64,000 bases of DNA from Pseudanabaena sp. Chao 1811. Its GTDB lineage: Bacteria; Cyanobacteriota; Cyanobacteriia; Pseudanabaenales; Pseudanabaenaceae. This document shows, piece after piece, positions 1-64,000 of this stretch. Positions within the stretch are counted from its first letter, which is position 1, and every line of letters begins with the position of its first letter. Both the position numbers and the translations under genes were made by a program. The stretch covers positions 1,697,501 to 1,761,500 of the forward strand of contig NZ_CP101416.1 of NCBI RefSeq assembly GCF_027942295.1, written 5' to 3'. The notes under the pieces were generated by a model, which saw only the letters and a list, made by a program, of their open reading frames with translations, was not told the DNA's origin and ran no database searches.

Positions 1-386
1 TTGCCAACTTTAACTTTTAATTACGAGGCTTTCACTCTCTTTGGCGTGTCATTCCAAACACTTCATCTAATCTCTGTTGTACATTATTGCTGTCCTATAA
101 CCCCAATCAGTCTTGCCGATTGGTTTGGGCTCTTTCCCGTTCGCTCGCCGCTACTTAGGAAATCATTATTTATTTTCTCTTCCTTCAGCTACTAAGATGT
201 TTCAATTCGCTGAGTTCGCTCTTTCCCGTCTATTTTATTCAACGGGCAGTATTTAGGGTTGCCCCATTCGGAAACCTGCGGATCAGGGCTCGCTTCCAGC
301 TCCCCGCAGCTTATCGTAGGTAACCACGTCCTTCATCGCCTTCTTGTGCCTAGGTATCCACCGTAAGCCCTTTGTAGCTTGACCTC
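1..386 (-). rRNA. rrl: 23S ribosomal RNA, 5' part only
   Basis: The reverse strand carries the conserved start of 23S rRNA (GGTCAAGCTACAAAGGGC, then the GGTGGATACCTAGGCAC block). The 5' end is placed near 384-387. The gene runs off the left edge, so only about 386 nt are present. It is the last visible gene of a minus-strand operon in the order 16S, tRNA-Ile, tRNA-Ala, 23S. Confidence 0.95.
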
Positions 387-568
387 TGTATCTCTACTTT
401 GGATCTACTTGCTTCTTAATTACTATTACTATGCAGTTTTCAAGGTTCTTTCTAAATTCTCGCTCTCGCTAGAATTTAGCAGTCTCTCTAGTTTTTTGTC
501 TTATGTGACATGACTAGATGAGTTGCTAAACTCTTGCTCTTGCTTTTGTTGGTCTTTCGTTAGTAGTT

Positions 569-644
569 TGGTGGAGATAAGGAGATTCGAACTCCTGACT
601 TCCTGCGTGCAAAGCAGGCGCTCTACCAACTGAGCTATATCCCC
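569..644 (-). tRNA. tRNA-Ala(UGC)
   Basis: The reverse strand folds as a 76-nt cloverleaf with a 7-bp acceptor stem (GGGGATA/TATCTCC), an anticodon loop TTTGCAC (anticodon UGC) and the T-loop TTCGAAT. The 3' CCA is encoded (569-571). It lies in the 16S-23S spacer, the usual place for tRNA-Ala. Confidence 0.97.
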
Positions 645-695
645 AGAGTTAACTATTGCTTTTGGCTTTTTGCCTCTAGCTTTTAGCTTCTCAAG

Positions 696-769
<74 letters not shown>

Positions 770-901
770 GTTTGTTCTTAGCCAAATTTAGAACCTGACT
801 TAGTTTGAAAGCTTTCCAATAAACTTCGTTCGACCTTGGGATGACTTATGCCTGACTTAATTCTGTATTGGTTCAGTCTAGACATAAATAGGTCTCCCTA
901 T

Positions 902-2389
<1,488 letters not shown>

Positions 2390-2634
2390 TATCAGTTTCA
2401 AGATTTCTCTCTACTCCCTCTAGCTTTTTTCCTTTCGGATGGGTTTGACTTTTTTTTGCTTTTCGCTTATCCTGTCGGATAGCTGGTTATTTTTCAATAA
2501 TCCAGTCTTTATTTTCTTGACGAGGTTTATTGGTTTCTTAAAGCTTTCAAACTATTCTTTTGTCTAGGTTCTCGCGCCTTTCCTTTCAGTTCGGTTCGCT
2601 TCGCTTTCGCTTGGCTCCCCTTCAGCGCTTTATT
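2390..2634 (-). other. rRNA operon leader
   Basis: About 245 bases separate the predicted rrn promoter from the 16S gene. The stretch is pyrimidine-rich on the plus strand and has no credible ORF. It is the expected place for RNase III processing stems and antitermination boxes; I could not place a confident boxA. Confidence 0.6.
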
Positions 2635-2663
2635 AATATAGCTACCTTAAATCCCTTTGTCAA
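2635..2663 (-). promoter_or_regulatory. Strong sigma-70-type promoter of the rRNA operon
   Basis: On the reverse strand a perfect -35 TTGACA (2658-2663) is followed after exactly 17 bases by a -10 TATATT (2635-2640). This gives a transcript starting near 2627 and running into the 16S gene. It is the best promoter match I see in the window and fits the need for high rRNA expression. Confidence 0.85.
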
Positions 2664-2790
2664 CTACTTTTCCGAAAAAGTTTTTTTGAGTCTCCTCTGC
2701 TAGAGCTGAATACCTTCCTAGGTAAAGCCTTGATAGTGAAATATTCTTTTAGATTTGACCTCCTTAATCTGCTTATCAAGGCTTGGAAGG

Positions 2791-4461
2791 CTACTGGTTG
2801 ACAATATACGAGGAGGGAGTTGCTTTTATTTGCCCCGATCGCACTAGAGCTTGGTAGATAAAAGCGGCAACTTCAGCTCTAGTTGCAGTCTGATTAGGAT
2901 TTAGAATTTTTAAATTAGGGTAATTGACAACCATCCGATTTTCAGTTGCGGCAGCTACACTATTACGAGCATAGGTAGGGATAGTGCTTGCATCTGAGTA
3001 CACTTGTAAGGTTAAGTCAGTAGATTTAGTGGGGGAATAGCCTAAACCATTGGCTAGAGAAACCAAAATCTGGACACGGGAAATATTTTCATTTGGGCGA
3101 AATGTGGTAGCAGAATAACCAGACATAAAGCCTGTGGTATAAGCTTTTTGAATGGCGGTAGCAGCCCAATAATCTGAGGCAACATCGGTAAAGGTGGTGT
3201 TGCCACGGATAGTTTGCTTATTCATTGATTGACTGAGAATGGCAGCAAATTGTGCTCTGGTGACAGGAGCATCTGGACGGAAACTACCGTCGGGGAAGCC
3301 TTTAATAATATTTCTGGCGGCTAGTTCTTGGATAAAAGTTTGTGCCCAGTAGTTAGCAGGGACATCCTTAAATGAGACTTGATTAGTCGGTGTTGTTGGT
3401 GTAGATGGTGGGGTAATGGGTGATGTTGATTGACCAATATTGACTGAGCCTTGAATAAGTTTGGGGTTCACTTGGTTGCCGATCGCTACGACGGTGACTC
3501 CCGAAGCATTGTTAATATCAGCTTGCTTATTATTTTGAAAAATATTTTGACCAGGGCTCGCAGTTGTACCGAGATCGACCGTAGGCTGACCTTTACGATC
3601 TTTCAAGATTACTAATCCGTTTTCTTGGTTATTGGCAATGAGATTATTGCGAAATGATGGGGTAGATAAATTAGAAACTACAACCCCCCCACGGTTATTG
3701 ACAATACGATTGGAACTCACAGCTACTTTTGAGTTTTGACCGATCGCTAGACCAAATCCAGTGTTGTCAAAGGTATTCGACTGAATATTTCCTGTACTTG
3801 TCCCAACAGCCGAAAGACCATTTGCACCATTTTTGGTAAAAATGTTGTTGCTAATATTGGCGGAAGTTGCACCTGTTAAGAAAACTCCGTCATGGTCAGA
3901 GTTGGCAAATGTATTGTTGGTAATAGTGACATTTTGGGCAGATTCTAACCAAAGAGCATAGCCCCTAGTATTTTTATTAGTTAGAGTAATGCCTTCAATA
4001 CGAGCGCCATTGCCTGCAAGCATGGCAATATTTTGGCGAGCAAAGGTGGGACTAATAAAGCCACCTCCACCTAAAATAATAATTTCTTGCCCCTGATTAG
4101 TGGGATTGCCACGCAAAGTTACACCTGCGGGGATTGTGAGGGGGAATTGTTCTCCTGTTGCAGTGGAGTAAGTCCCTGATGCTAGTTGAATAATCGCCCC
4201 ATTTTGTGGATTTTTTTTGAGTGCGGCTGTTATTGATCTCAATGGCTGATTGGCATCAAGTCCTGAATTAGTATCTGAACCATTAGGAGAAACAAAAATA
4301 ATTGTATTAGCTTGGGCGATTTGTAGAGTTGTTGAATTTGAGATTTCCGAATTAGCATTTGTAACATTCTGAGCGATCGCTACCTCAGTTAATGTGACAA
4401 TTTGAGATAGTCCAAAAGTCAAAAGAAATGAAAGTCTCAGAGATGTCTGTGAAAATGACAT
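2791..4461 (-). CDS. Secreted beta-helix (DUF1565) protein with C-terminal S-layer homology domains
   Basis: This 556-residue protein has a signal peptide (about 1-30, ending near VAIA). Next come a DUF1565-type start (SPNGSDTNSG near residue 55) and a right-handed parallel beta-helix with asparagine-rich rungs (NNTFANSDHDG, NNIFTKNGANG) to about residue 330. After a Pro/Thr linker there are three SLH-type repeats (about 363-405, 425-470, 487-540) with recognisable YWA and FRPDAPVTRAQ elements. SLH domains anchor proteins to secondary wall polymers, so the protein is probably on the outer surface; its ligand is unknown. AGAGG lies 9 bases before the ATG. It is transcribed toward, but separately from, the rRNA operon. 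Confidence 0.9.
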   Translation of the reverse strand: MSFSQTSLRLSFLLTFGLSQIVTLTEVAIAQNVTNANSEISNSTTLQIAQANTIIFVSPNGSDTNSGLDANQPLRSITAALKKNPQNGAIIQLASGTYSTATGEQFPLTIPAGVTLRGNPTNQGQEIIILGGGGFISPTFARQNIAMLAGNGARIEGITLTNKNTRGYALWLESAQNVTITNNTFANSDHDGVFLTGATSANISNNIFTKNGANGLSAVGTSTGNIQSNTFDNTGFGLAIGQNSKVAVSSNRIVNNRGGVVVSNLSTPSFRNNLIANNQENGLVILKDRKGQPTVDLGTTASPGQNIFQNNKQADINNASGVTVVAIGNQVNPKLIQGSVNIGQSTSPITPPSTPTTPTNQVSFKDVPANYWAQTFIQELAARNIIKGFPDGSFRPDAPVTRAQFAAILSQSMNKQTIRGNTTFTDVASDYWAATAIQKAYTTGFMSGYSATTFRPNENISRVQILVSLANGLGYSPTKSTDLTLQVYSDASTIPTYARNSVAAATENRMVVNYPNLKILNPNQTATRAEVAAFIYQALVRSGQIKATPSSYIVNQ

Positions 4462-4633
4462 AAATTTATCCTCTACAATTTATTTAAGTCTCAAATTCTT
4501 AAGTCTTGGGTGTCCAGCTTGACGCAAAGCCTCTCAAAATAGTTTCTTGAGCAGCTTTGAGCGCTAGGCACCAAAACTTCAACTAAATATACAGCCAAGT
4601 TTTAATTTTGGTTTTGCATTGATCGAGGTATTT

Positions 4634-4942
4634 GTGAGTTCACTTCCTGTTCCGTCCCATATCCACTACGAGCTTTTACTTCAGTTACTGGAGCGCCAGA
4701 CCTTGCCTGCACTGCATAACGAGATGAAACAACCTCATTTAGGGGCAAAGCTAAATGTTTCTAGAGAGCATCTTCAGGCTGCAATTATTAATTTACGTAA
4801 AGCCTTTGCTTTGCAGAAGCAGGTTGAAGATCTATGCGAATACCACGGTATTCAAGTTTCTTATCGTTGGTCACTGAGTGAGTCGGAGCAAGAAATGGGG
4901 AAATCATTAAAAGAAATTTCTAGTCCGCCTAAAGATACTTAA
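4634..4942 (+). CDS. Small conserved cyanobacterial protein (DUF5340-like)
   Basis: This is a 102-residue soluble protein with the core LPVPSHIHYELLLQLLERQT, which I associate with the cyanobacterial DUF5340 family; that family call is from memory. No catalytic motif, signal peptide or membrane segment is visible. It is mostly helical, with a hydrophilic tail. The start is set by GAGG at 4625-4628, five bases before the GTG at 4634. A TTG at 4619 would add five residues but overlaps no ribosome site. A 24-bp hairpin terminator follows. Function unknown. Confidence 0.72.
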   Translation: MSSLPVPSHIHYELLLQLLERQTLPALHNEMKQPHLGAKLNVSREHLQAAIINLRKAFALQKQVEDLCEYHGIQVSYRWSLSESEQEMGKSLKEISSPPKDT

Positions 4943-4985
4943 GCATTGCCAAGCAATAAGCCGCCGATTGGGTTAGGGCAAAAAC

Positions 4986-5040
4986 ACTCCCCAAGAAGAG
5001 AAAGGTGGCGCGATGTGCCACCTTTCTCTTCTTGGGGAGT
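4986..5040. terminator. Perfect 24-bp stem-loop between two plus-strand genes
   Basis: Arms 4986-5009 and 5017-5040 are exactly complementary, with a 7-base centre GCGATGT that can close further to leave a GAT triloop. There is no strong T-tract. It sits after the DUF5340-like gene and before the carotenoid oxygenase, so it may be a terminator or one of the palindromic repeats common here. Confidence 0.65.
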
Positions 5041-5215
5041 ATGTACTAGGTATCTGGGCAACCGCTGTACTTTGTGTTCTTGCCTAAGGCAACTCCTAAT
5101 ATAGAAATAGAGTGCAGAAGTCTACATATGTCTTTGGACTTGAGTTTACAAAAGTTGAACGCAATTGTGACGAAATTGTTACAATGTGGAGGAGAGTTAT
5201 TTGTAAATATTAAAT

Positions 5216-6670
5216 ATGGTTCAGACTGCATCGCCTACTTTTTCCCGTGAAGATTGGCAAAAGGGATATGAGTCTCTGCGTACTGAGCAAGCTTATTGGA
5301 TTGATGAAATTGAGGGGGCAATTCCTTTAGGGCTAGAAGGAACTTTATTTCGGAACGGACCTGGGCAGCTTGATATCAATGGTCAGAAATATGGACATCC
5401 TTTTGATGGAGATGGGATGATCTGCGCGATCGCCTTCAAAAATGGCAAGGCACATTTTGCGAATCAATTTGTGAAAACACCTGAATTTTTAGCAGAGCAG
5501 AAAGCAGGGAAAATTTTATATCGGGGTGTATTTGGGACACAAAAGGCTGGGGGATGGCTGAGCAATATTTTTGATTTGCGGAATAAAAATGTTGCAAATA
5601 CCAATGTGGTTTATCAGGGAGGTAAGTTACTAGCTCTATGGGAAGCAGCACACCCTTACTCCCTCAATCCTAAAAGTTTAGACACAGTGGGGTTAGAAAA
5701 TTTTGGTGGTAAGTTAGGGGCAGGAGAGGTTTTTACCGCACATCCTAGAAAAGACGATCGCACAGGGGATCTATGGGGATTTGGGGTACAGCCAGGACCT
5801 AAGTCCACGATTTCGATTTATCGGATCACACCTCAAGGTGAATTATCAACGGAATCTCAGGTTAAGGTTTCAGGATTTTGCTTCCTGCATGATTTTGCTT
5901 ACACGCCTAACTATCGGATTTTTATGCAGAATCCTGTTTCCTTCAAGCCCTTACCCTTTATTTTGGGATTGGCTACGGCTGGTGAATGTATTGAATTAAA
6001 GCCAAATTCGCCCAGTCAGTTTTTACTGATCGATCGCCAAGGTAATTTACAAACTATAGAAACCGATCCTTGTTTTGTCTTTCATCATTGCAATGCCTTT
6101 GAAAAAAAATCCGAGCAGGGTGATGAAATTATTGTGGATTCGGTTTGCTATCCTGACTATCCCAAATTAGAACCCAATACAGATTTTCGAGAAATTGATT
6201 TTGACAAAGTAATTGCGGGGCAGCTATGCCGCTTTACGATTAATCCCCAACTTGGCACAGTGAAGCGAGAATTAATCTTAGAAAGATCCTGTGAGTTTCC
6301 TGTAGTACATCCCCGCTGTGTAGGGCAAGAGTATCGTTATGCCTATATTGGCGCGATCGCAAAGGAATCAGGTAATGCACCTTTGCAGGCGATCGCTAAG
6401 GTCGATATGCAAACGGGCAAGCAAGAATTTCATAGCTTTGCGCCACGCGGTTTTATTAGTGAGCCAATTTTTGTCCCCCGCGATCGCAGTGCAACTAGCG
6501 CGGAAGATGATGGATGGGTATTGACTTTAATTTTTAATGCTGAACATAACCGTTCGGATCTAGTGATCCTTGATGCTCAGAATATTTCTGGTAAACCTGT
6601 AGCGACTTTGCATTTAAAGCATCATGTCCCCTATGGATTGCATGGTACTTTTACACAGGAAGTTTTCTAA
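5216..6670 (+). CDS. Carotenoid oxygenase (apocarotenoid-cleaving, RPE65/ACO family)
   Basis: This 484-residue seven-bladed-propeller dioxygenase cleaves a double bond of (apo)carotenoids with O2. The four iron-binding histidines are visible: His176 (FTAHPRKD), His225 (FLHDFAYT), His290/291 (FVFHHCNAF) and His476 (YGLHGTF). Family landmarks include RNGPG near residue 47 and HPFDGDGM near 61. Length matches cyanobacterial Diox1/ACO (Synechocystis Sll1541 type). No signal peptide is seen. A stop codon four codons upstream fixes this ATG as the first possible start; the purine-rich GGAGGAGAG is 18-22 bases away, rather far for a ribosome site. A possible promoter is TTGAAC (5155) with TACAAT (5180), though the 19-bp spacer is long. 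A terminator follows directly. Confidence 0.93.
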   Translation: MVQTASPTFSREDWQKGYESLRTEQAYWIDEIEGAIPLGLEGTLFRNGPGQLDINGQKYGHPFDGDGMICAIAFKNGKAHFANQFVKTPEFLAEQKAGKILYRGVFGTQKAGGWLSNIFDLRNKNVANTNVVYQGGKLLALWEAAHPYSLNPKSLDTVGLENFGGKLGAGEVFTAHPRKDDRTGDLWGFGVQPGPKSTISIYRITPQGELSTESQVKVSGFCFLHDFAYTPNYRIFMQNPVSFKPLPFILGLATAGECIELKPNSPSQFLLIDRQGNLQTIETDPCFVFHHCNAFEKKSEQGDEIIVDSVCYPDYPKLEPNTDFREIDFDKVIAGQLCRFTINPQLGTVKRELILERSCEFPVVHPRCVGQEYRYAYIGAIAKESGNAPLQAIAKVDMQTGKQEFHSFAPRGFISEPIFVPRDRSATSAEDDGWVLTLIFNAEHNRSDLVILDAQNISGKPVATLHLKHHVPYGLHGTFTQEVF

Positions 6671-6671
6671 G

Positions 6672-6700
6672 AAAAAAGCGATGCATTGCGTCGCTTTTTT
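6672..6700 (+). terminator. Rho-independent terminator of the carotenoid oxygenase gene
   Basis: A hairpin of about 12 bp with one G-U pair has arms AAAAAGCGATGC and GCGTCGCTTTTT and triloop ATT, followed by a T-run. It begins right after the stop codon. Confidence 0.85.
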
Positions 6701-6713
6701 CTGTGCTAATACA

Positions 6714-6852
6714 ACGCGAGTTCGGGATAATTTGAAACAGGCTTTGATAGATGTTTTGCTATGCAAACCATCTATCAAAATCCAAAAGCAAAATCCTTGC
6801 TAAGCAAGGATTTTACTTTTGGATTTTTAAAATTTGCCAGCTTAACCCAAAC
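6714..6852. repeat. Family C double-hairpin repeat, copy 1
   Basis: Two consecutive hairpins: 6743-6779 (17-bp arms, one mismatch, loop TAT) and 6781-6823 (20-bp arms, loop TAA). They are flanked by ACGCGAGTTCGGGATAATTTG-type sequence on the left and TTTGCCAGCTTAACCC on the right. Copy 2 at 27277-27396 has the same plan, but its first stem is quite different. The reverse complement of the right flank (GGGTTAAGCTGG) resembles the left flank, giving short inverted ends. It lies between the carotenoid oxygenase terminator and the stop of the DUF1824 gene. Confidence 0.75.
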
Positions 6853-6854
6853 AG

Positions 6855-7259
6855 CTATAAAAAAAGGTCTAACGGAAAATGTCCGTGAGTGCCGCTATAT
6901 CCATCGGTAAAGTCGGTGTGAAAAGAAAGCAATACACCACGATAAGTACCTTTGTAATTATCGGTATGATAGCGACGGCTGCGCGGATTATATTTTAGAT
7001 AAATACCATCCGCGATCGCGGGTAAATCGGCTGTGGGTAAATCGTATCGAAAATGCGCCGCATAATTTTGTAAAGTTTGCAAGGCTTCTTGAGTGCTATC
7101 AGCACAGATCCCAAAAATGTGATAATCGGCTTGTTTAGTCAAAAAATCTAGGGCTTCACAGATTTGAGATCGGCGCTCTGGAGTCGCTGTTTCTGGGTCT
7201 AAGTCACTTAATTCCCAGAGAACACGCTCAGCATCGGCGATAGTTAAATTATTGCTCAT
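6855..7259 (-). CDS. DUF1824-family protein
   Basis: This 134-residue soluble protein has the order ADAERVLWELSDLD, a middle helix-rich part, then NPRSRRYHTDNYKGTYRGVL and a C-terminal GTHGHFPLDLFL. The pattern matches the cyanobacterial DUF1824 family as I remember it; no function is established. It is transcribed divergently from the DUF3318 gene, with only 35 bases between the two starts, so the promoters must overlap. Its stop codon abuts repeat C1. Confidence 0.78.
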   Translation of the reverse strand: MSNNLTIADAERVLWELSDLDPETATPERRSQICEALDFLTKQADYHIFGICADSTQEALQTLQNYAAHFRYDLPTADLPAIADGIYLKYNPRSRRYHTDNYKGTYRGVLLSFHTDFTDGYSGTHGHFPLDLFL

Positions 7260-7294
7260 GGGTTGCGAAGTGAAGGAAGAAGCTCAATTGTATT

Positions 7295-7906
7295 ATGAAC
7301 ATCAATGAAGAAATCGCGCGTTTGAGAGATCTGCTACCCGCATCTTGGCGCATGTATACATCAGTTAAGTCCAAACCTGAACAACCTGAGTTACTCTCTA
7401 GCCTGCCCATCTTACCTTGGCAAAGAGGAACCCAACTAAATATCAATTTTCGTCTATGGAGACAATTGACTGAAGCCCAAAGAGACTTGTTATTTTTGCA
7501 TGAGATAAGCTGGCGACAACAGACTAAATGGCTGCAAATGGGGGCTTATCAGGGTATTGCCGCAGTATCTGTGGTGGGGGGCATAGTTGAAGCAGTACAG
7601 GGTGATGTCACGGGCATTGCGATCGCCTTATTGCTAGGAACCATCGGTTTTAACCAAATTTTGCGGAGTCACAAAAGCTCACAGGTAAAAGTACAAGCTG
7701 ATAATGAGGCGATCGCTGTTGCTCAAAAACGTGGCTATAGAGAGGAGGAAGCAGCTCAAGCATTACTCGAAGCCATTCCTGCGATGGCAAGGTTAATGGG
7801 ACGAAATACACCAGAATTTACGGAATTGATCCGTTGTCAAAATCTAAGAGCGATCGCAGGGCTATCCAAAACAACGATCCCAGACAAAGAAATTAATGAT
7901 TTTTAA
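7295..7906 (+). CDS. DUF3318-family membrane-associated protein
   Basis: This 203-residue protein is diagnostic of cyanobacteria. The N-terminus MNINEEIARLRDLLPASWRM and the block INFRLWRQLTEAQRDLLFLHEISW match DUF3318. A hydrophobic helix at about 85-115 (GIAAVSVVGGIVEAV, then IAIALLLGTIGF) could be membrane-embedded. The C-terminal third (QADNEAIAVAQKRGY onward) is helical and soluble. No catalytic motif is seen and the biochemical role is unknown. It is divergent from the DUF1824 gene; that arrangement could mean shared control. Confidence 0.82.
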   Translation: MNINEEIARLRDLLPASWRMYTSVKSKPEQPELLSSLPILPWQRGTQLNINFRLWRQLTEAQRDLLFLHEISWRQQTKWLQMGAYQGIAAVSVVGGIVEAVQGDVTGIAIALLLGTIGFNQILRSHKSSQVKVQADNEAIAVAQKRGYREEEAAQALLEAIPAMARLMGRNTPEFTELIRCQNLRAIAGLSKTTIPDKEINDF

Positions 7907-8099
7907 GCATATATATACAGAAAATATAATGTAAATACACTGATAGATAACAAAAGGATTGTCACGATCAATCAACTCTTTTTGAAGTGGTGCTAGTTAT
8001 AATACGAAAATATATTTTTATGCTAGTATTTAAGGCTTTATAGGATTAGATAAAGCTGAATCCTAGCGTGTTTAATCCTCAGAATAAAAGGGTCTCAGT

Positions 8100-9119
8100 A
8101 TGAGCAGTTGTAGAAATGCCCTAGAAGAACTAGTCATCGAAGAAGCAGAAGCACAATACAAACGATTAGGTGCTGATGTAAAAAAGCGCGTTGATCTCAG
8201 TGAAGTGATCGCTTATACGCTAAATCGCTTACCACCAATGTATGCAACTACTCAGCGTGGCTGGGTACAACAGCGCAAAAAAGCCGATCAGGAATTAGGG
8301 GCGGCGATCGCTAAGACAGTACGCAACGGATTTTTAAGTACTCAAAGTGATGTTTTACGGCAGCAAGATCCAATCCCTGCCCATGAGCTAATCAGCCAAG
8401 CGCGCTCACTAGTTAAATTAAGAAAATTATTTAATAAAGACTATCTCAAGTGGAAAGATGTTCCCGATGTTGTGCGCGATGCTCTAGATTCAGGTTATTA
8501 TCAAGGTTTATCTAATGGCACATACATCAGCTTAGATCGTCGCAATTCGCTATTAGCTCGCAGCTATGCAGTGCGTCGCCGAGCAACACCTATTTTAAAT
8601 AGCTCCTCCAAATCTCCTAAGACTGAGCAAGATATCTCTGCGGAAATTAGGGATTTCGAGTCATATATGTCAGGAACTGTTTATCGATACAGCAATATTT
8701 TAGAAAGTTTAGTATCTGCGATCGTGGAGCGCCGAGTCCAGCGCCTTGACGAAGCAATTCAGAAAAAAATTAGCATTGATGATGTGGCTGCCTATGTCCT
8801 CAATCGATTGCCTCCGATGTATGCCACTAGTCGTCGCGGCTTACAAAGCCTACGCCAGAGGGTCAAGTCAGAGATGACCAATCAAATTATTAGTATCGTC
8901 AAAGAAGCTTTAGTAAAGGTAATCCAAGCCCCTGAACGAGCTTTATCTCCATTACCTTTTGAAAGATTTAATCTCGAACTAGAAGATACCCTAGTTCAAC
9001 TACGTGAATTACTCCAAAGGGATGACATCACTTGGCGCAATATCGCAGAGATTGTCGAAGAGTGTTTAAGAGCACCTAGATCCGATTATCCAGTTTGGCG
9101 GGCAAAACATGATGTTTGA
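8100..9119 (+). CDS. Tandem ComFB-domain protein (candidate c-di-GMP receptor)
   Basis: The 339-residue protein contains two ComFB-like domains. Each has an acidic helix, an LNRLPPMYAT motif (residues 41-50 and 234-243) followed by RG, and a later W(K/R)xx-VxxAL segment (WKDVPDVVRDAL; WRNIAEIVEECL). ComFB was named from the Bacillus late-competence operon; single-domain cyanobacterial homologues have been reported as c-di-GMP receptors affecting motility and cell size. The linker (about 150-200) is basic and Ser-rich. No membrane segment or output domain is seen, so a regulator acting through partners is likely. The ATG is 4 bases after GGGTCTCAGT-type sequence; the ribosome site is weak. The gene stands alone, with about 190 bases upstream for its promoter. 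Confidence 0.88.
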   Translation: MSSCRNALEELVIEEAEAQYKRLGADVKKRVDLSEVIAYTLNRLPPMYATTQRGWVQQRKKADQELGAAIAKTVRNGFLSTQSDVLRQQDPIPAHELISQARSLVKLRKLFNKDYLKWKDVPDVVRDALDSGYYQGLSNGTYISLDRRNSLLARSYAVRRRATPILNSSSKSPKTEQDISAEIRDFESYMSGTVYRYSNILESLVSAIVERRVQRLDEAIQKKISIDDVAAYVLNRLPPMYATSRRGLQSLRQRVKSEMTNQIISIVKEALVKVIQAPERALSPLPFERFNLELEDTLVQLRELLQRDDITWRNIAEIVEECLRAPRSDYPVWRAKHDV

Positions 9120-9228
9120 TCAAACATCTTTTTCATAAAGAAGAACAGTTATACAACTCTTATTTTTTCGAGATTGCTATAGTAACAGTAGTAAATTAAT
9201 TAAAATCAAACCTCAGCCTACATTTAAT

Positions 9229-9555
9229 ATGCTTAGCCCTATTTTGCAAACTAAAATCGAAAGCCAGATCAAAACTAACAAAATCTTCCTTTACATCAAA
9301 GGCACACCTCAACAGCCCCAATGTGGATTCTCTGCCGCAGTTGTCCAAGTATTTAATGCCTTGGGACAGCCCTATGAATCTGCCAACATTTTGGAAGATA
9401 ACGATTTGCGCCAAGGGCTAAAGGAATTTTCCAGTTGGCCAACTTTCCCTCAAGTGTATATTGATGGCGAGTTTATCGGTGGTTGTGACATCGTGATGGA
9501 ACTGAATAATCGCGGTGAACTAGCACAAATCGTCCAAGAGGCGATCGCTAAGTAA
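9229..9555 (+). CDS. grxD: Monothiol glutaredoxin, CGFS type (Grx4 family)
   Basis: This 108-residue protein has the class II signature CGFS at Cys32 and the glutathione-binding blocks WPTFPQVYIDG and GGCDI. CGFS glutaredoxins bind a [2Fe-2S] cluster with glutathione and pass it to apo-proteins or to iron regulators (BolA partners). Length is typical. It is convergent with the MFS gene, sharing a terminator that overlaps the MFS stop codon. A BolA gene is often next to grxD in cyanobacteria; none is seen here. Confidence 0.95.
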   Translation: MLSPILQTKIESQIKTNKIFLYIKGTPQQPQCGFSAAVVQVFNALGQPYESANILEDNDLRQGLKEFSSWPTFPQVYIDGEFIGGCDIVMELNNRGELAQIVQEAIAK

Positions 9556-9558
9556 ATC

Positions 9559-9585
9559 AAAAAGGGCGCTAAGCGCCCTTTTTTT
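9559..9585. terminator. Bidirectional terminator between grxD and the MFS gene
   Basis: Arms AAAAAGGGCGC and GCGCCCTTTTT enclose triloop TAA, with A and T tracts on both sides. It lies between convergent genes and includes the last bases of the MFS stop codon. Confidence 0.9.
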
Positions 9586-10882
9586 ATAGGACTTTTTGTA
9601 ATGCCTTTTTAGTACGATTCCAAGCCCATGTCCCAAGGGCAAGCACAATCACACTAAAGGCGATTAAGACGATCTGAAACCCCAAAAATCCCTTCTCTCG
9701 CCCCCCAAATGTACTAGTGGAAATATCAAGGGCGATCGCAATTAGAGCAAGGGGTAAACTCGCCGCAATATTTTCGCCATTATTTAATAAACCAAATACT
9801 TTGCCCCGCATATTTTCAGGCGTATGTTCTTGGATTGCCGTTTGCATAGGAATCGCAATCATTGCCCCATGAATACCAATAAAACCTCCAACAGCTAGCC
9901 CCACCCATACATTAGATACAAAAGCAAACATCAATAGCCCGATCGCCATCCCGATAAAACCTACAAAGGGCAAGGGTCGATGGGCAAAGCGATCGCCAAA
10001 TTGCCCCAAAATAAACGCACCAATTGCTAAGCCAACACCTACCGAAGCAATAAAAAAACCAAAATCATCACGATTATTTGTGACCACTTCAGCCAAATTG
10101 AGGGATAGTTTTTGCATCGTTCCTAACACCGAATAGAGCAGAGTTAGCTGGATCATCGCTCCACCAATCAAATGATGATGCCTTACATATTTAAAACCAT
10201 CCTTTAAGTCTGACCAAATTCCCACCCCTTCTTTTTTCGGCTCAATTATTTCATCCTTGGGCAATATAAATAAAATGAGTCCCGACAAAATATAGATAGA
10301 ACCAAGCAAAAGCTCACGACTATATTCCCTCGCACTAGGAACAAGATGCATTGTCCATGTCAGCAATGGTGAACCGATCGCAAAGCCCACAATTAACGAA
10401 CCCACCATTGTGATCGTAAATAGAGCATTGGCTGGTAATAGATCGGACTTCGGCACGATCAAGGGAATTGCCGACTGTTCAGCAGGGGCAAAAAAGTTGG
10501 TAAGCGTAGAAATGATAAAAGTGATTAACAAAAGCACCATCAGCGAATGGGGCAGAAAGGGAATCACAAAAATACAAGCCCCCCGCAGAAAGTTGCATAA
10601 AATCATCACCTCACGTTTAGGATGCCAATCCACAAAAATTCCTGCGATCGAGCCTAAAAATACCGCAGGCAAAGTCATGGCAATCATGATCAATGACTCA
10701 CGGGTATTCACAGGTACAGGATAATCTTTGTAATCACTAGAAACAGCGATCGCAATTAGCAAGATCAGCACAATTTTATCGACCAGTTGCGACAGGATTT
10801 GCGCGATCCATAGTGCTAAAAATTGACGATTACGCAAAACTGTTAAATAGCCAGCAGTCGAATTCAGATCGGGTTGAGACAT
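9584..10882 (-). CDS. Major facilitator superfamily exporter
   Basis: The 432-residue inner-membrane protein has 10-12 hydrophobic helices. It opens with LRNRQFLALWIAQILSQLVD, typical of MFS_3/EntS-like drug or siderophore exporters. The loop 2-3 motif is seen as GIFVDWHPKREVMI and its second-half copy as GQFGDRFAHRPLP. The cytosolic central loop (about 215-235, PKDEIIEPKKEG) separates the halves. Substrate cannot be told from sequence. The start is the ATG at 10882; a TTG three bases upstream is less likely. No adjacent gene suggests a pathway. Confidence 0.9.
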   Translation of the reverse strand: MSQPDLNSTAGYLTVLRNRQFLALWIAQILSQLVDKIVLILLIAIAVSSDYKDYPVPVNTRESLIMIAMTLPAVFLGSIAGIFVDWHPKREVMILCNFLRGACIFVIPFLPHSLMVLLLITFIISTLTNFFAPAEQSAIPLIVPKSDLLPANALFTITMVGSLIVGFAIGSPLLTWTMHLVPSAREYSRELLLGSIYILSGLILFILPKDEIIEPKKEGVGIWSDLKDGFKYVRHHHLIGGAMIQLTLLYSVLGTMQKLSLNLAEVVTNNRDDFGFFIASVGVGLAIGAFILGQFGDRFAHRPLPFVGFIGMAIGLLMFAFVSNVWVGLAVGGFIGIHGAMIAIPMQTAIQEHTPENMRGKVFGLLNNGENIAASLPLALIAIALDISTSTFGGREKGFLGFQIVLIAFSVIVLALGTWAWNRTKKALQKVL

Positions 10883-10929
10883 CAATTAAGGTAGCTAAAG
10901 TAGCATTCAGAGAAATATTGTATAGCGAT

Positions 10930-10960
10930 CAGAAAGGCGGCGCGTTGCGCCGCCTTTCTG
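10930..10960. terminator. Hairpin upstream of the MFS gene, downstream of ftsW
   Basis: A perfect 14-bp stem (10930-10943 with 10947-10960) of mostly G-C pairs closes a GTT triloop with GC on each side. It probably terminates ftsW transcription on the minus strand, although only short T/A tracts adjoin. Confidence 0.75.
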
Positions 10961-10982
10961 AATTATTGAGGGTCTGTTCCAT

Positions 10983-12212
10983 TCATGAAAACTGCCTTCT
11001 TGTACCGAGCTTATCCTGACGTTTATTTTTGAGATCATTCCCCCCTTTTCCCCTAGCGATCGGAATGACTTCTGCTGACGACATTTCTCGCGCTGAGCGA
11101 ATTAGTAAACCTGCAATAAATAAACAAGATAGGGTTGAGCTACCACCATAGCTCAAAAAAGGAAATGGCAAGCCCGTGGTTGGTAACACTCCAGTTGCCA
11201 CACCCACATTCAAGATTGCCTGTACCACTATTAAAGATGTAGAGCCAAGGGCAATTAAGCGAATGACAGGATCTTTACATTTATAGGTCACGGACAAACC
11301 AATCGTGCCGTAAATCATGACCAACATCAACAAACAAATCCCACCAAACAAGCCAAATTCTTCTGCAAAAATGGCGAAGATAAAGTCTGTATATTGAATT
11401 GGGAGAAATAGCTTTTGTTGCGACAACCCAAAACCACTGCCCCACAAACCACCTGAACCGATCGCCATCAAACTCTGCACCAACTGATATCCATCTCCCG
11501 CTTGATCTTGCCAAGGATCAAGAAAGGACATAATCCGTCGTCGTTGATATTCCCGAAAAGTCACACTGGCTACAGCAACACAAGTACCTAAAGCTGCCGT
11601 CCCAAACATCTGAATGCTCGGTAAGCCTGCTCCTAACGCAATCAACCATAGCGTAATACCACAAAGCGCTGTTACGCTCAAACTGGGCTGCATCAAAATA
11701 CCGCCCAAAACCAACAAAAATATTACGATCCAGAAAGTTCGCGTTTTCCAATGGGTACGATTCCAATTGCCGAAAAGTTGGGCGGCTTGCAAAATCAAAA
11801 ATGGCTTGATTAACTCCGATGGTTGCAGCAAAAATGAGCTTGACCCCACTGACAGCCATCTTGTTGCTGCATTTCGCGTGGTTCCTAATCCTGGGATATG
11901 CGTCGCATATAGCAAAGCCAGAATAATAAATAAGAAGATTGGGCTAATTTTGAGCATGAACCGTAATGGCAAATGCACAATCCCGTTAAAAATCAATAAG
12001 CCGATCGCTGCCCAAGCCAATTGATATTTGAAATAAAGCGTGCCATCCTTGAAGGCAATATCCGCAACAGGATAGGATGCCGAGAAAAGCACAGCTAATC
12101 CTGCAAATAGCCACAAAAACGTCAGCCAGCGGAGGAGGCGAGCTTCTGTTGCCCATTTATCGACGGTGCGATCGAAAAAGGGGAAGGCTTGAAAAATTTG
12201 GAGGAGTTTCAC
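10983..12212 (-). CDS. ftsW: SEDS-family peptidoglycan polymerase FtsW
   Basis: The 409-residue polytopic protein has about ten hydrophobic helices. SEDS hallmarks are GLGTTRNAATRWLSVG followed by LQPSELIKP near residues 110-140, the large periplasmic loop with DPWQDQAGDGYQLVQSLMAIGSGG (about 228-255), FIFAIFAEEFGLFGG, and the late GLPFPFLSYGGSS. FtsW polymerises lipid II into septal glycan with a partner class B PBP at the divisome. The PFLSYGGSS and DGYQL patterns fit FtsW at least as well as RodA; without a neighbouring PBP the split rests on similarity only. Start GTG 12212; AATTTGGAGG is within the coding start, so the ribosome site is unclear. Confidence 0.88.
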   Translation of the reverse strand: MKLLQIFQAFPFFDRTVDKWATEARLLRWLTFLWLFAGLAVLFSASYPVADIAFKDGTLYFKYQLAWAAIGLLIFNGIVHLPLRFMLKISPIFLFIILALLYATHIPGLGTTRNAATRWLSVGSSSFLLQPSELIKPFLILQAAQLFGNWNRTHWKTRTFWIVIFLLVLGGILMQPSLSVTALCGITLWLIALGAGLPSIQMFGTAALGTCVAVASVTFREYQRRRIMSFLDPWQDQAGDGYQLVQSLMAIGSGGLWGSGFGLSQQKLFLPIQYTDFIFAIFAEEFGLFGGICLLMLVMIYGTIGLSVTYKCKDPVIRLIALGSTSLIVVQAILNVGVATGVLPTTGLPFPFLSYGGSSTLSCLFIAGLLIRSAREMSSAEVIPIARGKGGNDLKNKRQDKLGTRRQFS

Positions 12213-12358
12213 GGTTGCGTGGGGACTTGTGTATTTAAAAGCAAAGCAATATTTCGTGATGCTATTTTAACCACGATTTTTCGCGATCGCTGAAAACAAA
12301 AAATTATTTCTTGCAATTACTTGAAGAGAGACACGGCACAAAGCGCTATCCCTCTCCT

Positions 12359-12850
12359 TTATACGTGCAACTCAAAACTCAAGTTATAAAGTTTGCGTAA
12401 ATTACAGACCTCATAATCATTGATATTCGTGTCATGTAATTCCAGATTATAAAAATCAATAAATTCTTCTTCAAAAAGGGGACCAGCGTGCCAAGTGCCA
12501 GCATTGAGCTTGATGAAACAATTGCCTGTAATCCGAAATGCGGCAATTTGCTCTAAATTAATCTGATCGGTTGCTGATGCGGGGGCTACCGCCATAAACC
12601 ATTCCTTACCGCCAAGAGAGCCAAGACATTGTGTACATTGCTGATGCCGCGCCAAGCTCTGAAATTTCAAACCAACTTTGCGGAGATGCATGATGTAAAA
12701 ACGCGGAATCCCTGCCAAAGATAGCTGAGCATCCTTCTCATCAAATTGCTTACCATCGTCAGTAGGAAAAATCACCTGACCATAGGGCTGAAAGTTTTCA
12801 GGTGTGATTAATTGCGGAGTTAATTGAGTTGTTAAATTTGCGATCGCCAT
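12359..12850 (-). CDS. Ureidoglycolate lyase-like protein (AllA family)
   Basis: This 163-residue cupin-fold protein has AllA landmarks: an N-terminal LTPENFQPYGQVI, MHLRKVGLKFQSLARHQQCTQ in the middle, and LNAGTWHAGPLF with downstream acidic residues, as in the metal/substrate site. AllA releases urea from ureidoglycolate in allantoin breakdown. No other purine-catabolism gene is nearby, so the physiological substrate is uncertain. GGGAGG lies ten bases before the ATG at 12850; a TTG two codons upstream would leave only four bases. The DUF2283 gene starts upstream on the same strand and may be co-transcribed. Confidence 0.82.
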   Translation of the reverse strand: MAIANLTTQLTPQLITPENFQPYGQVIFPTDDGKQFDEKDAQLSLAGIPRFYIMHLRKVGLKFQSLARHQQCTQCLGSLGGKEWFMAVAPASATDQINLEQIAAFRITGNCFIKLNAGTWHAGPLFEEEFIDFYNLELHDTNINDYEVCNLRKLYNLSFELHV

Positions 12851-12865
12851 ATTCAAACTGCCTCC

Positions 12866-13117
12866 CTAAAAAGCGAGTTCAAAAATACTAAATAACTCCT
12901 TGAGATTTTGCTTGTCTTGCTCATCGAAAGGAAAAATGATGTTTTTAATTTGAGTGGGAGATCTTTGTTTAATACTTAAAATTTCCACACCAACTATCTT
13001 GTTTTGTTCATCAAAGTCACAAATAACCCCATCAGCCACTTCTTCTGACTCTACAATTTCTGTTTCTCGCATACGAATGTAAGCAGCATTAGCGATCGGG
13101 TCATATTCAACTCTCAT
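12866..13117 (-). CDS. DUF2283-family small protein, probable antitoxin-side partner
   Basis: The 83-residue protein has the DUF2283 pattern YDPIANAAYIRM, then a VADGVICDFDEQNKIVGVEIL core, and is acidic overall. DUF2283 genes are very often paired with DUF4258 genes. Here its ATG overlaps the DUF4258 stop by four bases (13114-13117), indicating translational coupling. The pair is commonly proposed as a toxin-antitoxin-like module, but the activity is unproven. It is followed closely by the AllA-like gene. Confidence 0.82.
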   Translation of the reverse strand: MRVEYDPIANAAYIRMRETEIVESEEVADGVICDFDEQNKIVGVEILSIKQRSPTQIKNIIFPFDEQDKQNLKELFSIFELAF

Positions 13118-13365
13118 AATTTCCCTCGCATTTTTCGATCAAAATATACTGAGACAACTTTATTAGGGATGACTTTCACATTATAAATGACCCGCAAAAC
13201 CCTATTGTCGTAATCAGTAATGGTTAACAGAGCATGTCGTAAATCAGGATCTTTGGAGTCTAATTCAACTTTTTGAGGTGCGCTTAAAGTCATCTTAATC
13301 CAATTCAAGGATATTTGGCGATCGCTAATCCTTAATTTTGCGTGTTCAGTTAGCTCAAAATCCAC
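13114..13365 (-). CDS. DUF4258-family small protein, probable toxin-side partner
   Basis: The 83-residue protein carries the DUF4258 start ELTEHAKLRISDRQIS and a core DNRVLRVIYNV, the latter reminiscent of RelE/MqsR-type small ribonuclease folds. Basic C-terminus (FDRKMRGKL). It is the first gene of a two-gene unit with DUF2283. A toxin role is inference from gene pairing; no catalytic residues can be assigned with confidence. Confidence 0.78.
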   Translation of the reverse strand: MDFELTEHAKLRISDRQISLNWIKMTLSAPQKVELDSKDPDLRHALLTITDYDNRVLRVIYNVKVIPNKVVSVYFDRKMRGKL

Positions 13366-13452
13366 GGGAAATTTTTAAATTTTGTGATGCGAATATGCGT
13401 AGCTTCAGGGTTTATTTCCCATAGACAATATCTAAATTATCTAATTTTTTAT

Positions 13453-13803
13453 TTAAGCCTGCTTGAGATTCAAAGCTTCAATCATGATCCGAATATTTTC
13501 AGCTTGAATTTTCACTGTTTCCGCTTGCAGTTGAGCCGAAATTGCATAGCGATCGGCAGTTGCACTTTGTTGTTTAGTGACTTCCTTGAGTTCGTGTAAC
13601 TCATCTTTTATATCCACCACATCAAGGGCAACCACATCACGTTGAGTGTAAAGATGCTCAATCAGGCTATCTAATCTACTATTGGTAGATCTCAATTCTT
13701 GATTAGTAGCACGTAATTCTTGGCGTAATGCTTGAGATTCTTCAGTTAAAGCAATCAAAGCACTCTCTACGCGATCTAGTCTATTGTTTATTTCTTGAGT
13801 CAT
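13453..13803 (-). CDS. Coiled-coil protein of unknown function
   Basis: The 116-residue protein is almost entirely coiled coil: heptads run through NNRLDRVESALIALTEESQALRQ, two near-repeats of ELRATNQ/ELRSTNS, and KDELHELKEVTKQQ to the C-terminal helix. No enzymatic motif. The start ATG at 13803 has GGGAG six bases upstream; a longer reading frame to 13935 exists but would overlap the end of the downstream-facing hydroxylase gene and lacks a ribosome site. Such short helical proteins recur in cyanobacteria; function unknown. Confidence 0.72.
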   Translation of the reverse strand: MTQEINNRLDRVESALIALTEESQALRQELRATNQELRSTNSRLDSLIEHLYTQRDVVALDVVDIKDELHELKEVTKQQSATADRYAISAQLQAETVKIQAENIRIMIEALNLKQA

Positions 13804-13832
13804 TTTTAGCTCCCTTGGCTCACAACTCAATT

Positions 13833-15053
13833 CTATACCTGATGTAAGCCCATCATAAAGTACATCAAAATGCGCTTGAGAGGCGCAATTTGCAAAAGGA
13901 GCAACCCAAAGCGGCGTAAGACTTTGAAGAACCAATTATGGTTAGAAAAGAGGATGTTAGAAATATGTGTCAGCAAAATCACACCGAGGTTATCCCACTT
14001 ACGTTTGGATTCGTAACGCTTTAGGACAGCGATCGCGCCGAGATCTTCTTTGTTTTGATGAGCAGCTTTTAACACCTTGGCTAAAGCATTGACATCACGA
14101 ATACCGAGATTCATGCCCTGCCCTGCGATCGGGTGCGTGGTATGCGCCGCATCACCAATTAAGGCTAAACGGGACTGGATATATGTCTGGCTATGCATCC
14201 AACGGGGAACATAGTTGGCGCGTTCACGGGAAATTACTTTAATCTTGCCGAGCTTTTCCATGAGGGGATTACCAAAACGTTGAGTTAACTCTTGGAGAAA
14301 TGTCGATTCATCGAGGGCAAGCAGATGGGGCGTTTCCTCAGTAGTGGCAGTCCAGACGATACAAGAGCGATCGCTACCGAGTGGCAAAATTGCGAAGGGT
14401 CCACTGGGCTGAAATCTTTCATGGGCAAAATTTTGGTGAGGCTTTTCTGACTGAATCGTAGTGACGATGCAGGTTTGTTCGTATGGGCGTTGATCGATCG
14501 CAATATTGGCTAATTGCCGTACTAGCGATCGCCCACCATCGGCTCCCACTAATAATTTTGTTTCTAGATATTGCTCACCAATGTCGGAGCTTATTTTTAC
14601 GCGCATGACATTGCGCTCTGTGACCTCCTCAATATCTAAAATTTTGGCAGGACAAATTAATTCCAAATTTTGACATTCCCGCGCAAATTCCCAGAGCGAA
14701 GCCAAGGTCACTGAATTTTCGACAATATAGCCTAAGGCTTCTTGCCCCATATCTTCGCGCCGCAATTGCACCTGATAGGGCAGATCACCTTCTGAGACTT
14801 GGATCGCGTGCATCGGTGTAACTCCACGACGCTGCATCCCACCCCACACACCGATATTTTGCCAAATCTGGCTCGATCCATAGGCGATCGCACTGGCGCG
14901 ACCATCGGCAGTAAATTCTCCGCGCAAGAAATTACCATTAGCCTCAATAATTCCCACTTTGAGATCACGGGTTGCCGCGCAGTTCTTATCACCTAGCGCA
15001 CAAGCTAAACTCGCGCCCACCATACCCGCACCAACAATTAGTACATCAAACAT
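13833..15053 (-). CDS. FAD-dependent hydroxylase, UbiH/Coq6 family
   Basis: The 406-residue flavoprotein has the Rossmann GxGxxG start (DVLIVGAGMVGASLACAL, residues 3-20), the middle DG motif (GADGGRSLVRQ near 215) and the second FAD motif LIGDAAHTTHPIAGQGMNLG (near 310). UbiH-type enzymes hydroxylate aromatic quinone precursors. In cyanobacteria the homologue is generally annotated as UbiH-like, with possible roles in quinone metabolism, but its substrate is not certain. The coiled-coil gene starts 29 bases after its stop, and the two may be co-transcribed. Confidence 0.88.
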   Translation of the reverse strand: MFDVLIVGAGMVGASLACALGDKNCAATRDLKVGIIEANGNFLRGEFTADGRASAIAYGSSQIWQNIGVWGGMQRRGVTPMHAIQVSEGDLPYQVQLRREDMGQEALGYIVENSVTLASLWEFARECQNLELICPAKILDIEEVTERNVMRVKISSDIGEQYLETKLLVGADGGRSLVRQLANIAIDQRPYEQTCIVTTIQSEKPHQNFAHERFQPSGPFAILPLGSDRSCIVWTATTEETPHLLALDESTFLQELTQRFGNPLMEKLGKIKVISRERANYVPRWMHSQTYIQSRLALIGDAAHTTHPIAGQGMNLGIRDVNALAKVLKAAHQNKEDLGAIAVLKRYESKRKWDNLGVILLTHISNILFSNHNWFFKVLRRFGLLLLQIAPLKRILMYFMMGLHQV

Positions 15054-15451
15054 GAGTTAAATTATTACTCCTACTACTCCAAGAGAAGATACTTTGCGTT
15101 CTCCCTTGATTATCAATGGTTCTAGTTGAATAGAAGGCACAAAGCGTCTTTTTTTGATTGCTCGATAGCTTTACCTCAAGAGCGTAAAACTTCGTGTTCT
15201 CTCTTCATTATGGACGCTTTGTAAAGAAATATTGCAGAAGTATAGATATTTTTAACTAGAGCGCTCACAAATGATAACCAAAAAATTACTAGCAGATTCC
15301 TAGCAAATTACTAGCAAAACAGGCTACAACTAACAAACGGGTAGGCTGGTATGGTATAGAAAACAATAGAGATTTTATGCTTGCTTCTTGCCATGAGATT
15401 TCAGCACAGCAGGAAAATTTTGGACTAGAAAGAAATATTGGAGAAAGTTGG
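15054..15451. other. Intergenic region between the hydroxylase and ppc
   Basis: About 400 bases without a credible gene. It contains AAGCGT/ACGCTTT half-palindromes (15135-15220) that look like decayed hairpin repeats, and three CTAGCA repeats spaced 11 bp apart (listed separately). It must hold the divergent promoters of both genes; none stands out. Confidence 0.5.
15283..15316. promoter_or_regulatory. Three CTAGCA repeats at 11-bp spacing upstream of ppc
   Basis: CTAGCA occurs at 15289, 15300 and 15311, exactly one helical turn apart. The outer two are part of an exact 12-bp direct repeat AAATTACTAGCA. It lies about 135 bases before the favoured ppc start. The layout suggests a DNA-binding site for a regulator, but no known operator is recognised. 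Confidence 0.45.
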
Positions 15452-18379
15452 ATGAGTTCCCCAGCAGCACTGTCAGCGTCATTAGTACAGATTGTCAACA
15501 TTGAGAGCGATCTGCGTGCCGCCAATTCTCGTCTGCGATATCGTCTCAAGCTCGTCGAGGATTTGTGGGAATCAGTCCTATTAAGAGAAAGCGGTCAAGA
15601 ACTAGTTGATTTATTGAGGCAACTGCGGGCGATGTGTTCACCAGAGGGGCAAGCCCCTGAATACCCTGCGGAAGAAGTGCTAAAGGTGGTTGAAAGTCTA
15701 GATTTACACCAAGCAACCACAGCCGCTAGAGCCTTTGCTTTATTTTTTCAACTCATTAATATTGTTGAACAAGATCATGAGCAGGAACAAACTAGCATCT
15801 ATCGGGTTAGTCCGATCAATAGCGAAACCGAATATCCCGTTGGTACCTTTCGCTGGCTATTTCCTGAACTGAAAAAGCTCAATGTACCACCACGTCAAAT
15901 CCAAAAGATCCTAGACAATCTTGATATTCGCCTCGTCTTCACTGCCCACCCTACGGAAATTGTGCGCCATACCATTCGAGAGAAGCAGCGCACGATCGCC
16001 AAGATGCTCAAGGAATTAGATCGCTTAATCGGCTTTCGTGGCGATGAAGCTGTCACCCAAGCGATCGCTATGAACTGGGAAGCAGCCTCATTACAAGACC
16101 AAATAGCAGAGGAAATCCGTCTCTGGTGGCGCACTGATGAGCTAAACCAAATTAAGCCCACTGTTTTAGACGAAGCCGACTACACCCTACATTATTTTGA
16201 GGAAGTTTTATTTGATGCGATCCCAGTTCTTTACGATCGCATTGCCTCCGCAATTTCTGTAACTTTTCCGAAACTAAAGTTACCGCGCTATGACTTTTGC
16301 AAATTTGGTTCATGGGTTGGCAGCGATCGCGATGGCAATCCCTATGTCACCCCCGAAGTCACATGGCAAACCGCCTGCTATCAACGCAATCTAGTTTTAA
16401 ACAAATATATTAAGTCCGTAGATCGCCTCAGCCGTTTACTGTCACTATCCCAAAGCCTCAGTGATGTCTCTCAAGATTTACTAGACTCCCTTGGTGATGA
16501 CCAAATCCATTTACCTGAAATTTACGAGAAATATTCGATCAAATTCCGCCAAGAGCCTTATCGACTCAAACTCGCCTACATCAAAAATAGACTAGAGAGA
16601 ACGCGCGATCGCAATCAAAAGCTTCGCCATAGCGGTTGGCAAGCCTCGGAAATGGAATTGTCTACCAAAGGGCAAGAGCATCAGCTATATACCAATGTTG
16701 CCGACTTCTTATCAGAGTTAAAGCTAGTTCAAGCCAGTTTAATCGAAACCAAACTCAATCCGAAGCCCCTTGAGAATCTGATCCGCCAAGTTGAGGTCTA
16801 TGGTTTTCACCTAGCACACCTTGATATTCGCCAAGAAAGTACGCAGCATAGCAATACGATCACCGAAATTGCCGAGACCTTGCAACTTTTACCCAAGCCT
16901 TACGATGAACTCACTGAAGTAGAAAAGGTGACTTGGTTAACGCAAGAGCTAAAAACGCGCCGCCCAATGATCCCTGCCAATCTAAACTTTAGTACCAAAA
17001 CCAACGAGATTATTGAGACATTTCGGATGGTGGCAAAGGTTCAACAGGAATTTTCCGTAGAAATTTGCAACAACTACGTGATCAGTATGAACCGTAGTGT
17101 CAGCGATATTCTTGAAGTATTGCTCCTCGCCAAGGAAGCAGGACTCTACGACCCTGCTACAGGCAAAGGCTCCCTCAGCATTGCCCCCCTCTTTGAAACG
17201 GTCGAGGACTTGCAAAGCGCACCGCCAATTATGACGGAGTTGTTTGAATTGCCCCTCTATCGCGCCTATCTTGAAAGTCACGATCATCTACAAGAGGTGA
17301 TGCTGGGCTATTCTGACAGCAACAAAGATTCAGGATTTTTGAGTAGTAACTGGGAAATTTATAAAGCCCAGCGGGCGCTGCAAGATGTTTGCCAAAAATA
17401 TCAGGTGGAACTACGGATGTTTCATGGACGTGGCGGCTCAGTTGGACGTGGTGGTGGCCCGACCTATGAGGCAATCTTGGCGCAACCCGGTCGCAGCATC
17501 GAAGGCAGGATCAAGATCACCGAACAGGGTGAAGTACTTGCCTCAAAGTATTCATTGCCCGAAATCGCTCTTTACAACCTCGAAACGATCACCACAGCAG
17601 TTATTCAAGCTGCCCTATTACCCAGTAGCACCGATACCCTCGATTGCTGGCTGGACACGATGGAAGAAATTTCTAAGCGATCGCGCCAAGTGTATCGCCA
17701 TTTAATTTACGAGCAGCCGAATCTGGTGGAATTTTTTCACCAAGTTACGCCGATCGAAGAAATTAGCCAGTTACAAATCAGCTCCCGTCCTGCCCGTCGT
17801 GCGGGTAAGCGCGATCTTGGCAGTCTCAGAGCCATTCCTTGGGTATTTAGTTGGACACAAAGCCGCTTTTTATTACCCTCTTGGTATGGCATCGGTGCAG
17901 CCCTAGAAGAATTTCTCCAAGAAAACCCCGACGGGCATTTGTCACTATTGCAATATTTCTACAGCAAATGGCCATTCTTTAAAACGGCGATCTCCCGTGT
18001 CGAGATGACGATCGCCAAAACCGATCTGCAAATCGCCCATCACTACATGCGAGAGCTAACTAAAGAGGGTTACGAGGAAGCCTTTGTCGAAATATTTGCG
18101 GAAATCACCGAAGAGTTTCAACGCACACGCAAAGTACTGCAATTGATCACAGGTCAAAAACAAATGCTAGATAGCGATCGCGATCTCCAAAGATCAGTGC
18201 AGCTCCGCAATGGCTCAATTGTGCCACTTGGATTTATTCAAGCATCTTTACTCAAGCGTCTCCGTCAACATCGTCCTGATACCGTCGATCTGCGATCGCG
18301 CTATTCCAAGAACGAGCTATTACGTGGGGCATTACTCACTATTAACGGCATTGCGGCAGGTATGCGGAATACAGGTTGA
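15452..18379 (+). CDS. ppc: Phosphoenolpyruvate carboxylase
   Basis: The roughly 975-residue enzyme adds bicarbonate to PEP to form oxaloacetate, the anaplerotic and C4-acid entry into the TCA cycle. Catalytic blocks are clear: [13 protein letters not shown] (catalytic His), [43 protein letters not shown] and the invariant C-terminus RNTG. Start: an ATG at 15452 with GGAG eight bases upstream puts about 29 residues before RYRLK, as in Synechocystis; an in-frame ATG at 15377 would add 25 residues (1,000 total) and cannot be excluded. No plant-type N-terminal phosphorylation motif is obvious. A hairpin terminator follows. Confidence 0.96.
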
Positions 18380-18388
18380 TCCCTATTG

Positions 18389-18416
18389 ATAGAAAGCACC
18401 CTAGGGGTGCTTTCTA
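18389..18416 (+). terminator. Terminator of ppc
   Basis: A 13-bp stem (ATAGAAAGCACCC / GGGTGCTTTCTAT) lies ten bases after the ppc stop codon, with T-rich sequence after it. Confidence 0.82.
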
Positions 18417-18494
18417 TTTAGAGCGCAAAGCGTTATACATCCATGTTACGATTTTGGACAAACTGAGCGTGTTTATTGAGCGTGTGTGAGGAGT

Positions 18495-19544
18495 ATGAGC
18501 CCCAATCGTAATTTCCACGATCCCATAAGGGTTGGTGTCATTGGTATCGGTAATATGGGGCAGCATCATGCAAGAGTCCTCAGCTTGCTCAAGGATGCAG
18601 AATTGATTGGTGTTTCCGATGTCAGTGTAGAGCGTGGGCGTGATACAGCAAACAAACACCGTGTACTTTATTTTGAAGACTACCGCGAACTCTTACCCCT
18701 CGTTGATGCAGTTTGTATCGCCGTTCCCACTCGCCTACATTACGATGTTGGCACAACTTGCCTGAAGGCTGGCGTACATGTGCTGATCGAAAAGCCGATC
18801 GCCGCCACCATCGAAGAAGCCGAAGCCTTAGTTAAAATTGCTGCCGACCATAACCGTATTCTCCAAGTTGGCCATATTGAAAGATTTAACCCCGCTTTCC
18901 AAGAACTCAGCAAAGTTTTAAAGCATGAGACGATTTTAGCGATCGAAGCCGATCGCATGAGTCCCTATTCCCAAAGGGCAAATGATGTCTCGGTCGTATT
19001 CGATTTGATGATCCACGATATTGATCTGATCCTTGAACTAGTACCATCAGCGATCGTGCGCGTCTCCGCTCATGGTAATCGCGTTTCCCCAGAATCCAGC
19101 TATCTCGACTATGTAACCGCTACCATCGGTTTTGAAAATGGCGTAATCGCTACGCTTACCGCCAGCAAAGTTACCCATCGCAAAAAGCGCAAAATCACGG
19201 CTCACTGTACCAACTCCCTCACCGAGTCCGATTTCCTCAATAACGAAATTTTGATTCACCGTCAAACTACAGCCAACTGGACAACCGATTACGGACAAGT
19301 CCTCTATCGTCAAGATGGCTTCATCGAAAAAGTCTATACCAGCAACATTGAGCCACTGCACGCCGAACTAGAGCATTTTGTTGCCTGTGTTCGTGATAAG
19401 GCACAACCCTCCGTCGGCGGTGATCAAGCTTTAAAAACCCTCCGTCTCGCTAGTCTGATCGAACAAACAGCGATCGATGGTCAAGTCTGGAGAAGTTGTG
19501 ATTTGCAATTACGCGAGGTTGCCACCGCAGGAAATTATTCCTAA
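18495..19544 (+). CDS. Gfo/Idh/MocA-family NAD(P)-dependent oxidoreductase
   Basis: The 349-residue protein has an N-terminal Rossmann fold (VGVIGIGNMGQHHARVL, GxGxxG) and the family motif EKPIA (VLIEKPIAAT near residue 100). The C-terminal alpha/beta dehydrogenase domain includes FDLMIHDIDLIL with the catalytic-region HDID. Members oxidise or reduce sugars, inositols or related polyols. The sequence resembles the branch that includes UDP-N-acetylglucosamine 3-dehydrogenases, but no companion aminotransferase or acyltransferase is nearby. Start uncertain: ATG 18495 is preceded at once by GAGGAG, very close; GTG 18486 would add three residues. Confidence 0.85.
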   Translation: MSPNRNFHDPIRVGVIGIGNMGQHHARVLSLLKDAELIGVSDVSVERGRDTANKHRVLYFEDYRELLPLVDAVCIAVPTRLHYDVGTTCLKAGVHVLIEKPIAATIEEAEALVKIAADHNRILQVGHIERFNPAFQELSKVLKHETILAIEADRMSPYSQRANDVSVVFDLMIHDIDLILELVPSAIVRVSAHGNRVSPESSYLDYVTATIGFENGVIATLTASKVTHRKKRKITAHCTNSLTESDFLNNEILIHRQTTANWTTDYGQVLYRQDGFIEKVYTSNIEPLHAELEHFVACVRDKAQPSVGGDQALKTLRLASLIEQTAIDGQVWRSCDLQLREVATAGNYS

Positions 19545-19555
19545 AAAGATTCATC

Positions 19556-19586
19556 AAAAGGAACTTACCAAAGCCAAGTTCCTTTT
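19556..19586 (+). terminator. Terminator after the Gfo/Idh/MocA gene
   Basis: An 11-bp stem (AAAAGGAACTT / AAGTTCCTTTT) with a 9-base loop starts 12 bases after the stop codon and ends in T-rich sequence. Confidence 0.82.
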
Positions 19587-19629
19587 ATATCTCTCACCCA
19601 TTAGCATGATTCTCTAGAGATAGAAACCA

Positions 19630-19678
19630 CTCAAAAGGGCAGAAATCCAGTCGGTGAATGGATTTCTGCCCTTTTGAG
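19630..19678. repeat. Perfect 20-bp inverted repeat
   Basis: Arms 19630-19649 and 19659-19678 are exactly complementary around GTCGGTGAA. It lies in the upstream region of the outer-membrane protein gene, about 75 bases before its start, so it could attenuate transcription or form a 5' UTR structure. It does not have the GC-N3-GC apex seen in most other hairpins here. Confidence 0.7.
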
Positions 19679-19751
19679 ATTAAAGGGAACATGGGAACTA
19701 TGCCAATTATCTCCAGTCAAAATAGGCATAGTTCAGCAGGAAATCAATCTC

Positions 19752-20252
19752 ATGAAAGCTCTTACAAAAATCTATTTAGGTGTTGCGATCGCTACTTCAG
19801 TTCTTACCTCCTTTAGCGCAGTCGCCTCAGCCGAAGAAGTAAAATTACCAGGTAGCTATGTAGGTGCTGGCATATCTCTCCAAGGATTGGCTACTAACCC
19901 TTCTAACGTTGGCGCAAACTTAGCAGGTCGCTATAAGTTTGATGACGTACCACTTTCCGTTAGAAGTTCTGTTCTCTTTGGTAATGGCGGTACTTCCATT
20001 GTTCCTACTGTTTCCTATGACTTGCCAGTAGGCGATCGCACTAACGTTTATCTTGGTGCTGGTGCTTCCTTTAAAGTTGGTGGTAACAGCAGCATGACGG
20101 GTGATCAAACTGCCTTTGCAGTTCAACCTGGTGTCGAAGTTAGTCTCAACAAAAATATGTTGCTTTATAGCAATGCCGTAATTCCATTTAATGGACAAAG
20201 TAATGGTTCTGCAGGAACCTCTCTCCAAGCTGGCGTGGGTCTTCAATTCTAA
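19752..20252 (+). CDS. Small secreted outer-membrane beta-barrel-like protein
   Basis: The 166-residue protein has a clear signal peptide (MKALTKIYLGVAIATSVLTS, cleavage near AVASA-EE). The rest has alternating strands rich in Gly, Ser and Asn, ending in an aromatic C-terminal residue (QAGVGLQF), as expected for an eight-stranded outer-membrane barrel. Blocks such as YVGAGISLQG, LAGRYKF and VYLGAGASFKVGG fit beta-hairpins. I recognise no specific family; an OmpA/OprF-like porin fold is the best description. A reading frame to 19674 exists but would bury the signal peptide. A terminator follows. Confidence 0.8.
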   Translation: MKALTKIYLGVAIATSVLTSFSAVASAEEVKLPGSYVGAGISLQGLATNPSNVGANLAGRYKFDDVPLSVRSSVLFGNGGTSIVPTVSYDLPVGDRTNVYLGAGASFKVGGNSSMTGDQTAFAVQPGVEVSLNKNMLLYSNAVIPFNGQSNGSAGTSLQAGVGLQF

Positions 20253-20258
20253 CTTCCC

Positions 20259-20289
20259 AAAAAAGGCGGCGCAATGCGCCGCCTTTTTT
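20259..20289. terminator. Bidirectional terminator between the barrel gene and the DUF6464-like gene
   Basis: A 14-bp stem (A-tract plus GGCGGCGC, triloop AAT, GCGCCGCC plus T-tract) lies between convergent genes and touches the stop codon of the minus-strand gene. Confidence 0.9.
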
Positions 20290-20638
20290 ATGCTTCCCAA
20301 AAGCGACATCCCTGACAAGGGCCATTCGGATTGACCGCACAACGAAGTATTTCCGAACCTGCGTTATATCGACAACTTCCATCCCCAATTATCCAACGTC
20401 CATTCACCAAGCTTCTTTCTAAATTCTCTGGTGCTGGTTGTACATATACTAAGACCCTAAATAAGTTATATTTTCCTCTCCGAAACTGATATCGATGACG
20501 GCGCTCTAAGATCACATAGGTTTTACCTTCTAAATCAATATAGTTTCCTGGTTGAGGCATCCAATCAAGATATATTTTACCCAAAGTGCTTTCAGGATGA
20601 AGGGTGCACACCTCTGTAGGCACTGCTGATATTTCCAT
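20288..20638 (-). CDS. Conserved cyanobacterial protein (DUF6464-like)
   Basis: The 116-residue soluble protein has a central YVILERRHRYQFRRGKY block. Its C-terminus holds four cysteines (GDGSCRYNAGSEILRCAVNPNGPCQGCRFWE) that could form a metal site or disulfides. I associate this tail with DUF6464, from memory. No signal peptide or membrane helix is seen. Start at ATG 20638. Function unknown; it stands alone. Confidence 0.72.
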   Translation of the reverse strand: MEISAVPTEVCTLHPESTLGKIYLDWMPQPGNYIDLEGKTYVILERRHRYQFRRGKYNLFRVLVYVQPAPENLERSLVNGRWIIGDGSCRYNAGSEILRCAVNPNGPCQGCRFWEA

Positions 20639-20743
20639 AGGGTTAAGTGTTTAATTGCGCTAAGACATTGTGCCATTAAGTTACAGCGTCATTATAATTT
20701 AAAACCTCACAATGAGAGACAGCGCAATAGACCACCAATGATT

Positions 20744-20782
20744 TATAAGAGAATGGCAGCGCAAAGCGCCACCATTCTCTTA
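20744..20782. repeat. Imperfect 19-bp palindrome with GC-AAA-GC apex
   Basis: Arms starting ATAAGAGAATGG close over AGCGC-AAA-GCGC with one mismatched step. It sits in the gap between the DUF6464-like and C39 genes, just left of repeat A1. Together the two hairpins fill most of the 370-base gene-free stretch. Confidence 0.7.
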
Positions 20783-20809
20783 TTGGATTTTACATACTTG
20801 ACGACAGCT

Positions 20810-20910
20810 AAGTAGATGAGCATATTAAAACCTAAAACCAGAGATTGTTCCGCCCGCGTAGCGGACGGAACAATCTTTTCGGTTTTCAGTTTATTTATGA
20901 CTAGCTACTT
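20810..20910. repeat. Family A palindromic repeat, copy 1
   Basis: 101 bp. Imperfect inverted ends (left AAGTAGATGAGCATATTAAA; right, reverse-complemented, AAGTAGCTAGTCATAAATAA) flank a hairpin with stem AGATTGTTCCGCCCGC and triloop GTA. Five more copies of 97-103 bp occur in the window with similar ends and different stems. Confidence 0.8.
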
Positions 20911-21012
20911 ATAAATAGTTGATAAATACAAGATTTCAAAAATCTATAAATAATTCCTGATTGTGATATGCGATGATTTACATAATTATCGCATTCACTC
21001 CGAGGTTATCCT

Positions 21013-21855
21013 ATGCCCAAAGCGATCGCCGAAGCAGACACTTTTCTGAAAAAAAAGTTGCTTGGCTCAACGGATTTAGCCGATTCCGAGAAGATTTTTA
21101 TCAAAAAGGGGCAGTCTTTTTTTGTGACTGAGTATAGCCCCGATCGCAATCAACATCTTCTGCTAACTCTTGCCTCTCCATTCCCTGCCTTAGATGGCAA
21201 AGCGCAACTGCAAAAGGTCTATGCCTACGATCCTCATATCAAAATTGAGGGAGAAGATCTTAATACCCTGATTAAACTACCAGTCAAATATTGTTCACAA
21301 TTAGATAATGATCAGGCAATCTTTGGACCTGGTTGGCGACAGTGCAATACGACTAGCAATACGATGCTAGCCGATTTTGTGCTAAATGGAGCCTTGACAA
21401 CTATGGCAAAAGCACAGGGATTTGCCGAACCCGAATCTGTCTATATGCGAATCGTGGGTAAGTACGGTGATACCACTGATCACGATGCTCAAACATGGGC
21501 ATTGAAAGAACTCGGTATCAACTCTTACTTTAGCTATTCCCTCTCCGCAAAAGATGTCTTAATGTCTCTTAAGGCAAATATTCCTGTAGTTGTAGGATTT
21601 GCGTATAAAGGCAGTGGTCACATTTGCCTGATCGTGGGACATGACCCTAACAAAAAAGTTTGGCTTGTCCATGATCCTTACGGAACTCGTCATGGGGCTA
21701 GCGATAGCTATGATGTTGGGGTTGGTGGAGCTTATGATCCCTATACCTATACGGTAATGCAGCAAATTTTTTGGGATGGCGGCGGTGAAGCTGGCTGGGG
21801 AAGAGTCGTCACCAGTATTAAGGGCAAGCCAACGGGTTTACCTTCAGGACTATAA
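21013..21855 (+). CDS. C39-like cysteine peptidase domain protein
   Basis: The 280-residue protein has a papain-like Peptidase_C39_2 layout: candidate nucleophile Cys111 in GWRQCNTTSNTMLADF, His203 in GSGHICLIVGHD and Asp221 in VHDPYG. Residues 1-90 form a beta-rich N-terminal part (KKGQSFFVTEY, SH3-like in style). No signal peptide is visible, so it may be cytosolic or leave by another route. The C39_2 group contains uncharacterised proteases distinct from bacteriocin-processing ABC transporters, and no transporter adjoins. A second cysteine, Cys94 (VKYCSQLDND), is a less likely nucleophile. Confidence 0.82.
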   Translation: MPKAIAEADTFLKKKLLGSTDLADSEKIFIKKGQSFFVTEYSPDRNQHLLLTLASPFPALDGKAQLQKVYAYDPHIKIEGEDLNTLIKLPVKYCSQLDNDQAIFGPGWRQCNTTSNTMLADFVLNGALTTMAKAQGFAEPESVYMRIVGKYGDTTDHDAQTWALKELGINSYFSYSLSAKDVLMSLKANIPVVVGFAYKGSGHICLIVGHDPNKKVWLVHDPYGTRHGASDSYDVGVGGAYDPYTYTVMQQIFWDGGGEAGWGRVVTSIKGKPTGLPSGL

Positions 21856-21864
21856 TCCTCTCCA

Positions 21865-21941
21865 TTACGGCTCAATAGAGTCATTGAGCCGTAACAAATT
21901 TTTAGAAAAACTAGCCAATCTGCTAGTTTTTCTAAAAATTT
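21865..21941. repeat. Two tandem perfect hairpins after the C39 gene
   Basis: The first has 12-bp arms 21865-21876 / 21883-21894; the second has 20-bp arms 21896-21915 / 21922-21941. Both have six-base loops and perfect pairing. They probably terminate the C39 gene. The side-by-side plan recalls family C, but flanks and loops differ. Confidence 0.75.
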
Positions 21942-22002
21942 ATTGGCATTTGAATCAATACAAAGTGCTATAAAACAAGATTAAAAAAGGTATTAAGGCA
22001 GC

Positions 22003-22608
22003 GTGAATATTTTAGAACCGAAGCAATTAGTTGACTCTCTGGGATCTATCGGTGGTCATTTAGCAATTTGGGCGATCGTCTTTGCAGAATCTGGTCTACT
22101 TATCGGTTTCTTTTTACCAGGGGACTCGCTTCTATTTGCCGCAGGTTTTTTGGCTTCTATAGGAAAGCTCAATATTTTTGCACTGATTATCGGATGCTTT
22201 TTTTGTGCAGTGCTGGGAGATAACGTGGGGTATGCTACAGGCAAACGCTTTGGGCATAAATTATTTTCTAGAGAAGATTCGATATTTTTCCATAAGAAGC
22301 ATATTATCAAGGCACAAAACTTTTATGATAAGCATGGAAAAAAAACTATCATCCTAGCTCGCTTTTTGCCCGTTGTTCGCACTTTTGCCCCCATCGTCGC
22401 AGGCATTGGGAAAATGGACTATGAAACATTCTTTAAGTTTAATCTAGTTGGTGGCTTGATTTGGACTTCTGGTTTGTCTCTATTGGGTTATGGATTGGGA
22501 AATGTTATTCCTGATGTTGATAAATATTTGCTTCCTATTACGATCGCTATTGTTGTGATTTCGGTTGTTCCTTCGCTTTTACATTTACTTCCAGAACGCG
22601 AAAAATAA
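22003..22608 (+). CDS. DedA-family membrane protein
   Basis: The 201-residue protein is a typical DedA/VTT inner-membrane protein. Motifs include an amphipathic start, ESGLLIGFFLPGDSLLF (the family's E and PGD), GDNVGYATGKRFGHK, and ILARFLPVVRTFAPIVAGIGKM with the conserved Arg and the re-entrant loop Gly. DedA proteins are implicated in undecaprenyl-phosphate or lipid translocation and membrane homeostasis. Start GTG 22003 with AAGG five bases upstream. Its stop lies within a bidirectional hairpin terminator. Confidence 0.93.
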   Translation: MNILEPKQLVDSLGSIGGHLAIWAIVFAESGLLIGFFLPGDSLLFAAGFLASIGKLNIFALIIGCFFCAVLGDNVGYATGKRFGHKLFSREDSIFFHKKHIIKAQNFYDKHGKKTIILARFLPVVRTFAPIVAGIGKMDYETFFKFNLVGGLIWTSGLSLLGYGLGNVIPDVDKYLLPITIAIVVISVVPSLLHLLPEREK

Positions 22609-22641
22609 TGAAGGTGATGCTTTGCATCATCTTCATTATTT
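22603..22641. terminator. Bidirectional terminator between DedA and the nuclease-like gene
   Basis: An 18-bp stem with one G-T pair and triloop TTT flanked by GC; it contains the DedA stop codon and reaches into the end of the convergent minus-strand gene. A and T tracts are on both sides. Confidence 0.85.
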
Positions 22642-23595
22642 TGTACGAAAGATAGCTCTAACGGGCAGATGATCAGAGACGTTAGAAAAATAGGTGCGAT
22701 CGCTATCAAAGCCTAAATCTTTTTGCGGATCGAGAATTTGCACTGATTGAGGAATATATTCTTCTTCTGCACCCTTAGGAGCTTTGGAAACAGCAATATG
22801 GTCGATGACGCAACCAGTGCCACGATTGGAATAACGCGGACGACCATCAGGGGTTTTCGGTTGACCATGTTTTTTCAAACAGTTCTCTTGAGCATTGGTT
22901 TCCACCGATCTTGTTAAGAAGGTCAAGGGTGCATCACGTAAGCCTCGATTTTGTTCTGCCCATGTGGGACTATTGAAATCGCCGACCAGAATCAAGTCAG
23001 GATCGGATTGAGAATTCTTTTGATATTGATCAACCTCTTTCCGTAGGATATCGCTTTGATGTTGACGCAGGCGATCAGCCTCAGCACCGCCACTACCCTT
23101 TTGATGCACTACTACTAAGGTAAAATCAAACTTCTGTCCAGCTTTGATGTAGGTGACAAGGGGCGATCGCAAAGTCCCTGTGATATTTACCTGTTTCCAT
23201 TCCGTCACTTTTTGAGCAGATACTTCATCTTGGCGATAGAAAAGAGCGACCCTTTGTTTATTGCCCGATTCTCCTAAGATAAAGTTCCATTTTTGAGATT
23301 TATTCAACTTCTCTTTGAGCTTCTCCGCAGCGACGGGACTGACCTCTTGTAAGCCGATGACATCAAAATTCCGCTCAATAATTTGGCTCACCGCATCAAC
23401 CTTTGCTGAGTTCAATCCATCAAAATTTTCCAGATTAAAGGTTCCGAGGCGAATTTGGTCGGGGGTATTGGCAGTCGCGAAGGGATTGGAGCAACCCGCA
23501 GCGATCGCAAATACACCAAAAACAGCTAAACCCAGAATATGTAAGTATTTAACATTGTGAAAACGCGATCGCATCATAATATTCACATATTTCAT
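22636..23595 (-). CDS. Lipoprotein of the endonuclease/exonuclease/phosphatase superfamily
   Basis: The 319-residue protein has an N-terminal hydrophobic segment ending in a lipobox (AIAAGCSN, Cys35), so it is probably membrane-anchored outside the cytoplasm. The EEP fold follows: LGTFNLENFDG, the metal-binding Glu in DVIGLQEVSP, LILVGDFNSP, and a C-terminal SDHLPV with catalytic Asp-His. Substrates in the superfamily range from DNA to phospholipids and inositol phosphates, so extracellular DNase or phosphodiesterase activity is plausible but unproven. Convergent with DedA. Confidence 0.88.
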   Translation of the reverse strand: MKYVNIMMRSRFHNVKYLHILGLAVFGVFAIAAGCSNPFATANTPDQIRLGTFNLENFDGLNSAKVDAVSQIIERNFDVIGLQEVSPVAAEKLKEKLNKSQKWNFILGESGNKQRVALFYRQDEVSAQKVTEWKQVNITGTLRSPLVTYIKAGQKFDFTLVVVHQKGSGGAEADRLRQHQSDILRKEVDQYQKNSQSDPDLILVGDFNSPTWAEQNRGLRDAPLTFLTRSVETNAQENCLKKHGQPKTPDGRPRYSNRGTGCVIDHIAVSKAPKGAEEEYIPQSVQILDPQKDLGFDSDRTYFSNVSDHLPVRAIFRTK

Positions 23596-23645
23596 GAAAA
23601 CAAGATGTCAGCAAGGCTATAGCTTAGAATGAACCACTCAAAAAA

Positions 23646-25115
23646 TCATCTAGAGTTACCGATCTTAATTTGATGTAAAAAATCTTCAAGTACATCGATT
23701 AACCAACTCACCTCCGTTGGTCGCAAATCGGATACTGCCAAAGTATAGGGAACTCCCGCTAGATAGAGAATCACATTAGACTTCATTGAGTTATCTTCAC
23801 TGGGTTCACTCGCAGCCCAAGCGAGCCAATTGAAAAAGTTACTATTCTTTCTTTCAATCATTTTCCATTGTGGCTCTACCCTTTGAAATTCACGGGTGGG
23901 AAATTTCGCGTGCCAGTAAATTTTGCCAAGTAGCGATCGCCTTAACCAAGTTTCTTGCTCACCGATTTCTAAGATGATGGTTGTTAGGGAATTTACAGTG
24001 CCAATGAGCAATAGTAGTAAGATGAAAGCAACACCAATGTAGCTCCAATTTCCTATAGTCGCAATGAGTATCAGGATACTAGGAAAAAATGGCTGAAGAA
24101 AGAAACTAATTACAATAACTAATACCCAAATCGCAATTGCTGTCCAGATCTGACAAGGAATAATAATTCTCAGTTGGTTTGCCGATTGCTCAACTTGGAT
24201 ATTGGTATTGTCTGGTGGATAAACTCTACGCTTGGGGCGAACCGTGGCAGTTGGGGCAGATATATTCGAGTTAACTTGAGGTTTTACTAAGGGAGCCGAT
24301 GGTTCTTTGAGAGCTTGTAAAGCCTCTCTCGCTGACCCATAGCGTTTTTTGACTGTAGGCTCTACTAATTTTTGAATCCATTGCACTAGATGAGAACTAG
24401 CACTGGTGCGATCGCGAAAAACTATCTTTGCATCATCATCCTGTGGTAAATCCGCAGGAGAAATCCCCGTCAATAGATGAATCATCGTTGCACCCAAAGC
24501 GTAGAGATCAGAGGCAGCTACGGCTCTACCTCCATATTGTTCCATCGGCGCATAGCCATAGGTTCCGACCACGGTAAAAGATTTGCCTTCAGCACTAGCT
24601 TTGTCCTGTACTGCTCCAAAATCCACCAGATAAATATTTCTAGATTCCCCTTCTTTACCAGCCAAAATCAAGTTACTAGGCTTAATATCACGATGGAGAA
24701 CTTGAGGATTCAATTCATGCAGATAAATGAGAATTTCTAAAATGGCGATCGCCATTTGTTTGACCTGTACTTCTGTAAATTTATGTCCCTGAGCAATATA
24801 TTCTCGCAAAGAATTTCCTTGAATATATTCCTGTACGAGTCCAAACCACAAAGAGCGATCGTCAATGGAAAAGTAATCGCGATATTTAGGAATCCTTGGA
24901 TGATCTAACTGTTTAAGTACATTTGCCTCCCGTTCAAACAGTTTCAAATCTTCCCATTGCACATTCCCTCCAAAAGCTAATAGCTTGACCACCACCAGTT
25001 CATTCTCTTGCTGCAAATCCTTGGCAAGCCAAGTTTCTCGTCCTGCATTCTGACCTAGTTGACGTTCTAATTGATAGCGCTGATTAATGACTTCTTGAGG
25101 CTGAAGTGTAGTCAT
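23646..25115 (-). CDS. Hanks-type Ser/Thr protein kinase with C-terminal membrane segments
   Basis: The 489-residue protein has an N-terminal kinase domain (about 10-285): a degenerate glycine loop (LGQNAGRETWLAKDL), VVVKLLAF with the ATP-binding Lys, catalytic HRDIKPSN, VDFGAVQD (DFG) and GTYGYAPMEQYGG. A Pro-rich linker (about 285-320) leads to two or three hydrophobic helices (about 325-385), then a C-terminal cytosolic or periplasmic domain with WHAKFPTREFQRVEP. The architecture matches cyanobacterial SpkB/SpkF-like membrane kinases. No neighbouring phosphatase is seen, and the target is unknown. Confidence 0.9.
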   Translation of the reverse strand: MTTLQPQEVINQRYQLERQLGQNAGRETWLAKDLQQENELVVVKLLAFGGNVQWEDLKLFEREANVLKQLDHPRIPKYRDYFSIDDRSLWFGLVQEYIQGNSLREYIAQGHKFTEVQVKQMAIAILEILIYLHELNPQVLHRDIKPSNLILAGKEGESRNIYLVDFGAVQDKASAEGKSFTVVGTYGYAPMEQYGGRAVAASDLYALGATMIHLLTGISPADLPQDDDAKIVFRDRTSASSHLVQWIQKLVEPTVKKRYGSAREALQALKEPSAPLVKPQVNSNISAPTATVRPKRRVYPPDNTNIQVEQSANQLRIIIPCQIWTAIAIWVLVIVISFFLQPFFPSILILIATIGNWSYIGVAFILLLLLIGTVNSLTTIILEIGEQETWLRRSLLGKIYWHAKFPTREFQRVEPQWKMIERKNSNFFNWLAWAASEPSEDNSMKSNVILYLAGVPYTLAVSDLRPTEVSWLIDVLEDFLHQIKIGNSR

Positions 25116-25147
25116 AGAATTTGCTCAAAGAATTGAGTAGTTATACC

Positions 25148-25180
25148 AAAACTAAAAATGGCTACGCCATTTTTAGTTTT
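25148..25180. repeat. Perfect 15-bp palindrome with GC-TAC-GC apex
   Basis: AAAACTAAAAATGGC pairs exactly with its downstream copy around TAC. It lies just upstream of the kinase start codon. A second, weaker stem follows at about 25208-25240 (AATTCGCGAAAGT / ACTTTCGTGAATT). Confidence 0.7.
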
Positions 25181-25238
25181 AAAAATCCTTACTGGGCTTG
25201 TTTTTTAATTCGCGAAAGTGTTGTCATACTTTCGTGAA

Positions 25239-25341
25239 TTGGTATTAAGCATAGATAAACTTAAAACTTAAACTGTGTGGTTGCACGCTATGTGGGCAGC
25301 CACACAATTTGGGTTGAGTTTACAACCATGCTGAGCTATTT
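25239..25341. repeat. Family A palindromic repeat, copy 2 (inverted orientation)
   Basis: 103 bp in the opposite orientation to copy 1. The left part AAGCATAGATAAACTTAAAA matches the reverse complement of other copies' right ends, and the right end reverse-complements to AAATAGCTCAGCATGGTTGT. The central stem GTGTGG(T/C)TGC encloses an off-centre CACGCTATGTGG. It lies directly upstream of the Uma2-type gene. Confidence 0.75.
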
Positions 25342-25380
25342 ATAATATAAACATAATGACAATGAGGAAGATCGAAAGTC

Positions 25381-26166
25381 ATGACTTTCACAATCGATCC
25401 ATCTATAGATCCTGTTGTACTACCCGATCACACCCAACTGCCAGAGTCAGATGGCACATTTGTGAAAAATTTCCAAGAGCATCCCCAAAGTATTCTCCTG
25501 ACAGATTCAATAGAGCCTGTATTACAAAAAATCCATCCCGATGGACAATATGCGATCGGTCAGGATAGCGGCATTTATTGGCGCATGACTGAACCTCCCG
25601 AAAAAGGAGCAGAGGCTCCCGATTGGTTTTATGTACCAAATGTACCCCCATTATTAAATGGGATTCCGCGACGTTCCTATGTTCTCTGGCAAGAATTTAT
25701 TGCTCCGTTAATCATTTTGGAATTTGTGTCTGGAACTGGTAAGGAAGAGAGGGATAAAACGCCTTGGAAAGGTAAATTCTTCATCTATGAACAGGTGATT
25801 CGTCCTGCTTTTTATGGCATTTACGAGGTTCAAACTGCTAGCGTTGAGCTATATCAATTTGTTGGCAATCAATTTAAACTTGTACCCGCTAATGAGCGCG
25901 GACATTACCCCATTGAACAACTGGGGGTTGAGATCGGGATTTGGCAAGGACAATATCAAAATATAGAACTACCTTGGCTCCGTTGGTGGGATGCTCAAGG
26001 CAATTTATTAATCACTGGCTCAGAACGTGCTGAGATTGAAAGCCAAAGAGCAACCAAGGAATATCAACGCGCTGAGCAAGAACACCAACGCGCTGAACAA
26101 GAACGCCAACGCGCTGATCGCTTACTTGCTCAACTCAAGGCGGCAGGAATTGAACCAGAGGCTTAA
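25381..26166 (+). CDS. Uma2-family (DUF820) PD-(D/E)XK nuclease-like protein with coiled-coil tail
   Basis: The 261-residue protein has the cyanobacterial Uma2 pattern: SDGTFVKNFQEHPQS near the start, DWFYVPNVPPL, APLIILEFVSGTGKEERDKTPWKGKF (Glu and Lys of the PD-ExK core) and PWLRWWDAQGNLL. The last 45 residues form a charged helix built from repeats of QRAEQE. Uma2 proteins are very abundant in cyanobacteria and resemble restriction-endonuclease folds; no biological role is established. A second family member lies at 45366-46007. Confidence 0.85.
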   Translation: MTFTIDPSIDPVVLPDHTQLPESDGTFVKNFQEHPQSILLTDSIEPVLQKIHPDGQYAIGQDSGIYWRMTEPPEKGAEAPDWFYVPNVPPLLNGIPRRSYVLWQEFIAPLIILEFVSGTGKEERDKTPWKGKFFIYEQVIRPAFYGIYEVQTASVELYQFVGNQFKLVPANERGHYPIEQLGVEIGIWQGQYQNIELPWLRWWDAQGNLLITGSERAEIESQRATKEYQRAEQEHQRAEQERQRADRLLAQLKAAGIEPEA

Positions 26167-26189
26167 GTGCCTAGAGTGTCATATCTTAT

Positions 26190-26292
26190 AAGTCGCTCGG
26201 CATAGTTATAAACGAAACCAATATTTCTGTACCGCCCGCTACGCGGGCGGTACAGAAATATTGGTTTTAAGTTTACTTATGCTTGACTACTT
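26190..26292. repeat. Family A palindromic repeat, copy 3
   Basis: 103 bp: left AAGTCGCTCGGCATAGTTAT, an exact hairpin with arms ACCAATATTTCTGTACCGCCCGC and apex TAC, and right AAGTTTACTTATGCTTGACT. Its right end overlaps the 3' end of the HAD gene and supplies that gene's last codons and stop. Confidence 0.85.
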
Positions 26293-27125
26293 AAAACAAA
26301 TTTGGCGATCGCTGCGGCTGCACCATCATCTTCCACACTAGGCGCAACCCAATCCGCGAGAGGCTTTAATCCTTCAGGACTATTACCCATCGCCACACCG
26401 ATGCCTGCATATTCGATCATCTCTAAATCGTTGAAGTTATCACCGATCGCTAAAACCTGAGAGCGATCAAATCCCAAAATATTCTCTGCTAAATGTTTTA
26501 CGGCAGTACCTTTATTAGCGATCGGATTGGTTGCCTCAAAGAATGTCGCCACCGACTTCGTGAGATAAAGTTGCTGCGGCGTATAGCGATCTTTCAATAC
26601 TCTTAGCATTTCCGTTACTAGTTCGGCGGTATCACTCAGAGCCAGAATTTTTGTGGGGGGATGATCGGTACTAGCACTAGTCAAAAATTCGCGCAAATCA
26701 CCAACTACCTTAACGCCAACCTTAGAACGTTCGGCATAGGCTTGGGTTTGGGCAGTCATTTTGCGAACATAGAGTTCATCATTGACATAGATATGAATCG
26801 AAAGCTGGTCATGGGTCGCAAATTCGCCCAGATCATCTAACAAAGAAAGAGCCTGCTCTAGTTCAACTGGCCAATGTCCTACTAATTCATCGGTTTGAGG
26901 ATCTTTAATAAATGCACCTTGATAGGAGATCAATGGCATATCTGAGGCGATCGCTTCATGAAAGCGTAATGCTGAGCGATACATTCTCCCTGTGGCGATC
27001 GCGACCTTTACCCCCTTTGCCTGAGCTGCTTTGACTGCCTCTTTAACTGCATCATTGACCTGATTGGCATCACCGCTAATCGTGCCATCAATATCTACCA
27101 CGACCAGTTTAATGTCTTGCGCCAT
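26277..27125 (-). CDS. HAD-superfamily Cof-type phosphatase
   Basis: The 282-residue protein has the HAD motifs of the Cof/YbiV group: motif I VVVDIDGTISG (nucleophile Asp), motif II AIATGRMYRSA, motif III Lys near NKGTAVKHL and motif IV IGDNFNDLEMIEYAG. A large C2-type cap (about 85-190) binds the substrate, typically a sugar phosphate or nucleotide cofactor precursor. Substrate unknown. The final SSQA and stop are encoded inside the inverted end of repeat A copy 3, so the C-terminus was probably reshaped by the repeat. Stands alone. Confidence 0.9.
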   Translation of the reverse strand: MAQDIKLVVVDIDGTISGDANQVNDAVKEAVKAAQAKGVKVAIATGRMYRSALRFHEAIASDMPLISYQGAFIKDPQTDELVGHWPVELEQALSLLDDLGEFATHDQLSIHIYVNDELYVRKMTAQTQAYAERSKVGVKVVGDLREFLTSASTDHPPTKILALSDTAELVTEMLRVLKDRYTPQQLYLTKSVATFFEATNPIANKGTAVKHLAENILGFDRSQVLAIGDNFNDLEMIEYAGIGVAMGNSPEGLKPLADWVAPSVEDDGAAAAIAKFVLSSQA

Positions 27126-27243
27126 GAGTTTTTGCTTGCCTTATATAAATATATGTAGGGAAAATACGGGTTTCCTACGAAATAGCTGGCAATAGTGTAG
27201 CGAAAATTGCCCCAGTCAGGCTGTAGTTAGTGATGCTTATAAA

Positions 27244-27276
27244 AAAGAAAGGTGACGCTTTGCGTCACCTTTCTTT
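27244..27276 (-). terminator. Hairpin upstream of the HAD gene, downstream of nothing on its strand
   Basis: A perfect 15-bp stem (AAAGAAAGGTGACGC with its complement) and TTT triloop flanked by GC. It has A/T tracts on both sides and looks like a terminator, but its neighbours are the HAD promoter side and the TPR gene stop side, so it would serve transcripts from neither obvious gene. It abuts repeat C2. Confidence 0.6.
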
Positions 27277-27396
27277 ACGCGAGTTTTGAGAGAGAGTTTG
27301 CGTAGCAAACCCTCTCTCAAAGCCCAAAAGTAAAAGCCTTGCTTAGCAAGGCTTTTACTTTTGGGCTTTTAAAATTTGCCAGCTTAACCCGAACTG
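27277..27396. repeat. Family C double-hairpin repeat, copy 2
   Basis: Hairpin one has 17-bp arms 27285-27301 / 27305-27321 (one mismatch, loop GTA); hairpin two has 22-bp perfect arms 27321-27342 / 27346-27367 (loop TTA). The left end ACGCGAGTT and right end AATTTGCCAGCTTAACCC match copy 1. Hairpin one is GAGAGAG-rich where copy 1 has GATAGATG, with pairing kept in both. Confidence 0.78.
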
Positions 27397-27420
27397 ACAT
27401 TTTCTTAGGATGAGCGTCAA

Positions 27421-28311
27421 TTATTTTTCAGGACAGGCTACCCCACCTGAGATATTACGACATTGCTCACGAATTTCAGATAACAGACTTGGGTTCAACT
27501 GCTTGGCTTTACTCAGAGCGAGTTCAAATTGTTTTTTCGCCTCAGGCACGTTATTCCCCATCCACAACACCTGCCCCTTCAGATAATATAGCTCTGGATT
27601 GTTAGGTGCAGAAACTAGTGCCTTATTTACGGCTTCTAAGGCAGGAGCCGCAATTCTTGCATCACGATAGGCTAGAGCAATACCACGCCATTTCAGATAG
27701 TCAGGAGCCGCATATTGCTTCAGGCTTGCTAATGCAGACTCAAGGTCAGACAAAGGTAGTACTGAGGCAATCAGCATATCGATATAGCCCTTAATCAAAT
27801 TCAGCTCAGGATCGTTAGGGTCGATATCCTGTGCTTTTTTGATATTGTCAAATACACTCTGCACAAGGGGCAAAGCTCTAGGGGCGCTAGATACGCCTTC
27901 AGTTTTAACAATATATCCAGCTTCAATCAAGTCACTTGCAGCTAGATAAAGATAGGCACGGAGGTTATCTTTCCCCTGTAATGCCTCAGCATTGCGCCGA
28001 ACTCGTTTGCCAGCTACTTGCATTCCTAGATAGTCTTCTTTGGCATAAAAAGTCGAAGCCCGCAACGCAAAGACGAGTGGCTCATCAGCTTCTGTACCTA
28101 TGGCTTTGTCTATTTGCTTCACTGCCTCTACATAGTTGCCCTCTTTAAACATTAGTTCAAAGGCTTTTTGGGTTTCGCTACCGATCGCCCTAGCATTTGA
28201 GGTGCGAAACGGATCGGCGGCGAAGCTAGGCATTGCGGTGGCGACGCTGACTAATGCTGCCAATAGGGATGCAAATATTGGTGCAGATATTGGTTTCAAA
28301 GGACGCTTCAT
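27421..28311 (-). CDS. Secreted TPR-repeat protein (Sll0314/Alr1548-like)
   Basis: The 296-residue protein has a signal peptide (MKRPLKPISAPIFASLLAAL, cleavage near SFAA). The mature part holds TPR-like helix pairs, for example FELMFKEGNYVEAVKQIDKAIG (about 52-74), YLKWRGIALAYRDARIAAPALEAVNKAL and PELYYLKGQVLWMGNNVPEAKKQFELAL. Two cysteines near the C-terminus (EQCRNISGGVACPEK) may form a disulfide. It resembles the cyanobacterial Sll0314/Alr1548 TPR family, a call from memory. It probably acts as a periplasmic scaffold; partner unknown. Confidence 0.8.
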   Translation of the reverse strand: MKRPLKPISAPIFASLLAALVSVATAMPSFAADPFRTSNARAIGSETQKAFELMFKEGNYVEAVKQIDKAIGTEADEPLVFALRASTFYAKEDYLGMQVAGKRVRRNAEALQGKDNLRAYLYLAASDLIEAGYIVKTEGVSSAPRALPLVQSVFDNIKKAQDIDPNDPELNLIKGYIDMLIASVLPLSDLESALASLKQYAAPDYLKWRGIALAYRDARIAAPALEAVNKALVSAPNNPELYYLKGQVLWMGNNVPEAKKQFELALSKAKQLNPSLLSEIREQCRNISGGVACPEK

Positions 28312-28557
28312 ATAATTTCCCCGAAAATCTCAGGCTATAGGTAGTTAGCAAAGTTTAGATCGTATTCTTAGGCATTCTGTCAAAATTTATTCGGACTTAA
28401 CCTAAACACTTAATCTAAATTTAGTCTGAATTTTTGATCTGCCTGCAATATAGTACTTTGATATATCGAAAGACGATTTTAATTTACAAAAAGTTTCTGA
28501 CCTTCACCTGATGGTCTAGATCACAAGCTAGCGATCAGTTTTACATTTGCGATTCGA

Positions 28558-31500
28558 CTACTTTTGCGTACCAATCCCATCGCAGAGATGTCTGTCGCTT
28601 TCGCTGACGTTAATGTTGTAGGTTAAATAAGCGCGTACTCTGTCGCAACTGCGCCCCATCAAAGCGTCTAAATCCCAACCTGTATTACGATTCCAGAGTT
28701 TGATAGTGGTATCACTGCTACCAGAAGCCAAAGTCTTGCCATCGGGACTAAAACTCACGTGCAAGACACTGCCGTCATGCCCCTTGAGGGTGCGAATTTC
28801 GGTTCCTGTCTCCAGATTCCAGAGTTTGATTGTCTTGTCTTTACTACTAGAAGCCAAAATCTTGCCATCAGGGCTAAAACTCACACTCCCGACAGACTTA
28901 TCATGCCCCTTGAGGGTGCGAATTTCGGTTCCTGTTTCTAGATTCCAGAGTTTGATTGTCTTGTCAAAGCTACCAGAAGCCAAAGTCTTGCCATCAGGAC
29001 TAAAACTCACGCTAATGACAAAGTTATCATGTCCCTTGAGGGTGCGAATTTCGGTTCCTGTCTCCAGATTCCAGAGTTTGATTGTATAGTCACCACTACC
29101 AGAAGCCAAAGTCTTGCCATCGGGGCTAAAATTCACGCTATAGACAGAGCTATCATGTCCTTTGAAGGTGCGAATTTCGGTTCCTGTCTCTAGATTCCAG
29201 AGTTTGATTGTATAGTCACCACTACCAGAAGCCAAAGTCTTGCCTTCGGGGCTAAAACTCACGCTATTGACAAAGTTATCATGTCCCTTGAGAGTGCGAA
29301 TTTCGGTTCCTGTCTCTAGATTCCAGAGTTTGATTGTCGTGTCAACACTACCAGAAGCCAATGTCTTGCCATCGGGGCTAAAACTCACGCTAAAGACAGA
29401 GTTATCATGTCCCTTGAGAGTGCGAATTTCGTTTCCTGTCTCTAGATTCCAAAGTTTGATTTTATAGGCACTATTACCAGAAGCCAAAGTCTTGCCATCG
29501 GGACTAAAATTCACGCTATTGACAGAGTTCTCCTGCCTCTTGAGAGTGCGAATTTCGGTTCCTATCTCTAGATTCCAGAGTTTGATTGTCTTGTCCCAAC
29601 TACCAGAAGCCAAAGTCTTGCCATCAGGACTAAAAATCACGCTAAAGACAGAGTTATCATGTCCCTTGAGGGTGCGAATTTCGGTTCCTGTCTCTAGATT
29701 CCAGAGTTTGATTGTCTTGTCACCACTACCAGAAACCAAAGTCTTGCCATCGGGTCTAAAACTCACGCTAAAGACAAAGTTATCATGTCCCTTGAGAGTG
29801 CGAATTTCGGTTCCTGTCTCTAGATTCCAGAGTTTGATTGTCTTGTCACCACTACCAGAAACCAAAGTCTTGCCATCGGGGCTAAAACTCACGCTAAAGA
29901 CAAAGTTATCATGTCCTTTGAGGGTGCGAATTTCGTTTCCTGTCTCTAGATTCCAGAGTTTGATTGTCTTGTCACCACTACCAGAAACCAAAGTCTTGCC
30001 ATCGGGGCTAAAACTCACGCTAAAGACAAAGTTATCATGTCCTTTGAGTGTGCGAATTTCGTTTCCTGTCTCTAGATTCCAGAGTTTGATTGTCTTATCT
30101 TCACTACCAGAAGCCAAAGTCTTGCCATCGGGGCTAAAACTCACTCTTGTGACAGAAATATCATGCCCATTGAAGGTACGAATTTCGGTTCCTGTCTCCA
30201 GATTCCAGAGTTTGATTGTCTTGTCATCACTACCAGAAGCCAAAGTCTTGCCATCGTGGCTGAAGCTCAAGCTATTGACAGCTTTCTCATGCCCCTTGAG
30301 GGTGCGAATTTCAGTTCCTGTCTCTAGATTCCAAAGTTTGATTGTCTTGTCACCACTACCAGAAGCCAAAGTCTTGCCATCGGGGCTAAAACTCACTCTT
30401 ATGACAGAACTATCATGCCCTTCTATGCGGTTACGTTCGCCTCCCTCATTAAGAGCTTCTAGCAGAGCGTTTGTCACCTCTGGACGGCTTACCCGTTGGC
30501 TTTGTAGGATTTTCCCTGCCTTAATTGCTGTAACAAAAGCATCCAATTCCTTTCCCTTATCCAACAGAGACAAAGACGCAGATCCAAGAGCATCGGCAAG
30601 ATTAAGTTCTGCCTCTCTATTTTTTTGCCAAGCCATCCACCCCAACCCCGCACTAATCAGCACCGCCACCAACGAACCCGCCGCAATTCGCCTCGCGGTT
30701 CTAATCTTTTCATTCTTCTGTCGTTCCACTTGCGTGACACTCGACTCAATAAACGCGATCGCTATCGCATCCAAATTAGGCAGAGATCCTTCCTTTTGGA
30801 GTTCCACAATTCGCGCCAACTTCGAGCCATTCCAGAGTTCGCTATTAGCTTTTTGCCGATCCTGCTGACCCAACTCATGCCACTGGTTCGCATCCGCATA
30901 CAAGCGATTTCTGAGGACAATGATCTCCTCCTTTTCTCGAATTAAATCCTGTAACACCTTCCAAGAACGCAGCAATTCCTCATGGGCAACTTCCACCGTC
31001 GCTTTGCCATCTTCTCCCTTGCTCACCAAAAGCCGATGATCGATCAGTTGATCCAGCACATCCTTTTGGATCGCATCCACCTCAAAAATCGCCTTGTCAG
31101 CCCTTCTACTCACCGCCTCCTTGCCCGACAACTCGATTAACTCTAGAAAAATTTGCTCCGCGACTTTCCGTTCTTGTTCATTAAATTGACCATAAATCCT
31201 ATTCGCCTGTTGCTGAAGTGCGCCCGTTACGCCCCCCAACTCCTGATAAGTCTCAGCATTTAAAACCCTGTCTTGCAGATCATCCTTATTCCACAATAAA
31301 TTCAAGGTATATTGCAAAAGCGGCAAAGAACCAGCCTGTTGCTTAAAATCAGCAATAATTTGCTCGATTAATCCCTTTTCAAAAACAACGCCATTTCTAG
31401 CCGCAGGTTCCGCGATCGCCAATCTCAGATCGCGATCGTCCATATCTGTGAGCATCAAACTATAGCGATCGTGGAGTTTCCCTAAGTCTGGATAAGGACT

Positions 31501-32148
31501 TAATTTATCCAGAAAATCCGCCCGCATCGTCAAAATGACTTTAATAGAACTATCTGATTTCTCAATCAACTTAATCAGACTTTTAATAAACAAATCCCGC
31601 TCTGTCTTCGGTGTGCGCGTAAACAACTCCTCAAATTGATCGATAAAAATCAACCACTGAGCATCCTGCTTCAGAGATTGCTCCACTTGAATTAACGTAT
31701 CCTCTTTAACTATTTGAGCCAGTTTCGCTTTCGATTTGTATGTAGGTTGAAGAGAGACATAAAAAGATTCAAAGGGACTAACATCAGGAACAAAAGAGAA
31801 TAGCTTAAATAGACTCAAACTTGGTTGCTTTTTTAACGCAGGCACTAATCCCGCCTGAATCAGCGATGATTTCCCACTGCCAGATGCGCCCAAAAGCAAA
31901 AGCACATTCTTATGTTTTAAATGCTCTGTTAAATTTTCAATCCAGCGATCGCGCCCAAAAAATTTATCATGATCCTCTACACCAAACTTCTCCAAACCCA
32001 GATAAGGCGAAGCCTCAATCAGTTTGCTAGCCTGAATCTCAGCATCAGATTTTGTCTGAGAAATATAGGTGATATTGACCGTTCCTGTGTTTGTCCCAGC
32101 AACGCCAAAAACATCTTGAGCAGATACATCGGAATGGGGTTCAGTCAC
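28558..32148 (-). CDS. nSTAND NTPase with 14 WD40 repeats and an N-terminal amyloid-like motif
   Basis: The 1,196-residue NLR-like receptor has: (1) residues 12-25 DVFGVAGTNTGTVN, identical to the tail of the adjacent small protein; (2) an nSTAND1 NTPase (about 48-460) with P-loop LLGASGSGKSS (86-95), Walker B WLIFIDQFEELFT and an arginine-bearing ILTMRADF; (3) a predicted transmembrane helix near 488-510; (4) an alpha-helical linker; (5) fourteen 42-residue WD40 repeats (about 575-1162), two seven-bladed propellers' worth; (6) a tail with RSC and HLCDGI also seen in the TIR-WD40 protein. Start GTG 32148 has AGAGG five bases upstream. In such proteins WD40 binding of a trigger drives NTPase oligomerisation. 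The trigger is unknown; pairing with the upstream gene suggests a cell-death or defence switch. Confidence 0.9.
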   Translation of the reverse strand: MTEPHSDVSAQDVFGVAGTNTGTVNITYISQTKSDAEIQASKLIEASPYLGLEKFGVEDHDKFFGRDRWIENLTEHLKHKNVLLLLGASGSGKSSLIQAGLVPALKKQPSLSLFKLFSFVPDVSPFESFYVSLQPTYKSKAKLAQIVKEDTLIQVEQSLKQDAQWLIFIDQFEELFTRTPKTERDLFIKSLIKLIEKSDSSIKVILTMRADFLDKLSPYPDLGKLHDRYSLMLTDMDDRDLRLAIAEPAARNGVVFEKGLIEQIIADFKQQAGSLPLLQYTLNLLWNKDDLQDRVLNAETYQELGGVTGALQQQANRIYGQFNEQERKVAEQIFLELIELSGKEAVSRRADKAIFEVDAIQKDVLDQLIDHRLLVSKGEDGKATVEVAHEELLRSWKVLQDLIREKEEIIVLRNRLYADANQWHELGQQDRQKANSELWNGSKLARIVELQKEGSLPNLDAIAIAFIESSVTQVERQKNEKIRTARRIAAGSLVAVLISAGLGWMAWQKNREAELNLADALGSASLSLLDKGKELDAFVTAIKAGKILQSQRVSRPEVTNALLEALNEGGERNRIEGHDSSVIRVSFSPDGKTLASGSGDKTIKLWNLETGTEIRTLKGHEKAVNSLSFSHDGKTLASGSDDKTIKLWNLETGTEIRTFNGHDISVTRVSFSPDGKTLASGSEDKTIKLWNLETGNEIRTLKGHDNFVFSVSFSPDGKTLVSGSGDKTIKLWNLETGNEIRTLKGHDNFVFSVSFSPDGKTLVSGSGDKTIKLWNLETGTEIRTLKGHDNFVFSVSFRPDGKTLVSGSGDKTIKLWNLETGTEIRTLKGHDNSVFSVIFSPDGKTLASGSWDKTIKLWNLEIGTEIRTLKRQENSVNSVNFSPDGKTLASGNSAYKIKLWNLETGNEIRTLKGHDNSVFSVSFSPDGKTLASGSVDTTIKLWNLETGTEIRTLKGHDNFVNSVSFSPEGKTLASGSGDYTIKLWNLETGTEIRTFKGHDSSVYSVNFSPDGKTLASGSGDYTIKLWNLETGTEIRTLKGHDNFVISVSFSPDGKTLASGSFDKTIKLWNLETGTEIRTLKGHDKSVGSVSFSPDGKILASSSKDKTIKLWNLETGTEIRTLKGHDGSVLHVSFSPDGKTLASGSSDTTIKLWNRNTGWDLDALMGRSCDRVRAYLTYNINVSESDRHLCDGIGTQK
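28663..30426 (-). repeat. Fourteen tandem 126-bp WD40-coding repeats
   Basis: Each 126-bp unit encodes GHD..V.SVSFSPDGKTLASG-type blades. Repeats 4, 5 and 6 are almost identical in DNA, and the others differ mainly at a few codons. Counting the G of GH as position 1, variability is concentrated at positions 3-5, 7-8, 23 and 25. Such arrays invite unequal exchange and are prone to assembly collapse. Confidence 0.9.
32074..32115 (-). other. Shared 14-codon motif, copy in the nSTAND gene
   Basis: Encodes DVFGVAGTNTGTVN near the N-terminus. It matches the copy at 32355-32396 in 38 of 42 bases; all four differences are at third codon positions and silent. Confidence 0.9.
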
Positions 32149-32182
32149 ATAAACCTCTATTAAACTTAATTACTGATAATTG

Positions 32183-32312
32183 CCCCCTAGCCCCCAATTC
32201 TGGGGGAACAAGAAAAGAACTATCTTTCAAAGTCCCCCAGAATTGGGGGACTTAGGGGGAACAAGAAAATAAAATTCTTTCAAAGTCCCCCAGAATTGGG
32301 GGATTTAGGGGG
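32183..32312. repeat. Three copies of a CCCCCA(G/A)ATT(C/T)GGGGG-type palindrome
   Basis: Copies at about 32191-32206, 32234-32249 and 32287-32302; the last two share a longer direct repeat (TTTCAAAGTCCCCCAGAATT...). This motif class is common between cyanobacterial genes. It sits between the small effector-like gene and the nSTAND gene and could form hairpins in their shared transcript, setting the ratio of the two products. Confidence 0.75.
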
Positions 32313-32327
32313 CTTAGATATCTTCGC

Positions 32328-32726
32328 TTATTTCCCCTTATTCACATTCCCAACATTAACCGTTCCTGTGTTTGTACCAGCAACACCAAACACATCACCC
32401 GCAACCGTTACAGTTGTATTGTATTTGCCATCTTTAAACCCTTCAGGATCATTTTGTTTCAGTACATCCTCGGCGGCTCTCAGAATTTCTGCATCGCGAT
32501 CGATCGCGGCCTCAGTTAATTTCTTCTTGAGTGGTACTTCATAGGTTTCAGGATCTTTTTCATGTTCCTCTAAAACCACTTTTGCCCCATTATTGTCAGC
32601 AAACCTACGCTTAATCAGCGCTTTTAAACCCTCATAAGCATCCTTAACGCCTTTTTCTGCTACATCCTTAGAAGCAGCAACCGCACCAGCAACTAACGCA
32701 GTAATAATGAGAGAAACTGGTTCCAT
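32328..32726 (-). CDS. Small membrane-effector candidate ending in the shared amyloid-like motif
   Basis: The 132-residue protein starts MEPVSLIITALVAGAVAASK, a hydrophobic helix, followed by amphipathic helices (KDVAEKGVKDAYEGLKALIK) to about residue 95. A short linker leads to DVFGVAGTNTGTVN, with NVGNVNKGK nearby at the end. The plan (N-terminal hydrophobic helix, helical bundle, C-terminal motif shared with the neighbouring NLR's N-terminus) matches bacterial Bell-type analogues of fungal HeLo/HET-S pore-forming domains. That assignment is by architecture, not by alignment. GGAG lies nine bases before ATG 32726, fixing the start; an upstream TTG overlaps that site. It precedes the nSTAND gene by 179 bases on the same strand. 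Confidence 0.75.
   Translation of the reverse strand: MEPVSLIITALVAGAVAASKDVAEKGVKDAYEGLKALIKRRFADNNGAKVVLEEHEKDPETYEVPLKKKLTEAAIDRDAEILRAAEDVLKQNDPEGFKDGKYNTTVTVAGDVFGVAGTNTGTVNVGNVNKGK
32355..32396 (-). other. Shared 14-codon motif, copy in the small effector-like gene
   Basis: Encodes DVFGVAGTNTGTVN near the C-terminus of the 132-residue protein. Its codon-level comparison with 32074-32115 (four differences, all silent) indicates selection on the peptide rather than recent DNA copying alone. Confidence 0.9.
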
Positions 32727-32953
32727 CGTCTGACTCTCCAATGAATGACTAAACTTTATCTAAATTTTATATAGTTTACATAAAAAAAGCAAGCTCTCTC
32801 TTGTTTGACGCGCTGTCTTTTGACTGACTGAGCAAATACCATCATGATGAGTACAGACTAAAATTCAACTCGACTTTGCGGCTAAAACCGCGTAGGGCAT
32901 TAGCGGAGGCTTTGCCCTTATTTTTCGTGAATATATAAAGGAATAAATAAACT

Positions 32954-33295
32954 ATGAAACGCATTTTTTCGATCCTCGCGATCGCCTTAACTATTTTAAT
33001 GAGTCTCACCTTCAGTCAGCCCGCATTTGCAGAAGTATCCGCAGGGGCAAAAATCTTTAACAATAACTGCGCTCAATGTCATGCAGGTGGCAGAAATAAT
33101 GTAGTCGCAGCCAAAACCTTGAAAGCAGATGCTTTAGAAAAGTATGGCAAGAACACCGTTGAAGCGATTACCGCGCAAGTTACCAATGGCAAAGGAGCTA
33201 TGCCTGCTTTTGGCAAAAAACTTAGCGCCGAGGAAATTAACTTAGTAGCAAACTACGTCCTAGAGCAAGCTCAGAACGGTTGGGCTAAAGGCTAA
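32954..33295 (+). CDS. petJ: Cytochrome c6
   Basis: The 113-residue preprotein has a signal peptide (MKRIFSILAIALTILMSLTF, cleavage at AFA-EV) for the thylakoid lumen/periplasm. The mature class I cytochrome has CAQCH heme attachment and the axial Met in GAMPAFGKKLS. It carries electrons from cytochrome b6f to photosystem I, replacing plastocyanin when copper is scarce. The C-terminal QNGWAKG is typical. Its upstream gap contains a short palindrome CATCATGATG (about 32839-32848) whose meaning is unknown. It is followed by a 21-bp hairpin terminator and then sodC. Confidence 0.97.
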   Translation: MKRIFSILAIALTILMSLTFSQPAFAEVSAGAKIFNNNCAQCHAGGRNNVVAAKTLKADALEKYGKNTVEAITAQVTNGKGAMPAFGKKLSAEEINLVANYVLEQAQNGWAKG

Positions 33296-33340
33296 AAATC
33301 AACAGTAAAGCCACGCAATGCGTGGCTTTACTGTTGATTT
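33296..33340 (+). terminator. Terminator of petJ, 21-bp perfect stem
   Basis: Arms 33296-33316 and 33320-33340 pair exactly around AAT, flanked by GC. It begins right after the petJ stop codon. Confidence 0.88.
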
Positions 33341-33368
33341 ATAAAAGTTGCATTTTTTAGGTAATTGC

Positions 33369-33965
33369 ATGAATCAAAATAATTTTCAATCTCGATTTAT
33401 ATCTAAATTCGTAGTCTTGCTATCCTGCGCTACCGTAGCAGCGATCGCTACTCCAACTACAGCTATAGCCACTGAACAAACCAAAATCCCTAGAGCTAGT
33501 TCGCGTATTTTCAATATCAAAGGCGAACAGATAGGAACTGCCACCTTTGTTCAAACCCATGCAGGTGTCAAAGTAACTTTGCAAGTGCAGAAACTCAGAA
33601 AGGGTGAACATATGGTGCATCTCCATGAAAATGGAAAATGTGACGCACCAAACTTTAAGACTGCTGGCGATCATTTCAATCCCCAACCTTCAGATCAGAC
33701 TGGAGAGCATGAGCTTCATCACAAGCATGAAGATGGAAAGCACCAAAAACCTGCGGGAGATTTGCCCAACATTAATGTGCAGCAGGATGGTACTGGCTCA
33801 TTAACCGCCATATTACCAGCCCTAACCTTAGGTACTGGCAAAAATTCTTTGCTCAAGCAGGGAGGTACAGCAATCCTCATCCATGCAGGTGCAAATGGAA
33901 AATCGACAATTCCTAATGTGGATTACAAAACTCGGATTGCCTGTGGCGTTATTAAATCTGAATAG
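33369..33965 (+). CDS. sodC: Cu/Zn superoxide dismutase, secreted
   Basis: The 198-residue protein has an N-terminal membrane/signal segment (about 8-35, VVLLSCATVAAIATPTTA). The SodC core shows HMVHLHENGKCD (copper His-x-His and first disulfide Cys), AGDHFNP, a His-rich insertion (ELHHKHEDGKHQKPAGDLPNI), ILIHAGANG (last copper His) and RIACGVI (second Cys). It dismutates superoxide outside the cytoplasm. The extra histidines at about 110-125 could help capture metal. Start ATG 33369; a TTG at 33348 is less likely. Cu/Zn SOD is uncommon in cyanobacteria, most of which rely on Fe, Mn or Ni enzymes. Confidence 0.93.
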   Translation: MNQNNFQSRFISKFVVLLSCATVAAIATPTTAIATEQTKIPRASSRIFNIKGEQIGTATFVQTHAGVKVTLQVQKLRKGEHMVHLHENGKCDAPNFKTAGDHFNPQPSDQTGEHELHHKHEDGKHQKPAGDLPNINVQQDGTGSLTAILPALTLGTGKNSLLKQGGTAILIHAGANGKSTIPNVDYKTRIACGVIKSE

Positions 33966-33966
33966 T

Positions 33967-34068
33967 AAGTAGTTCAGCATATTTATCAACGCAACCCATA
34001 TTTATGTACCACCTGCTATGCGGACGTTACATAAATATGGATTTTAAGTTTACTTATGCTTGACTAAT
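33967..34068. repeat. Family A palindromic repeat, copy 4
   Basis: 102 bp: left AAGTAGTTCAGCATATTTAT, stem ATATTTATGTACCACCTGC with a few mismatches and apex TAT, right AAGTTTACTTATGCTTGACT. The stem is a diverged relative of copy 3's. Confidence 0.85.
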
Positions 34069-34144
34069 TGAAGGTAAAGATTATGACATTTATTGCTGGT
34101 TTGACCAAAAATCTGTTGCTCAATTTGAACTTCTCTGATCACCC

Positions 34145-34597
34145 ATGCTTGAATTAGCTTCCATTGTATTGACTTTGAATTTATCTACAGCTCCGAACCT
34201 AGAGTCTCATTCAAGTAGCAATCCCTTACCTATTAAAATTGCCCATGAGGTGAGAACTTCACAGGAAGTCGGTGGCACAATTCATATTGAACCAAACGAT
34301 CGCCCCATTGCTGGCAAGAAAACACGCATCTGGATCGCTTTGACTAAAAGGGGTGGCGAAATCATTCCCTATGAGAAATGTAATTGTCAAATGGAGGTGC
34401 GATCACTAAGCGATCGCAGCATTAAATTTACTTTATCCAATTCGCTAAATGTTATCGCGCGTTATTTTGGATTACCTAGCCTCGAAGTTACTTTTCCCCA
34501 GATAGGAAGATATGAGTTAAAACTGAGTGGTTCACCAAGGGAAGGTGAAAATTTTGCCCCCTTTGAATTAACTTTTACTACGAATGTTGGCAAATAG
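34145..34597 (+). CDS. Hypothetical periplasmic beta-sandwich-like protein next to UreH-like gene
   Basis: The 150-residue protein has a weak N-terminal hydrophobic segment (MLELASIVLTLNLS) and a strand-rich body: KTRIWIALTKRGGEIIPYEKCNCQMEV and a closing GRYELKLSGSPREGENFAPFELTF. The CNC motif near residue 80 could bind a metal. The fold pattern recalls FixH/YtkA-like or CopC-like small periplasmic domains, but I cannot name a family. It is followed by an 18-bp hairpin and a metal-transport-like membrane gene, which hints at copper handling. Confidence 0.6.
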   Translation: MLELASIVLTLNLSTAPNLESHSSSNPLPIKIAHEVRTSQEVGGTIHIEPNDRPIAGKKTRIWIALTKRGGEIIPYEKCNCQMEVRSLSDRSIKFTLSNSLNVIARYFGLPSLEVTFPQIGRYELKLSGSPREGENFAPFELTFTTNVGK

Positions 34598-34636
34598 CAG
34601 GGTTATGTCCCCGCCTTCGGCGGGGACATAACCCTG
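34598..34636 (+). terminator. Perfect 18-bp G/C-rich hairpin
   Basis: Arms 34598-34615 and 34619-34636 (CAGGGTTATGTCCCCGCC and complement) with loop TTC, one base after the preceding stop codon. Downstream GCACAAAGCGGTATA resembles the right edge of the family B elements. Confidence 0.72.
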
Positions 34637-34697
34637 TAATTCAAAACGCTATATACAGATATAGATATAGTTCGGCACAAAGCGGTATAAATAAAGA

Positions 34698-35888
34698 ATG
34701 TTGGATTTATTGCTTGTTGCTGCTTTAGGATTTTTGGGGAGCTTTGGTCATTGTGTGGGCATGTGTGGACCTTTGACCGTTGCTTTTTCACTTTCAGGTA
34801 AAGAAAATCAGCCTAAAGTGTGGCAACAGCATTTTTATTTCCATATATTGCTCAATATTGGCAGAATTTGCAGTTATGCGATCACAGGGGCTGCCATTGG
34901 AGCGATCGGTTCTGTACTTGTAGCTAGCGGACAGTTGGCGGGGATTGAGAGCGACTTGCGCCGTTGGTTAGCAATTTTCACAGGGACTTTATTAGTGTGG
35001 ATGGGAATATCCCAAATTAAGCCCGAAGGCTTGCCTAATATTCCTTTTTTAAATCCTATGGCAATGGTTGCCCTCCACCAACGACTCAATGCTGCCATGA
35101 TGAAGTTATCTCTGCATTCCCATCCACTTATGCCTGCATTACTGGGGATGACTTGGGGATTAATACCCTGTGGATTTCTCTATACCGCCCAGATTAAGGC
35201 AGCCGAAACGAGCAGTATGGGACAGGGGGCATTGACGATGTTGGCTTTTGGTATCGGTACTTTACCCTCAATGATTGGTATTGGTGTGTTTGCAGGTTTA
35301 TTAAGTCGCGATCGCCGTAGTCAGTTATTTCGCATGGGGGGATGGATTACGCTCACCATCGGCATCTTAACCCTATTACGCACCAGTGACATGGTGGACT
35401 ACACAGGTCATGCGGGTTTAATTTTGTTGATCCTTGCTCTCGCCGCCCGTCCCCTCAGTCATATTTTTAAACCTTGGTCTGGATTAATGACCTATCGCCG
35501 TGCGATCGGTGTCGGTGCATTTGTTCTATCTATTGCCCACACATTCCACATGATCGAGCATACTTTCCAATGGAACTTTGATGCTTTATCCTTCATGATT
35601 CCAAGGCATCAGGTCTCCATCTGGCTCGGCGCGATCGCGATCGCATTGATGACTCCTGCCGCACTTACTAGTTCCGATTGGATGATGACTAAACTCGGTA
35701 AGTCTTGGCGCTATTTACATTTACTATCGGTTCCTGCGTTGGTATTAGCGTCAATCCATACAATTGCGATCGGTTCTAATTATCTCGGTGCAGTGGACTG
35801 GACTCCGAAAAATTGGATTTTAACGATTTTATGCGGGGTAATTACGGTGGGGACTTTGTTGATTAGGACTTGGAGATTTAGAAAGTAA
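34698..35888 (+). CDS. UreH/SafE-like metal-transport membrane domain fused to a ferric-reductase-like membrane domain
   Basis: The 396-residue polytopic protein has an N-terminal half (about 1-235) with six hydrophobic helices and the signature FGHCVGMCGPLTVAF, the Cys/Met-containing motif of the UreH_2 (SafE) group linked to copper delivery, plus WGLIPCGFLYTAQ in the second repeat. The C-terminal half (about 250-396) has the four-helix, histidine-rich look of ferric-reductase-like/heme-binding domains (SIAHTFHMIEHTF; YLHLLSVPALVLASIHT). The fusion suggests coupled reduction and transport of a metal; substrate inferred as copper from neighbours petJ and sodC. Confidence 0.8.
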   Translation: MLDLLLVAALGFLGSFGHCVGMCGPLTVAFSLSGKENQPKVWQQHFYFHILLNIGRICSYAITGAAIGAIGSVLVASGQLAGIESDLRRWLAIFTGTLLVWMGISQIKPEGLPNIPFLNPMAMVALHQRLNAAMMKLSLHSHPLMPALLGMTWGLIPCGFLYTAQIKAAETSSMGQGALTMLAFGIGTLPSMIGIGVFAGLLSRDRRSQLFRMGGWITLTIGILTLLRTSDMVDYTGHAGLILLILALAARPLSHIFKPWSGLMTYRRAIGVGAFVLSIAHTFHMIEHTFQWNFDALSFMIPRHQVSIWLGAIAIALMTPAALTSSDWMMTKLGKSWRYLHLLSVPALVLASIHTIAIGSNYLGAVDWTPKNWILTILCGVITVGTLLIRTWRFRK

Positions 35889-35993
35889 TTGCGATCGCTA
35901 GATTGGAAATTGCGATCGCATGATATTGTAGCCACATCAAATAATGACTAGCAGAATTTTGCTACATTAAGCTAAGCAATTCGGTCTCCTTAG

Positions 35994-36740
35994 ATGCAAC
36001 CCAGCTTTCAAGTTAATTTCGAGAATGGATCAGTGGCGCAAATCATAGAAGTTGAGCGTCAGCAAGACTTATCGGCGGCAATAGATGCAATGGGTTTGCA
36101 AGAAACTCGCCCTGTTTTAGTCGTGATTGGTGGTGCGAGTTTAATTTCTGATGAAGATTTTGCACGATTGCAAAAATTATTTGTAGAAGTTCTTGCACCA
36201 TTAGTAAACAATTTAGGCTGCTTTGTGGTGGACGGTGGGACGGATGCAGGGGTAATGAAACTGATGGGAGATGCTAAACGTCAAACAGGTTTTGGATTCC
36301 CGCTAATTGGTGTTTCGCCCATAGGACTTGTCCAACTACCTGATACCACCAATCCACCACTCAAATCTGTGCCCTTAGAACCTCACCATACACATTTCTT
36401 TCTTGTAGCAGGATTTAACTGGGGAGACGAATCGCCTTGGTTAGCAAAGATTGCGAGTTTATTGGCTGGAGATTATCCATCGGTGACAGTACTAATCAAT
36501 GGTGGCGAGATCGCTTTAGTCGATGCTAAGGAAAGTACTAAAGTTGATCGGCCGATTGTGGCAATCGCAGGTAGCGGTAGATTGGCTGATGAGATTGCTA
36601 ATGCAGCGTTGCATCCAGATATGGAACGGCGTGAGGAAATAGGATTGTTATTAGAACAGGGACAAATTCATTTATTCGATCTTGACGCGCCGATTGCTGA
36701 GTTAGAGAAAGTGCTTAGACAGAAACTGTCAGGAGAATAG
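35994..36740 (+). CDS. SLOG-superfamily (LSDAT-type) putative nucleotide-ligand sensor
   Basis: The 248-residue soluble protein has a Rossmannoid core: PVLVVIGGASLISDEDF, a helix, then CFVVDGGTDAGVMKLMG (the PGG-like ligand loop of SLOG domains), and LEPHHTHFFLVAGFNWGDESPW. These are hallmarks of the LSDAT branch, also found at the N-terminus of TRPM channels. SLOG proteins are thought to sense nucleotide-derived messengers or process them. The SLATT gene starts five bases after its stop, making the classic SLOG-SLATT conflict pair. Confidence 0.82.
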   Translation: MQPSFQVNFENGSVAQIIEVERQQDLSAAIDAMGLQETRPVLVVIGGASLISDEDFARLQKLFVEVLAPLVNNLGCFVVDGGTDAGVMKLMGDAKRQTGFGFPLIGVSPIGLVQLPDTTNPPLKSVPLEPHHTHFFLVAGFNWGDESPWLAKIASLLAGDYPSVTVLINGGEIALVDAKESTKVDRPIVAIAGSGRLADEIANAALHPDMERREEIGLLLEQGQIHLFDLDAPIAELEKVLRQKLSGE

Positions 36741-36745
36741 GATTA

Positions 36746-37789
36746 ATGGAAGCGATACCAGAATCAAATCCACTTAATCGTTCGCTTTTGGAAGATGCAT
36801 GGCGATTGTTTTGTGTTTATGATCGCACAGCAGTTGTAACGCAGAGGCGTTTTTTAAATTTTCGGATTGCAATTTTAGTTGTGGGTGTGATTTCGACAAT
36901 CTTGGTGATAATCAGATCTGCATGGGATAAGCATCTGATCGGATTGATTGGTTTGGATAAGCCTGAATTTAGCCAAATTTTCAATATTCTCAGCAATGGT
37001 TTTTATTGGTTGGTGATTATTGCGCCGATCACGGTCAGTGTTTTGTTGGCGGCTTCAGTGAAGTTAGATCGCGGGATGAATTGGATTATTTTGCGAGCTA
37101 GTGCCGAAATCCTCAAAAAGGAAATCTATTGCTATCGCACACTCAGTATTTACGAACCCAAAGATGCGGATATGCGGTTGGCGGAGTCGATTCAGGTAGT
37201 TAGCGATCGCTTGATGAAAACACAAGTGAATCGATCAGGATTAGCTCTTGATAGTGGGTTAGAGATTGGTAGTAAGGAACTACTAAAAGCAATTAAAAAT
37301 AATGTTTGTAGAGAAGATACAGAAACATTTTCACCACTAACAGTTGAGCAGTATTTAGGATATCGATTGATTGACCAGCTTAGTTGGTATCGCCGTAAAA
37401 CAGTGAAGCTAGATCGACAATGGCAACTTCTGCAATGGTCGATTTATGTTTGGGGCGGTTTGGGAACTTTTTTGGCGGCGGTTCAGGCGGAGATATGGAT
37501 TGCGATTACCAATGCGATCGCTACAGCGATCGCTAGTTTTTTGGATTTTAAGCAATTAGATACGACCATGATGGCTTATAACCAAGCTGCTTGCAATTTA
37601 GAGAATCTGTTGTGTTGGTGGCACGCGCTGACGGATGAGGCGAGGGCAAATCCAGATAACATCAAAAAATTAGTCAACAGTACGGAGAAGGTAATTCAGT
37701 CGGAGACGAGTAGTTGGGTGGAGGAGATGCGCGAGGCGCTGTCGGAACTCTATAAAGAGAAAGAAGAGGCAGAAAGCAAGAAAAATTAA
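36746..37789 (+). CDS. SLATT/DUF4231 membrane effector with two 2TM units
   Basis: The 347-residue protein has two hydrophobic helix pairs: about 42-62 with 90-112, and about 230-268. The C-terminal unit (GYRLIDQLSWYRRKTVKLDRQWQLLQWSIYV..., then FLDFKQLDTTMMAYNQAACNLENLLCWW) matches the SLATT style, and the N-terminal one resembles DUF4231. SLATT domains are predicted pore-formers that act when a partner senses a messenger. The tail is a charged helix (EEMREALSELYKEKEEAE). It forms an operon with the SLOG gene, and the first TIR gene starts 77 bases downstream. Confidence 0.82.
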   Translation: MEAIPESNPLNRSLLEDAWRLFCVYDRTAVVTQRRFLNFRIAILVVGVISTILVIIRSAWDKHLIGLIGLDKPEFSQIFNILSNGFYWLVIIAPITVSVLLAASVKLDRGMNWIILRASAEILKKEIYCYRTLSIYEPKDADMRLAESIQVVSDRLMKTQVNRSGLALDSGLEIGSKELLKAIKNNVCREDTETFSPLTVEQYLGYRLIDQLSWYRRKTVKLDRQWQLLQWSIYVWGGLGTFLAAVQAEIWIAITNAIATAIASFLDFKQLDTTMMAYNQAACNLENLLCWWHALTDEARANPDNIKKLVNSTEKVIQSETSSWVEEMREALSELYKEKEEAESKKN

Positions 37790-37866
37790 TGATTTTTAAC
37801 TTGATTATTAGCTAAAAATTAAGTTAAGATAAAGCTATTTTTCAGGCTTGTCAGGTAAGGGTTTTC

Positions 37867-39669
37867 ATGGCTGACGTTTTTATTTCATACTCACGTAAAG
37901 ATAAAGAATTTGTCAGTATCTTATACGAAGCATTTGAACGCAGCCAAAAGAAGATCTGGATTGATTGGAAAGATATTCCGCTTACTTCGGATTGGTGGAC
38001 AGAGATTGAGAAGGGGATTGAAGCTGCAGATACGTTTGTATTTGTGATTAGTCCTGACTCGGTTGCCTCTGAGGTTTGTGCGAAGGAAATCGATCATGCT
38101 GTAAAACATAATAAGAGATTGTTTCCGATTGTGAGACGCGATGTGGAGAAATTTGAGGAGGGGAATGTTGCTCATGCGGTTTTGCAAAGACATAATTGGT
38201 TGATGTTTCGGGAGCAGGATGATTTTGAGGTGGCATTTGAGAAGCTGACTCTAGCAATTTCGATAGATTTAGAACATTTACATCGGCATACAAGGCTGTT
38301 GGTAAAGGCGATCGAATGGAATGATCTGGGGCGCAAAGATAGTTTATTATTGCGGGGTGAGGATCTTGAAACTGCGGAGATGTGGTTGACGGAGAATGAA
38401 GATACGGAACCACTACCAACAGAACTTCAGGAAACCTATATCAAAAATAGTCGTGATGTAGAGGACGCTAATCATCGCGCAGCAGAGATCCTTCAGGCTG
38501 CTGTGCAGAAAGCGACACGACGCACCAAAGTTGGCGCGGTAATTTTGGCTGGAGCTATCTTGATGGCAGGAGTTGCAGTTTTTTTAGGGACTAATTCATT
38601 GCATCAAGCTAATGAAGCTAATAAAAAAGCTAAGGATGAGGCAAACAAAGCTCTACAAGCTAAGACTGAAGCTGATAAAGCTAAGACTGAAGCTGATAAA
38701 GCTAATAACAAAGCTAAGACTGAAGCAAACAAATCTCTACAAGCTAAGACTGAAGCTGATAAAGCTAATAACAAAGCTAAAGCTGAGGCTGATAAAGCTC
38801 TACAAGCTAAGACTGAAGCTGATAAAGCTAATAACAAAGCTAAAGCTGAGGCTGATAAAGCTCTACAAGCTAAGACTGAAGCTCGTACTGAGGCAGACAT
38901 AGCTCTAAAAGCCAAAAAGGAAGCTGACAATTTATTCGTAGAAACTACAAAATTACAACTCGCTTTTTTAGGTCAAAAGTCCATCGATCAGATCATTAGA
39001 CCAGACTCTGTACCAGGTGTCTTAAAAGTACTCAATAACGATCAAGCTTGGTCAACGCTACTAAAAAAAGACAATCAGATATTTGCAATGTTAAGAGAGT
39101 TTGAGCGTGGAAGAATATTAGCAGCTTCCCATGATGGTATCCTCCATGATGAATTGTTGAATTTCAAAAATGAAGAAAGTCAAGAATTTATAAAGACAGT
39201 ACTTAAATGGTTGAATGGACGTTATGGAAGACAGAGAATAGTTGTCTCAAGTGGACATTGTGAGATCCTTACAGTGAGCCAAAATGACAAATTATCAAGA
39301 TTATCAAAATGGAAAAAACAATTTGAAAATTGGAAATATACAGTAAATGATATTCCTGCACCAATTACAGATATTAATCTTAATGAAGTAGATATTCTAA
39401 TAGTTGGTAATGCTTGGGGCAACTTAAAACAAGAAGAAATCGATGCAATCAAAAAGTTTGTCTCTAAAGGAGGGGGAGTACTCGCTGTTGGAATAGGATG
39501 GTCTTGGAGAGATTATAATTTTAATAATTCTGCATGGGAACGTGCACTTGAATGTGAAGATAAAAAATTAGGTCAATCGCTCGAAAATCCTTCAACATAT
39601 CCAATGAATCGACTATTTGAACCTTTTAATTTGCAATGGACTATGGATTACATTGATAGAACCAAATAA
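37867..39669 (+). CDS. TIR - membrane helix - coiled coil - GATase-like protein
   Basis: The 600-residue protein has a TIR domain (1-135: DVFISYSRKDKEFV, WWTEIEKGIEAADTFVFVISP). Glu46 is the likely NADase catalytic residue; the loop SVASEVCAKEI is also present. A conserved linker (about 136-215, HTRLLVKAIEW ... PLPTELQETYIKNSR) precedes one transmembrane helix (about 221-243) and a coiled coil of KTEADKANNKAKAEADKA-type repeats to about residue 360. The C-terminal domain (GRILAASHDGIL, VDILIVGNAWGNL, GGGVLAVGIGWSW) resembles GATase1/DUF4350-like domains found before M60-type modules. Its first 215 residues closely match the next gene's. It probably links a recognition event to NAD+ depletion. 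Confidence 0.85.
   Translation: MADVFISYSRKDKEFVSILYEAFERSQKKIWIDWKDIPLTSDWWTEIEKGIEAADTFVFVISPDSVASEVCAKEIDHAVKHNKRLFPIVRRDVEKFEEGNVAHAVLQRHNWLMFREQDDFEVAFEKLTLAISIDLEHLHRHTRLLVKAIEWNDLGRKDSLLLRGEDLETAEMWLTENEDTEPLPTELQETYIKNSRDVEDANHRAAEILQAAVQKATRRTKVGAVILAGAILMAGVAVFLGTNSLHQANEANKKAKDEANKALQAKTEADKAKTEADKANNKAKTEANKSLQAKTEADKANNKAKAEADKALQAKTEADKANNKAKAEADKALQAKTEARTEADIALKAKKEADNLFVETTKLQLAFLGQKSIDQIIRPDSVPGVLKVLNNDQAWSTLLKKDNQIFAMLREFERGRILAASHDGILHDELLNFKNEESQEFIKTVLKWLNGRYGRQRIVVSSGHCEILTVSQNDKLSRLSKWKKQFENWKYTVNDIPAPITDINLNEVDILIVGNAWGNLKQEEIDAIKKFVSKGGGVLAVGIGWSWRDYNFNNSAWERALECEDKKLGQSLENPSTYPMNRLFEPFNLQWTMDYIDRTK
38740..38930 (+). repeat. 63-bp tandem repeats in the coiled-coil region
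   Basis: A 63-bp unit (21 residues) recurs at about 38740, 38803 and 38866 with near identity, preceded by partial copies from about 38610. The number of heptads, and so the coiled-coil length, could change by slippage. Confidence 0.8.
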
Positions 39670-39925
39670 TTACTGATAAAAAGATTAGATACTGGTTTAT
39701 AAGGATATCCTGCTAACTCCTCCAGAAGATATTTGTTTTTCAGAAAAGCCTATAAAGTTAGTTGGAACACTATAATACCCAACCTCAAAAAACAACAAAA
39801 TAAAGTAAGGGAAAAACTTATAATGCAGGACTAATGACACAAAATTTATTCAGAAAATCATGATAATCTGTTCATATGATAATCTAAGTTTTAGCCTATT
39901 TAAATAACATAATTAAAATTTTTTT

Positions 39926-42900
39926 ATGGCTGATGTTTTTATTTCTTACTCACGCAAAGATAAAGAATTTGTCAGTGTCTTATATAAGGCTTTAGAACGC
40001 AGCCAAAAGAAGATTTGGGTAGATTGGAAGGATATTCCGCTTACTTCGGATTGGTGGTCAGAGATCGAGAAAGGAATCGAAGCTGCGGATACTTTTATTT
40101 TTGTGATTAGTCCCGATTCGATTGCCTCTGAGGTATGCGCGAAGGAAATCCTCCATGCGGTGCGAAATAATAAGCGATTGTTTCCAATTGTGCGGCGCGA
40201 TGCGTTTAACTTTGAGGATGGGAATCTTGCCCATGAGAGGATCAAGCAGCACAATTGGTTGATGTTTCGGGAGCAGGATGATTTTGAGGCGGCGTTTAAG
40301 ACGCTGACGGAGACGATTTCGCTGGATCTAGAGCATTTGCATAGTCATACGCGGCTATTGGTGAGGGCGATCGAATGGGGTAAAGGGCGATCGGATAGTT
40401 TGTTATTGCGCGGGGACGATCTCGCAAGTGCGGAGATGTGGTTGGGTGAGAGTGCGGGTAAAGATCCGCAGCCAACAGAACTTCAGGAAACCTATATCAA
40501 AAATAGTCGCGATGTGGAGGATGCAAGCGATCACGCGGCGGCGATTCTACGAGAGGCGGTGCAGAAGGCAGCGCTGCGTACCAAAATTGGCTCAGGGATT
40601 TTGGCGGGGACGATTTTGTTGGCTGTGGTTGCGAGTGTGTCGGCAAATAAGTTTGTGAATGAGGCTAATGTTAAGGTCGAGAAAACAGAGAAGGAGGCAA
40701 AGGCTAAGTTACAAGAAGCTGATAACTCTGTATCAATGGCGCAGAAAAAGGCTGATGAAATTCAAAAAGACTCGGAAAAAGTGAAGCGATCATCGGCGAC
40801 AACGATAAGGGATGCCAATGAGAAGAAAAAAGAGGCGGATCTGAAGGTTAAGGAGGCACAAAAGAATCTGGAATTGGCTAAGGCTGAGGCGGAGAAGGTG
40901 GCGCAAGAATCGGCGGAGAAGGTAGCGGTGGCACAGGCGAAAATTGTGGATGCGGAAGGGAAGGTGAAGGTTGCCTTAGCGGAACAGGCAAAGGCGGCGG
41001 CGGCAGTGAAAGAAGCAACTGATGATATTAAACTGGCGGATATAAAACTGAAATCTCTTGAGGCAAAAGCATCTTTTCAGGGAGGGAAAGATATTGATGC
41101 ATTGTTACAATTATTCAGTGCAGTTCAGAAGCTAAAGCAATTAGATTTTAAGCTTTGGTTAAAAAATGATACAAAAATGTTGGTTACAGCGAACTTATCT
41201 CAACTTTTATATGAAATCAAAGAAAAAAATCGTTTCACTCATGATTATATGATCTTTAGTATGGTCTTTAGCCTCAATGGGAAAATGATCGTGACAGGAA
41301 GTTGGGATGGAACCGTGACGTTATGGAATCTTGATGGCACAAAAATTAAATCCTTCAAAAAGCATAGTACTCCTGTTAACTGTATTGCCATTAGTCCAGA
41401 TGGTGAGACAATTGCTTCTAGCAGTGACGAAACAGTGAAATTGTGGAGTCTAGATGGTAAGGAAAATAAACCGTTGATTGGACACACTGCTTCTGTCAAT
41501 AGCATAGCGTTTAGTCCAGATGGAAAAACGATCGCGACAGCAAGTGGGGATAAAACTGTGAAATTATGGAGTTTAGATAGCAAGGAACAGAAAACATTTG
41601 CTGAACACACTGCTTCTGTCAATAGTGTAGCGTTTAGTCCCGATGGCAAAATGATTGCCTCTGGTAGTGACGACAAAACCGTAAAATTTTGGAGTCTAGA
41701 TGGCAAGGAGATATCAAAAAAAATTGAAGGAGTAACTGCATTTTCCTCGCTTGCCTTTAGTCTAGACGGAAAAATGCTAGTGACAGGAAGTGGGGAAGGA
41801 ACCGTAGAATTGTGGAGTTTGGTGGATTACAAGAAACAGAAGACATTCACTGGGCATAGTGATAATGTCTCTAGTGTCACCTTTAGTCCAGATGGAAAAA
41901 TGATCGCCTCTGGCAGTTATGACAAAACCATGAAATTGTGGAGTCTAGATGGCAAGGAACAGAAAACATTTACTGGACATAGTGAATATGTTTCTAGTGT
42001 TGCTTTTAGTCCCGATGGCAAGACGATTGCGACAGGAAGTGGGGACAGCAGCCTCAAATTGTGGAGTTTGGATGGTAGGAAACTAAAAACTTTAGAGCAT
42101 AGCAACCATGTCAATAGCGTAGCATTTAGTCCCGATGGAAAAATGCTAGTAACAGGAAACCGAGACGGAATTGTGAAACTATGGAATCTGGACAGAAATG
42201 AAAAGAAGACATTTGAAATGCAGACTAATTCTGTCAATAGTATAGCGTTTAGTCCCGATGGCAAAATACTGGTGACGGGAAATAGTGATGGAACTATAAA
42301 ATTGTGGGATCTGAACGGAAATGAAAAGAAGACGTTTGAAATGCAGCCTGCTTCTGTCAATAGTGTAGCATTTAGTCCCGATGGAAAAATGCTGGTGACA
42401 GGAAATAGTGATGGAACTGTAAAACTATGGAATCTGGACAGAAATGAAAAGAAGACGTTTGAAATGCAGCCTGCTTCTGTCAATAGTGTAGCGTTTAGTC
42501 CCGATGGCAAAATGCTAGTGACAGGAAGCAGGGACGGAACTGTAAAATTGTGGAATCTGGACGTAAATGAAAAGAAAACGTTTGAAAAACACACCGCTCC
42601 CGTTAATAGCGTAGCGTTTAGTCCCGATGGCAAGATGATCGCCACTGGTAGTGACGACAAAACCGTGAAATTGTGGAACCTAGATGGGATGAGTCCCAAA
42701 ACCCTCACAGGGCATAGCTCTTTTGTCTCTAGTGTAGCCTTTAGTCCTGATGGAAAAACACTTGCGACAGGAAGCTTAGACGACACCATCAAATTGTGGA
42801 GCTTGGACGGACAAGAATTGCAAACGTTGAAAGGTCATAGTGATGATGTGCTTAGCGTTGCATTTAGACCTGATGGTAAAATGATCGCCTCTGGTAGTCA

Positions 42901-43045
42901 AGACAACAATGTAATTTTATGGAATCTTGATCTCGATGACCTGATGGCGAGGAGTTGCACGTGGCTGCATGATTATCTGGTTAATAATCCCAACGCGAGT
43001 GATGAAGACAGACAGATGTGTGGCATTGAGCCAAGGAAAAAGTAA
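39926..43045 (+). CDS. TIR - membrane helix - coiled coil - WD40 protein
   Basis: The 1,039-residue protein has residues 1-215 paralogous to the preceding gene (DVFISYSRKDKEFVSVLYKA, EIEKGIEAADTFIFVISPDS, same linker and membrane helix). A long Ala/Lys/Glu coiled coil (about 245-380, with KKADEIQKDSEKVKRSS in it) leads to a short helical connector and about fourteen WD40 repeats (about 432-1005). Repeats 8-11 share an unusual MQ..SVNS start. The tail MARSCTWLHDYLVNNPNASD ends in MCGI and is shared in pattern with the nSTAND protein. No good ribosome site precedes the ATG. Likely a defence or self-destruct sensor in which WD40 binding activates the TIR NADase. Confidence 0.88.
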   Translation: MADVFISYSRKDKEFVSVLYKALERSQKKIWVDWKDIPLTSDWWSEIEKGIEAADTFIFVISPDSIASEVCAKEILHAVRNNKRLFPIVRRDAFNFEDGNLAHERIKQHNWLMFREQDDFEAAFKTLTETISLDLEHLHSHTRLLVRAIEWGKGRSDSLLLRGDDLASAEMWLGESAGKDPQPTELQETYIKNSRDVEDASDHAAAILREAVQKAALRTKIGSGILAGTILLAVVASVSANKFVNEANVKVEKTEKEAKAKLQEADNSVSMAQKKADEIQKDSEKVKRSSATTIRDANEKKKEADLKVKEAQKNLELAKAEAEKVAQESAEKVAVAQAKIVDAEGKVKVALAEQAKAAAAVKEATDDIKLADIKLKSLEAKASFQGGKDIDALLQLFSAVQKLKQLDFKLWLKNDTKMLVTANLSQLLYEIKEKNRFTHDYMIFSMVFSLNGKMIVTGSWDGTVTLWNLDGTKIKSFKKHSTPVNCIAISPDGETIASSSDETVKLWSLDGKENKPLIGHTASVNSIAFSPDGKTIATASGDKTVKLWSLDSKEQKTFAEHTASVNSVAFSPDGKMIASGSDDKTVKFWSLDGKEISKKIEGVTAFSSLAFSLDGKMLVTGSGEGTVELWSLVDYKKQKTFTGHSDNVSSVTFSPDGKMIASGSYDKTMKLWSLDGKEQKTFTGHSEYVSSVAFSPDGKTIATGSGDSSLKLWSLDGRKLKTLEHSNHVNSVAFSPDGKMLVTGNRDGIVKLWNLDRNEKKTFEMQTNSVNSIAFSPDGKILVTGNSDGTIKLWDLNGNEKKTFEMQPASVNSVAFSPDGKMLVTGNSDGTVKLWNLDRNEKKTFEMQPASVNSVAFSPDGKMLVTGSRDGTVKLWNLDVNEKKTFEKHTAPVNSVAFSPDGKMIATGSDDKTVKLWNLDGMSPKTLTGHSSFVSSVAFSPDGKTLATGSLDDTIKLWSLDGQELQTLKGHSDDVLSVAFRPDGKMIASGSQDNNVILWNLDLDDLMARSCTWLHDYLVNNPNASDEDRQMCGIEPRKK

Positions 43046-43119
43046 AAAGATAAAAGGAAAAAATTCGGATTAAACTAGAGAATATGTAACAGGGTAAAAA
43101 CATGAAAGAGGTCTGCACG

Positions 43120-43428
43120 ATGCTCGACACACCAACCCAATATATGCACATCCAACTTCAAGACAACGTACCTATCATTTCAGGTACGACCATGAAAGTC
43201 ATCGAGCTAGTCACCTCGCATCTTACCTATGGCTGGAGTCCAGAAGAACTACATTTTCAATATCCCCACATTGCCCTCAGTAAGATCTATTCTGCCCTCG
43301 CCTACTACTGGGATCACAAACAAGAACTTGATAACGATATCCAGCGCCGCCTCGACTACGCCGAACAAATGCGCCTAAACGCTCCAATCTCACCATTGCA
43401 AGCTAAACTTCAAGCAAGACCTCATTAA
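43120..43428 (+). CDS. DUF433-family antitoxin-like protein
   Basis: The 102-residue protein has the DUF433 pattern ISGTTMKVIELVTSHLTYGWSPEEL, then YPHIALSKIYSALAYYWDHKQELD, a winged-helix DNA-binding fold. DUF433 genes are typically paired with PIN-like DUF5615 toxins and act as antitoxins/autorepressors. The next gene starts three bases after its stop. ATG 43120 has AGAGG eight bases upstream; an in-frame ATG at 43102 would add six residues. Confidence 0.85.
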   Translation: MLDTPTQYMHIQLQDNVPIISGTTMKVIELVTSHLTYGWSPEELHFQYPHIALSKIYSALAYYWDHKQELDNDIQRRLDYAEQMRLNAPISPLQAKLQARPH

Positions 43429-43431
43429 TCT

Positions 43432-43779
43432 ATGGCGATCGCCCTATACATGGATGAAAACGTACCGCGCCAAATTTTACTTGGATTGCGTCTAAGAGGA
43501 GTAGATGTGCTTTCTGTTCAAGAAGATCAGCGATCAGGAGATCCAGACCCTCAGGTTTTAGCGAGAGCTAACGAGTTACAGCGAGTTTTATTCACTAGAG
43601 ATGATGATTTTTTGGCGATCGCCAATCAACTTCTACAAGAAGAGACTAACTTTATTGGCATCATTTATGCCGCACAACAAATTGCGAGTATAGGCGTTTG
43701 CGTGAGGGACTTAGAACTAATTGCCAAAGTTAGTGATCTGGAAGACTTCTCTAACCATATTCAATACTTGCCTCTATAG
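43432..43779 (+). CDS. DUF5615 PIN-like toxin candidate
   Basis: The 115-residue protein has the PIN-like acidic core: YMDENVPRQILLGLRLRGVDVLSV (Asp near residue 8), ARANELQRVLFTRDDDFLAIA, with later hydrophobic strands. DUF5615 proteins are predicted Mg2+-dependent ribonucleases. The tight coupling with DUF433 supports a toxin-antitoxin pair. Activity is inferred from family. Confidence 0.83.
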   Translation: MAIALYMDENVPRQILLGLRLRGVDVLSVQEDQRSGDPDPQVLARANELQRVLFTRDDDFLAIANQLLQEETNFIGIIYAAQQIASIGVCVRDLELIAKVSDLEDFSNHIQYLPL

Positions 43780-43817
43780 GGGATGACGCGAAAATATAGA
43801 AGAAAGGGAAATTTACT

Positions 43818-44090
43818 ATGGCTATATCGAGAGAAGAACAACTGAAAATCCTTGGACAGATGCAGGAATCTGACATCGACTATTCAGATGCACCAGCCAC
43901 TAATACAGAATTCTGGCAAAAAGCTACACTCAACATTCCCCCCGTCAAAGTTCCCGTCACCATCAGAATCGATCCAAACGTCCTAGCATGGTATAAGCAA
44001 CAAGTTCCACGAGGCTACCAAACCTTGATTAATACTGTCCTCAAGAAATACATGATAGAACATCAAACAGAAGGAACAAATAGAATGTAA
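43818..44090 (+). CDS. BrnA-like antitoxin without an adjacent BrnT
   Basis: The 90-residue protein resembles BrnA: SDIDYSDAPATNTEFWQKA followed by VPVTIRIDPNVLAWYKQQVPRGYQTLINTVLKKYM, a ribbon-helix-helix-like C-terminus. BrnA normally follows its toxin BrnT directly; here the upstream gene is the PIN-like DUF5615, 38 bases away. It may be an orphan antitoxin or part of a three-gene module. Confidence 0.8.
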   Translation: MAISREEQLKILGQMQESDIDYSDAPATNTEFWQKATLNIPPVKVPVTIRIDPNVLAWYKQQVPRGYQTLINTVLKKYMIEHQTEGTNRM

Positions 44091-44224
44091 AAAATTGGAG
44101 ATGTAAGGAATTTTGTGTTTGAGCGATCGCGTTTTTTGGTGATGAGTTTAGCGACAATATATATGGTGATATAGTAGCTTCATGGCTGTCATCTCGCCGT
44201 TAATTCAGGAACATCATAAGATTC

Positions 44225-45337
44225 ATGGACGTAAAAGCCGCAGTTGCCTTTGCCGCAGGACAACCCCTCAAAATTGAGACCGTACAACTAGATCCTCCCA
44301 AAGCAGGAGAAGTGCTTGTCGAGATCAAAGCCACGGGAGTCTGTCACACCGACGCATTCACCCTCTCAGGAGATGACCCCGAAGGACTATTTCCCGCCAT
44401 CCTCGGACATGAAGGCGCAGGTGTCGTCGTCGAAGTCGGTGCAGGTGTTACCTCTCTTAAAGCAGGCGATCGCGTCATTCCTCTCTACACTCCCGAATGC
44501 CGTAACTGCTCCTACTGCCTCAGTGGTAAAACCAACCTCTGCCAAGCAATCCGCGTCACCCAAGGTCAAGGCTTAATGCCCGATGGAACTAGTCGATTCT
44601 CCATCAATGGCGAAAAAATTCATCATTATATGGGAACTTCCACCTTCGCCAACTACACAGTTCTCCCTGAAATTGCCTTAGCCAAAATTCGTGATGATGC
44701 CCCCTTCGAGAAAGTCTGCTACATCGGCTGTGGTGTCACGACTGGCATCGGCGCAGTGATTAACACCGCCAAAGTTGAAGTTGGTTCCAATGTCGTTGTC
44801 TTTGGCTTAGGTGGGATTGGTCTAAACGTAATCCAAGCATGTCGCATGGTCGGCGCAAACATGATTGTCGGCGTAGACATTAATCCCAAAAAACGCGCCC
44901 TCGCTGAAAAAATGGGCATGACCCATTTTGTGAATCCTTTAGAAGTAGAAGGCGATCTCGTTCCCTATCTCGTTGACCTGACTAAAGGCGGTGCGGACTA
45001 TAGCTTTGAATGTATCGGCAGAACCCAAACTATGCGCCAAGCTCTCGAATGCTGTCATAAAGGATGGGGTGTCAGCGTGATTGTCGGTGTTGCAGGCGCA
45101 GGACAAGAAATCAGCACCCGTCCATTCCAATTAGTCACAGGTCGAGTCTGGAAAGGTACAGCCTTTGGTGGCGCAAAGGGAAGGACTGATGTTCCTAAAA
45201 TTGTTGATTGGTATATGGAAGGCAAAATCGATATCGATAGTTTGATTACAAATGTCATGCCAATTGAGCAGATCAATGAGGCTTTCGATATGATGCACAG
45301 AGGCGATGCAATCCGCACAGTACTAACCTTCTCATAG
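44225..45337 (+). CDS. frmA: S-(hydroxymethyl)glutathione dehydrogenase / class III alcohol dehydrogenase
   Basis: The 370-residue zinc enzyme has catalytic-zinc ligands in TGVCHTDAF (Cys40) and GHEGAG (His62), plus a late Cys in YIGCGVTTG. The structural zinc site is [17 protein letters not shown] (four Cys). The Rossmann NAD site is [15 protein letters not shown]. It oxidises the glutathione-formaldehyde adduct to S-formylglutathione and also reduces S-nitrosoglutathione. No formylglutathione hydrolase is adjacent. A 38-bp palindrome overlaps its stop codon. Confidence 0.96.
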
Positions 45338-45372
45338 ATAGAAGATAGTGGTATACCACTATCTTCTATCTA
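45335..45372. terminator. Perfect 38-bp palindrome between convergent genes
   Basis: The two 19-base halves (starting TAGATAGAAGATAGTGGT) are exact complements. It overlaps the stop codons of frmA and the Uma2-type gene, so it probably terminates both. Confidence 0.82.
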
Positions 45373-46007
45373 AACTGTTCCATTAACCATGCAGTTGTTG
45401 CCGACTGGTTTTCTTGGCGACTGCGTTGTATGGCTTGTTCCAAGATTTCTAGCTTCAGTCCTACCAATACTAGCGATTCACGAATTCGCCGAGTACTACC
45501 ATCTATCCCAATTGTAAAAGCAAAAATTTGCATGGTCTGAACATTCACAATCCAATATTCTGAAATACCGAGTTCCTCATATTGTAAGCGCTTTGTGCCT
45601 AAGTCATCGGAGATAGAAGTATCCGATATTTCAATAACCAGATCAGGTAATGGATATTGCTCTAAATCAAATATTCTAGTTCCCCAAGGTATGACATCAG
45701 CTTTGTCACCAATGTAGTAAGACGCATCAGGCTGAAACTCAGTAGCGCCTTTCTTACGATAGGAACAGCAATCATGTCCATTGATTGGGATATTTCGCAA
45801 AGCCGCAAATAAACCAACACTCAAGATGATCGTCATGTGATCTTTGGAATGATCGGAGCCTGTAGACATGTTTTCAAACCTCATCTTGCCGTTGTAATAG
45901 TAGCTTTTAAGTTTGGTGGAGTCTGGGGCATCGGCAATATTGACAAACTCTTCCCAAGTCACAGCTATCCAACTATCTAGTAAAGCTTTGGTTTGTAGTA
46001 GGGGCAT
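45366..46007 (-). CDS. Uma2-family (DUF820) PD-(D/E)XK nuclease-like protein
   Basis: The 213-residue protein has VTWEEFVNIADAPD, EFQPDASYYIGDKADV, and the core PLPDLVIEISDTSISDD...KRLQYEELGISEYWIV with the Glu/Lys of the PD-ExK fold. Family role unknown. Start ATG 46007; a TTG at 46028 is possible. It differs from the other Uma2-type protein at 25381 and lacks its coiled-coil tail. Confidence 0.86.
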   Translation of the reverse strand: MPLLQTKALLDSWIAVTWEEFVNIADAPDSTKLKSYYYNGKMRFENMSTGSDHSKDHMTIILSVGLFAALRNIPINGHDCCSYRKKGATEFQPDASYYIGDKADVIPWGTRIFDLEQYPLPDLVIEISDTSISDDLGTKRLQYEELGISEYWIVNVQTMQIFAFTIGIDGSTRRIRESLVLVGLKLEILEQAIQRSRQENQSATTAWLMEQFR

Positions 46008-46076
46008 GGTATTCACCGAGAGACGCAAATAGGCGATCGCTTATTTGTTAATTTTAGCCCAAAAAATTTAGCAAAA

Positions 46077-46139
46077 AAAAGAGAAGCCTCGCTAAGCGAG
46101 GCTTCTCTTTTAAAATCAAAAAAGCGCATAGCGCTTTTT
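46077..46139. terminator. Two consecutive terminator hairpins downstream of sodB
   Basis: Hairpin one: 16-bp perfect arms 46077-46092 / 46096-46111, loop TAA. Hairpin two: 9-bp arms 46119-46127 / 46131-46139, loop ATA. Both have GC on each side of the triloop and A/T tracts. They end the minus-strand sodB transcript. Confidence 0.87.
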
Positions 46140-46143
46140 AAAA

Positions 46144-46746
46144 CTAGGCAGCCGCGAAGTTAGCAGCGACAAAATCCCAGTTGATTAGCTTTTCAACAAA
46201 GTTAGCCATGAAGTTAGGACGGCTATTTTGGAAGTCGAGGTAATAGGCATGTTCCCAAACATCCATTGTCAACAAAGGAACTTGACCTTCATGGATCAAA
46301 GGATTTTCAGCGTTAGGAGTCTTAGTAATTTTCAGTGTACCGCCTTCAGCAACGAGCCATGCCCAGCCGCTACCAAATTGAGTTGCACCAGCATTTTTAA
46401 ATTCGGTCTTAAAGTTATCCAAGCTACCAAAGCTCGCATTGATAGCATCCAACAAAGCACCAGTAGGAGCGCCACCACCAGCAGGCTTAATACCATTCCA
46501 GTAGAAGGTATGATTCCACACTTGAGCAGCGTTATTGAAAATTCCAGCTTTGCCTTCTTTGTAGCTAATCTTGATGATTTCTTCTAAGGATTTGTCAGCA
46601 AGATCGGTATCTTTAATCAGGTTGTTGAGGTTATCAACATAAGCCTTATGGTGCTTACCATAGTGAAATGATAGGGTCTCAGCAGACATACCCGAAGCTG
46701 CAAGAGCATCTTGGGCGTAGGGTAAAGGTGGGAGTTCAAATGCCAT
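46144..46746 (-). CDS. sodB: Iron superoxide dismutase
   Basis: The 200-residue cytosolic enzyme has family ligands visible: LSFHYGKHHKAYV (His28), WNHTFYWN, and MDVWEHAYYLDFQNSRPNF (Asp and His). FGSGWAWLV and AATQ-type neighbours (GATQFGSGW) favour iron over manganese. It dismutates superoxide to H2O2 and O2. Together with sodC at 33369 this gives the cell cytosolic and exported SODs. Start ATG 46746. Confidence 0.96.
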   Translation of the reverse strand: MAFELPPLPYAQDALAASGMSAETLSFHYGKHHKAYVDNLNNLIKDTDLADKSLEEIIKISYKEGKAGIFNNAAQVWNHTFYWNGIKPAGGGAPTGALLDAINASFGSLDNFKTEFKNAGATQFGSGWAWLVAEGGTLKITKTPNAENPLIHEGQVPLLTMDVWEHAYYLDFQNSRPNFMANFVEKLINWDFVAANFAAA

Positions 46747-46837
46747 TGTTGTTTAACCTATTAAAGTTTGAAGTGATTTCTCAGCTTTAAGTATTGTTAC
46801 GATTATAGTCGAGATGGTAGATAGTAGTAACTGTTAC

Positions 46838-46934
46838 TTTTTGGTGATCTGCCATACACAGACCACTCAGATTGTTTTGCTGAGCGTATAGCGGTCAGCA
46901 AAACAATCTGAGCTTGAAGTTTGCTTAACTACTT
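46838..46934. repeat. Family A palindromic repeat, degenerate copy 5
   Basis: An 18-bp perfect stem (46866-46883 / 46895-46912) around GCGTATAGCGG, then AAGTTTGCTTAACTACTT, similar to the family's right end. The left end is only loosely similar (ATCTGCCATACACAGACC). It lies between sodB and msrB. Confidence 0.6.
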
Positions 46935-47023
46935 TTCAACGATTTCACATCCAGAAAGCTAGTGAATTGCGTAACCTCCATAAATAGATGATTGCGACCA
47001 TTTATTAATTTGTCAGATCAACC

Positions 47024-47563
47024 ATGAAAAAAAGAGATTTCCTAATAGCTGGAACTGCCCTAATTGGCGGTACATGGCTCTGGCAGACTTGGCGATCGCC
47101 ATCGAGCAATTCCATATCCAAAGATTCAGCGATCGCCTTAGACTTAGATATAGACTCAACTAAAGCAACTAAGAAATATTCAATTATGAAAACTGAAGAT
47201 GAATGGAAACAAATCCTCACACCAGAGCAGTTTCGCGTTTTACGCAAGCATGGCACTGAGCGAGCCTTTACTAGTCCCCTAGATAAGGAATATAGCAAGG
47301 GTACTTACAACTGTGCAGGTTGCGATTTGCCACTGTTTACATCAGATACAAAATTCAATAGTGGTACAGGTTGGCCCAGCTTTTTTCAGCCTATCGAAGG
47401 AGCGATCGCCACTACCGTTGACAATTCATTCTTCATGAAGCGTGTTGAAGTTCATTGCAGTCGATGCGGTGGTCATTTAGGTCATGTCTTTAATGATGGA
47501 CCGAAACCAACTGGACAACGCTATTGCATGAATGGTGTATCCCTCAAATTTATTCCTAGCTAA
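47024..47563 (+). CDS. msrB: Peptide-methionine (R)-S-oxide reductase, membrane-anchored
   Basis: The 179-residue protein has an N-terminal hydrophobic helix ([20 protein letters not shown]), so it is exported or anchored. The MsrB domain has zinc pairs CAGC (about 98-101) and CSRC (about 145-148), the block [39 protein letters not shown], and the catalytic Cys near residue 168. It reduces methionine-R-sulfoxide in oxidised proteins, presumably in the periplasm or lumen. Next to sodB it fits an oxidative-damage theme. Confidence 0.94.
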
Positions 47564-47606
47564 TAACAAAAAGCCTTGCAATGCAAGGCTTTTTGTTATT
47601 AGCTAG
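47556..47606. terminator. Perfect 24-bp hairpin terminator of msrB
   Basis: Arms 47556-47579 and 47583-47606 pair without mismatch around AAT, with GC on both sides. It includes the msrB stop codon and separates it from the convergent DUF3769 gene. Confidence 0.88.
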
Positions 47607-47627
47607 AATCTCATACAAGCTGACATC

Positions 47628-49664
47628 CTAATTACGCTGTTCAATTCCATTCTGGACGTTGGTTACATTAGAAGGAGGACGTGTCCAATTGAAATCACTG
47701 ATTCGCAACAGAAATTCACCCAGACCTTGATTAGGATTGTATCTGACAATTACTGAATAGGTACGCCTTGCATATTCTAGAGAATAGACAGAATCAAATA
47801 AATTACCAGTATCAAGATTCCAACTTTGCTGAATCCCAACACGAATTGGCCCATAGATCTGCTGTACTATGCCTGCGGTAAGCGTTCGAGTATCAGCAAT
47901 TCGATCAAAGAAGAAAGGCGAAACACCACTAGAAAAGGCTTGAGTATAACTGACGGAAAACCCCGTATAGTCAAGAAAATCCTTGGCAAAATTCCCAACT
48001 TCCCCAGACAAACCTAGGGTTCCAAATAGTGCAGCTTGATTGGCTCCATTAGAATAAAAAGAGTTAACACCTTGCAAAGCTACAACGGCATCAAGCCTCG
48101 GTACAATCGGTTTGGGAGAGAACCGTAATCCTGTCTCCTTTTCGGCGGGGGCTGGTTCACCACGCAGTAAGGGAAATGCTCGACTTACAATCGCAGCACC
48201 TTGCACACGGATTAATGAACTAACCTCATTAGGCTGTATATCAGATCGTAATGCACCAACAAACTGAGCAGAAACTTGATAGCTTAAAGATATTTTGGAA
48301 TCTCCAAGAACGTAATTTGGTGATAGTAAAGTAGCTCCTAAAAGATTATTTACATCTTGAAACCCCAACGAACCATTGAAAACCTGATCGCGAAAAGCAT
48401 ACTGTGATAGCAAGGTATGATCGCCAAACACAGGTAATCGATAGCTAGCATTAGCCCTCAGTACCGAATCAAGTTTCGATATGTTTAGCCCTGATAAACT
48501 AGCTCTCGCGGATAAACTCTGTCCATTGTCAAAAGCACCATTTAGGGTAGCAACAACCCCAAAGATATCAAAGCCCAAGATATTAGAGCTAGACAAGGCT
48601 CTCTGTAATAGGATTTGTGGCGATACTTGAAAACTTAAATTCGGTTGAGTAACGACATCGAAACTTTGTTGATAGAAAACACCATCGCGATCGCGTTTGT
48701 CAAAGCCCACTAGGGCAGGGGCAAAGCGCTGAAACCGATCAATAATGATACTGTTAACTGGAAAGGGCAGTGAAAATCCTTGATCAAAAAAGATTCTAGG
48801 AGATTCTAGTTCGAGACGACTTTGAGTCGCGGAAATCGGGGTTAAAGTGGCTTTGCTAGTGACTAACTCCAATTCAGGTGGGCTAAAGGGATCATTCGTA
48901 ACGCGCAAATTTTCGGCTGTCCAGTTATCACCATCTAAAATTAGCCGATCAGCGATAAACCCAAAGCGGCGTACCTGTCCTTCAGCAGTATCACCTGAGC
49001 CTGTTGCCGATACAGTAATTGAGTTAGTAGCTATTTCCGCAGGTGTTCGTGATACTTCAGAACTAACTAAAGTACCAAGGTCAACGGCTCCCGATGCCTT
49101 AAGTAGCTCCCCTTTGACAGTCCCATAGTTATAGGTGAGTTTTGTACCCCGAATCTTTTGATTACCACGGGTAAAAAATACATTCCCATCAGCAATTACT
49201 TCTTGACTCTTAGTATTTAATTGAACCCGATCAGCTATTAATTCTGATTTTTTGTACTTAATTACAACCTTGCCTTCAGCCACAAATACCTGTGTATTAA
49301 TGTCATATTCTTGGCGATCGCTAACAACGTTTAAGATCTCACCTTGAGGTGGTGGTAAAACAGGACGAGGCTTATCCTTGGGCTTAGGTTTCGGCAGACT
49401 ATTAGGCTTAATTGGTCCGACTTGAGCCACCTTAGTCGATTGGATCAATTTCCTTGCGATCGCATCAGGATCGGGCAAAGATTCCAGAAAAAGCTCTAGC
49501 TGCGATTGCACCTCAATCGGCAATTCAACGGCAAATCTCGTTGCGATATGATCATTTAGCGCTGGCGGCGATGCTAGCGTGCGTTGAGAGCGTTCCTGTC
49601 GTACCTCAGCATAGTTGCTAGGCGGCAGTTGTGATGAAGGTAGTGGTAAAAAGTCCATACGCAA
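47628..49664 (-). CDS. DUF3769 LptD-like outer-membrane protein
   Basis: The 678-residue protein has a Pro-rich N-terminal linker (KPKPKDKPRPVLPPPQG near 93-110). An OstA/LptA-like beta-jellyroll follows (about 110-200: YDINTQVFVAEGKVVIKYKKSELIADRVQLN), then a long strand-rich part to the end (for example LSLSYQ-, VIVRYNPNQGLGEFLLRISDFNW), consistent with an outer-membrane barrel. DUF3769 is the cyanobacterial counterpart of LptD, which inserts lipopolysaccharide into the outer membrane. No classical signal peptide stands out. Its start is near 49664, with about 330 bases to dnaN. Confidence 0.87.
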   Translation of the reverse strand: MRMDFLPLPSSQLPPSNYAEVRQERSQRTLASPPALNDHIATRFAVELPIEVQSQLELFLESLPDPDAIARKLIQSTKVAQVGPIKPNSLPKPKPKDKPRPVLPPPQGEILNVVSDRQEYDINTQVFVAEGKVVIKYKKSELIADRVQLNTKSQEVIADGNVFFTRGNQKIRGTKLTYNYGTVKGELLKASGAVDLGTLVSSEVSRTPAEIATNSITVSATGSGDTAEGQVRRFGFIADRLILDGDNWTAENLRVTNDPFSPPELELVTSKATLTPISATQSRLELESPRIFFDQGFSLPFPVNSIIIDRFQRFAPALVGFDKRDRDGVFYQQSFDVVTQPNLSFQVSPQILLQRALSSSNILGFDIFGVVATLNGAFDNGQSLSARASLSGLNISKLDSVLRANASYRLPVFGDHTLLSQYAFRDQVFNGSLGFQDVNNLLGATLLSPNYVLGDSKISLSYQVSAQFVGALRSDIQPNEVSSLIRVQGAAIVSRAFPLLRGEPAPAEKETGLRFSPKPIVPRLDAVVALQGVNSFYSNGANQAALFGTLGLSGEVGNFAKDFLDYTGFSVSYTQAFSSGVSPFFFDRIADTRTLTAGIVQQIYGPIRVGIQQSWNLDTGNLFDSVYSLEYARRTYSVIVRYNPNQGLGEFLLRISDFNWTRPPSNVTNVQNGIEQRN

Positions 49665-49795
49665 CTAAGTCTACAGGATTTTTCGCTGAGATGAAAAGGA
49701 GAAGATCGCTTATTGGCAAATCTAACGATAAAATCACACCATTGGCAGACTTTTTTAATAGTTGCCTTTAGCAACTAGAGACAACTAAAAAGCGC

Positions 49796-49902
49796 TATAC
49801 AGCCTATTTAGGGTTTGTGAAACCCAAATAAATTTTGAAAAAGCTTGCGAAGCAAGCTTTTTCAAAATTTATTTGGGTTTCGAGCAAGCGCAAAGCGCTA
49901 TA
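49796..49902. repeat. Family B palindromic repeat, copy 1 (30-bp perfect stem)
   Basis: Left end TATACAGCCTATTTAGGG; central hairpin with exact 30-bp arms 49819-49848 / 49852-49881 around GAA; right end GCGCAAAGCGCTATA. The left end differs from the IS630 terminal repeat at 53330 (TATACAGCCTATTGAGGG) at one position. Confidence 0.8.
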
Positions 49903-49930
49903 ACCCTTATTAGTCATAATTAAAAACCGT

Positions 49931-49977
49931 ATTAAATCCATGTAACGCAAGTTGTAACTGCATTACATGGATTTAAT
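49931..49977 (-). terminator. 15-bp hairpin downstream of dnaN
   Basis: ATTAAATCCATGTAA pairs exactly with TTACATGGATTTAAT across a 17-base loop, 22 bases beyond the dnaN stop. It probably ends the dnaN transcript. Confidence 0.7.
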
Positions 49978-49998
49978 CATGCCCAAATACTTACACAA

Positions 49999-51153
49999 TT
50001 AGTTACGAATTTGAACAGGCATGAGCAGATATGTCATTTTAGTTGCCCCAATTGGCACAAGCACCGCAGGACTGGTGGGGTTATTGAGCTGAATTTGAAT
50101 TTCATTACTAGGCAAAGCCTTTAAGCCGTCTAGCAAATATTTGACGTTAAAGGCGATTTCCACATCTTCACCCGAAATCTGCGCTGGCAAAGACTCACGC
50201 CCTGCGGCAACGTCTGGAGCTTCAACAGACAGAGAAATTTCCTGACCTGTCGAGTCAATTGTAATTTTGACAATGTTGTTTTTTTGGTCAGCGAGTACAG
50301 CAATCCGTTCAAGGGCTGACAGAAACAATTTGCGCTCAACCGTAACTTGACGCTCAAAGCGATTGGGGATCAACTGGCGATAGTTGGGGTAAGTGCCGTC
50401 TAGCAATCTCGAAATCAAGATTTGATTCGCACTTTGGAAAATCATGTTGGCACGGTCGAACTTAACCGCGATCGCCCCTTCGGTCTGTTGATTGAGCATT
50501 CTTTCTAGCTCCCGCAAAGCTCTGGCGGGGATCGTCACTTCCAAACTAGTGGATACGGTATCACCCGTCACAGGTGGCTCATCGGCATCGAGAAAACCTG
50601 TCTGGACTACGGACAAGCGATGTCCATCAGTTGCAGCAAACTCAAGGCGATCGGCACTAGCCGTCAAATGCACCCCAGTCAGAATCCGCTTAGTTTCATC
50701 GGCTGAAGTCGCAAACAGGGTCGAGGCTAAACCACTGAGCATCGATTCCACAGGCAAGTAGGTAGTTTCACCATCTTCACCAATTTGGGGCAATTCGGGA
50801 AACTCTTCCACAGGTAGACCATGCATTTGGTAGCGACCTGAACCACAGACGATCGACACCATCGTGTTGTCTTTGTCTACGCTGATAGTGATGTCCTCAT
50901 CGGGTAGACGGGAAACAATGTCGTTGAGCAGCTTTGCAGGCAGGGTAATCGATCCCGCCTCTACCACTTGGGCAGGAAAAGAAACCTGAATCCCCAGATT
51001 GAGATCAAAGGCAGTCATACCAAGGCTTTGGCTAGAGCTATCGGCATCCAGTCGAATATTTGCCAAGATGGGGTGTGTGGGGCGAGACGCGACAGCACGA
51101 CCGACAAGGGCAAGATTAGCAGCGAGTTGGTTTTGAGGGCAGACTAGTCGCAT
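49999..51153 (-). CDS. dnaN: DNA polymerase III beta subunit (sliding clamp)
   Basis: The 384-residue clamp is built from three DNA-clamp domains. Landmarks: MRLVCPQNQLAANLALVGRAV, RPTHPILANIRLDA, the block FATSADETKRILTGVHL, ATDGHRLSVVQT, and the C-terminal YLLMPVQIRN (family MPMRL-like end). It encircles DNA and tethers the polymerase; many partners bind its clamp groove. It lies directly beside the candidate replication origin and is transcribed away from it, an arrangement known in several cyanobacteria. Confidence 0.97.
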   Translation of the reverse strand: MRLVCPQNQLAANLALVGRAVASRPTHPILANIRLDADSSSQSLGMTAFDLNLGIQVSFPAQVVEAGSITLPAKLLNDIVSRLPDEDITISVDKDNTMVSIVCGSGRYQMHGLPVEEFPELPQIGEDGETTYLPVESMLSGLASTLFATSADETKRILTGVHLTASADRLEFAATDGHRLSVVQTGFLDADEPPVTGDTVSTSLEVTIPARALRELERMLNQQTEGAIAVKFDRANMIFQSANQILISRLLDGTYPNYRQLIPNRFERQVTVERKLFLSALERIAVLADQKNNIVKITIDSTGQEISLSVEAPDVAAGRESLPAQISGEDVEIAFNVKYLLDGLKALPSNEIQIQLNNPTSPAVLVPIGATKMTYLLMPVQIRN

Positions 51154-51480
51154 AGTTTGAGGGCAAAGTTTGTCTAAACTGTTTGGAAAACAATGGGATT
51201 ATGGCTAATTCTTGAACTAAAAGGCAATAAGGCTGTTGTGTAAATGCCTTGTTTGAGAGTTAGTTTGGTACTTGTTTGAATTTTTAAAAATTGAGGAGAT
51301 AGCTCATGTGGAAAAGTCGAGAAGGTTTCAAAGATTTTGAGGACTTAATGAAGTCTTAACAGAAATCTGAAAAAATGGCAAAACTGAAAAAATGTATTTG
51401 AGCAATTTAAAAATTTAGGAAAAAACTTTAAAGCGAACATGTTGAGCTAAAGCTCTTTAGTTTTTTAATTTGTGGAAGCT
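51154..51480. other. Region between dnaN and the origin
   Basis: AT-rich and without a long ORF. It holds the dnaN promoter, one outlying DnaA-box (51307-51315, TGTGGAAAA) and a 17-codon ORF with a good ribosome site, listed separately. Confidence 0.5.
51306..51359 (+). CDS. Possible 17-residue micro-ORF
   Basis: ATG at 51306 is preceded by GAGGAG (51293-51298) at seven-base spacing and reads MWKSREGFKDFEDLMKS to TAA at 51357. The peptide is charged and amphipathic. The start codon overlaps a DnaA-box-like sequence. It could be a real small protein, a regulatory leader or chance; there is no conservation evidence. Confidence 0.3.
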   Translation: MWKSREGFKDFEDLMKS

Positions 51481-51489
51481 AATCATAAC

Positions 51490-51810
51490 ATCGTTGGAAA
51501 TTTTTATACGTTGAAAATAAAATTTTATTTTTCGTTAATTTTTCGTTCGATCTAATTATTACTATTCAAGAATAAATAAATTTATTAATAGTAGTAGTAG
51601 GGGCTGTGGAAAATGTGGAAAACTTTAAAAATAGTATATCTAATCGGCTCTCTAGGGATTTTTGCCTGTGGAAAAACCTGTGGAAAAAGTGGCTAGTTTT
51701 CCACAGAGTATAAATACTTATTAAAAGTTTTCCACATTTATACCTAAGTTATCCACAGATTTAGCCAAGTTATCCACAAAAGATTTTGAGTTTTCCACAG
51801 GTTTTCCACA
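51490..51810. other. oriC: Candidate chromosomal replication origin (oriC)
   Basis: Ten exact TT(A/T)TCCACA-type DnaA-boxes. Four point left (51605, 51614, 51667, 51679, seen as TGTGGAAAA) and six point right (51697, 51728, 51749, 51770, 51791, 51802). Four right-pointing boxes are spaced exactly 21 bp, the last 11 bp. An AT-rich stretch (about 51510-51588) is followed by four TAG triplets (51589-51600), GGGC and the first box, matching the DnaA-trio/GC/box layout of basal unwinding systems. Adjacent to dnaN. Confidence 0.9.
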
Positions 51811-52094
51811 GGCAAAAGTTCCTTATGGGGACTAGGCTGAGGATAACTTTATGCAAAACATAAAAAAATGGGTAATAAAATTTTGCGATCGCCATCATCT
51901 TTTCTGTAAAATATCACTAAATTTATGTGGGGCAAGGGATAATTTGACAATGTTTTTAATTTCATTCTAAATTCATTTTTGAAGACTGAAGTCTGTAATT
52001 AACCATTATTTTTCGTGTTTGTAATAATTTCCGTAAGTGCATGAGGATAGTTGCAATCCAGAAAATTGTGATATCTGCCCTCATGACAGCACGA
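51811..52094. other. Gene-free stretch right of the origin
   Basis: About 280 AT-rich bases with one HIP1-like site (GCGATCGC at about 51885). I see no ORF, RNA gene or strong hairpin. Confidence 0.5.
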
Positions 52095-53243
52095 TCACTT
52101 GATGCCTACAGTTGCTAAGAAACGCTTGGCGATCGCTACAGGTGAATAATGCTCTAGCGCCCATGCTCGACCTGCGGCGGAAATTTCGGGCAAGCGATCG
52201 AGATTTTGGGCAATGGTTTCAATGGAGAGATCAAGATGATCGAGATCGATACCAAAGTAATGCTTCCAATTTTCGGGCATGACAGGCAGTACAAAACCAT
52301 ATTTATCAAAATCTAAATGAATGGGAACACATCCAGCTGCCCAAGATTCCCACAAACGCCAACTATCCCATTGGACTAGTCGATGGGTTTTCCATCCTAA
52401 CTTCGTAATCGTTTTACGACAGGCTCTACCCAAAATCGTGTGAGGATGCTGAGGAAATGGAGAAATAAAGTAACCACCAAAACTGCTACAGGTACTAGTT
52501 GACAGTAAAAGCTCATAGTATCCAGGATTATGTCTACCACTAGCCTGCGCCCATTGCAATGCGTGATAGGCTCCGCGATCGCGAGCATCCGCAATTACTT
52601 TTGACTCTAAGGGAATAATGGAACTGATTTTGGGTAAAAAGTATTTCTGAATGTAGTTTCGCAACGAGTGATCGCCGTTGAGAAATACACGGGAATTAAC
52701 TAATAAATTATGCTGCCGTTGACTAAAGGGAGGTACATGTTCTAATTCTTGAATAATTCTGTTGGATAAGCCAAAAGGAAATGGATGAGCATTAGGGAAT
52801 ACGGGAGTGGATTTGGAGATATGCGATTTAAAATAATGGTCAAATAGGGCTAGCCGTGGATCGAGAAAGTTGCGGCGAGGAACATCATCAGAGAGATCGA
52901 TGAGGATGGTTTGATGGGGACGATCTTTCCGCAGTAAATGGGGAATGTCACATAGGGATCTCGCAAATTGATCCTGTCTTTCCCACCAAGCATCGTTGAT
53001 GATGACAATATCGCAGTCATCGGGCGTTACGTTGGGATCATAACGAAATAGAAATGGCTCTTCGGGTGATGGTAGCCAAAAATTGACATTTGCATAAAAT
53101 TCAATGCCTAATGCCTTTAGTCCTTCTGCCAAACATACAGTTCCATGTTGATAGTAATGATACCCTGAAGTATAGTCTCCATAGCCATTTAGCGTTGGTG
53201 GGAAACAATAGAAATAGACTTTTAATTTGCTTTTGTCATTCAT
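52095..53243 (-). CDS. Exostosin-like glycosyltransferase
   Basis: The 382-residue protein has KVYFYCFPPTLNGYGDYTSG near the start and a C-terminal sugar-nucleotide region WDSWRLWESWAAGCVPIHLDFDKYGF with later LEHYSPVAIAKRFL. The pattern of an aromatic-rich block with AAGCVPI resembles exostosin/GT47-type and related GT-B transferases. No membrane segment. It probably adds a sugar to a surface or extracellular glycan. Neighbours on the far side of the insertion element are another glycosyltransferase and a methyltransferase. Confidence 0.68.
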   Translation of the reverse strand: MNDKSKLKVYFYCFPPTLNGYGDYTSGYHYYQHGTVCLAEGLKALGIEFYANVNFWLPSPEEPFLFRYDPNVTPDDCDIVIINDAWWERQDQFARSLCDIPHLLRKDRPHQTILIDLSDDVPRRNFLDPRLALFDHYFKSHISKSTPVFPNAHPFPFGLSNRIIQELEHVPPFSQRQHNLLVNSRVFLNGDHSLRNYIQKYFLPKISSIIPLESKVIADARDRGAYHALQWAQASGRHNPGYYELLLSTSTCSSFGGYFISPFPQHPHTILGRACRKTITKLGWKTHRLVQWDSWRLWESWAAGCVPIHLDFDKYGFVLPVMPENWKHYFGIDLDHLDLSIETIAQNLDRLPEISAAGRAWALEHYSPVAIAKRFLATVGIK

Positions 53244-53399
53244 AAGAATTTATTTGTAAATATTAATTAGTATTCTAAAAAATGTCCTAAGAGAAACATA
53301 AATCTGTAATTTAATACAACGGAAAATGCTATACAGCCTATTGAGGGAAAGAGTAGTACAAGATAAGCTAGGATAGCAAAACCCAAAAGAGAGTAAAAA

Positions 53400-53768
53400 A
53401 TGGCACCTTACTCACTAGATCTCAGAGAAAAGATCGTAGCAAACTACGAAGCAGGAAATACATCGATTCGGGAAGTAGCGAAGCAATTTCAAGTCGCGAC
53501 GAAAACAGTGCAAAAACTACTGAATCAATACCGAGAGACAGGAGAACTAAACCACAAACCATTAGGTAGTCCAATCAAAAGTCCCCTCGAAGCGCATCAG
53601 GAGAAAATCCTCGAAATTGTCTCAGAGCATCCAGATTGGACACTATGGCAGTACTGTGAAGAAGTAGCAGAACAAACAGGAGTATCAGTGACCACAGGCA
53701 GCATGTGCCGATTTTTCCAGAGGCATAACATCACTCTAAAAAAAAGACCTATCGCCATGAAAAGGTAA
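53400..53768 (+). CDS. IS630-type transposase, N-terminal helix-turn-helix ORF
   Basis: The 122-residue product has paired HTH domains (YSLDLREKIVANYEAGNTS; VAKQFQVATKTVQKLLNQYRETG) and an NITLKKRP end. The run of eight A's (53738-53745) before G lets ribosomes slip to the -1 frame, where KKKTYRHEKVKS continues into the catalytic domain. This is the standard programmed-frameshift plan of such elements. It follows the left inverted repeat by about 40 bases. Confidence 0.87.
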   Translation: MAPYSLDLREKIVANYEAGNTSIREVAKQFQVATKTVQKLLNQYRETGELNHKPLGSPIKSPLEAHQEKILEIVSEHPDWTLWQYCEEVAEQTGVSVTTGSMCRFFQRHNITLKKRPIAMKR

Positions 53769-54092
53769 AAAGTGAGGCAGTACAACAGCAAAGATGTGAA
53801 TTTTGGGAAGCATTGAATGAAGTGAAAGCTGAAGATCTGATTTGTATTGATGAAACGGGAGTATGGCAGGGGATGGAACGCTCTGTGGCAAGAAGTGAAT
53901 GTGGCAAAAGAGTATTCAGTCTTCGTCCCTTTTACAAAGGTCAGAAATACACAATAATTGGCGCTATTTCAGTTGATGGGATTGTTTGCCTGAAAACGAT
54001 TCAGGGTTCTATGAAAGGAGCAGATTTTCTCACCTTTGTCCAAGATGACCTAGTACCTAAATTACGTCCTGAGCATAGGATCATCATGGATA
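53738..54092 (+). pseudogene. IS630-type transposase catalytic half, interrupted (5' part)
   Basis: In the -1 frame from the A-run, the product reads through FWEALNEVKAEDLICIDETGVWQGM (first catalytic Asp) and SMKGADFLTFVQDDL to HRIIMDN (second Asp), then breaks at the nested IS. The rest is at 55352-55607. The gene cannot make active transposase unless the nested element is removed. Confidence 0.85.
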
Positions 54093-55351
54093 ACTGAGAA
54101 CTTGCACCATTCTGGAAAGGGGTTGCAAAGAGAGTAAAGATGTGAAAAAAAGGGCGTAGTAGTAAATTAAATAACGATTATGGAAAGCATCGTTAAGCAC
54201 GCCCAAGGTTTAGTGTATAGCCTAATTTGTCTGATGCCAAGTGTGTATCAAAAAGCAAGTCTGAATGCAATATTAGGGCTATTTCTGGAAGCGCAAGGGC
54301 ATCCCTATCCAGAACATACACAGGTAAAATCAGCGAGTGCATTAAGCCGATTTCTCAATCACTATAACTGGTCAACAAGAGGACTAATTCGAGCAACAAG
54401 GCTGTCAATTTTGGGGCAAATCGCCAAGCATCGCCCATCGAAGAGAGTGCCATTAAAGATACTGATAGACCTGACCACCTTAGAAAAAAGCGGCAAGTTT
54501 TTACATTTGAGCAATCCCACCCCAAACGAACCAGACCCATGGGTGAGAATCCTCAACGGAAAGCGAGGACTACATCTGGTTGTACTGTATCTGGTCTATG
54601 GAGAGTGGCGCGTACCATGGAGTTTTAGAGTATGGCGCGGCAAAGGATACTCCAGTCCCTCTGACTTAGCTTGTAAGTTATTGGGGACAGTACCCAAGCA
54701 ACTAACCCAAGGCAAGACTGTGATTGTCCTTGCTGATACTGAGTTTAGTACGGTGAAGTTTTTCAATGCTGTCCGCGCCAAGTCTTGGCGCATCGTTGTC
54801 GGTGTCCGCAACAATCGTAAACTTCAAGATGGACGTACCGTCAAACAACTTTATCCCCATGGCAAACGTGGACAACTAATTTTACTGGAAGGGCTAAGTA
54901 CGCCTTTGACGATCTCTTGGTTCTGGCTCAAAAGAGCCGATAGTAAACGGGAGTTACGCTTTGTGGTCTCTTCTCATCCTTATTCTGGCGCTTATCTGGT
55001 GATGTTAGGTCGTAAGCGTTGGGCGATTGAGGGATTCTTCAAAACCATCAAACATCGCTTTGGTTTGCATTGTTTTGGGCAATCTACAAAACTTGGCGTT
55101 TATCGTTGGCTTATCCTCTCTCTGCTTTCTTATCTTTTGGCTCATTGGATTGATCAATGGTCGTTTCCTCCCATCTTGGACTGGAAAGCTACCTGTGATT
55201 TAACCCTTTCTGTTTTATTCCCTTCTGTCCTTTGGTTGAAACTTCTCAGGTATCTTCAAATTAGTGCCGATATTGCTGCTCGTCATGGCTTTGAAATTAT
55301 TCTCAAACCCATTCCCACTTGACTCTTTCACGAATGCTGCAAGATCTCAGT
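54093..55351 (+). mobile_element. Nested DDE insertion sequence (IS4/IS701-like superfamily)
   Basis: Inverted ends ACTGAGAACTTGCACCATTC and, reverse-complemented, ACTGAGATCTTGCAGCATTC match at most of 29 positions. Removing 54093-55351 with one TA copy rejoins GGATA and ACCTCAACTGCC into an open IS630 reading frame (DNLNCHKVEG). That fits a 2-bp TA duplication; other boundary choices by one or two bases are possible. Length about 1.26 kb with one intact gene. Confidence 0.82.
54180..55322 (+). CDS. DDE transposase of the nested element
   Basis: The 380-residue protein has LKILIDLTTLEKSG (first Asp), VIVLADTEFSTVKFFNAV (second Asp) and RWAIEGFFKTIKHRFGLHCFG (the Y/R-x-IE-x-F-K block with the catalytic Glu). 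This is the RNase H-fold arrangement of IS4-superfamily transposases; the exact family (IS4, IS701) cannot be set by eye. It is intact and starts about 87 bases inside the left end, so the element may be active. Confidence 0.88.
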   Translation: MESIVKHAQGLVYSLICLMPSVYQKASLNAILGLFLEAQGHPYPEHTQVKSASALSRFLNHYNWSTRGLIRATRLSILGQIAKHRPSKRVPLKILIDLTTLEKSGKFLHLSNPTPNEPDPWVRILNGKRGLHLVVLYLVYGEWRVPWSFRVWRGKGYSSPSDLACKLLGTVPKQLTQGKTVIVLADTEFSTVKFFNAVRAKSWRIVVGVRNNRKLQDGRTVKQLYPHGKRGQLILLEGLSTPLTISWFWLKRADSKRELRFVVSSHPYSGAYLVMLGRKRWAIEGFFKTIKHRFGLHCFGQSTKLGVYRWLILSLLSYLLAHWIDQWSFPPILDWKATCDLTLSVLFPSVLWLKLLRYLQISADIAARHGFEIILKPIPT

Positions 55352-55607
55352 TAACCTCAACTGCCATAAAGTTGAGGGGGTCGCAAAAGCAATTACAGCG
55401 ACAGGTGCTAAGATTTTGTACTTACCCACCTATTCTCCTGATTTTAATCCAATTGAGATGATGTGGTCGGTTCTCAAATATTTTATTAGATTGCTTAGAC
55501 CTCATTCTCAAAAACTACTTCAGCATTTAATCAACGTTTTCCCTTACTTGTTAGAAAAAGATTTCTTCAAAAATTGGTTTACTAAGTGTTGTTACTGTAC
55601 TACTTAA
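55352..55607 (+). pseudogene. IS630-type transposase catalytic half, interrupted (3' part)
   Basis: Continues the broken frame: LNCHKVEGVAKAITATG, then LPTYSPDFNPIEMMWSVLK with the catalytic Glu, ending KCCYCTT-stop 17 bases before the right inverted repeat. The SPDFNPIE block is diagnostic of IS630. Confidence 0.87.
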
Positions 55608-55634
55608 TCCCTCAATGGACTGTATAGTGCTTTT

Positions 55635-55705
55635 CAATCTAGCGAGGTATAGAGGAATGTGTCCCTGACTGCGGCGGGGACACATTCCTGTACTTCACTA
55701 GATTG
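55635..55705. repeat. Nested palindrome immediately right of the IS
   Basis: Outer arms CAATCTAG / CTAGATTG enclose an inner 13-bp stem AGGAATGTGTCCC / GGGACACATTCCT with an 11-base loop. It probably existed before the insertion, since the IS630 target lies in the adjacent ...AAAATGC-TA-GTGCTTTT... sequence. Confidence 0.65.
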
Positions 55706-55729
55706 GTATACGCTATAAACTGAATAAGT

Positions 55730-55831
55730 AAGTATATGAGCATAATTAAAAATCAGAACCGAAACCTGTATAGTATGCTGTGCGTACACTATAGGTTTTT
55801 TGTTTTTATATTTAATTGCATCCAGCTACTT
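55730..55831. repeat. Family A palindromic repeat, copy 6
   Basis: 102 bp: left AAGTATATGAGCATAATTAA, stem AAACCTGTATAGTATGC with complement and apex TGT, right end reading TTGCATCCAGCTACTT. The right flank is more diverged than in copies 3 and 4. Confidence 0.78.
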
Positions 55832-55872
55832 AATAAGTAAACTTAAAAACCTAATTGACTCAACGAGTTTAA

Positions 55873-57000
55873 ATGATTTTACGGAATAAAATTTATCATT
55901 GTTCTGCTAGTATCGCGACTGCGGGTGGTGGTGTTAAAACCTATATCAATGGATTGTATAGGGCAATGCCAGATGCTTTTGGTACAGAGATTATTGCGAA
56001 TCTATTAGAGTATGATCAAAGTCATTTTCATCTGCTGCATATCCATGAAGCTAGTGCTTTAGCTCAAGTCAATAATCAATGTCCTGCAGTGTTTACTGCC
56101 CATAACCATAATGTTTATTGTGCAAGTGGAACCAAATATTTAGCAGCTTCTAAAACTAGTTGCGATCGCCTATTAAATGGCTGGGGATGTACATGGGGGC
56201 ATTTTATCGATGGTTGTGGTAGCCGTCGTCCGCCACAAGTGCTGAAAAATTGGCAACGTGCTAGTACAGAAATCGCTACGCTGAAAAAATTAGGGATTCT
56301 GACGATCGCTAATAGTGACTATGTGCGATCGCAACTAATTGCGAATGGATTACCTTCCTCACAGGTTGTAACCTTGCTCTGTGGGATTGCTCCTCCTGAA
56401 AGTGAGCATACACCGCTCACCCAAGCAGTTCATGACCAAAAACGCATCTTGTTTGCAGGGAGAATCGTCCCTGAAAAAGGTTTGGATTGGCTACTTCGCG
56501 CATTACCACTTTTAGACCGTAGTATTTACCTAGATATCGCAGGAGATGGCTGGGCAATGCCCCAAGTGCGAAGGCTAGCGGAGGATTTGCAAATCAGCGA
56601 TCGCCTAACTTGGCATGGTTGGTGTCAAGGGGAAAAATTAGAAAATTTATACAGGGAGAGTTTTGCAGTCATTTTCCCGAGTGTATGGCCAGAACCTGCG
56701 GGACTGGTGACTTTAGAGGCATATGCGAGATTTCGGGCAGTGATTGCTAGTGTTGCTGGTGGTATTCCTGAGCATATTCAAGATGGAAAAACTGGTATTT
56801 TAGTAGTCCCTCATCAGGTGGAACAGTTAGCATCGGCGATTACCGAGCTGGCTACTAATTTTGACAAAGCTCAAATGCTCGGCATTGCTGGTAATGAGTT
56901 ATTTCATAACGAGTTCACCTTGGATATTCATGCCCAAAGACTGCAAAAGATTTATGCTGATGCGATCGCCCAGTTTAGTCAAAGCAATAGTTCTAGTTAA
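55873..57000 (+). CDS. Glycosyltransferase family 4 (GT-B fold)
   Basis: The 375-residue protein has an N-terminal acceptor domain beginning YHCSASIATAGGGVKTYINGL, with Cys-containing NVYCASGTKY and a GWGCTWGHFIDGCG loop. The C-terminal donor domain has KRILFAGRIVPEKGLDWLLRAL and the EX7E-type PEPAGLVTLEAYARFRAVIA. It transfers a sugar from a nucleotide donor to a glycan or lipid. The gene lies next to the IS cluster in what may be an exopolysaccharide or LPS region. Confidence 0.9.
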   Translation: MILRNKIYHCSASIATAGGGVKTYINGLYRAMPDAFGTEIIANLLEYDQSHFHLLHIHEASALAQVNNQCPAVFTAHNHNVYCASGTKYLAASKTSCDRLLNGWGCTWGHFIDGCGSRRPPQVLKNWQRASTEIATLKKLGILTIANSDYVRSQLIANGLPSSQVVTLLCGIAPPESEHTPLTQAVHDQKRILFAGRIVPEKGLDWLLRALPLLDRSIYLDIAGDGWAMPQVRRLAEDLQISDRLTWHGWCQGEKLENLYRESFAVIFPSVWPEPAGLVTLEAYARFRAVIASVAGGIPEHIQDGKTGILVVPHQVEQLASAITELATNFDKAQMLGIAGNELFHNEFTLDIHAQRLQKIYADAIAQFSQSNSSS

Positions 57001-57031
57001 TTTACTAGCATGATCTACGCTTTGTTCGGGG

Positions 57032-57838
57032 CTATTGACTAGGCTTCATGATGACAGCTAGTGTATGGACATTAATTTTTGGAAAAAATTGACCATTATT
57101 GAATGAAGTCAGTAACTCTAGGAAATCAACAAGAGGCTTAGGGATAAAAGGCAAGAGATAATTGGTCTTGAGATATCCGTTGGTCAATGGATTACTAAAA
57201 AGGCATAATTCTTTGAGAATGAGACCAGACTTTTTGACTAAATTCTCAATTTCATCTCTGTGCAATAAAAAAATATGCCCATCAGCATCAGGTTTGAATT
57301 GAACATTTTCAAATACGGAAGAATCAGGGCAGTCAGAAAATCTCGGCAAATTATTTCTGATATATTCTCCATTGGGCGTAGTCATGATGATGTATCCACC
57401 TGGCTTAATCAAAGTACTTATATTAAGCAAAAACTGATCAGGATGGGCAACATGTTCAATAATTTCCGTAATGACAACTGCATCGAATTCCTCTTGAAGG
57501 TTTAGCTCAAAACAATTGCCTGACAAGTAGTTGATATCTCCTGTTTCGTATTTTAGCTTTACATAATCAGCTAATTCAGCACGTAGGTCATTCCATGTTA
57601 CTAAATAACCCAACTCAGCTAGACGTAATGAAAAGTTACCTTGAGCTGCAGCTACATCGATTATACGAGAATGACTTGGAACATATCGCTTTACCGTGTC
57701 AATAGTTTTATTAAACCTAAGTTGATATCCATAGGTATATCCCAGATTTCCTGTGTCTCCAAAAAATTCGAGCAAATCAGATGAATAGCTTGATTTCCAA
57801 GATTCCAGCCATTCAGAATTATAAACAGGTTTTTTCAT
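57032..57838 (-). CDS. Class I SAM-dependent methyltransferase
   Basis: The 268-residue protein has SAM-binding motif I RIIDVAAAQGNFSLRLAELG (near 58-77), an acidic strand end LVTWNDLR, and FDAVVITEIIEHVAHPDQFL with the conserved H. GGYIIMTTPNG follows. Methyltransf_23-like; substrates of such enzymes near glycosyltransferases are often sugars or glycan termini. Convergent with the GT4 gene. Confidence 0.88.
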   Translation of the reverse strand: MKKPVYNSEWLESWKSSYSSDLLEFFGDTGNLGYTYGYQLRFNKTIDTVKRYVPSHSRIIDVAAAQGNFSLRLAELGYLVTWNDLRAELADYVKLKYETGDINYLSGNCFELNLQEEFDAVVITEIIEHVAHPDQFLLNISTLIKPGGYIIMTTPNGEYIRNNLPRFSDCPDSSVFENVQFKPDADGHIFLLHRDEIENLVKKSGLILKELCLFSNPLTNGYLKTNYLLPFIPKPLVDFLELLTSFNNGQFFPKINVHTLAVIMKPSQ

Positions 57839-57955
57839 AATGTAGTTTGATTCTTGAACAGTATCATGTACAAAATCTAAATAATTCTTGGAATATATTC
57901 TAGACTAGGAAATGCCAATATAATATTATTAAATAGTAGTATTCTTGTTTTTAAA

Positions 57956-59194
57956 TTGATTGCATTATTCTCAAATAAACCCAAGGTTAGTAAGACAATA
58001 TATACTGTTCTTGCTCAAAATCTGCTTGTCAATTATCGGGATATATTTCAAGCCGATTTAAAGGAACAAGAACTAGCAGAAATCTCATTTCTCCAAGAGA
58101 AACTCAAGAAACAGGCGATTGCGATCGCTTTGTTTGGGATGGTATCACGGGGGAAGACTTCGCTACTCAATGCTTTATTTGGGAAGAAATTGGGAGAAAC
58201 GGGGGCGATTAATGGTGTTACGCAGGGGATTAGTACATATGAATGGAAGATCTCGGCGAAATCTTCGATTGATGATCAGGAAAACCAGAAATTAGAATTG
58301 CAGTTTATTGATACACAGGGGCTGGATGAAGTTGGTGGCGAAATCGGTGGTATGGCTGCCCTTGAAGCAGCTAAGCGAGCGGATTTGATTTTGTTTGTGA
58401 TTGCGGGAGATATGACGAGGCGGGAGCAGGAAGCGATCGCCCAATTACAGACTTTCTATAAACCGATTTTGTTGGTTTTTAATAAAGCTGATCTCTATCC
58501 TGAAAGCGATCGCGAGGCAATTTACAAGGCACTACAGAACGAAGAAATGCGAAAGCTCATCTCTCCGCAAGAGATTGTCTTAACGGTAGCGGAACCGCTA
58601 CCTGTGAAAGTGCGCTTGCAATATAGTGATGGGCGAGAAAGCCAAGAAGTGTGGGAACGTCCTCAGCCCGATGTGCAAGCGTTAAAGGAGCGAATAGTTT
58701 CTTTGCTGAATACCGAAGGTAAAGCCTTACTGGTGATCAATGTCTTGAGGTCATTGTTAGAGATCCAAGATGCGGTTACCCAACGTCATTTACAGAAGTT
58801 GCAAAGATCAACGGCGATCGCTGCAGTAATATTTGTTAGTGAAGCGGTGGGGCTATTAATATCGCCGCATTTATGGCTTGATGGTTTGATTAGTGGTACT
58901 TTTAATAGTCTATTTGTGCTTTGGGCGATCGGGAAATATTCTAGTCAGAAGAAGTATTTGTGGTTGCTGCTGATTGTCGCGATCGCCTGTTTATCTGGCG
59001 GATTGGGAATCCATAGTGAAGCTGCTCGCTATCTGCAAATCCTATGGGTAGGTTTGAGTATATCGGTTCTTTTTAAGGGAATTATTACGGATATCAACCA
59101 TAGTCGAGGTTCTGGGAAGTTGGGTGCAAAAGCGTTAATGGCAGAAATTATTCAATCTGTTCCTGATGACTCAATACTGCGACGATTCCAGTAA
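57956..59194 (+). CDS. Era-like GTPase with C-terminal membrane helices
   Basis: The 412-residue protein has G1 FGMVSRGKTSLLNALFG (residues 60-76), G3 FIDTQGLDE (118-126) and G4 LVFNKADLYPESD. G2 Thr is likely in NGVTQGIST. Residues about 280-390 carry three to four hydrophobic helices (for example LWLLLIVAIACLSGGLG). The tail LGAKALMAEIIQSVPDDSI resembles DUF697-type GTPases of cyanobacteria. It probably acts at a membrane; role unknown. Start is TTG 57956, with no strong ribosome site, so a different start is possible. Confidence 0.82.
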   Translation: MIALFSNKPKVSKTIYTVLAQNLLVNYRDIFQADLKEQELAEISFLQEKLKKQAIAIALFGMVSRGKTSLLNALFGKKLGETGAINGVTQGISTYEWKISAKSSIDDQENQKLELQFIDTQGLDEVGGEIGGMAALEAAKRADLILFVIAGDMTRREQEAIAQLQTFYKPILLVFNKADLYPESDREAIYKALQNEEMRKLISPQEIVLTVAEPLPVKVRLQYSDGRESQEVWERPQPDVQALKERIVSLLNTEGKALLVINVLRSLLEIQDAVTQRHLQKLQRSTAIAAVIFVSEAVGLLISPHLWLDGLISGTFNSLFVLWAIGKYSSQKKYLWLLLIVAIACLSGGLGIHSEAARYLQILWVGLSISVLFKGIITDINHSRGSGKLGAKALMAEIIQSVPDDSILRRFQ

Positions 59195-59202
59195 CTAAAA
59201 TA

Positions 59203-59318
59203 TATAGATCCAGCCTGTTGAGGCTTAAAGTAGCCCAGAGAAATTTTTGAAAGCGTGGCGAATCCGCGCTTTCAAAAATTTCTCTCTCTGGTTTGCAAGA
59301 CAGCGCAAAGCGCTATAG
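59203..59318. repeat. Family B palindromic repeat, copy 2
   Basis: Left end TATAGATCCAGCCTGTTGAGG, a stem of about 25 bp with a few mismatches around GCGAATC, and right end GCGCAAAGCGCTATAG, matching copy 1. CCAGCCTGTTGAGG resembles the IS630 end CAGCCTATTGAGG. Confidence 0.75.
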
Positions 59319-59321
59319 CTA

Positions 59322-59443
59322 ATTAACGTCAGTTTGACGAAGGCGAAAAATGGTAAAAATCGCTAAGCGATTTTTACCATTTTTCGCCATTTGTGCGGCG
59401 CAAAGCGCCGCGCAAATGGCGTTATCGAACTCGCGTTAATTAG
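59322..59443. repeat. Family C double-hairpin repeat, copy 3
   Basis: Hairpin one: perfect 22-bp arms 59342-59363 / 59367-59388, loop TAA. Hairpin two: 16-bp arms 59386-59401 / 59405-59420 with one mismatch, loop AAA. Ends AATTAACGTCAGTTTGAC and, reverse-complemented, AATTAACGCGAGTTCGAT form inverted repeats. It abuts B copy 2, making three hairpins in a row upstream of the zinc operon. Confidence 0.78.
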
Positions 59444-59492
59444 TCAAACCCAAAACAAAATAATTACAACAAAATTTCTCTTAAAGGTATTA

Positions 59493-59507
59493 TGATAATG
59501 ATTATCA
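59493..59507 (+). promoter_or_regulatory. Zur box (zinc-responsive operator)
   Basis: TGATAATGATTATCA is a perfect 7-1-7 palindrome of the Zur consensus, 16 bases before the znuA start codon. Zur with zinc would block transcription here, so the operon should be on when zinc is scarce. The same half-sites resemble Fur boxes, but the downstream genes point to zinc. Confidence 0.88.
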
Positions 59508-59523
59508 TTTTTATAATACCCTA

Positions 59524-60597
59524 ATGACTGCAAAAGTGTCCTCAAAATTATCCTCAGACTGGAGTTCACGTAAAGGTAGCTTAAGACTTAAAGCGATCGC
59601 CCCTCTCGTAATTGCGATCGCTACTAGTATGACTGCTTGCAGTGTTACTAACAACCCCACTGTTAGCAGTCCCACTGCTATAACTACTGCCAAAAGTGAA
59701 AATTTGCCCCTTGTTGTGGCAACTAATTCGGTTGCCTGTGACATTGCTAAGCAAATTGCAGGGGAAACGATCAATCTCCAATGTTTAATTGAGGCTGGTA
59801 CTGACCCTCACATTTATCAGCCAAAGCCTGAAGATCGTAAAGCGATCGACTCAGCGAAATTAGTTCTTTATGGTGGCTATGACTTTGAGCCAAATTTAAT
59901 CAAACTGATTCAATCAAGTTCTAATTCTGCTCCCAAAATTGCCGTGAATGAAATTGCTGTGCCAAAGCCATTGATGGATGAAGGTCATGACCATGATCAT
60001 AGTAAGGAAGATAAAAAGGATGCTAAGTCCGAGAAATCAGCTGATCCCCATGTGTGGAACAATGCTCAAAATGGCATCAAAATTACTCAAGCGATCGGCA
60101 AAAGTTTAAGTAATCTTCGTCCTGATCAGGCAGAAATCTATGCTAAAAACACGACTAAACTTGTCAGCGAATTAGAACAAATTGACCTATGGATTAAATC
60201 CCAAATCGCCACAATCCCAGAAAGTTCGCGAAAACTAGTCACTACTCATGATGCTCTAGGCTACTATGCTACAGCCTATGGAATTCCTGTTGAGGGAGCC
60301 TTGAATGGAATTAGTACTGAGGAACAACCAACTCCCACTAGAGTGAAGCAGTTGGTCGAAGTTATTAAAACTAGTAAGGTTCCCACAATTTTTGCTGAAG
60401 TATCAATTAATCCTAAATTGATTACGGCTGTTGCGAAGGAAGCGAGTGTGAAGGTTAGCGATCGCGAACTCTATGCCGATGGACTAGGTGCAAAGGGCAG
60501 TGAAGCTGAAACCTATACAAAGATGCTGATTGCCAATACACGCACAATTGTTGAGGGATTAGGTGGTCAGTATACGCCCTTTCAGGTGAAAAACTGA
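59524..60597 (+). CDS. znuA: Zinc ABC transporter substrate-binding lipoprotein
   Basis: The 357-residue protein has a lipobox (TSMTACSV, Cys39) and the cluster A-I metal-binding fold: LPLVVATNSVACDIAKQIAG, DPHIYQPKPEDRKAI (first His), a His-rich loop DEGHDHDHSKED typical of ZnuA, ADPHVWNNAQNGI, and VTTHDALGYYATAYGI. Acts in the periplasm to deliver Zn2+ to ZnuBC, whose genes are not next to it here. First gene of the Zur-controlled unit; the next gene overlaps it by one base. Confidence 0.95.
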   Translation: MTAKVSSKLSSDWSSRKGSLRLKAIAPLVIAIATSMTACSVTNNPTVSSPTAITTAKSENLPLVVATNSVACDIAKQIAGETINLQCLIEAGTDPHIYQPKPEDRKAIDSAKLVLYGGYDFEPNLIKLIQSSSNSAPKIAVNEIAVPKPLMDEGHDHDHSKEDKKDAKSEKSADPHVWNNAQNGIKITQAIGKSLSNLRPDQAEIYAKNTTKLVSELEQIDLWIKSQIATIPESSRKLVTTHDALGYYATAYGIPVEGALNGISTEEQPTPTRVKQLVEVIKTSKVPTIFAEVSINPKLITAVAKEASVKVSDRELYADGLGAKGSEAETYTKMLIANTRTIVEGLGGQYTPFQVKN

Positions 60598-60878
60598 TGA
60601 TTGATATTTTCCCTCCCAAAAAGCCTGCGGTTAGCGCTGAACAGTTGCAGCAGGTCAAAGATTGGCTATATGAGATATTGCAAATCGATAGCAATACAAT
60701 TATTTCGATCAGTCAGATGCAATGCCAAGATCTTAATTGTCCACCTATGCAAACTGCGATCGCAATAATGACCACCCCCCATCGTGTAATTCGCATTCAT
60801 AAAGCTATTCCTGACATTACCCATGCTGATGTGGTACAAGCGATCGCTGTACAAAAGCACAAATTAACACAGCCATAA
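60597..60878 (+). CDS. Small conserved protein of the zinc operon
   Basis: The 93-residue protein has QLQQVKDWLYEILQID, QMQCQDLNCPPMQTAIAIM (Cys pair) and a VIRIHKAIPDITHADVVQAI end. I recognise this pattern as one that accompanies COG0523 genes, without a named family. The Cys pair could bind zinc. Its ATG overlaps the znuA stop and the COG0523 gene starts 18 bases after it, so all three are translated from one transcript. Confidence 0.78.
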   Translation: MIDIFPPKKPAVSAEQLQQVKDWLYEILQIDSNTIISISQMQCQDLNCPPMQTAIAIMTTPHRVIRIHKAIPDITHADVVQAIAVQKHKLTQP

Positions 60879-60896
60879 ACTCCCCATTTCAAAAAC

Positions 60897-61922
60897 ATGC
60901 AAACCCTTCAACCCGATATCCCAAAGCGCGGAATGCCTGTGACAATTGTTACGGGATTTTTAGGCAGTGGCAAAACCACACTTCTCAATCAAATTCTCAA
61001 GAACCGTCAGGATTTGAAAGTGGCAGTTTTGGTAAATGAATTTGGTGACATTAACATTGATGGACAGCTTCTAATTGATATTGAAGATGGAATGGTAGAG
61101 CTAAGTAATGGCTGTATTTGCTGCACGATTAATGATGGCTTAGTCGATGCTGTATATAACGTCTTAGAACGAAGTGAACGAATTGATTACATGGTGATCG
61201 AGACAACTGGCATTGCTGACCCTTTACCGATCGCCTTAACTTTTTTGGGGACAGAACTCAAGCATCTTACTCGACTCGATTCCATTCTCACGGTGATAGA
61301 TGCAGAGACATTTACTTCCGAACATTTCCAAAGTGAGGCAGCGCTGAGTCAGGTAGAATATGGCGATATTGTGCTGTTGAACAAAACTGATTTAGTTCCT
61401 GAAAAGCAAGTTGAAGAGCTAGAAGAGTACCTCCGCAAGAAGAAATCCAAAGCGCGAATTTTGCGATCGCAATATGGAGAAGTTCCATTACCCCTAATCC
61501 TAGATGTAGATCTAGCCCCAACTAGTGTTTATCAACAAGTAGAGAAAGAGGATGAGATTCATGAACATGAGCATCACGAACATCATAACCATGAACACCA
61601 TGAGCATGAACATCATCATCACCACTCTGACCATTTAGCCAATGATGGATTTATATCTGTCTCATTTCAAAGTGATCGCCGATTTGATTTAGACAAGTTC
61701 ACCTATTTCCTTGATAAGGTAATGCCTAATGATGTATTTCGAGCTAAGGGTGTTCTCAGCTTTACATCTCAAGATTTGCGTTTTATCTTTCAGTTAAGTG
61801 GTAAGCGTTATGAATTAGCCTACGATCATCGACAAAAGCCTGCTGGAAATCAATTAGTTCTCATTGGCAGGAATCTTGATGGAATATCACTTCAACAACA
61901 ATTGCAAGAATGCTTGGTATAG
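60897..61922 (+). CDS. COG0523 (CobW/ZNG1-type) GTPase metallochaperone
   Basis: The 341-residue protein has P-loop [16 protein letters not shown], the metal motif GCICC (residues 72-76), [11 protein letters not shown] and NKTDLVP. A long His-rich segment (about 222-250) buffers metal, and the C-terminal CobW domain ends in [24 protein letters not shown]. Under Zur control such proteins are thought to supply scarce zinc to client enzymes. Its last codons overlap a remnant of hisI. Confidence 0.92.
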
Positions 61923-62101
61923 TACTGCGATCGCGACAAGAGCTATGGCATAAGGGTGCGACTTCAGGGCATATTCAAAAGCTCAAAAAACTCTATTGCG
62001 ATTGCGATCGCGATGTGATTTTGGTCAAAATCGAGCAGGTTGGTGATATTGCCTGTCATACAGGTGCGAGAAGTTGCTTTTTTACAGAAGTTCCAATATG
62101 A
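61910..62101 (+). pseudogene. Remnant of hisI (phosphoribosyl-AMP cyclohydrolase)
   Basis: The frame reads [20 protein letters not shown], then [30 protein letters not shown], an excellent match to the C-terminal half of HisI (zinc Cys and substrate residues included). The N-terminal half is missing. One base upstream in another frame, AWYST matches the expected preceding AWYYS block, indicating a one-base frameshift near the GCGATCGC at 61926. Length 63 codons against about 110-130 for an intact HisI. Zur-regulated hisI paralogues are known beside COG0523 genes. Confidence 0.75.
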
Positions 62102-62326
62102 ACATTTAACAAATACTGAATGACCGAATTGTTGACTTGGTTAGGGTTGGCACAATGCGATCGCTACGTGCGATATTGTCCAATAAAAACCTACTGCCCC
62201 TCAATTCCGTAACTTCTCTCCTAGGCGCACCGATTATTGTCTGGACAATTTTGCGGCGACGATGAGTTAGAGCCATGCAAAAATATTCATCATTCCAATA
62301 AAAACTCCATTCACAATAGGCAATAT

Positions 62327-63364
62327 TCAACTTAAATCAGCAAGTCCTTTACAAGCAGCATGAGAAAAGCTTGCTACTTTATCTAGATGGTTCGTCTCAG
62401 TTTTCAATTTCCAGTCACCTGTGGTTTCCGCAAGAATCGTGATTTCTCCTGCACATTTTGTAGCTTCAGATAATCCTTTTGTCATAGTTGCGCGATCGCT
62501 AGCTGAATGTTTACAAGTGCGCGTAACTTCCGTGCAGATAAATTTATCGAGACGTTTATCTTTGTTGTCCTTTAAATCAATTAGAGCCTTGAAAAGCTCT
62601 GGTTGAACATGACCATATCGATTTGTACTGCCCACAGACAGAACTGCAAGTTGAGCATCAATCAAAGTCAATAACTCTTGCAATTCATCACCATTTTTAG
62701 GATAGGCTCCATGATGAGGGATTTTGACAATATTCGCTGTAAAGTCGTCACTGTCTGAGTTTGCCTCTAAAAAGCTGAGTAATTCTGTAAGTCCAGCACC
62801 TTCAATATCAGCAAGAAGAAATGCAGAAAATTTACTATAGCTAACTCGTAAAACTGTAGAGATTTCGTTTAGCTTACCAGCAATGAGAGCAGAATGATTT
62901 TCAACATAGTATTGACTTGGATGTAGGGCTTCAATCTTTAATAGCCCATCAGAATATTCTTCGCCGTCCCTCTCAATGTGAGAAAACTTTGGTTTACGTC
63001 TTTTTTCCCATTCTGAAATACTTTTTAGAGCTAATCTCAGTTTTCCAATTTTTGGATCATTATTTTTATCAGATGAAACTTTTTTTCTGGCAATTTCAAA
63101 TACTTTATAAGGCAAATGAATTTTATCTATACTTATAATCTCCTGCCAATCAGTAATAAAGTCTTTCAACCTGATTAGTGATGGAAAATGATCACTGTGA
63201 GCATGAGTAATGTAAATTCTATGTATTCTAGATATTTCATGCTCTTGAAGCCAGCTTTCTAGTACATCAAGCTTACCAAGATCGACAATTATAGTGGAGA
63301 TATCAGTTTGAATTACGATACTGTCTGCATTACCAACAGGTAAAAAGGTGATTTCGCAGGTCAT
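62327..63364 (-). CDS. Metallo-beta-lactamase-fold hydrolase
   Basis: The 345-residue protein has CEITFLPVGNADSIVIQ, the THAHSDHFPSL metal motif (HxHxDH), a later FLLADIEGAG (bridging Asp) and VKIPHHGAYPKN. The HHG arrangement is that of ComEC-type MBL domains, which act on nucleic acids or unknown small substrates. Its ATG overlaps the upstream DNA methylase-like gene by four bases, so the two are coupled. Such pairs occur in defence loci, though no named system is evident. Confidence 0.85.
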   Translation of the reverse strand: MTCEITFLPVGNADSIVIQTDISTIIVDLGKLDVLESWLQEHEISRIHRIYITHAHSDHFPSLIRLKDFITDWQEIISIDKIHLPYKVFEIARKKVSSDKNNDPKIGKLRLALKSISEWEKRRKPKFSHIERDGEEYSDGLLKIEALHPSQYYVENHSALIAGKLNEISTVLRVSYSKFSAFLLADIEGAGLTELLSFLEANSDSDDFTANIVKIPHHGAYPKNGDELQELLTLIDAQLAVLSVGSTNRYGHVQPELFKALIDLKDNKDKRLDKFICTEVTRTCKHSASDRATMTKGLSEATKCAGEITILAETTGDWKLKTETNHLDKVASFSHAACKGLADLS

Positions 63365-64000
63365 GATAGAACCTCCAATTCTGGGATTGTCAGAAATTCT
63401 TCTAACTCTTCACCAGTTAGATATGCACGTTGTTCATGGCGAAATTTTCTTAAAGCCCAAGGACGCTCTCTAAGTTGTACAAATGTTTTTACATCATGAC
63501 TTAACTGCACCTCAAATGGAGTACCATCTAATGCCCAACCTGGTAACTCTTGAGGTAAGGGAATCCATTCGCCTTCAGTATCATCATCCATGAGTCTACT
63601 GATATACATAAGAACTTGGCTCTTATCCCCAGAAATTTCTAAGACTTGACCAATAGCAGTTTTAGTCTTCTTGATTTTTTGCTCTAACTTCCAAGCTTCT
63701 AATTCTGGCGATTTACCTGTACGCTGACGTTTAATCCAAGTGGGATTTCCATAGGATTTTTCTACTAGACGATTTAACTCTTGACGCATAGGATCTGGAT
63801 CTGGAATAGCTTCACGGGCTTGATTTCGTTTAACCATTTGATCCGTAATTTCGATTATTTGTGGATCAACTATTAAAGGAAGTGGAAATTGTAATAGGAC
63901 ATCTTTTGACAAATGAACATTTCCACGACCTAACATGGATAACTTGATAGCTAAATCTGAAGTAAGAATACCTAATAACCATAATTTTTGTTGTTCGATA
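63361..64000 (-). CDS. C-terminal part of a probable N6-adenine DNA methylase/specificity protein (cut by the window edge)
   Basis: The frame is open to the right edge: LWLLGILTSDLAIKLSML, then NVHLSKDVLLQFPLPL and IIEITDQMVKRNQA. The alternation of LLGIL-, GxVHLSKDVLLQFPLP and a following helix is the target-recognition style of large single-chain or type I methyltransferases. The C-terminal part has EGEWIPLPQELPGWALDG and basic helices. At least 213 residues visible; the catalytic NPPY-type motif would lie outside the window. The ATG at 63936 is not necessarily the start. Confidence 0.6.
   Translation of the reverse strand, partial: IEQQKLWLLGILTSDLAIKLSMLGRGNVHLSKDVLLQFPLPLIVDPQIIEITDQMVKRNQAREAIPDPDPMRQELNRLVEKSYGNPTWIKRQRTGKSPELEAWKLEQKIKKTKTAIGQVLEISGDKSQVLMYISRLMDDDTEGEWIPLPQELPGWALDGTPFEVQLSHDVKTFVQLRERPWALRKFRHEQRAYLTGEELEEFLTIPELEVLS

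What the first reader, a model, noticed from the sequence alone, without database searches (positions are those of the whole stretch)
51490..51810. Textbook-quality oriC beside dnaN, with DnaA-trio and 21-bp phased DnaA-boxes
Ten exact DnaA-boxes in two converging groups, four right-pointing boxes at strict 21-bp spacing, an AT-rich stretch, then TAG x4, GGGC and a tandem pair of boxes. This matches the basal unwinding layout known from Bacillus. Several cyanobacteria are reported not to need DnaA, so an origin this elaborate is notable.
Basis: partly seen in the sequence, partly recalled or inferred. Interest (0 to 1): 0.72.

Follow-up and report, generated by a model that had tools for sequence, protein, structure and literature searches.

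The report
Cyanobacterial oriC plus conserved DnaA-box array
The flagged stretch is a well-preserved but ordinary cyanobacterial replication origin; checking it uncovered a second DnaA-box array in front of an uncharacterised small gene (DUF2811) that is kept across almost the whole phylum and tends to disappear, gene and all, when dnaA is lost.

Summary
Window 51605-51810 carries ten exact TTWTCCACA boxes (about 0.005 expected), four at strict 21-bp spacing, beside an 83% A+T stretch, TAGx4, GGGC and two tandem boxes, 450 bp from dnaN. It is chromosomal oriC of a Pseudanabaena (4.73 Mb, one contig; dnaA 1.3 Mb away). The layout is near-invariant in congeners, and the unwinding module recurs in other cyanobacterial orders. 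The S. elongatus module was already tested in vitro (PMC8287927), so this origin is a new member of a known kind. GC skew cannot decide: this chromosome has no significant V shape.

The surprise lies outside the window. A second box array (C1:70561-70623) sits upstream of DUF2811. In 101 of 110 DUF2811 loci (31 of 34 lineage groups) an exact box lies upstream, mostly helically phased; none lie downstream. Of 18 near-complete genomes lacking dnaA, 13 lack DUF2811, 2 have pseudogenes, 3 keep it with an eroded array; all 12 dnaA-bearing sisters keep it. Eight sisters have no exact boxes at dnaN; seven of these keep one at DUF2811. DUF2811 is thus the leading candidate for the unexplained job of DnaA in cyanobacteria that replicate without it. 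Binding and function are untested.

The parts
49999..51153 (-). dnaN (DNA polymerase III beta clamp), 384 aa
   Evidence: Pfam PF00712/PF02767/PF02768; 91-100% identical in congeners
51490..51588 (.). A+T-rich DNA unwinding element, 82.8% A+T
   Evidence: contains a stretch (CTAATTATTACT, about 51552-51563) conserved in the genus alignment
51589..51600 (+). DnaA-trios: TAGx4 on the plus strand (3'-GAT-5' repeats on the 5' side of the boxes), preceded by TAA at 51586-51588
   Evidence: near-invariant in the genus, recurrent across orders
51601..51604 (.). GGGC spacer between trios and boxes
   Evidence: same position in relatives
51605..51622 (-). Tandem DnaA boxes TTTTCCACA/TTTTCCACA (platform of the unwinding module)
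   Evidence: invariant in the aligned genus members
51667..51687 (-). Two further left-pointing DnaA boxes (51667-51675, 51679-51687)
   Evidence: first one 53-54 bp from the second tandem box in the genus and in several other lineages
51697..51705 (+). First right-pointing DnaA box
51728..51799 (+). Four right-pointing DnaA boxes at strict 21-bp spacing (51728, 51749, 51770, 51791)
   Evidence: in many congeners the second of the four is TTNTCCCCA in the same register
51802..51810 (+). Last right-pointing DnaA box, 11 bp after the previous one
51307..51315 (-). Isolated exact DnaA box in the dnaN upstream region, not generally conserved in the genus

Best explanation
The stretch is the DnaA-dependent chromosomal origin (oriC) of a Pseudanabaena. 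DnaA binds the ten boxes. From the tandem pair at 51605/51614, a DnaA filament extends leftward over the GGGC spacer onto the 3'-GAT-5' trios of the plus strand and opens the A+T-rich stretch for helicase loading. The right-pointing, helically phased row binds further DnaA on one face of the helix and probably sets the cooperativity of assembly. Shown here: sequence, layout, conservation, presence of dnaA. Inferred from S. elongatus and B. subtilis work: binding, filament growth, unwinding. The same genome carries a second conserved phased DnaA-box array upstream of DUF2811 (C1:70561-70623). It lacks trios and is most likely a DnaA-controlled regulatory or titration site rather than an origin.
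For: Ten exact boxes against about 0.005 expected. One intact dnaA with its DnaA domains. Box positions, trios and spacer conserved in congeners while flanking sequence drifts. The trio-spacer-tandem-box module recurs in Leptolyngbya-like, Oculatellaceae and other lineages. No exact box upstream of dnaN in any of 16 dnaA-lacking genomes. The S. elongatus version unwinds in vitro only with boxes and trios present (PMC8287927).
Against: No GC-skew switch at this site: contrast 0.0025 against a best of 0.0132 elsewhere, itself not significant. No replication data. Some cyanobacteria start replication at many places without DnaA, and firing here is not shown. Boxes without function could linger, although near-invariance across the genus argues against that.
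Confidence: 0.92

Rival explanations
1. The box array is retained for DnaA binding (titration or dnaN regulation), while replication starts elsewhere or at many sites, as in Synechocystis or Nostoc.
For: Irregular GC and CDS skew in this chromosome. In DnaA-independent cyanobacteria dnaA is still present (PMC7198777).
Against: The trios and spacer, which a titration site would not need, are as conserved as the boxes. In lineages where the boxes at dnaN are gone, dnaA can stay, so dnaA alone does not hold this array in place.
Confidence: 0.07
2. The DUF2811-upstream array (C1:70561-70623) is a second replication origin.
For: Phased boxes next to an A+T-rich run conserved in the genus.
Against: No DnaA-trios or GC spacer seen; the A+T run is on the wrong side of the boxes for the known layout; the array stays tied to DUF2811 across the phylum, as a gene-control region would.
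Confidence: 0.05

Closest known systems
Synechococcus elongatus PCC 7942 oriC beside dnaN
   Same: Next to dnaN, TTTTCCACA boxes (PMC4674748), unwinding module shown in vitro (PMC8287927), dnaA essential (PMC7198777)
   Different: Its chromosome has a regular V-shaped GC skew; this one does not
Bacillus subtilis oriC basal unwinding system (DnaA boxes 6/7 plus DnaA-trios)
   Same: Tandem boxes, short GC-rich spacer, 3'-GAT-5' trios on the 5' side, A+T-rich stretch
   Different: Here the origin lies at dnaN, far from dnaA, and has an extra outward-pointing phased row of boxes
E. coli datA / DARS and B. subtilis DnaA-box clusters (comparison for the DUF2811 array)
   Same: Conserved DnaA-box clusters away from oriC
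   Different: The cyanobacterial array stays attached to one gene family across the phylum, its main row of boxes points toward that gene, and gene and array tend to disappear when dnaA is lost

Membership tests
Bacterial oriC with basal unwinding system | At least three DnaA-trio motifs within 16 bp of a DnaA box (criterion of PMC8287927) | tested here: met
   TAGx4 lies 4 bp from the first box
Bacterial oriC with basal unwinding system | Cluster of DnaA boxes beyond chance | tested here: met
   10 exact boxes in 206 bp, about 0.005 expected
Bacterial oriC with basal unwinding system | A+T-rich unwinding element next to the trios | tested here: met
   82.8% A+T over 99 bp
Bacterial oriC with basal unwinding system | DnaA encoded in the genome | tested here: met
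   Single intact dnaA matching DnaA_N, Bac_DnaA and Bac_DnaA_C
Bacterial oriC with basal unwinding system | Origin at a GC-skew switch | tested here: inconclusive
   No significant two-phase skew in this chromosome, sampled at one third
Bacterial oriC with basal unwinding system | Replication initiates there in vivo | not testable with these tools
   Needs marker-frequency sequencing or origin mapping
datA/DARS-type DnaA control site (DUF2811 array) | DnaA-box cluster away from oriC, conserved | tested here: met
   101 of 110 DUF2811 loci with an exact upstream box; 31 of 34 lineage groups
datA/DARS-type DnaA control site (DUF2811 array) | Changes the nucleotide state of DnaA or titrates it | not testable with these tools
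   Biochemistry needed; no binding data for this locus in the papers found

The most novel reading that the evidence does not exclude
Cyanobacteria share a second conserved DnaA target besides oriC: a helically phased box array upstream of DUF2811, through which DnaA controls that small protein. This link outlives origin function (boxes at dnaN gone, array kept), erodes when dnaA is lost, and is a reason why cyanobacteria that replicate without DnaA still keep dnaA. DUF2811 would be a previously unrecognised partner of DnaA in cell-cycle or replication control. Shown: the array, its phasing, its link to DUF2811 and the repeated co-loss. Inferred: DnaA binding, direction of regulation, role of DUF2811.
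Probability: 0.6. Interest if true: 0.85.

Novelty: new member of a known kind. Interest (0 to 1): 0.62.

Why it matters
As an origin, the window locus is a clean extra example showing that the unwinding module is old and widespread in cyanobacteria. The larger value is what it led to. A 2020 study states that the function of DnaA in cyanobacteria that replicate without it 'remains unclear' (PMC7198777). The DUF2811 array supplies a specific, testable target: conserved across the phylum, kept after the dnaN-side boxes have gone, and co-lost with dnaA in several lineages. It also gives a first functional lead for a protein family with no paper in the library searched.

Tried and rejected
Box groups at C1:1490362 and C1:1654563-1654841 lie inside coding frames and look like chance. 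Rfam gave nothing above gathering scores at the DUF2811 array. AlphaFold2 models of DUF2811 were poor (pLDDT 60 and 65); the PDB fold search with the first gave no match with E below 0.001, and a sequence search against solved structures found nothing convincing. I suspected a ribbon-helix-helix fold from the sequence, but nothing supports it. A blastn search of plasmids with the origin gave only a short, 9% coverage match to a Buchnera plasmid, which was not followed.

Full report
OBSERVATION. The plus strand reads A+T-rich DNA (51490-51588, 82.8% A+T), TAGx4 (51589-51600), GGGC, then two tandem TGTGGAAAA boxes at 51605 and 51614, two more left-pointing boxes at 51667 and 51679, and six right-pointing boxes at 51697, 51728, 51749, 51770, 51791 and 51802. 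All ten are exact TTWTCCACA. The genome has 126 such sites in 4,729,581 bases, so about 0.005 are expected in 206 bp. Four boxes are 21 bp apart.

CONTEXT. The window is C1:1697501-1761500 of a single-contig genome. dnaN starts 450 bp from the first tandem box. dnaA is a single intact gene at C1:3066109, 1.3 Mb away. Named relatives with 91-98% identical DnaN are Pseudanabaena species.

CONSERVATION. In the congeners fetched the same box positions recur upstream of dnaN. In the 18 rows that aligned directly (the window's own genome included), trios, spacer and tandem boxes are almost invariant while the surroundings drift. Among 80 named dnaN loci (10 close relatives and 70 others), 37 keep a 52-54 bp step between left-pointing boxes and 24 matched a strict trio pattern; most Nostocaceae in that sample have no exact box within 2 kb of dnaN. 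A looser rule finds the trio-spacer-box module in 37 of the 80; a few of those matches are probably spurious.

MECHANISM. The arrangement meets the published definition of a basal unwinding system. S. elongatus DnaA opens its own version in vitro only when boxes and trios are both present (PMC8287927). I therefore read the window locus as oriC. Binding, filament growth and strand opening here are inferred.

GC SKEW. Eighty 20-kb stretches, about a third of the chromosome, show no significant V (best contrast 0.0132 at 1.32 Mb; 50 of 500 shuffles do as well; 0.0025 at oriC). Irregular skew is common in cyanobacteria (PMC7198777), so this neither supports nor refutes the origin.

A SECOND ARRAY. 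A search for paired boxes showed one other dense cluster: four boxes at C1:70561-70623, spaced 21, 21 and 12 bp. It is conserved in most genomes of the genus, in the gap between an NfeD-like gene and a small gene of family DUF2811, PF10929. DUF2811 was found in 115 of 116 cyanobacterial genomes sampled and, among 14 control genomes, only in S. elongatus.

PHYLUM-WIDE LINK. Of 110 DUF2811 loci, 101 have at least one exact box pointing toward the gene within 1 kb upstream, 75 have two or more, and 69 have a pair 19-23 bp apart. By lineage group, 31 of 34 have one (two of the 34 are other genera of the window's own family). Spacings cluster at 11, 21-22, 33, 43-44 and 54 bp, and an inverted TGTGGA/TGGGGA site sits 44-45 bp after the last box in many families. 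Box density is 2.58 per kb upstream, 0 in 78.7 kb downstream, and 0.03 per kb downstream of dnaN.

CO-LOSS WITH dnaA. Of 390 genomes at least 95% complete, 18 lack the DnaA C-terminal domain. Of these, 13 lack DUF2811, 2 have broken copies (G384, G311) and 3 keep it (G165, G331, G371); all 12 dnaA-bearing sisters chosen from the same families have it. In the three that keep it the array is eroded: 0, 1 and 1 box. A Fisher test gives 1.5e-16 but ignores shared ancestry and pools two searches. On a dnaN tree of 28 rows the dnaA label needs 8 changes, 7 forced by well-supported branches, which fits several independent losses.

THE ARRAY OUTLIVES THE dnaN-SIDE BOXES. None of 16 dnaA-lacking genomes with a dnaN locus has an exact box in the stretch inspected upstream of dnaN (about 1.5 kb; 868 bp in one). 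Eight of 11 dnaA-bearing sisters also have none there, yet seven of those eight keep at least one exact box at DUF2811. A moved origin in those eight was not excluded. This bears on the stated open question of what DnaA does in cyanobacteria that replicate without it (PMC7198777). In the literature searched, DnaA ChIP in S. elongatus was by qPCR at oriC and one control gene (PMC6478999; PMC7198777), and no paper mentions DUF2811. Most subscription papers are not held, so prior description elsewhere cannot be excluded.

A THIRD, NARROWER CLUSTER. Three boxes lie downstream of guaA in 11 of 30 loci inspected, in some families only; none was seen at guaA in this genome.

LIMITS. Box counts are exact matches. 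Absence of dnaA or DUF2811 is absence of an HMM hit. DUF2811 has no confident fold, so its activity is open. I did not test whether DnaA binds the array.

Noticed in passing
Outside the window: G000 C1:70561-70623 (L013:10561-10623): Phased DnaA-box array upstream of DUF2811; near phylum-wide in cyanobacteria and co-lost with dnaA.
   Followed up: yes
L283, L293-L301; L409-L413, L425, L427, L434-L436, L438: Three phased DnaA boxes downstream of guaA, pointing back at guaA, in some cyanobacterial families with varying neighbours on the other side. Possibly a titration site.
   Followed up: partly
window about 51552-51563: A stretch CTAATTATTACT inside the A+T-rich part of oriC is conserved in the genus; role unknown.
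   Followed up: no
window 53400-55322: Insertion-sequence genes about 1.6 kb from oriC: an IS630-type transposase start (53400-53768), a possible continuation in another frame (53813-54097), and a DDE transposase (54180-55322).
   Followed up: partly
G051 (99% complete, dnaA present): The only genome of the 116 sampled with no DUF2811 hit although dnaA is present; may be an assembly gap.
   Followed up: no
L189, L190, L195, L202, L203, L205, L208, L209, L211, L213, L214 and others: Most Nostocaceae sampled have no exact DnaA box within 2 kb upstream of dnaN.
   Followed up: no
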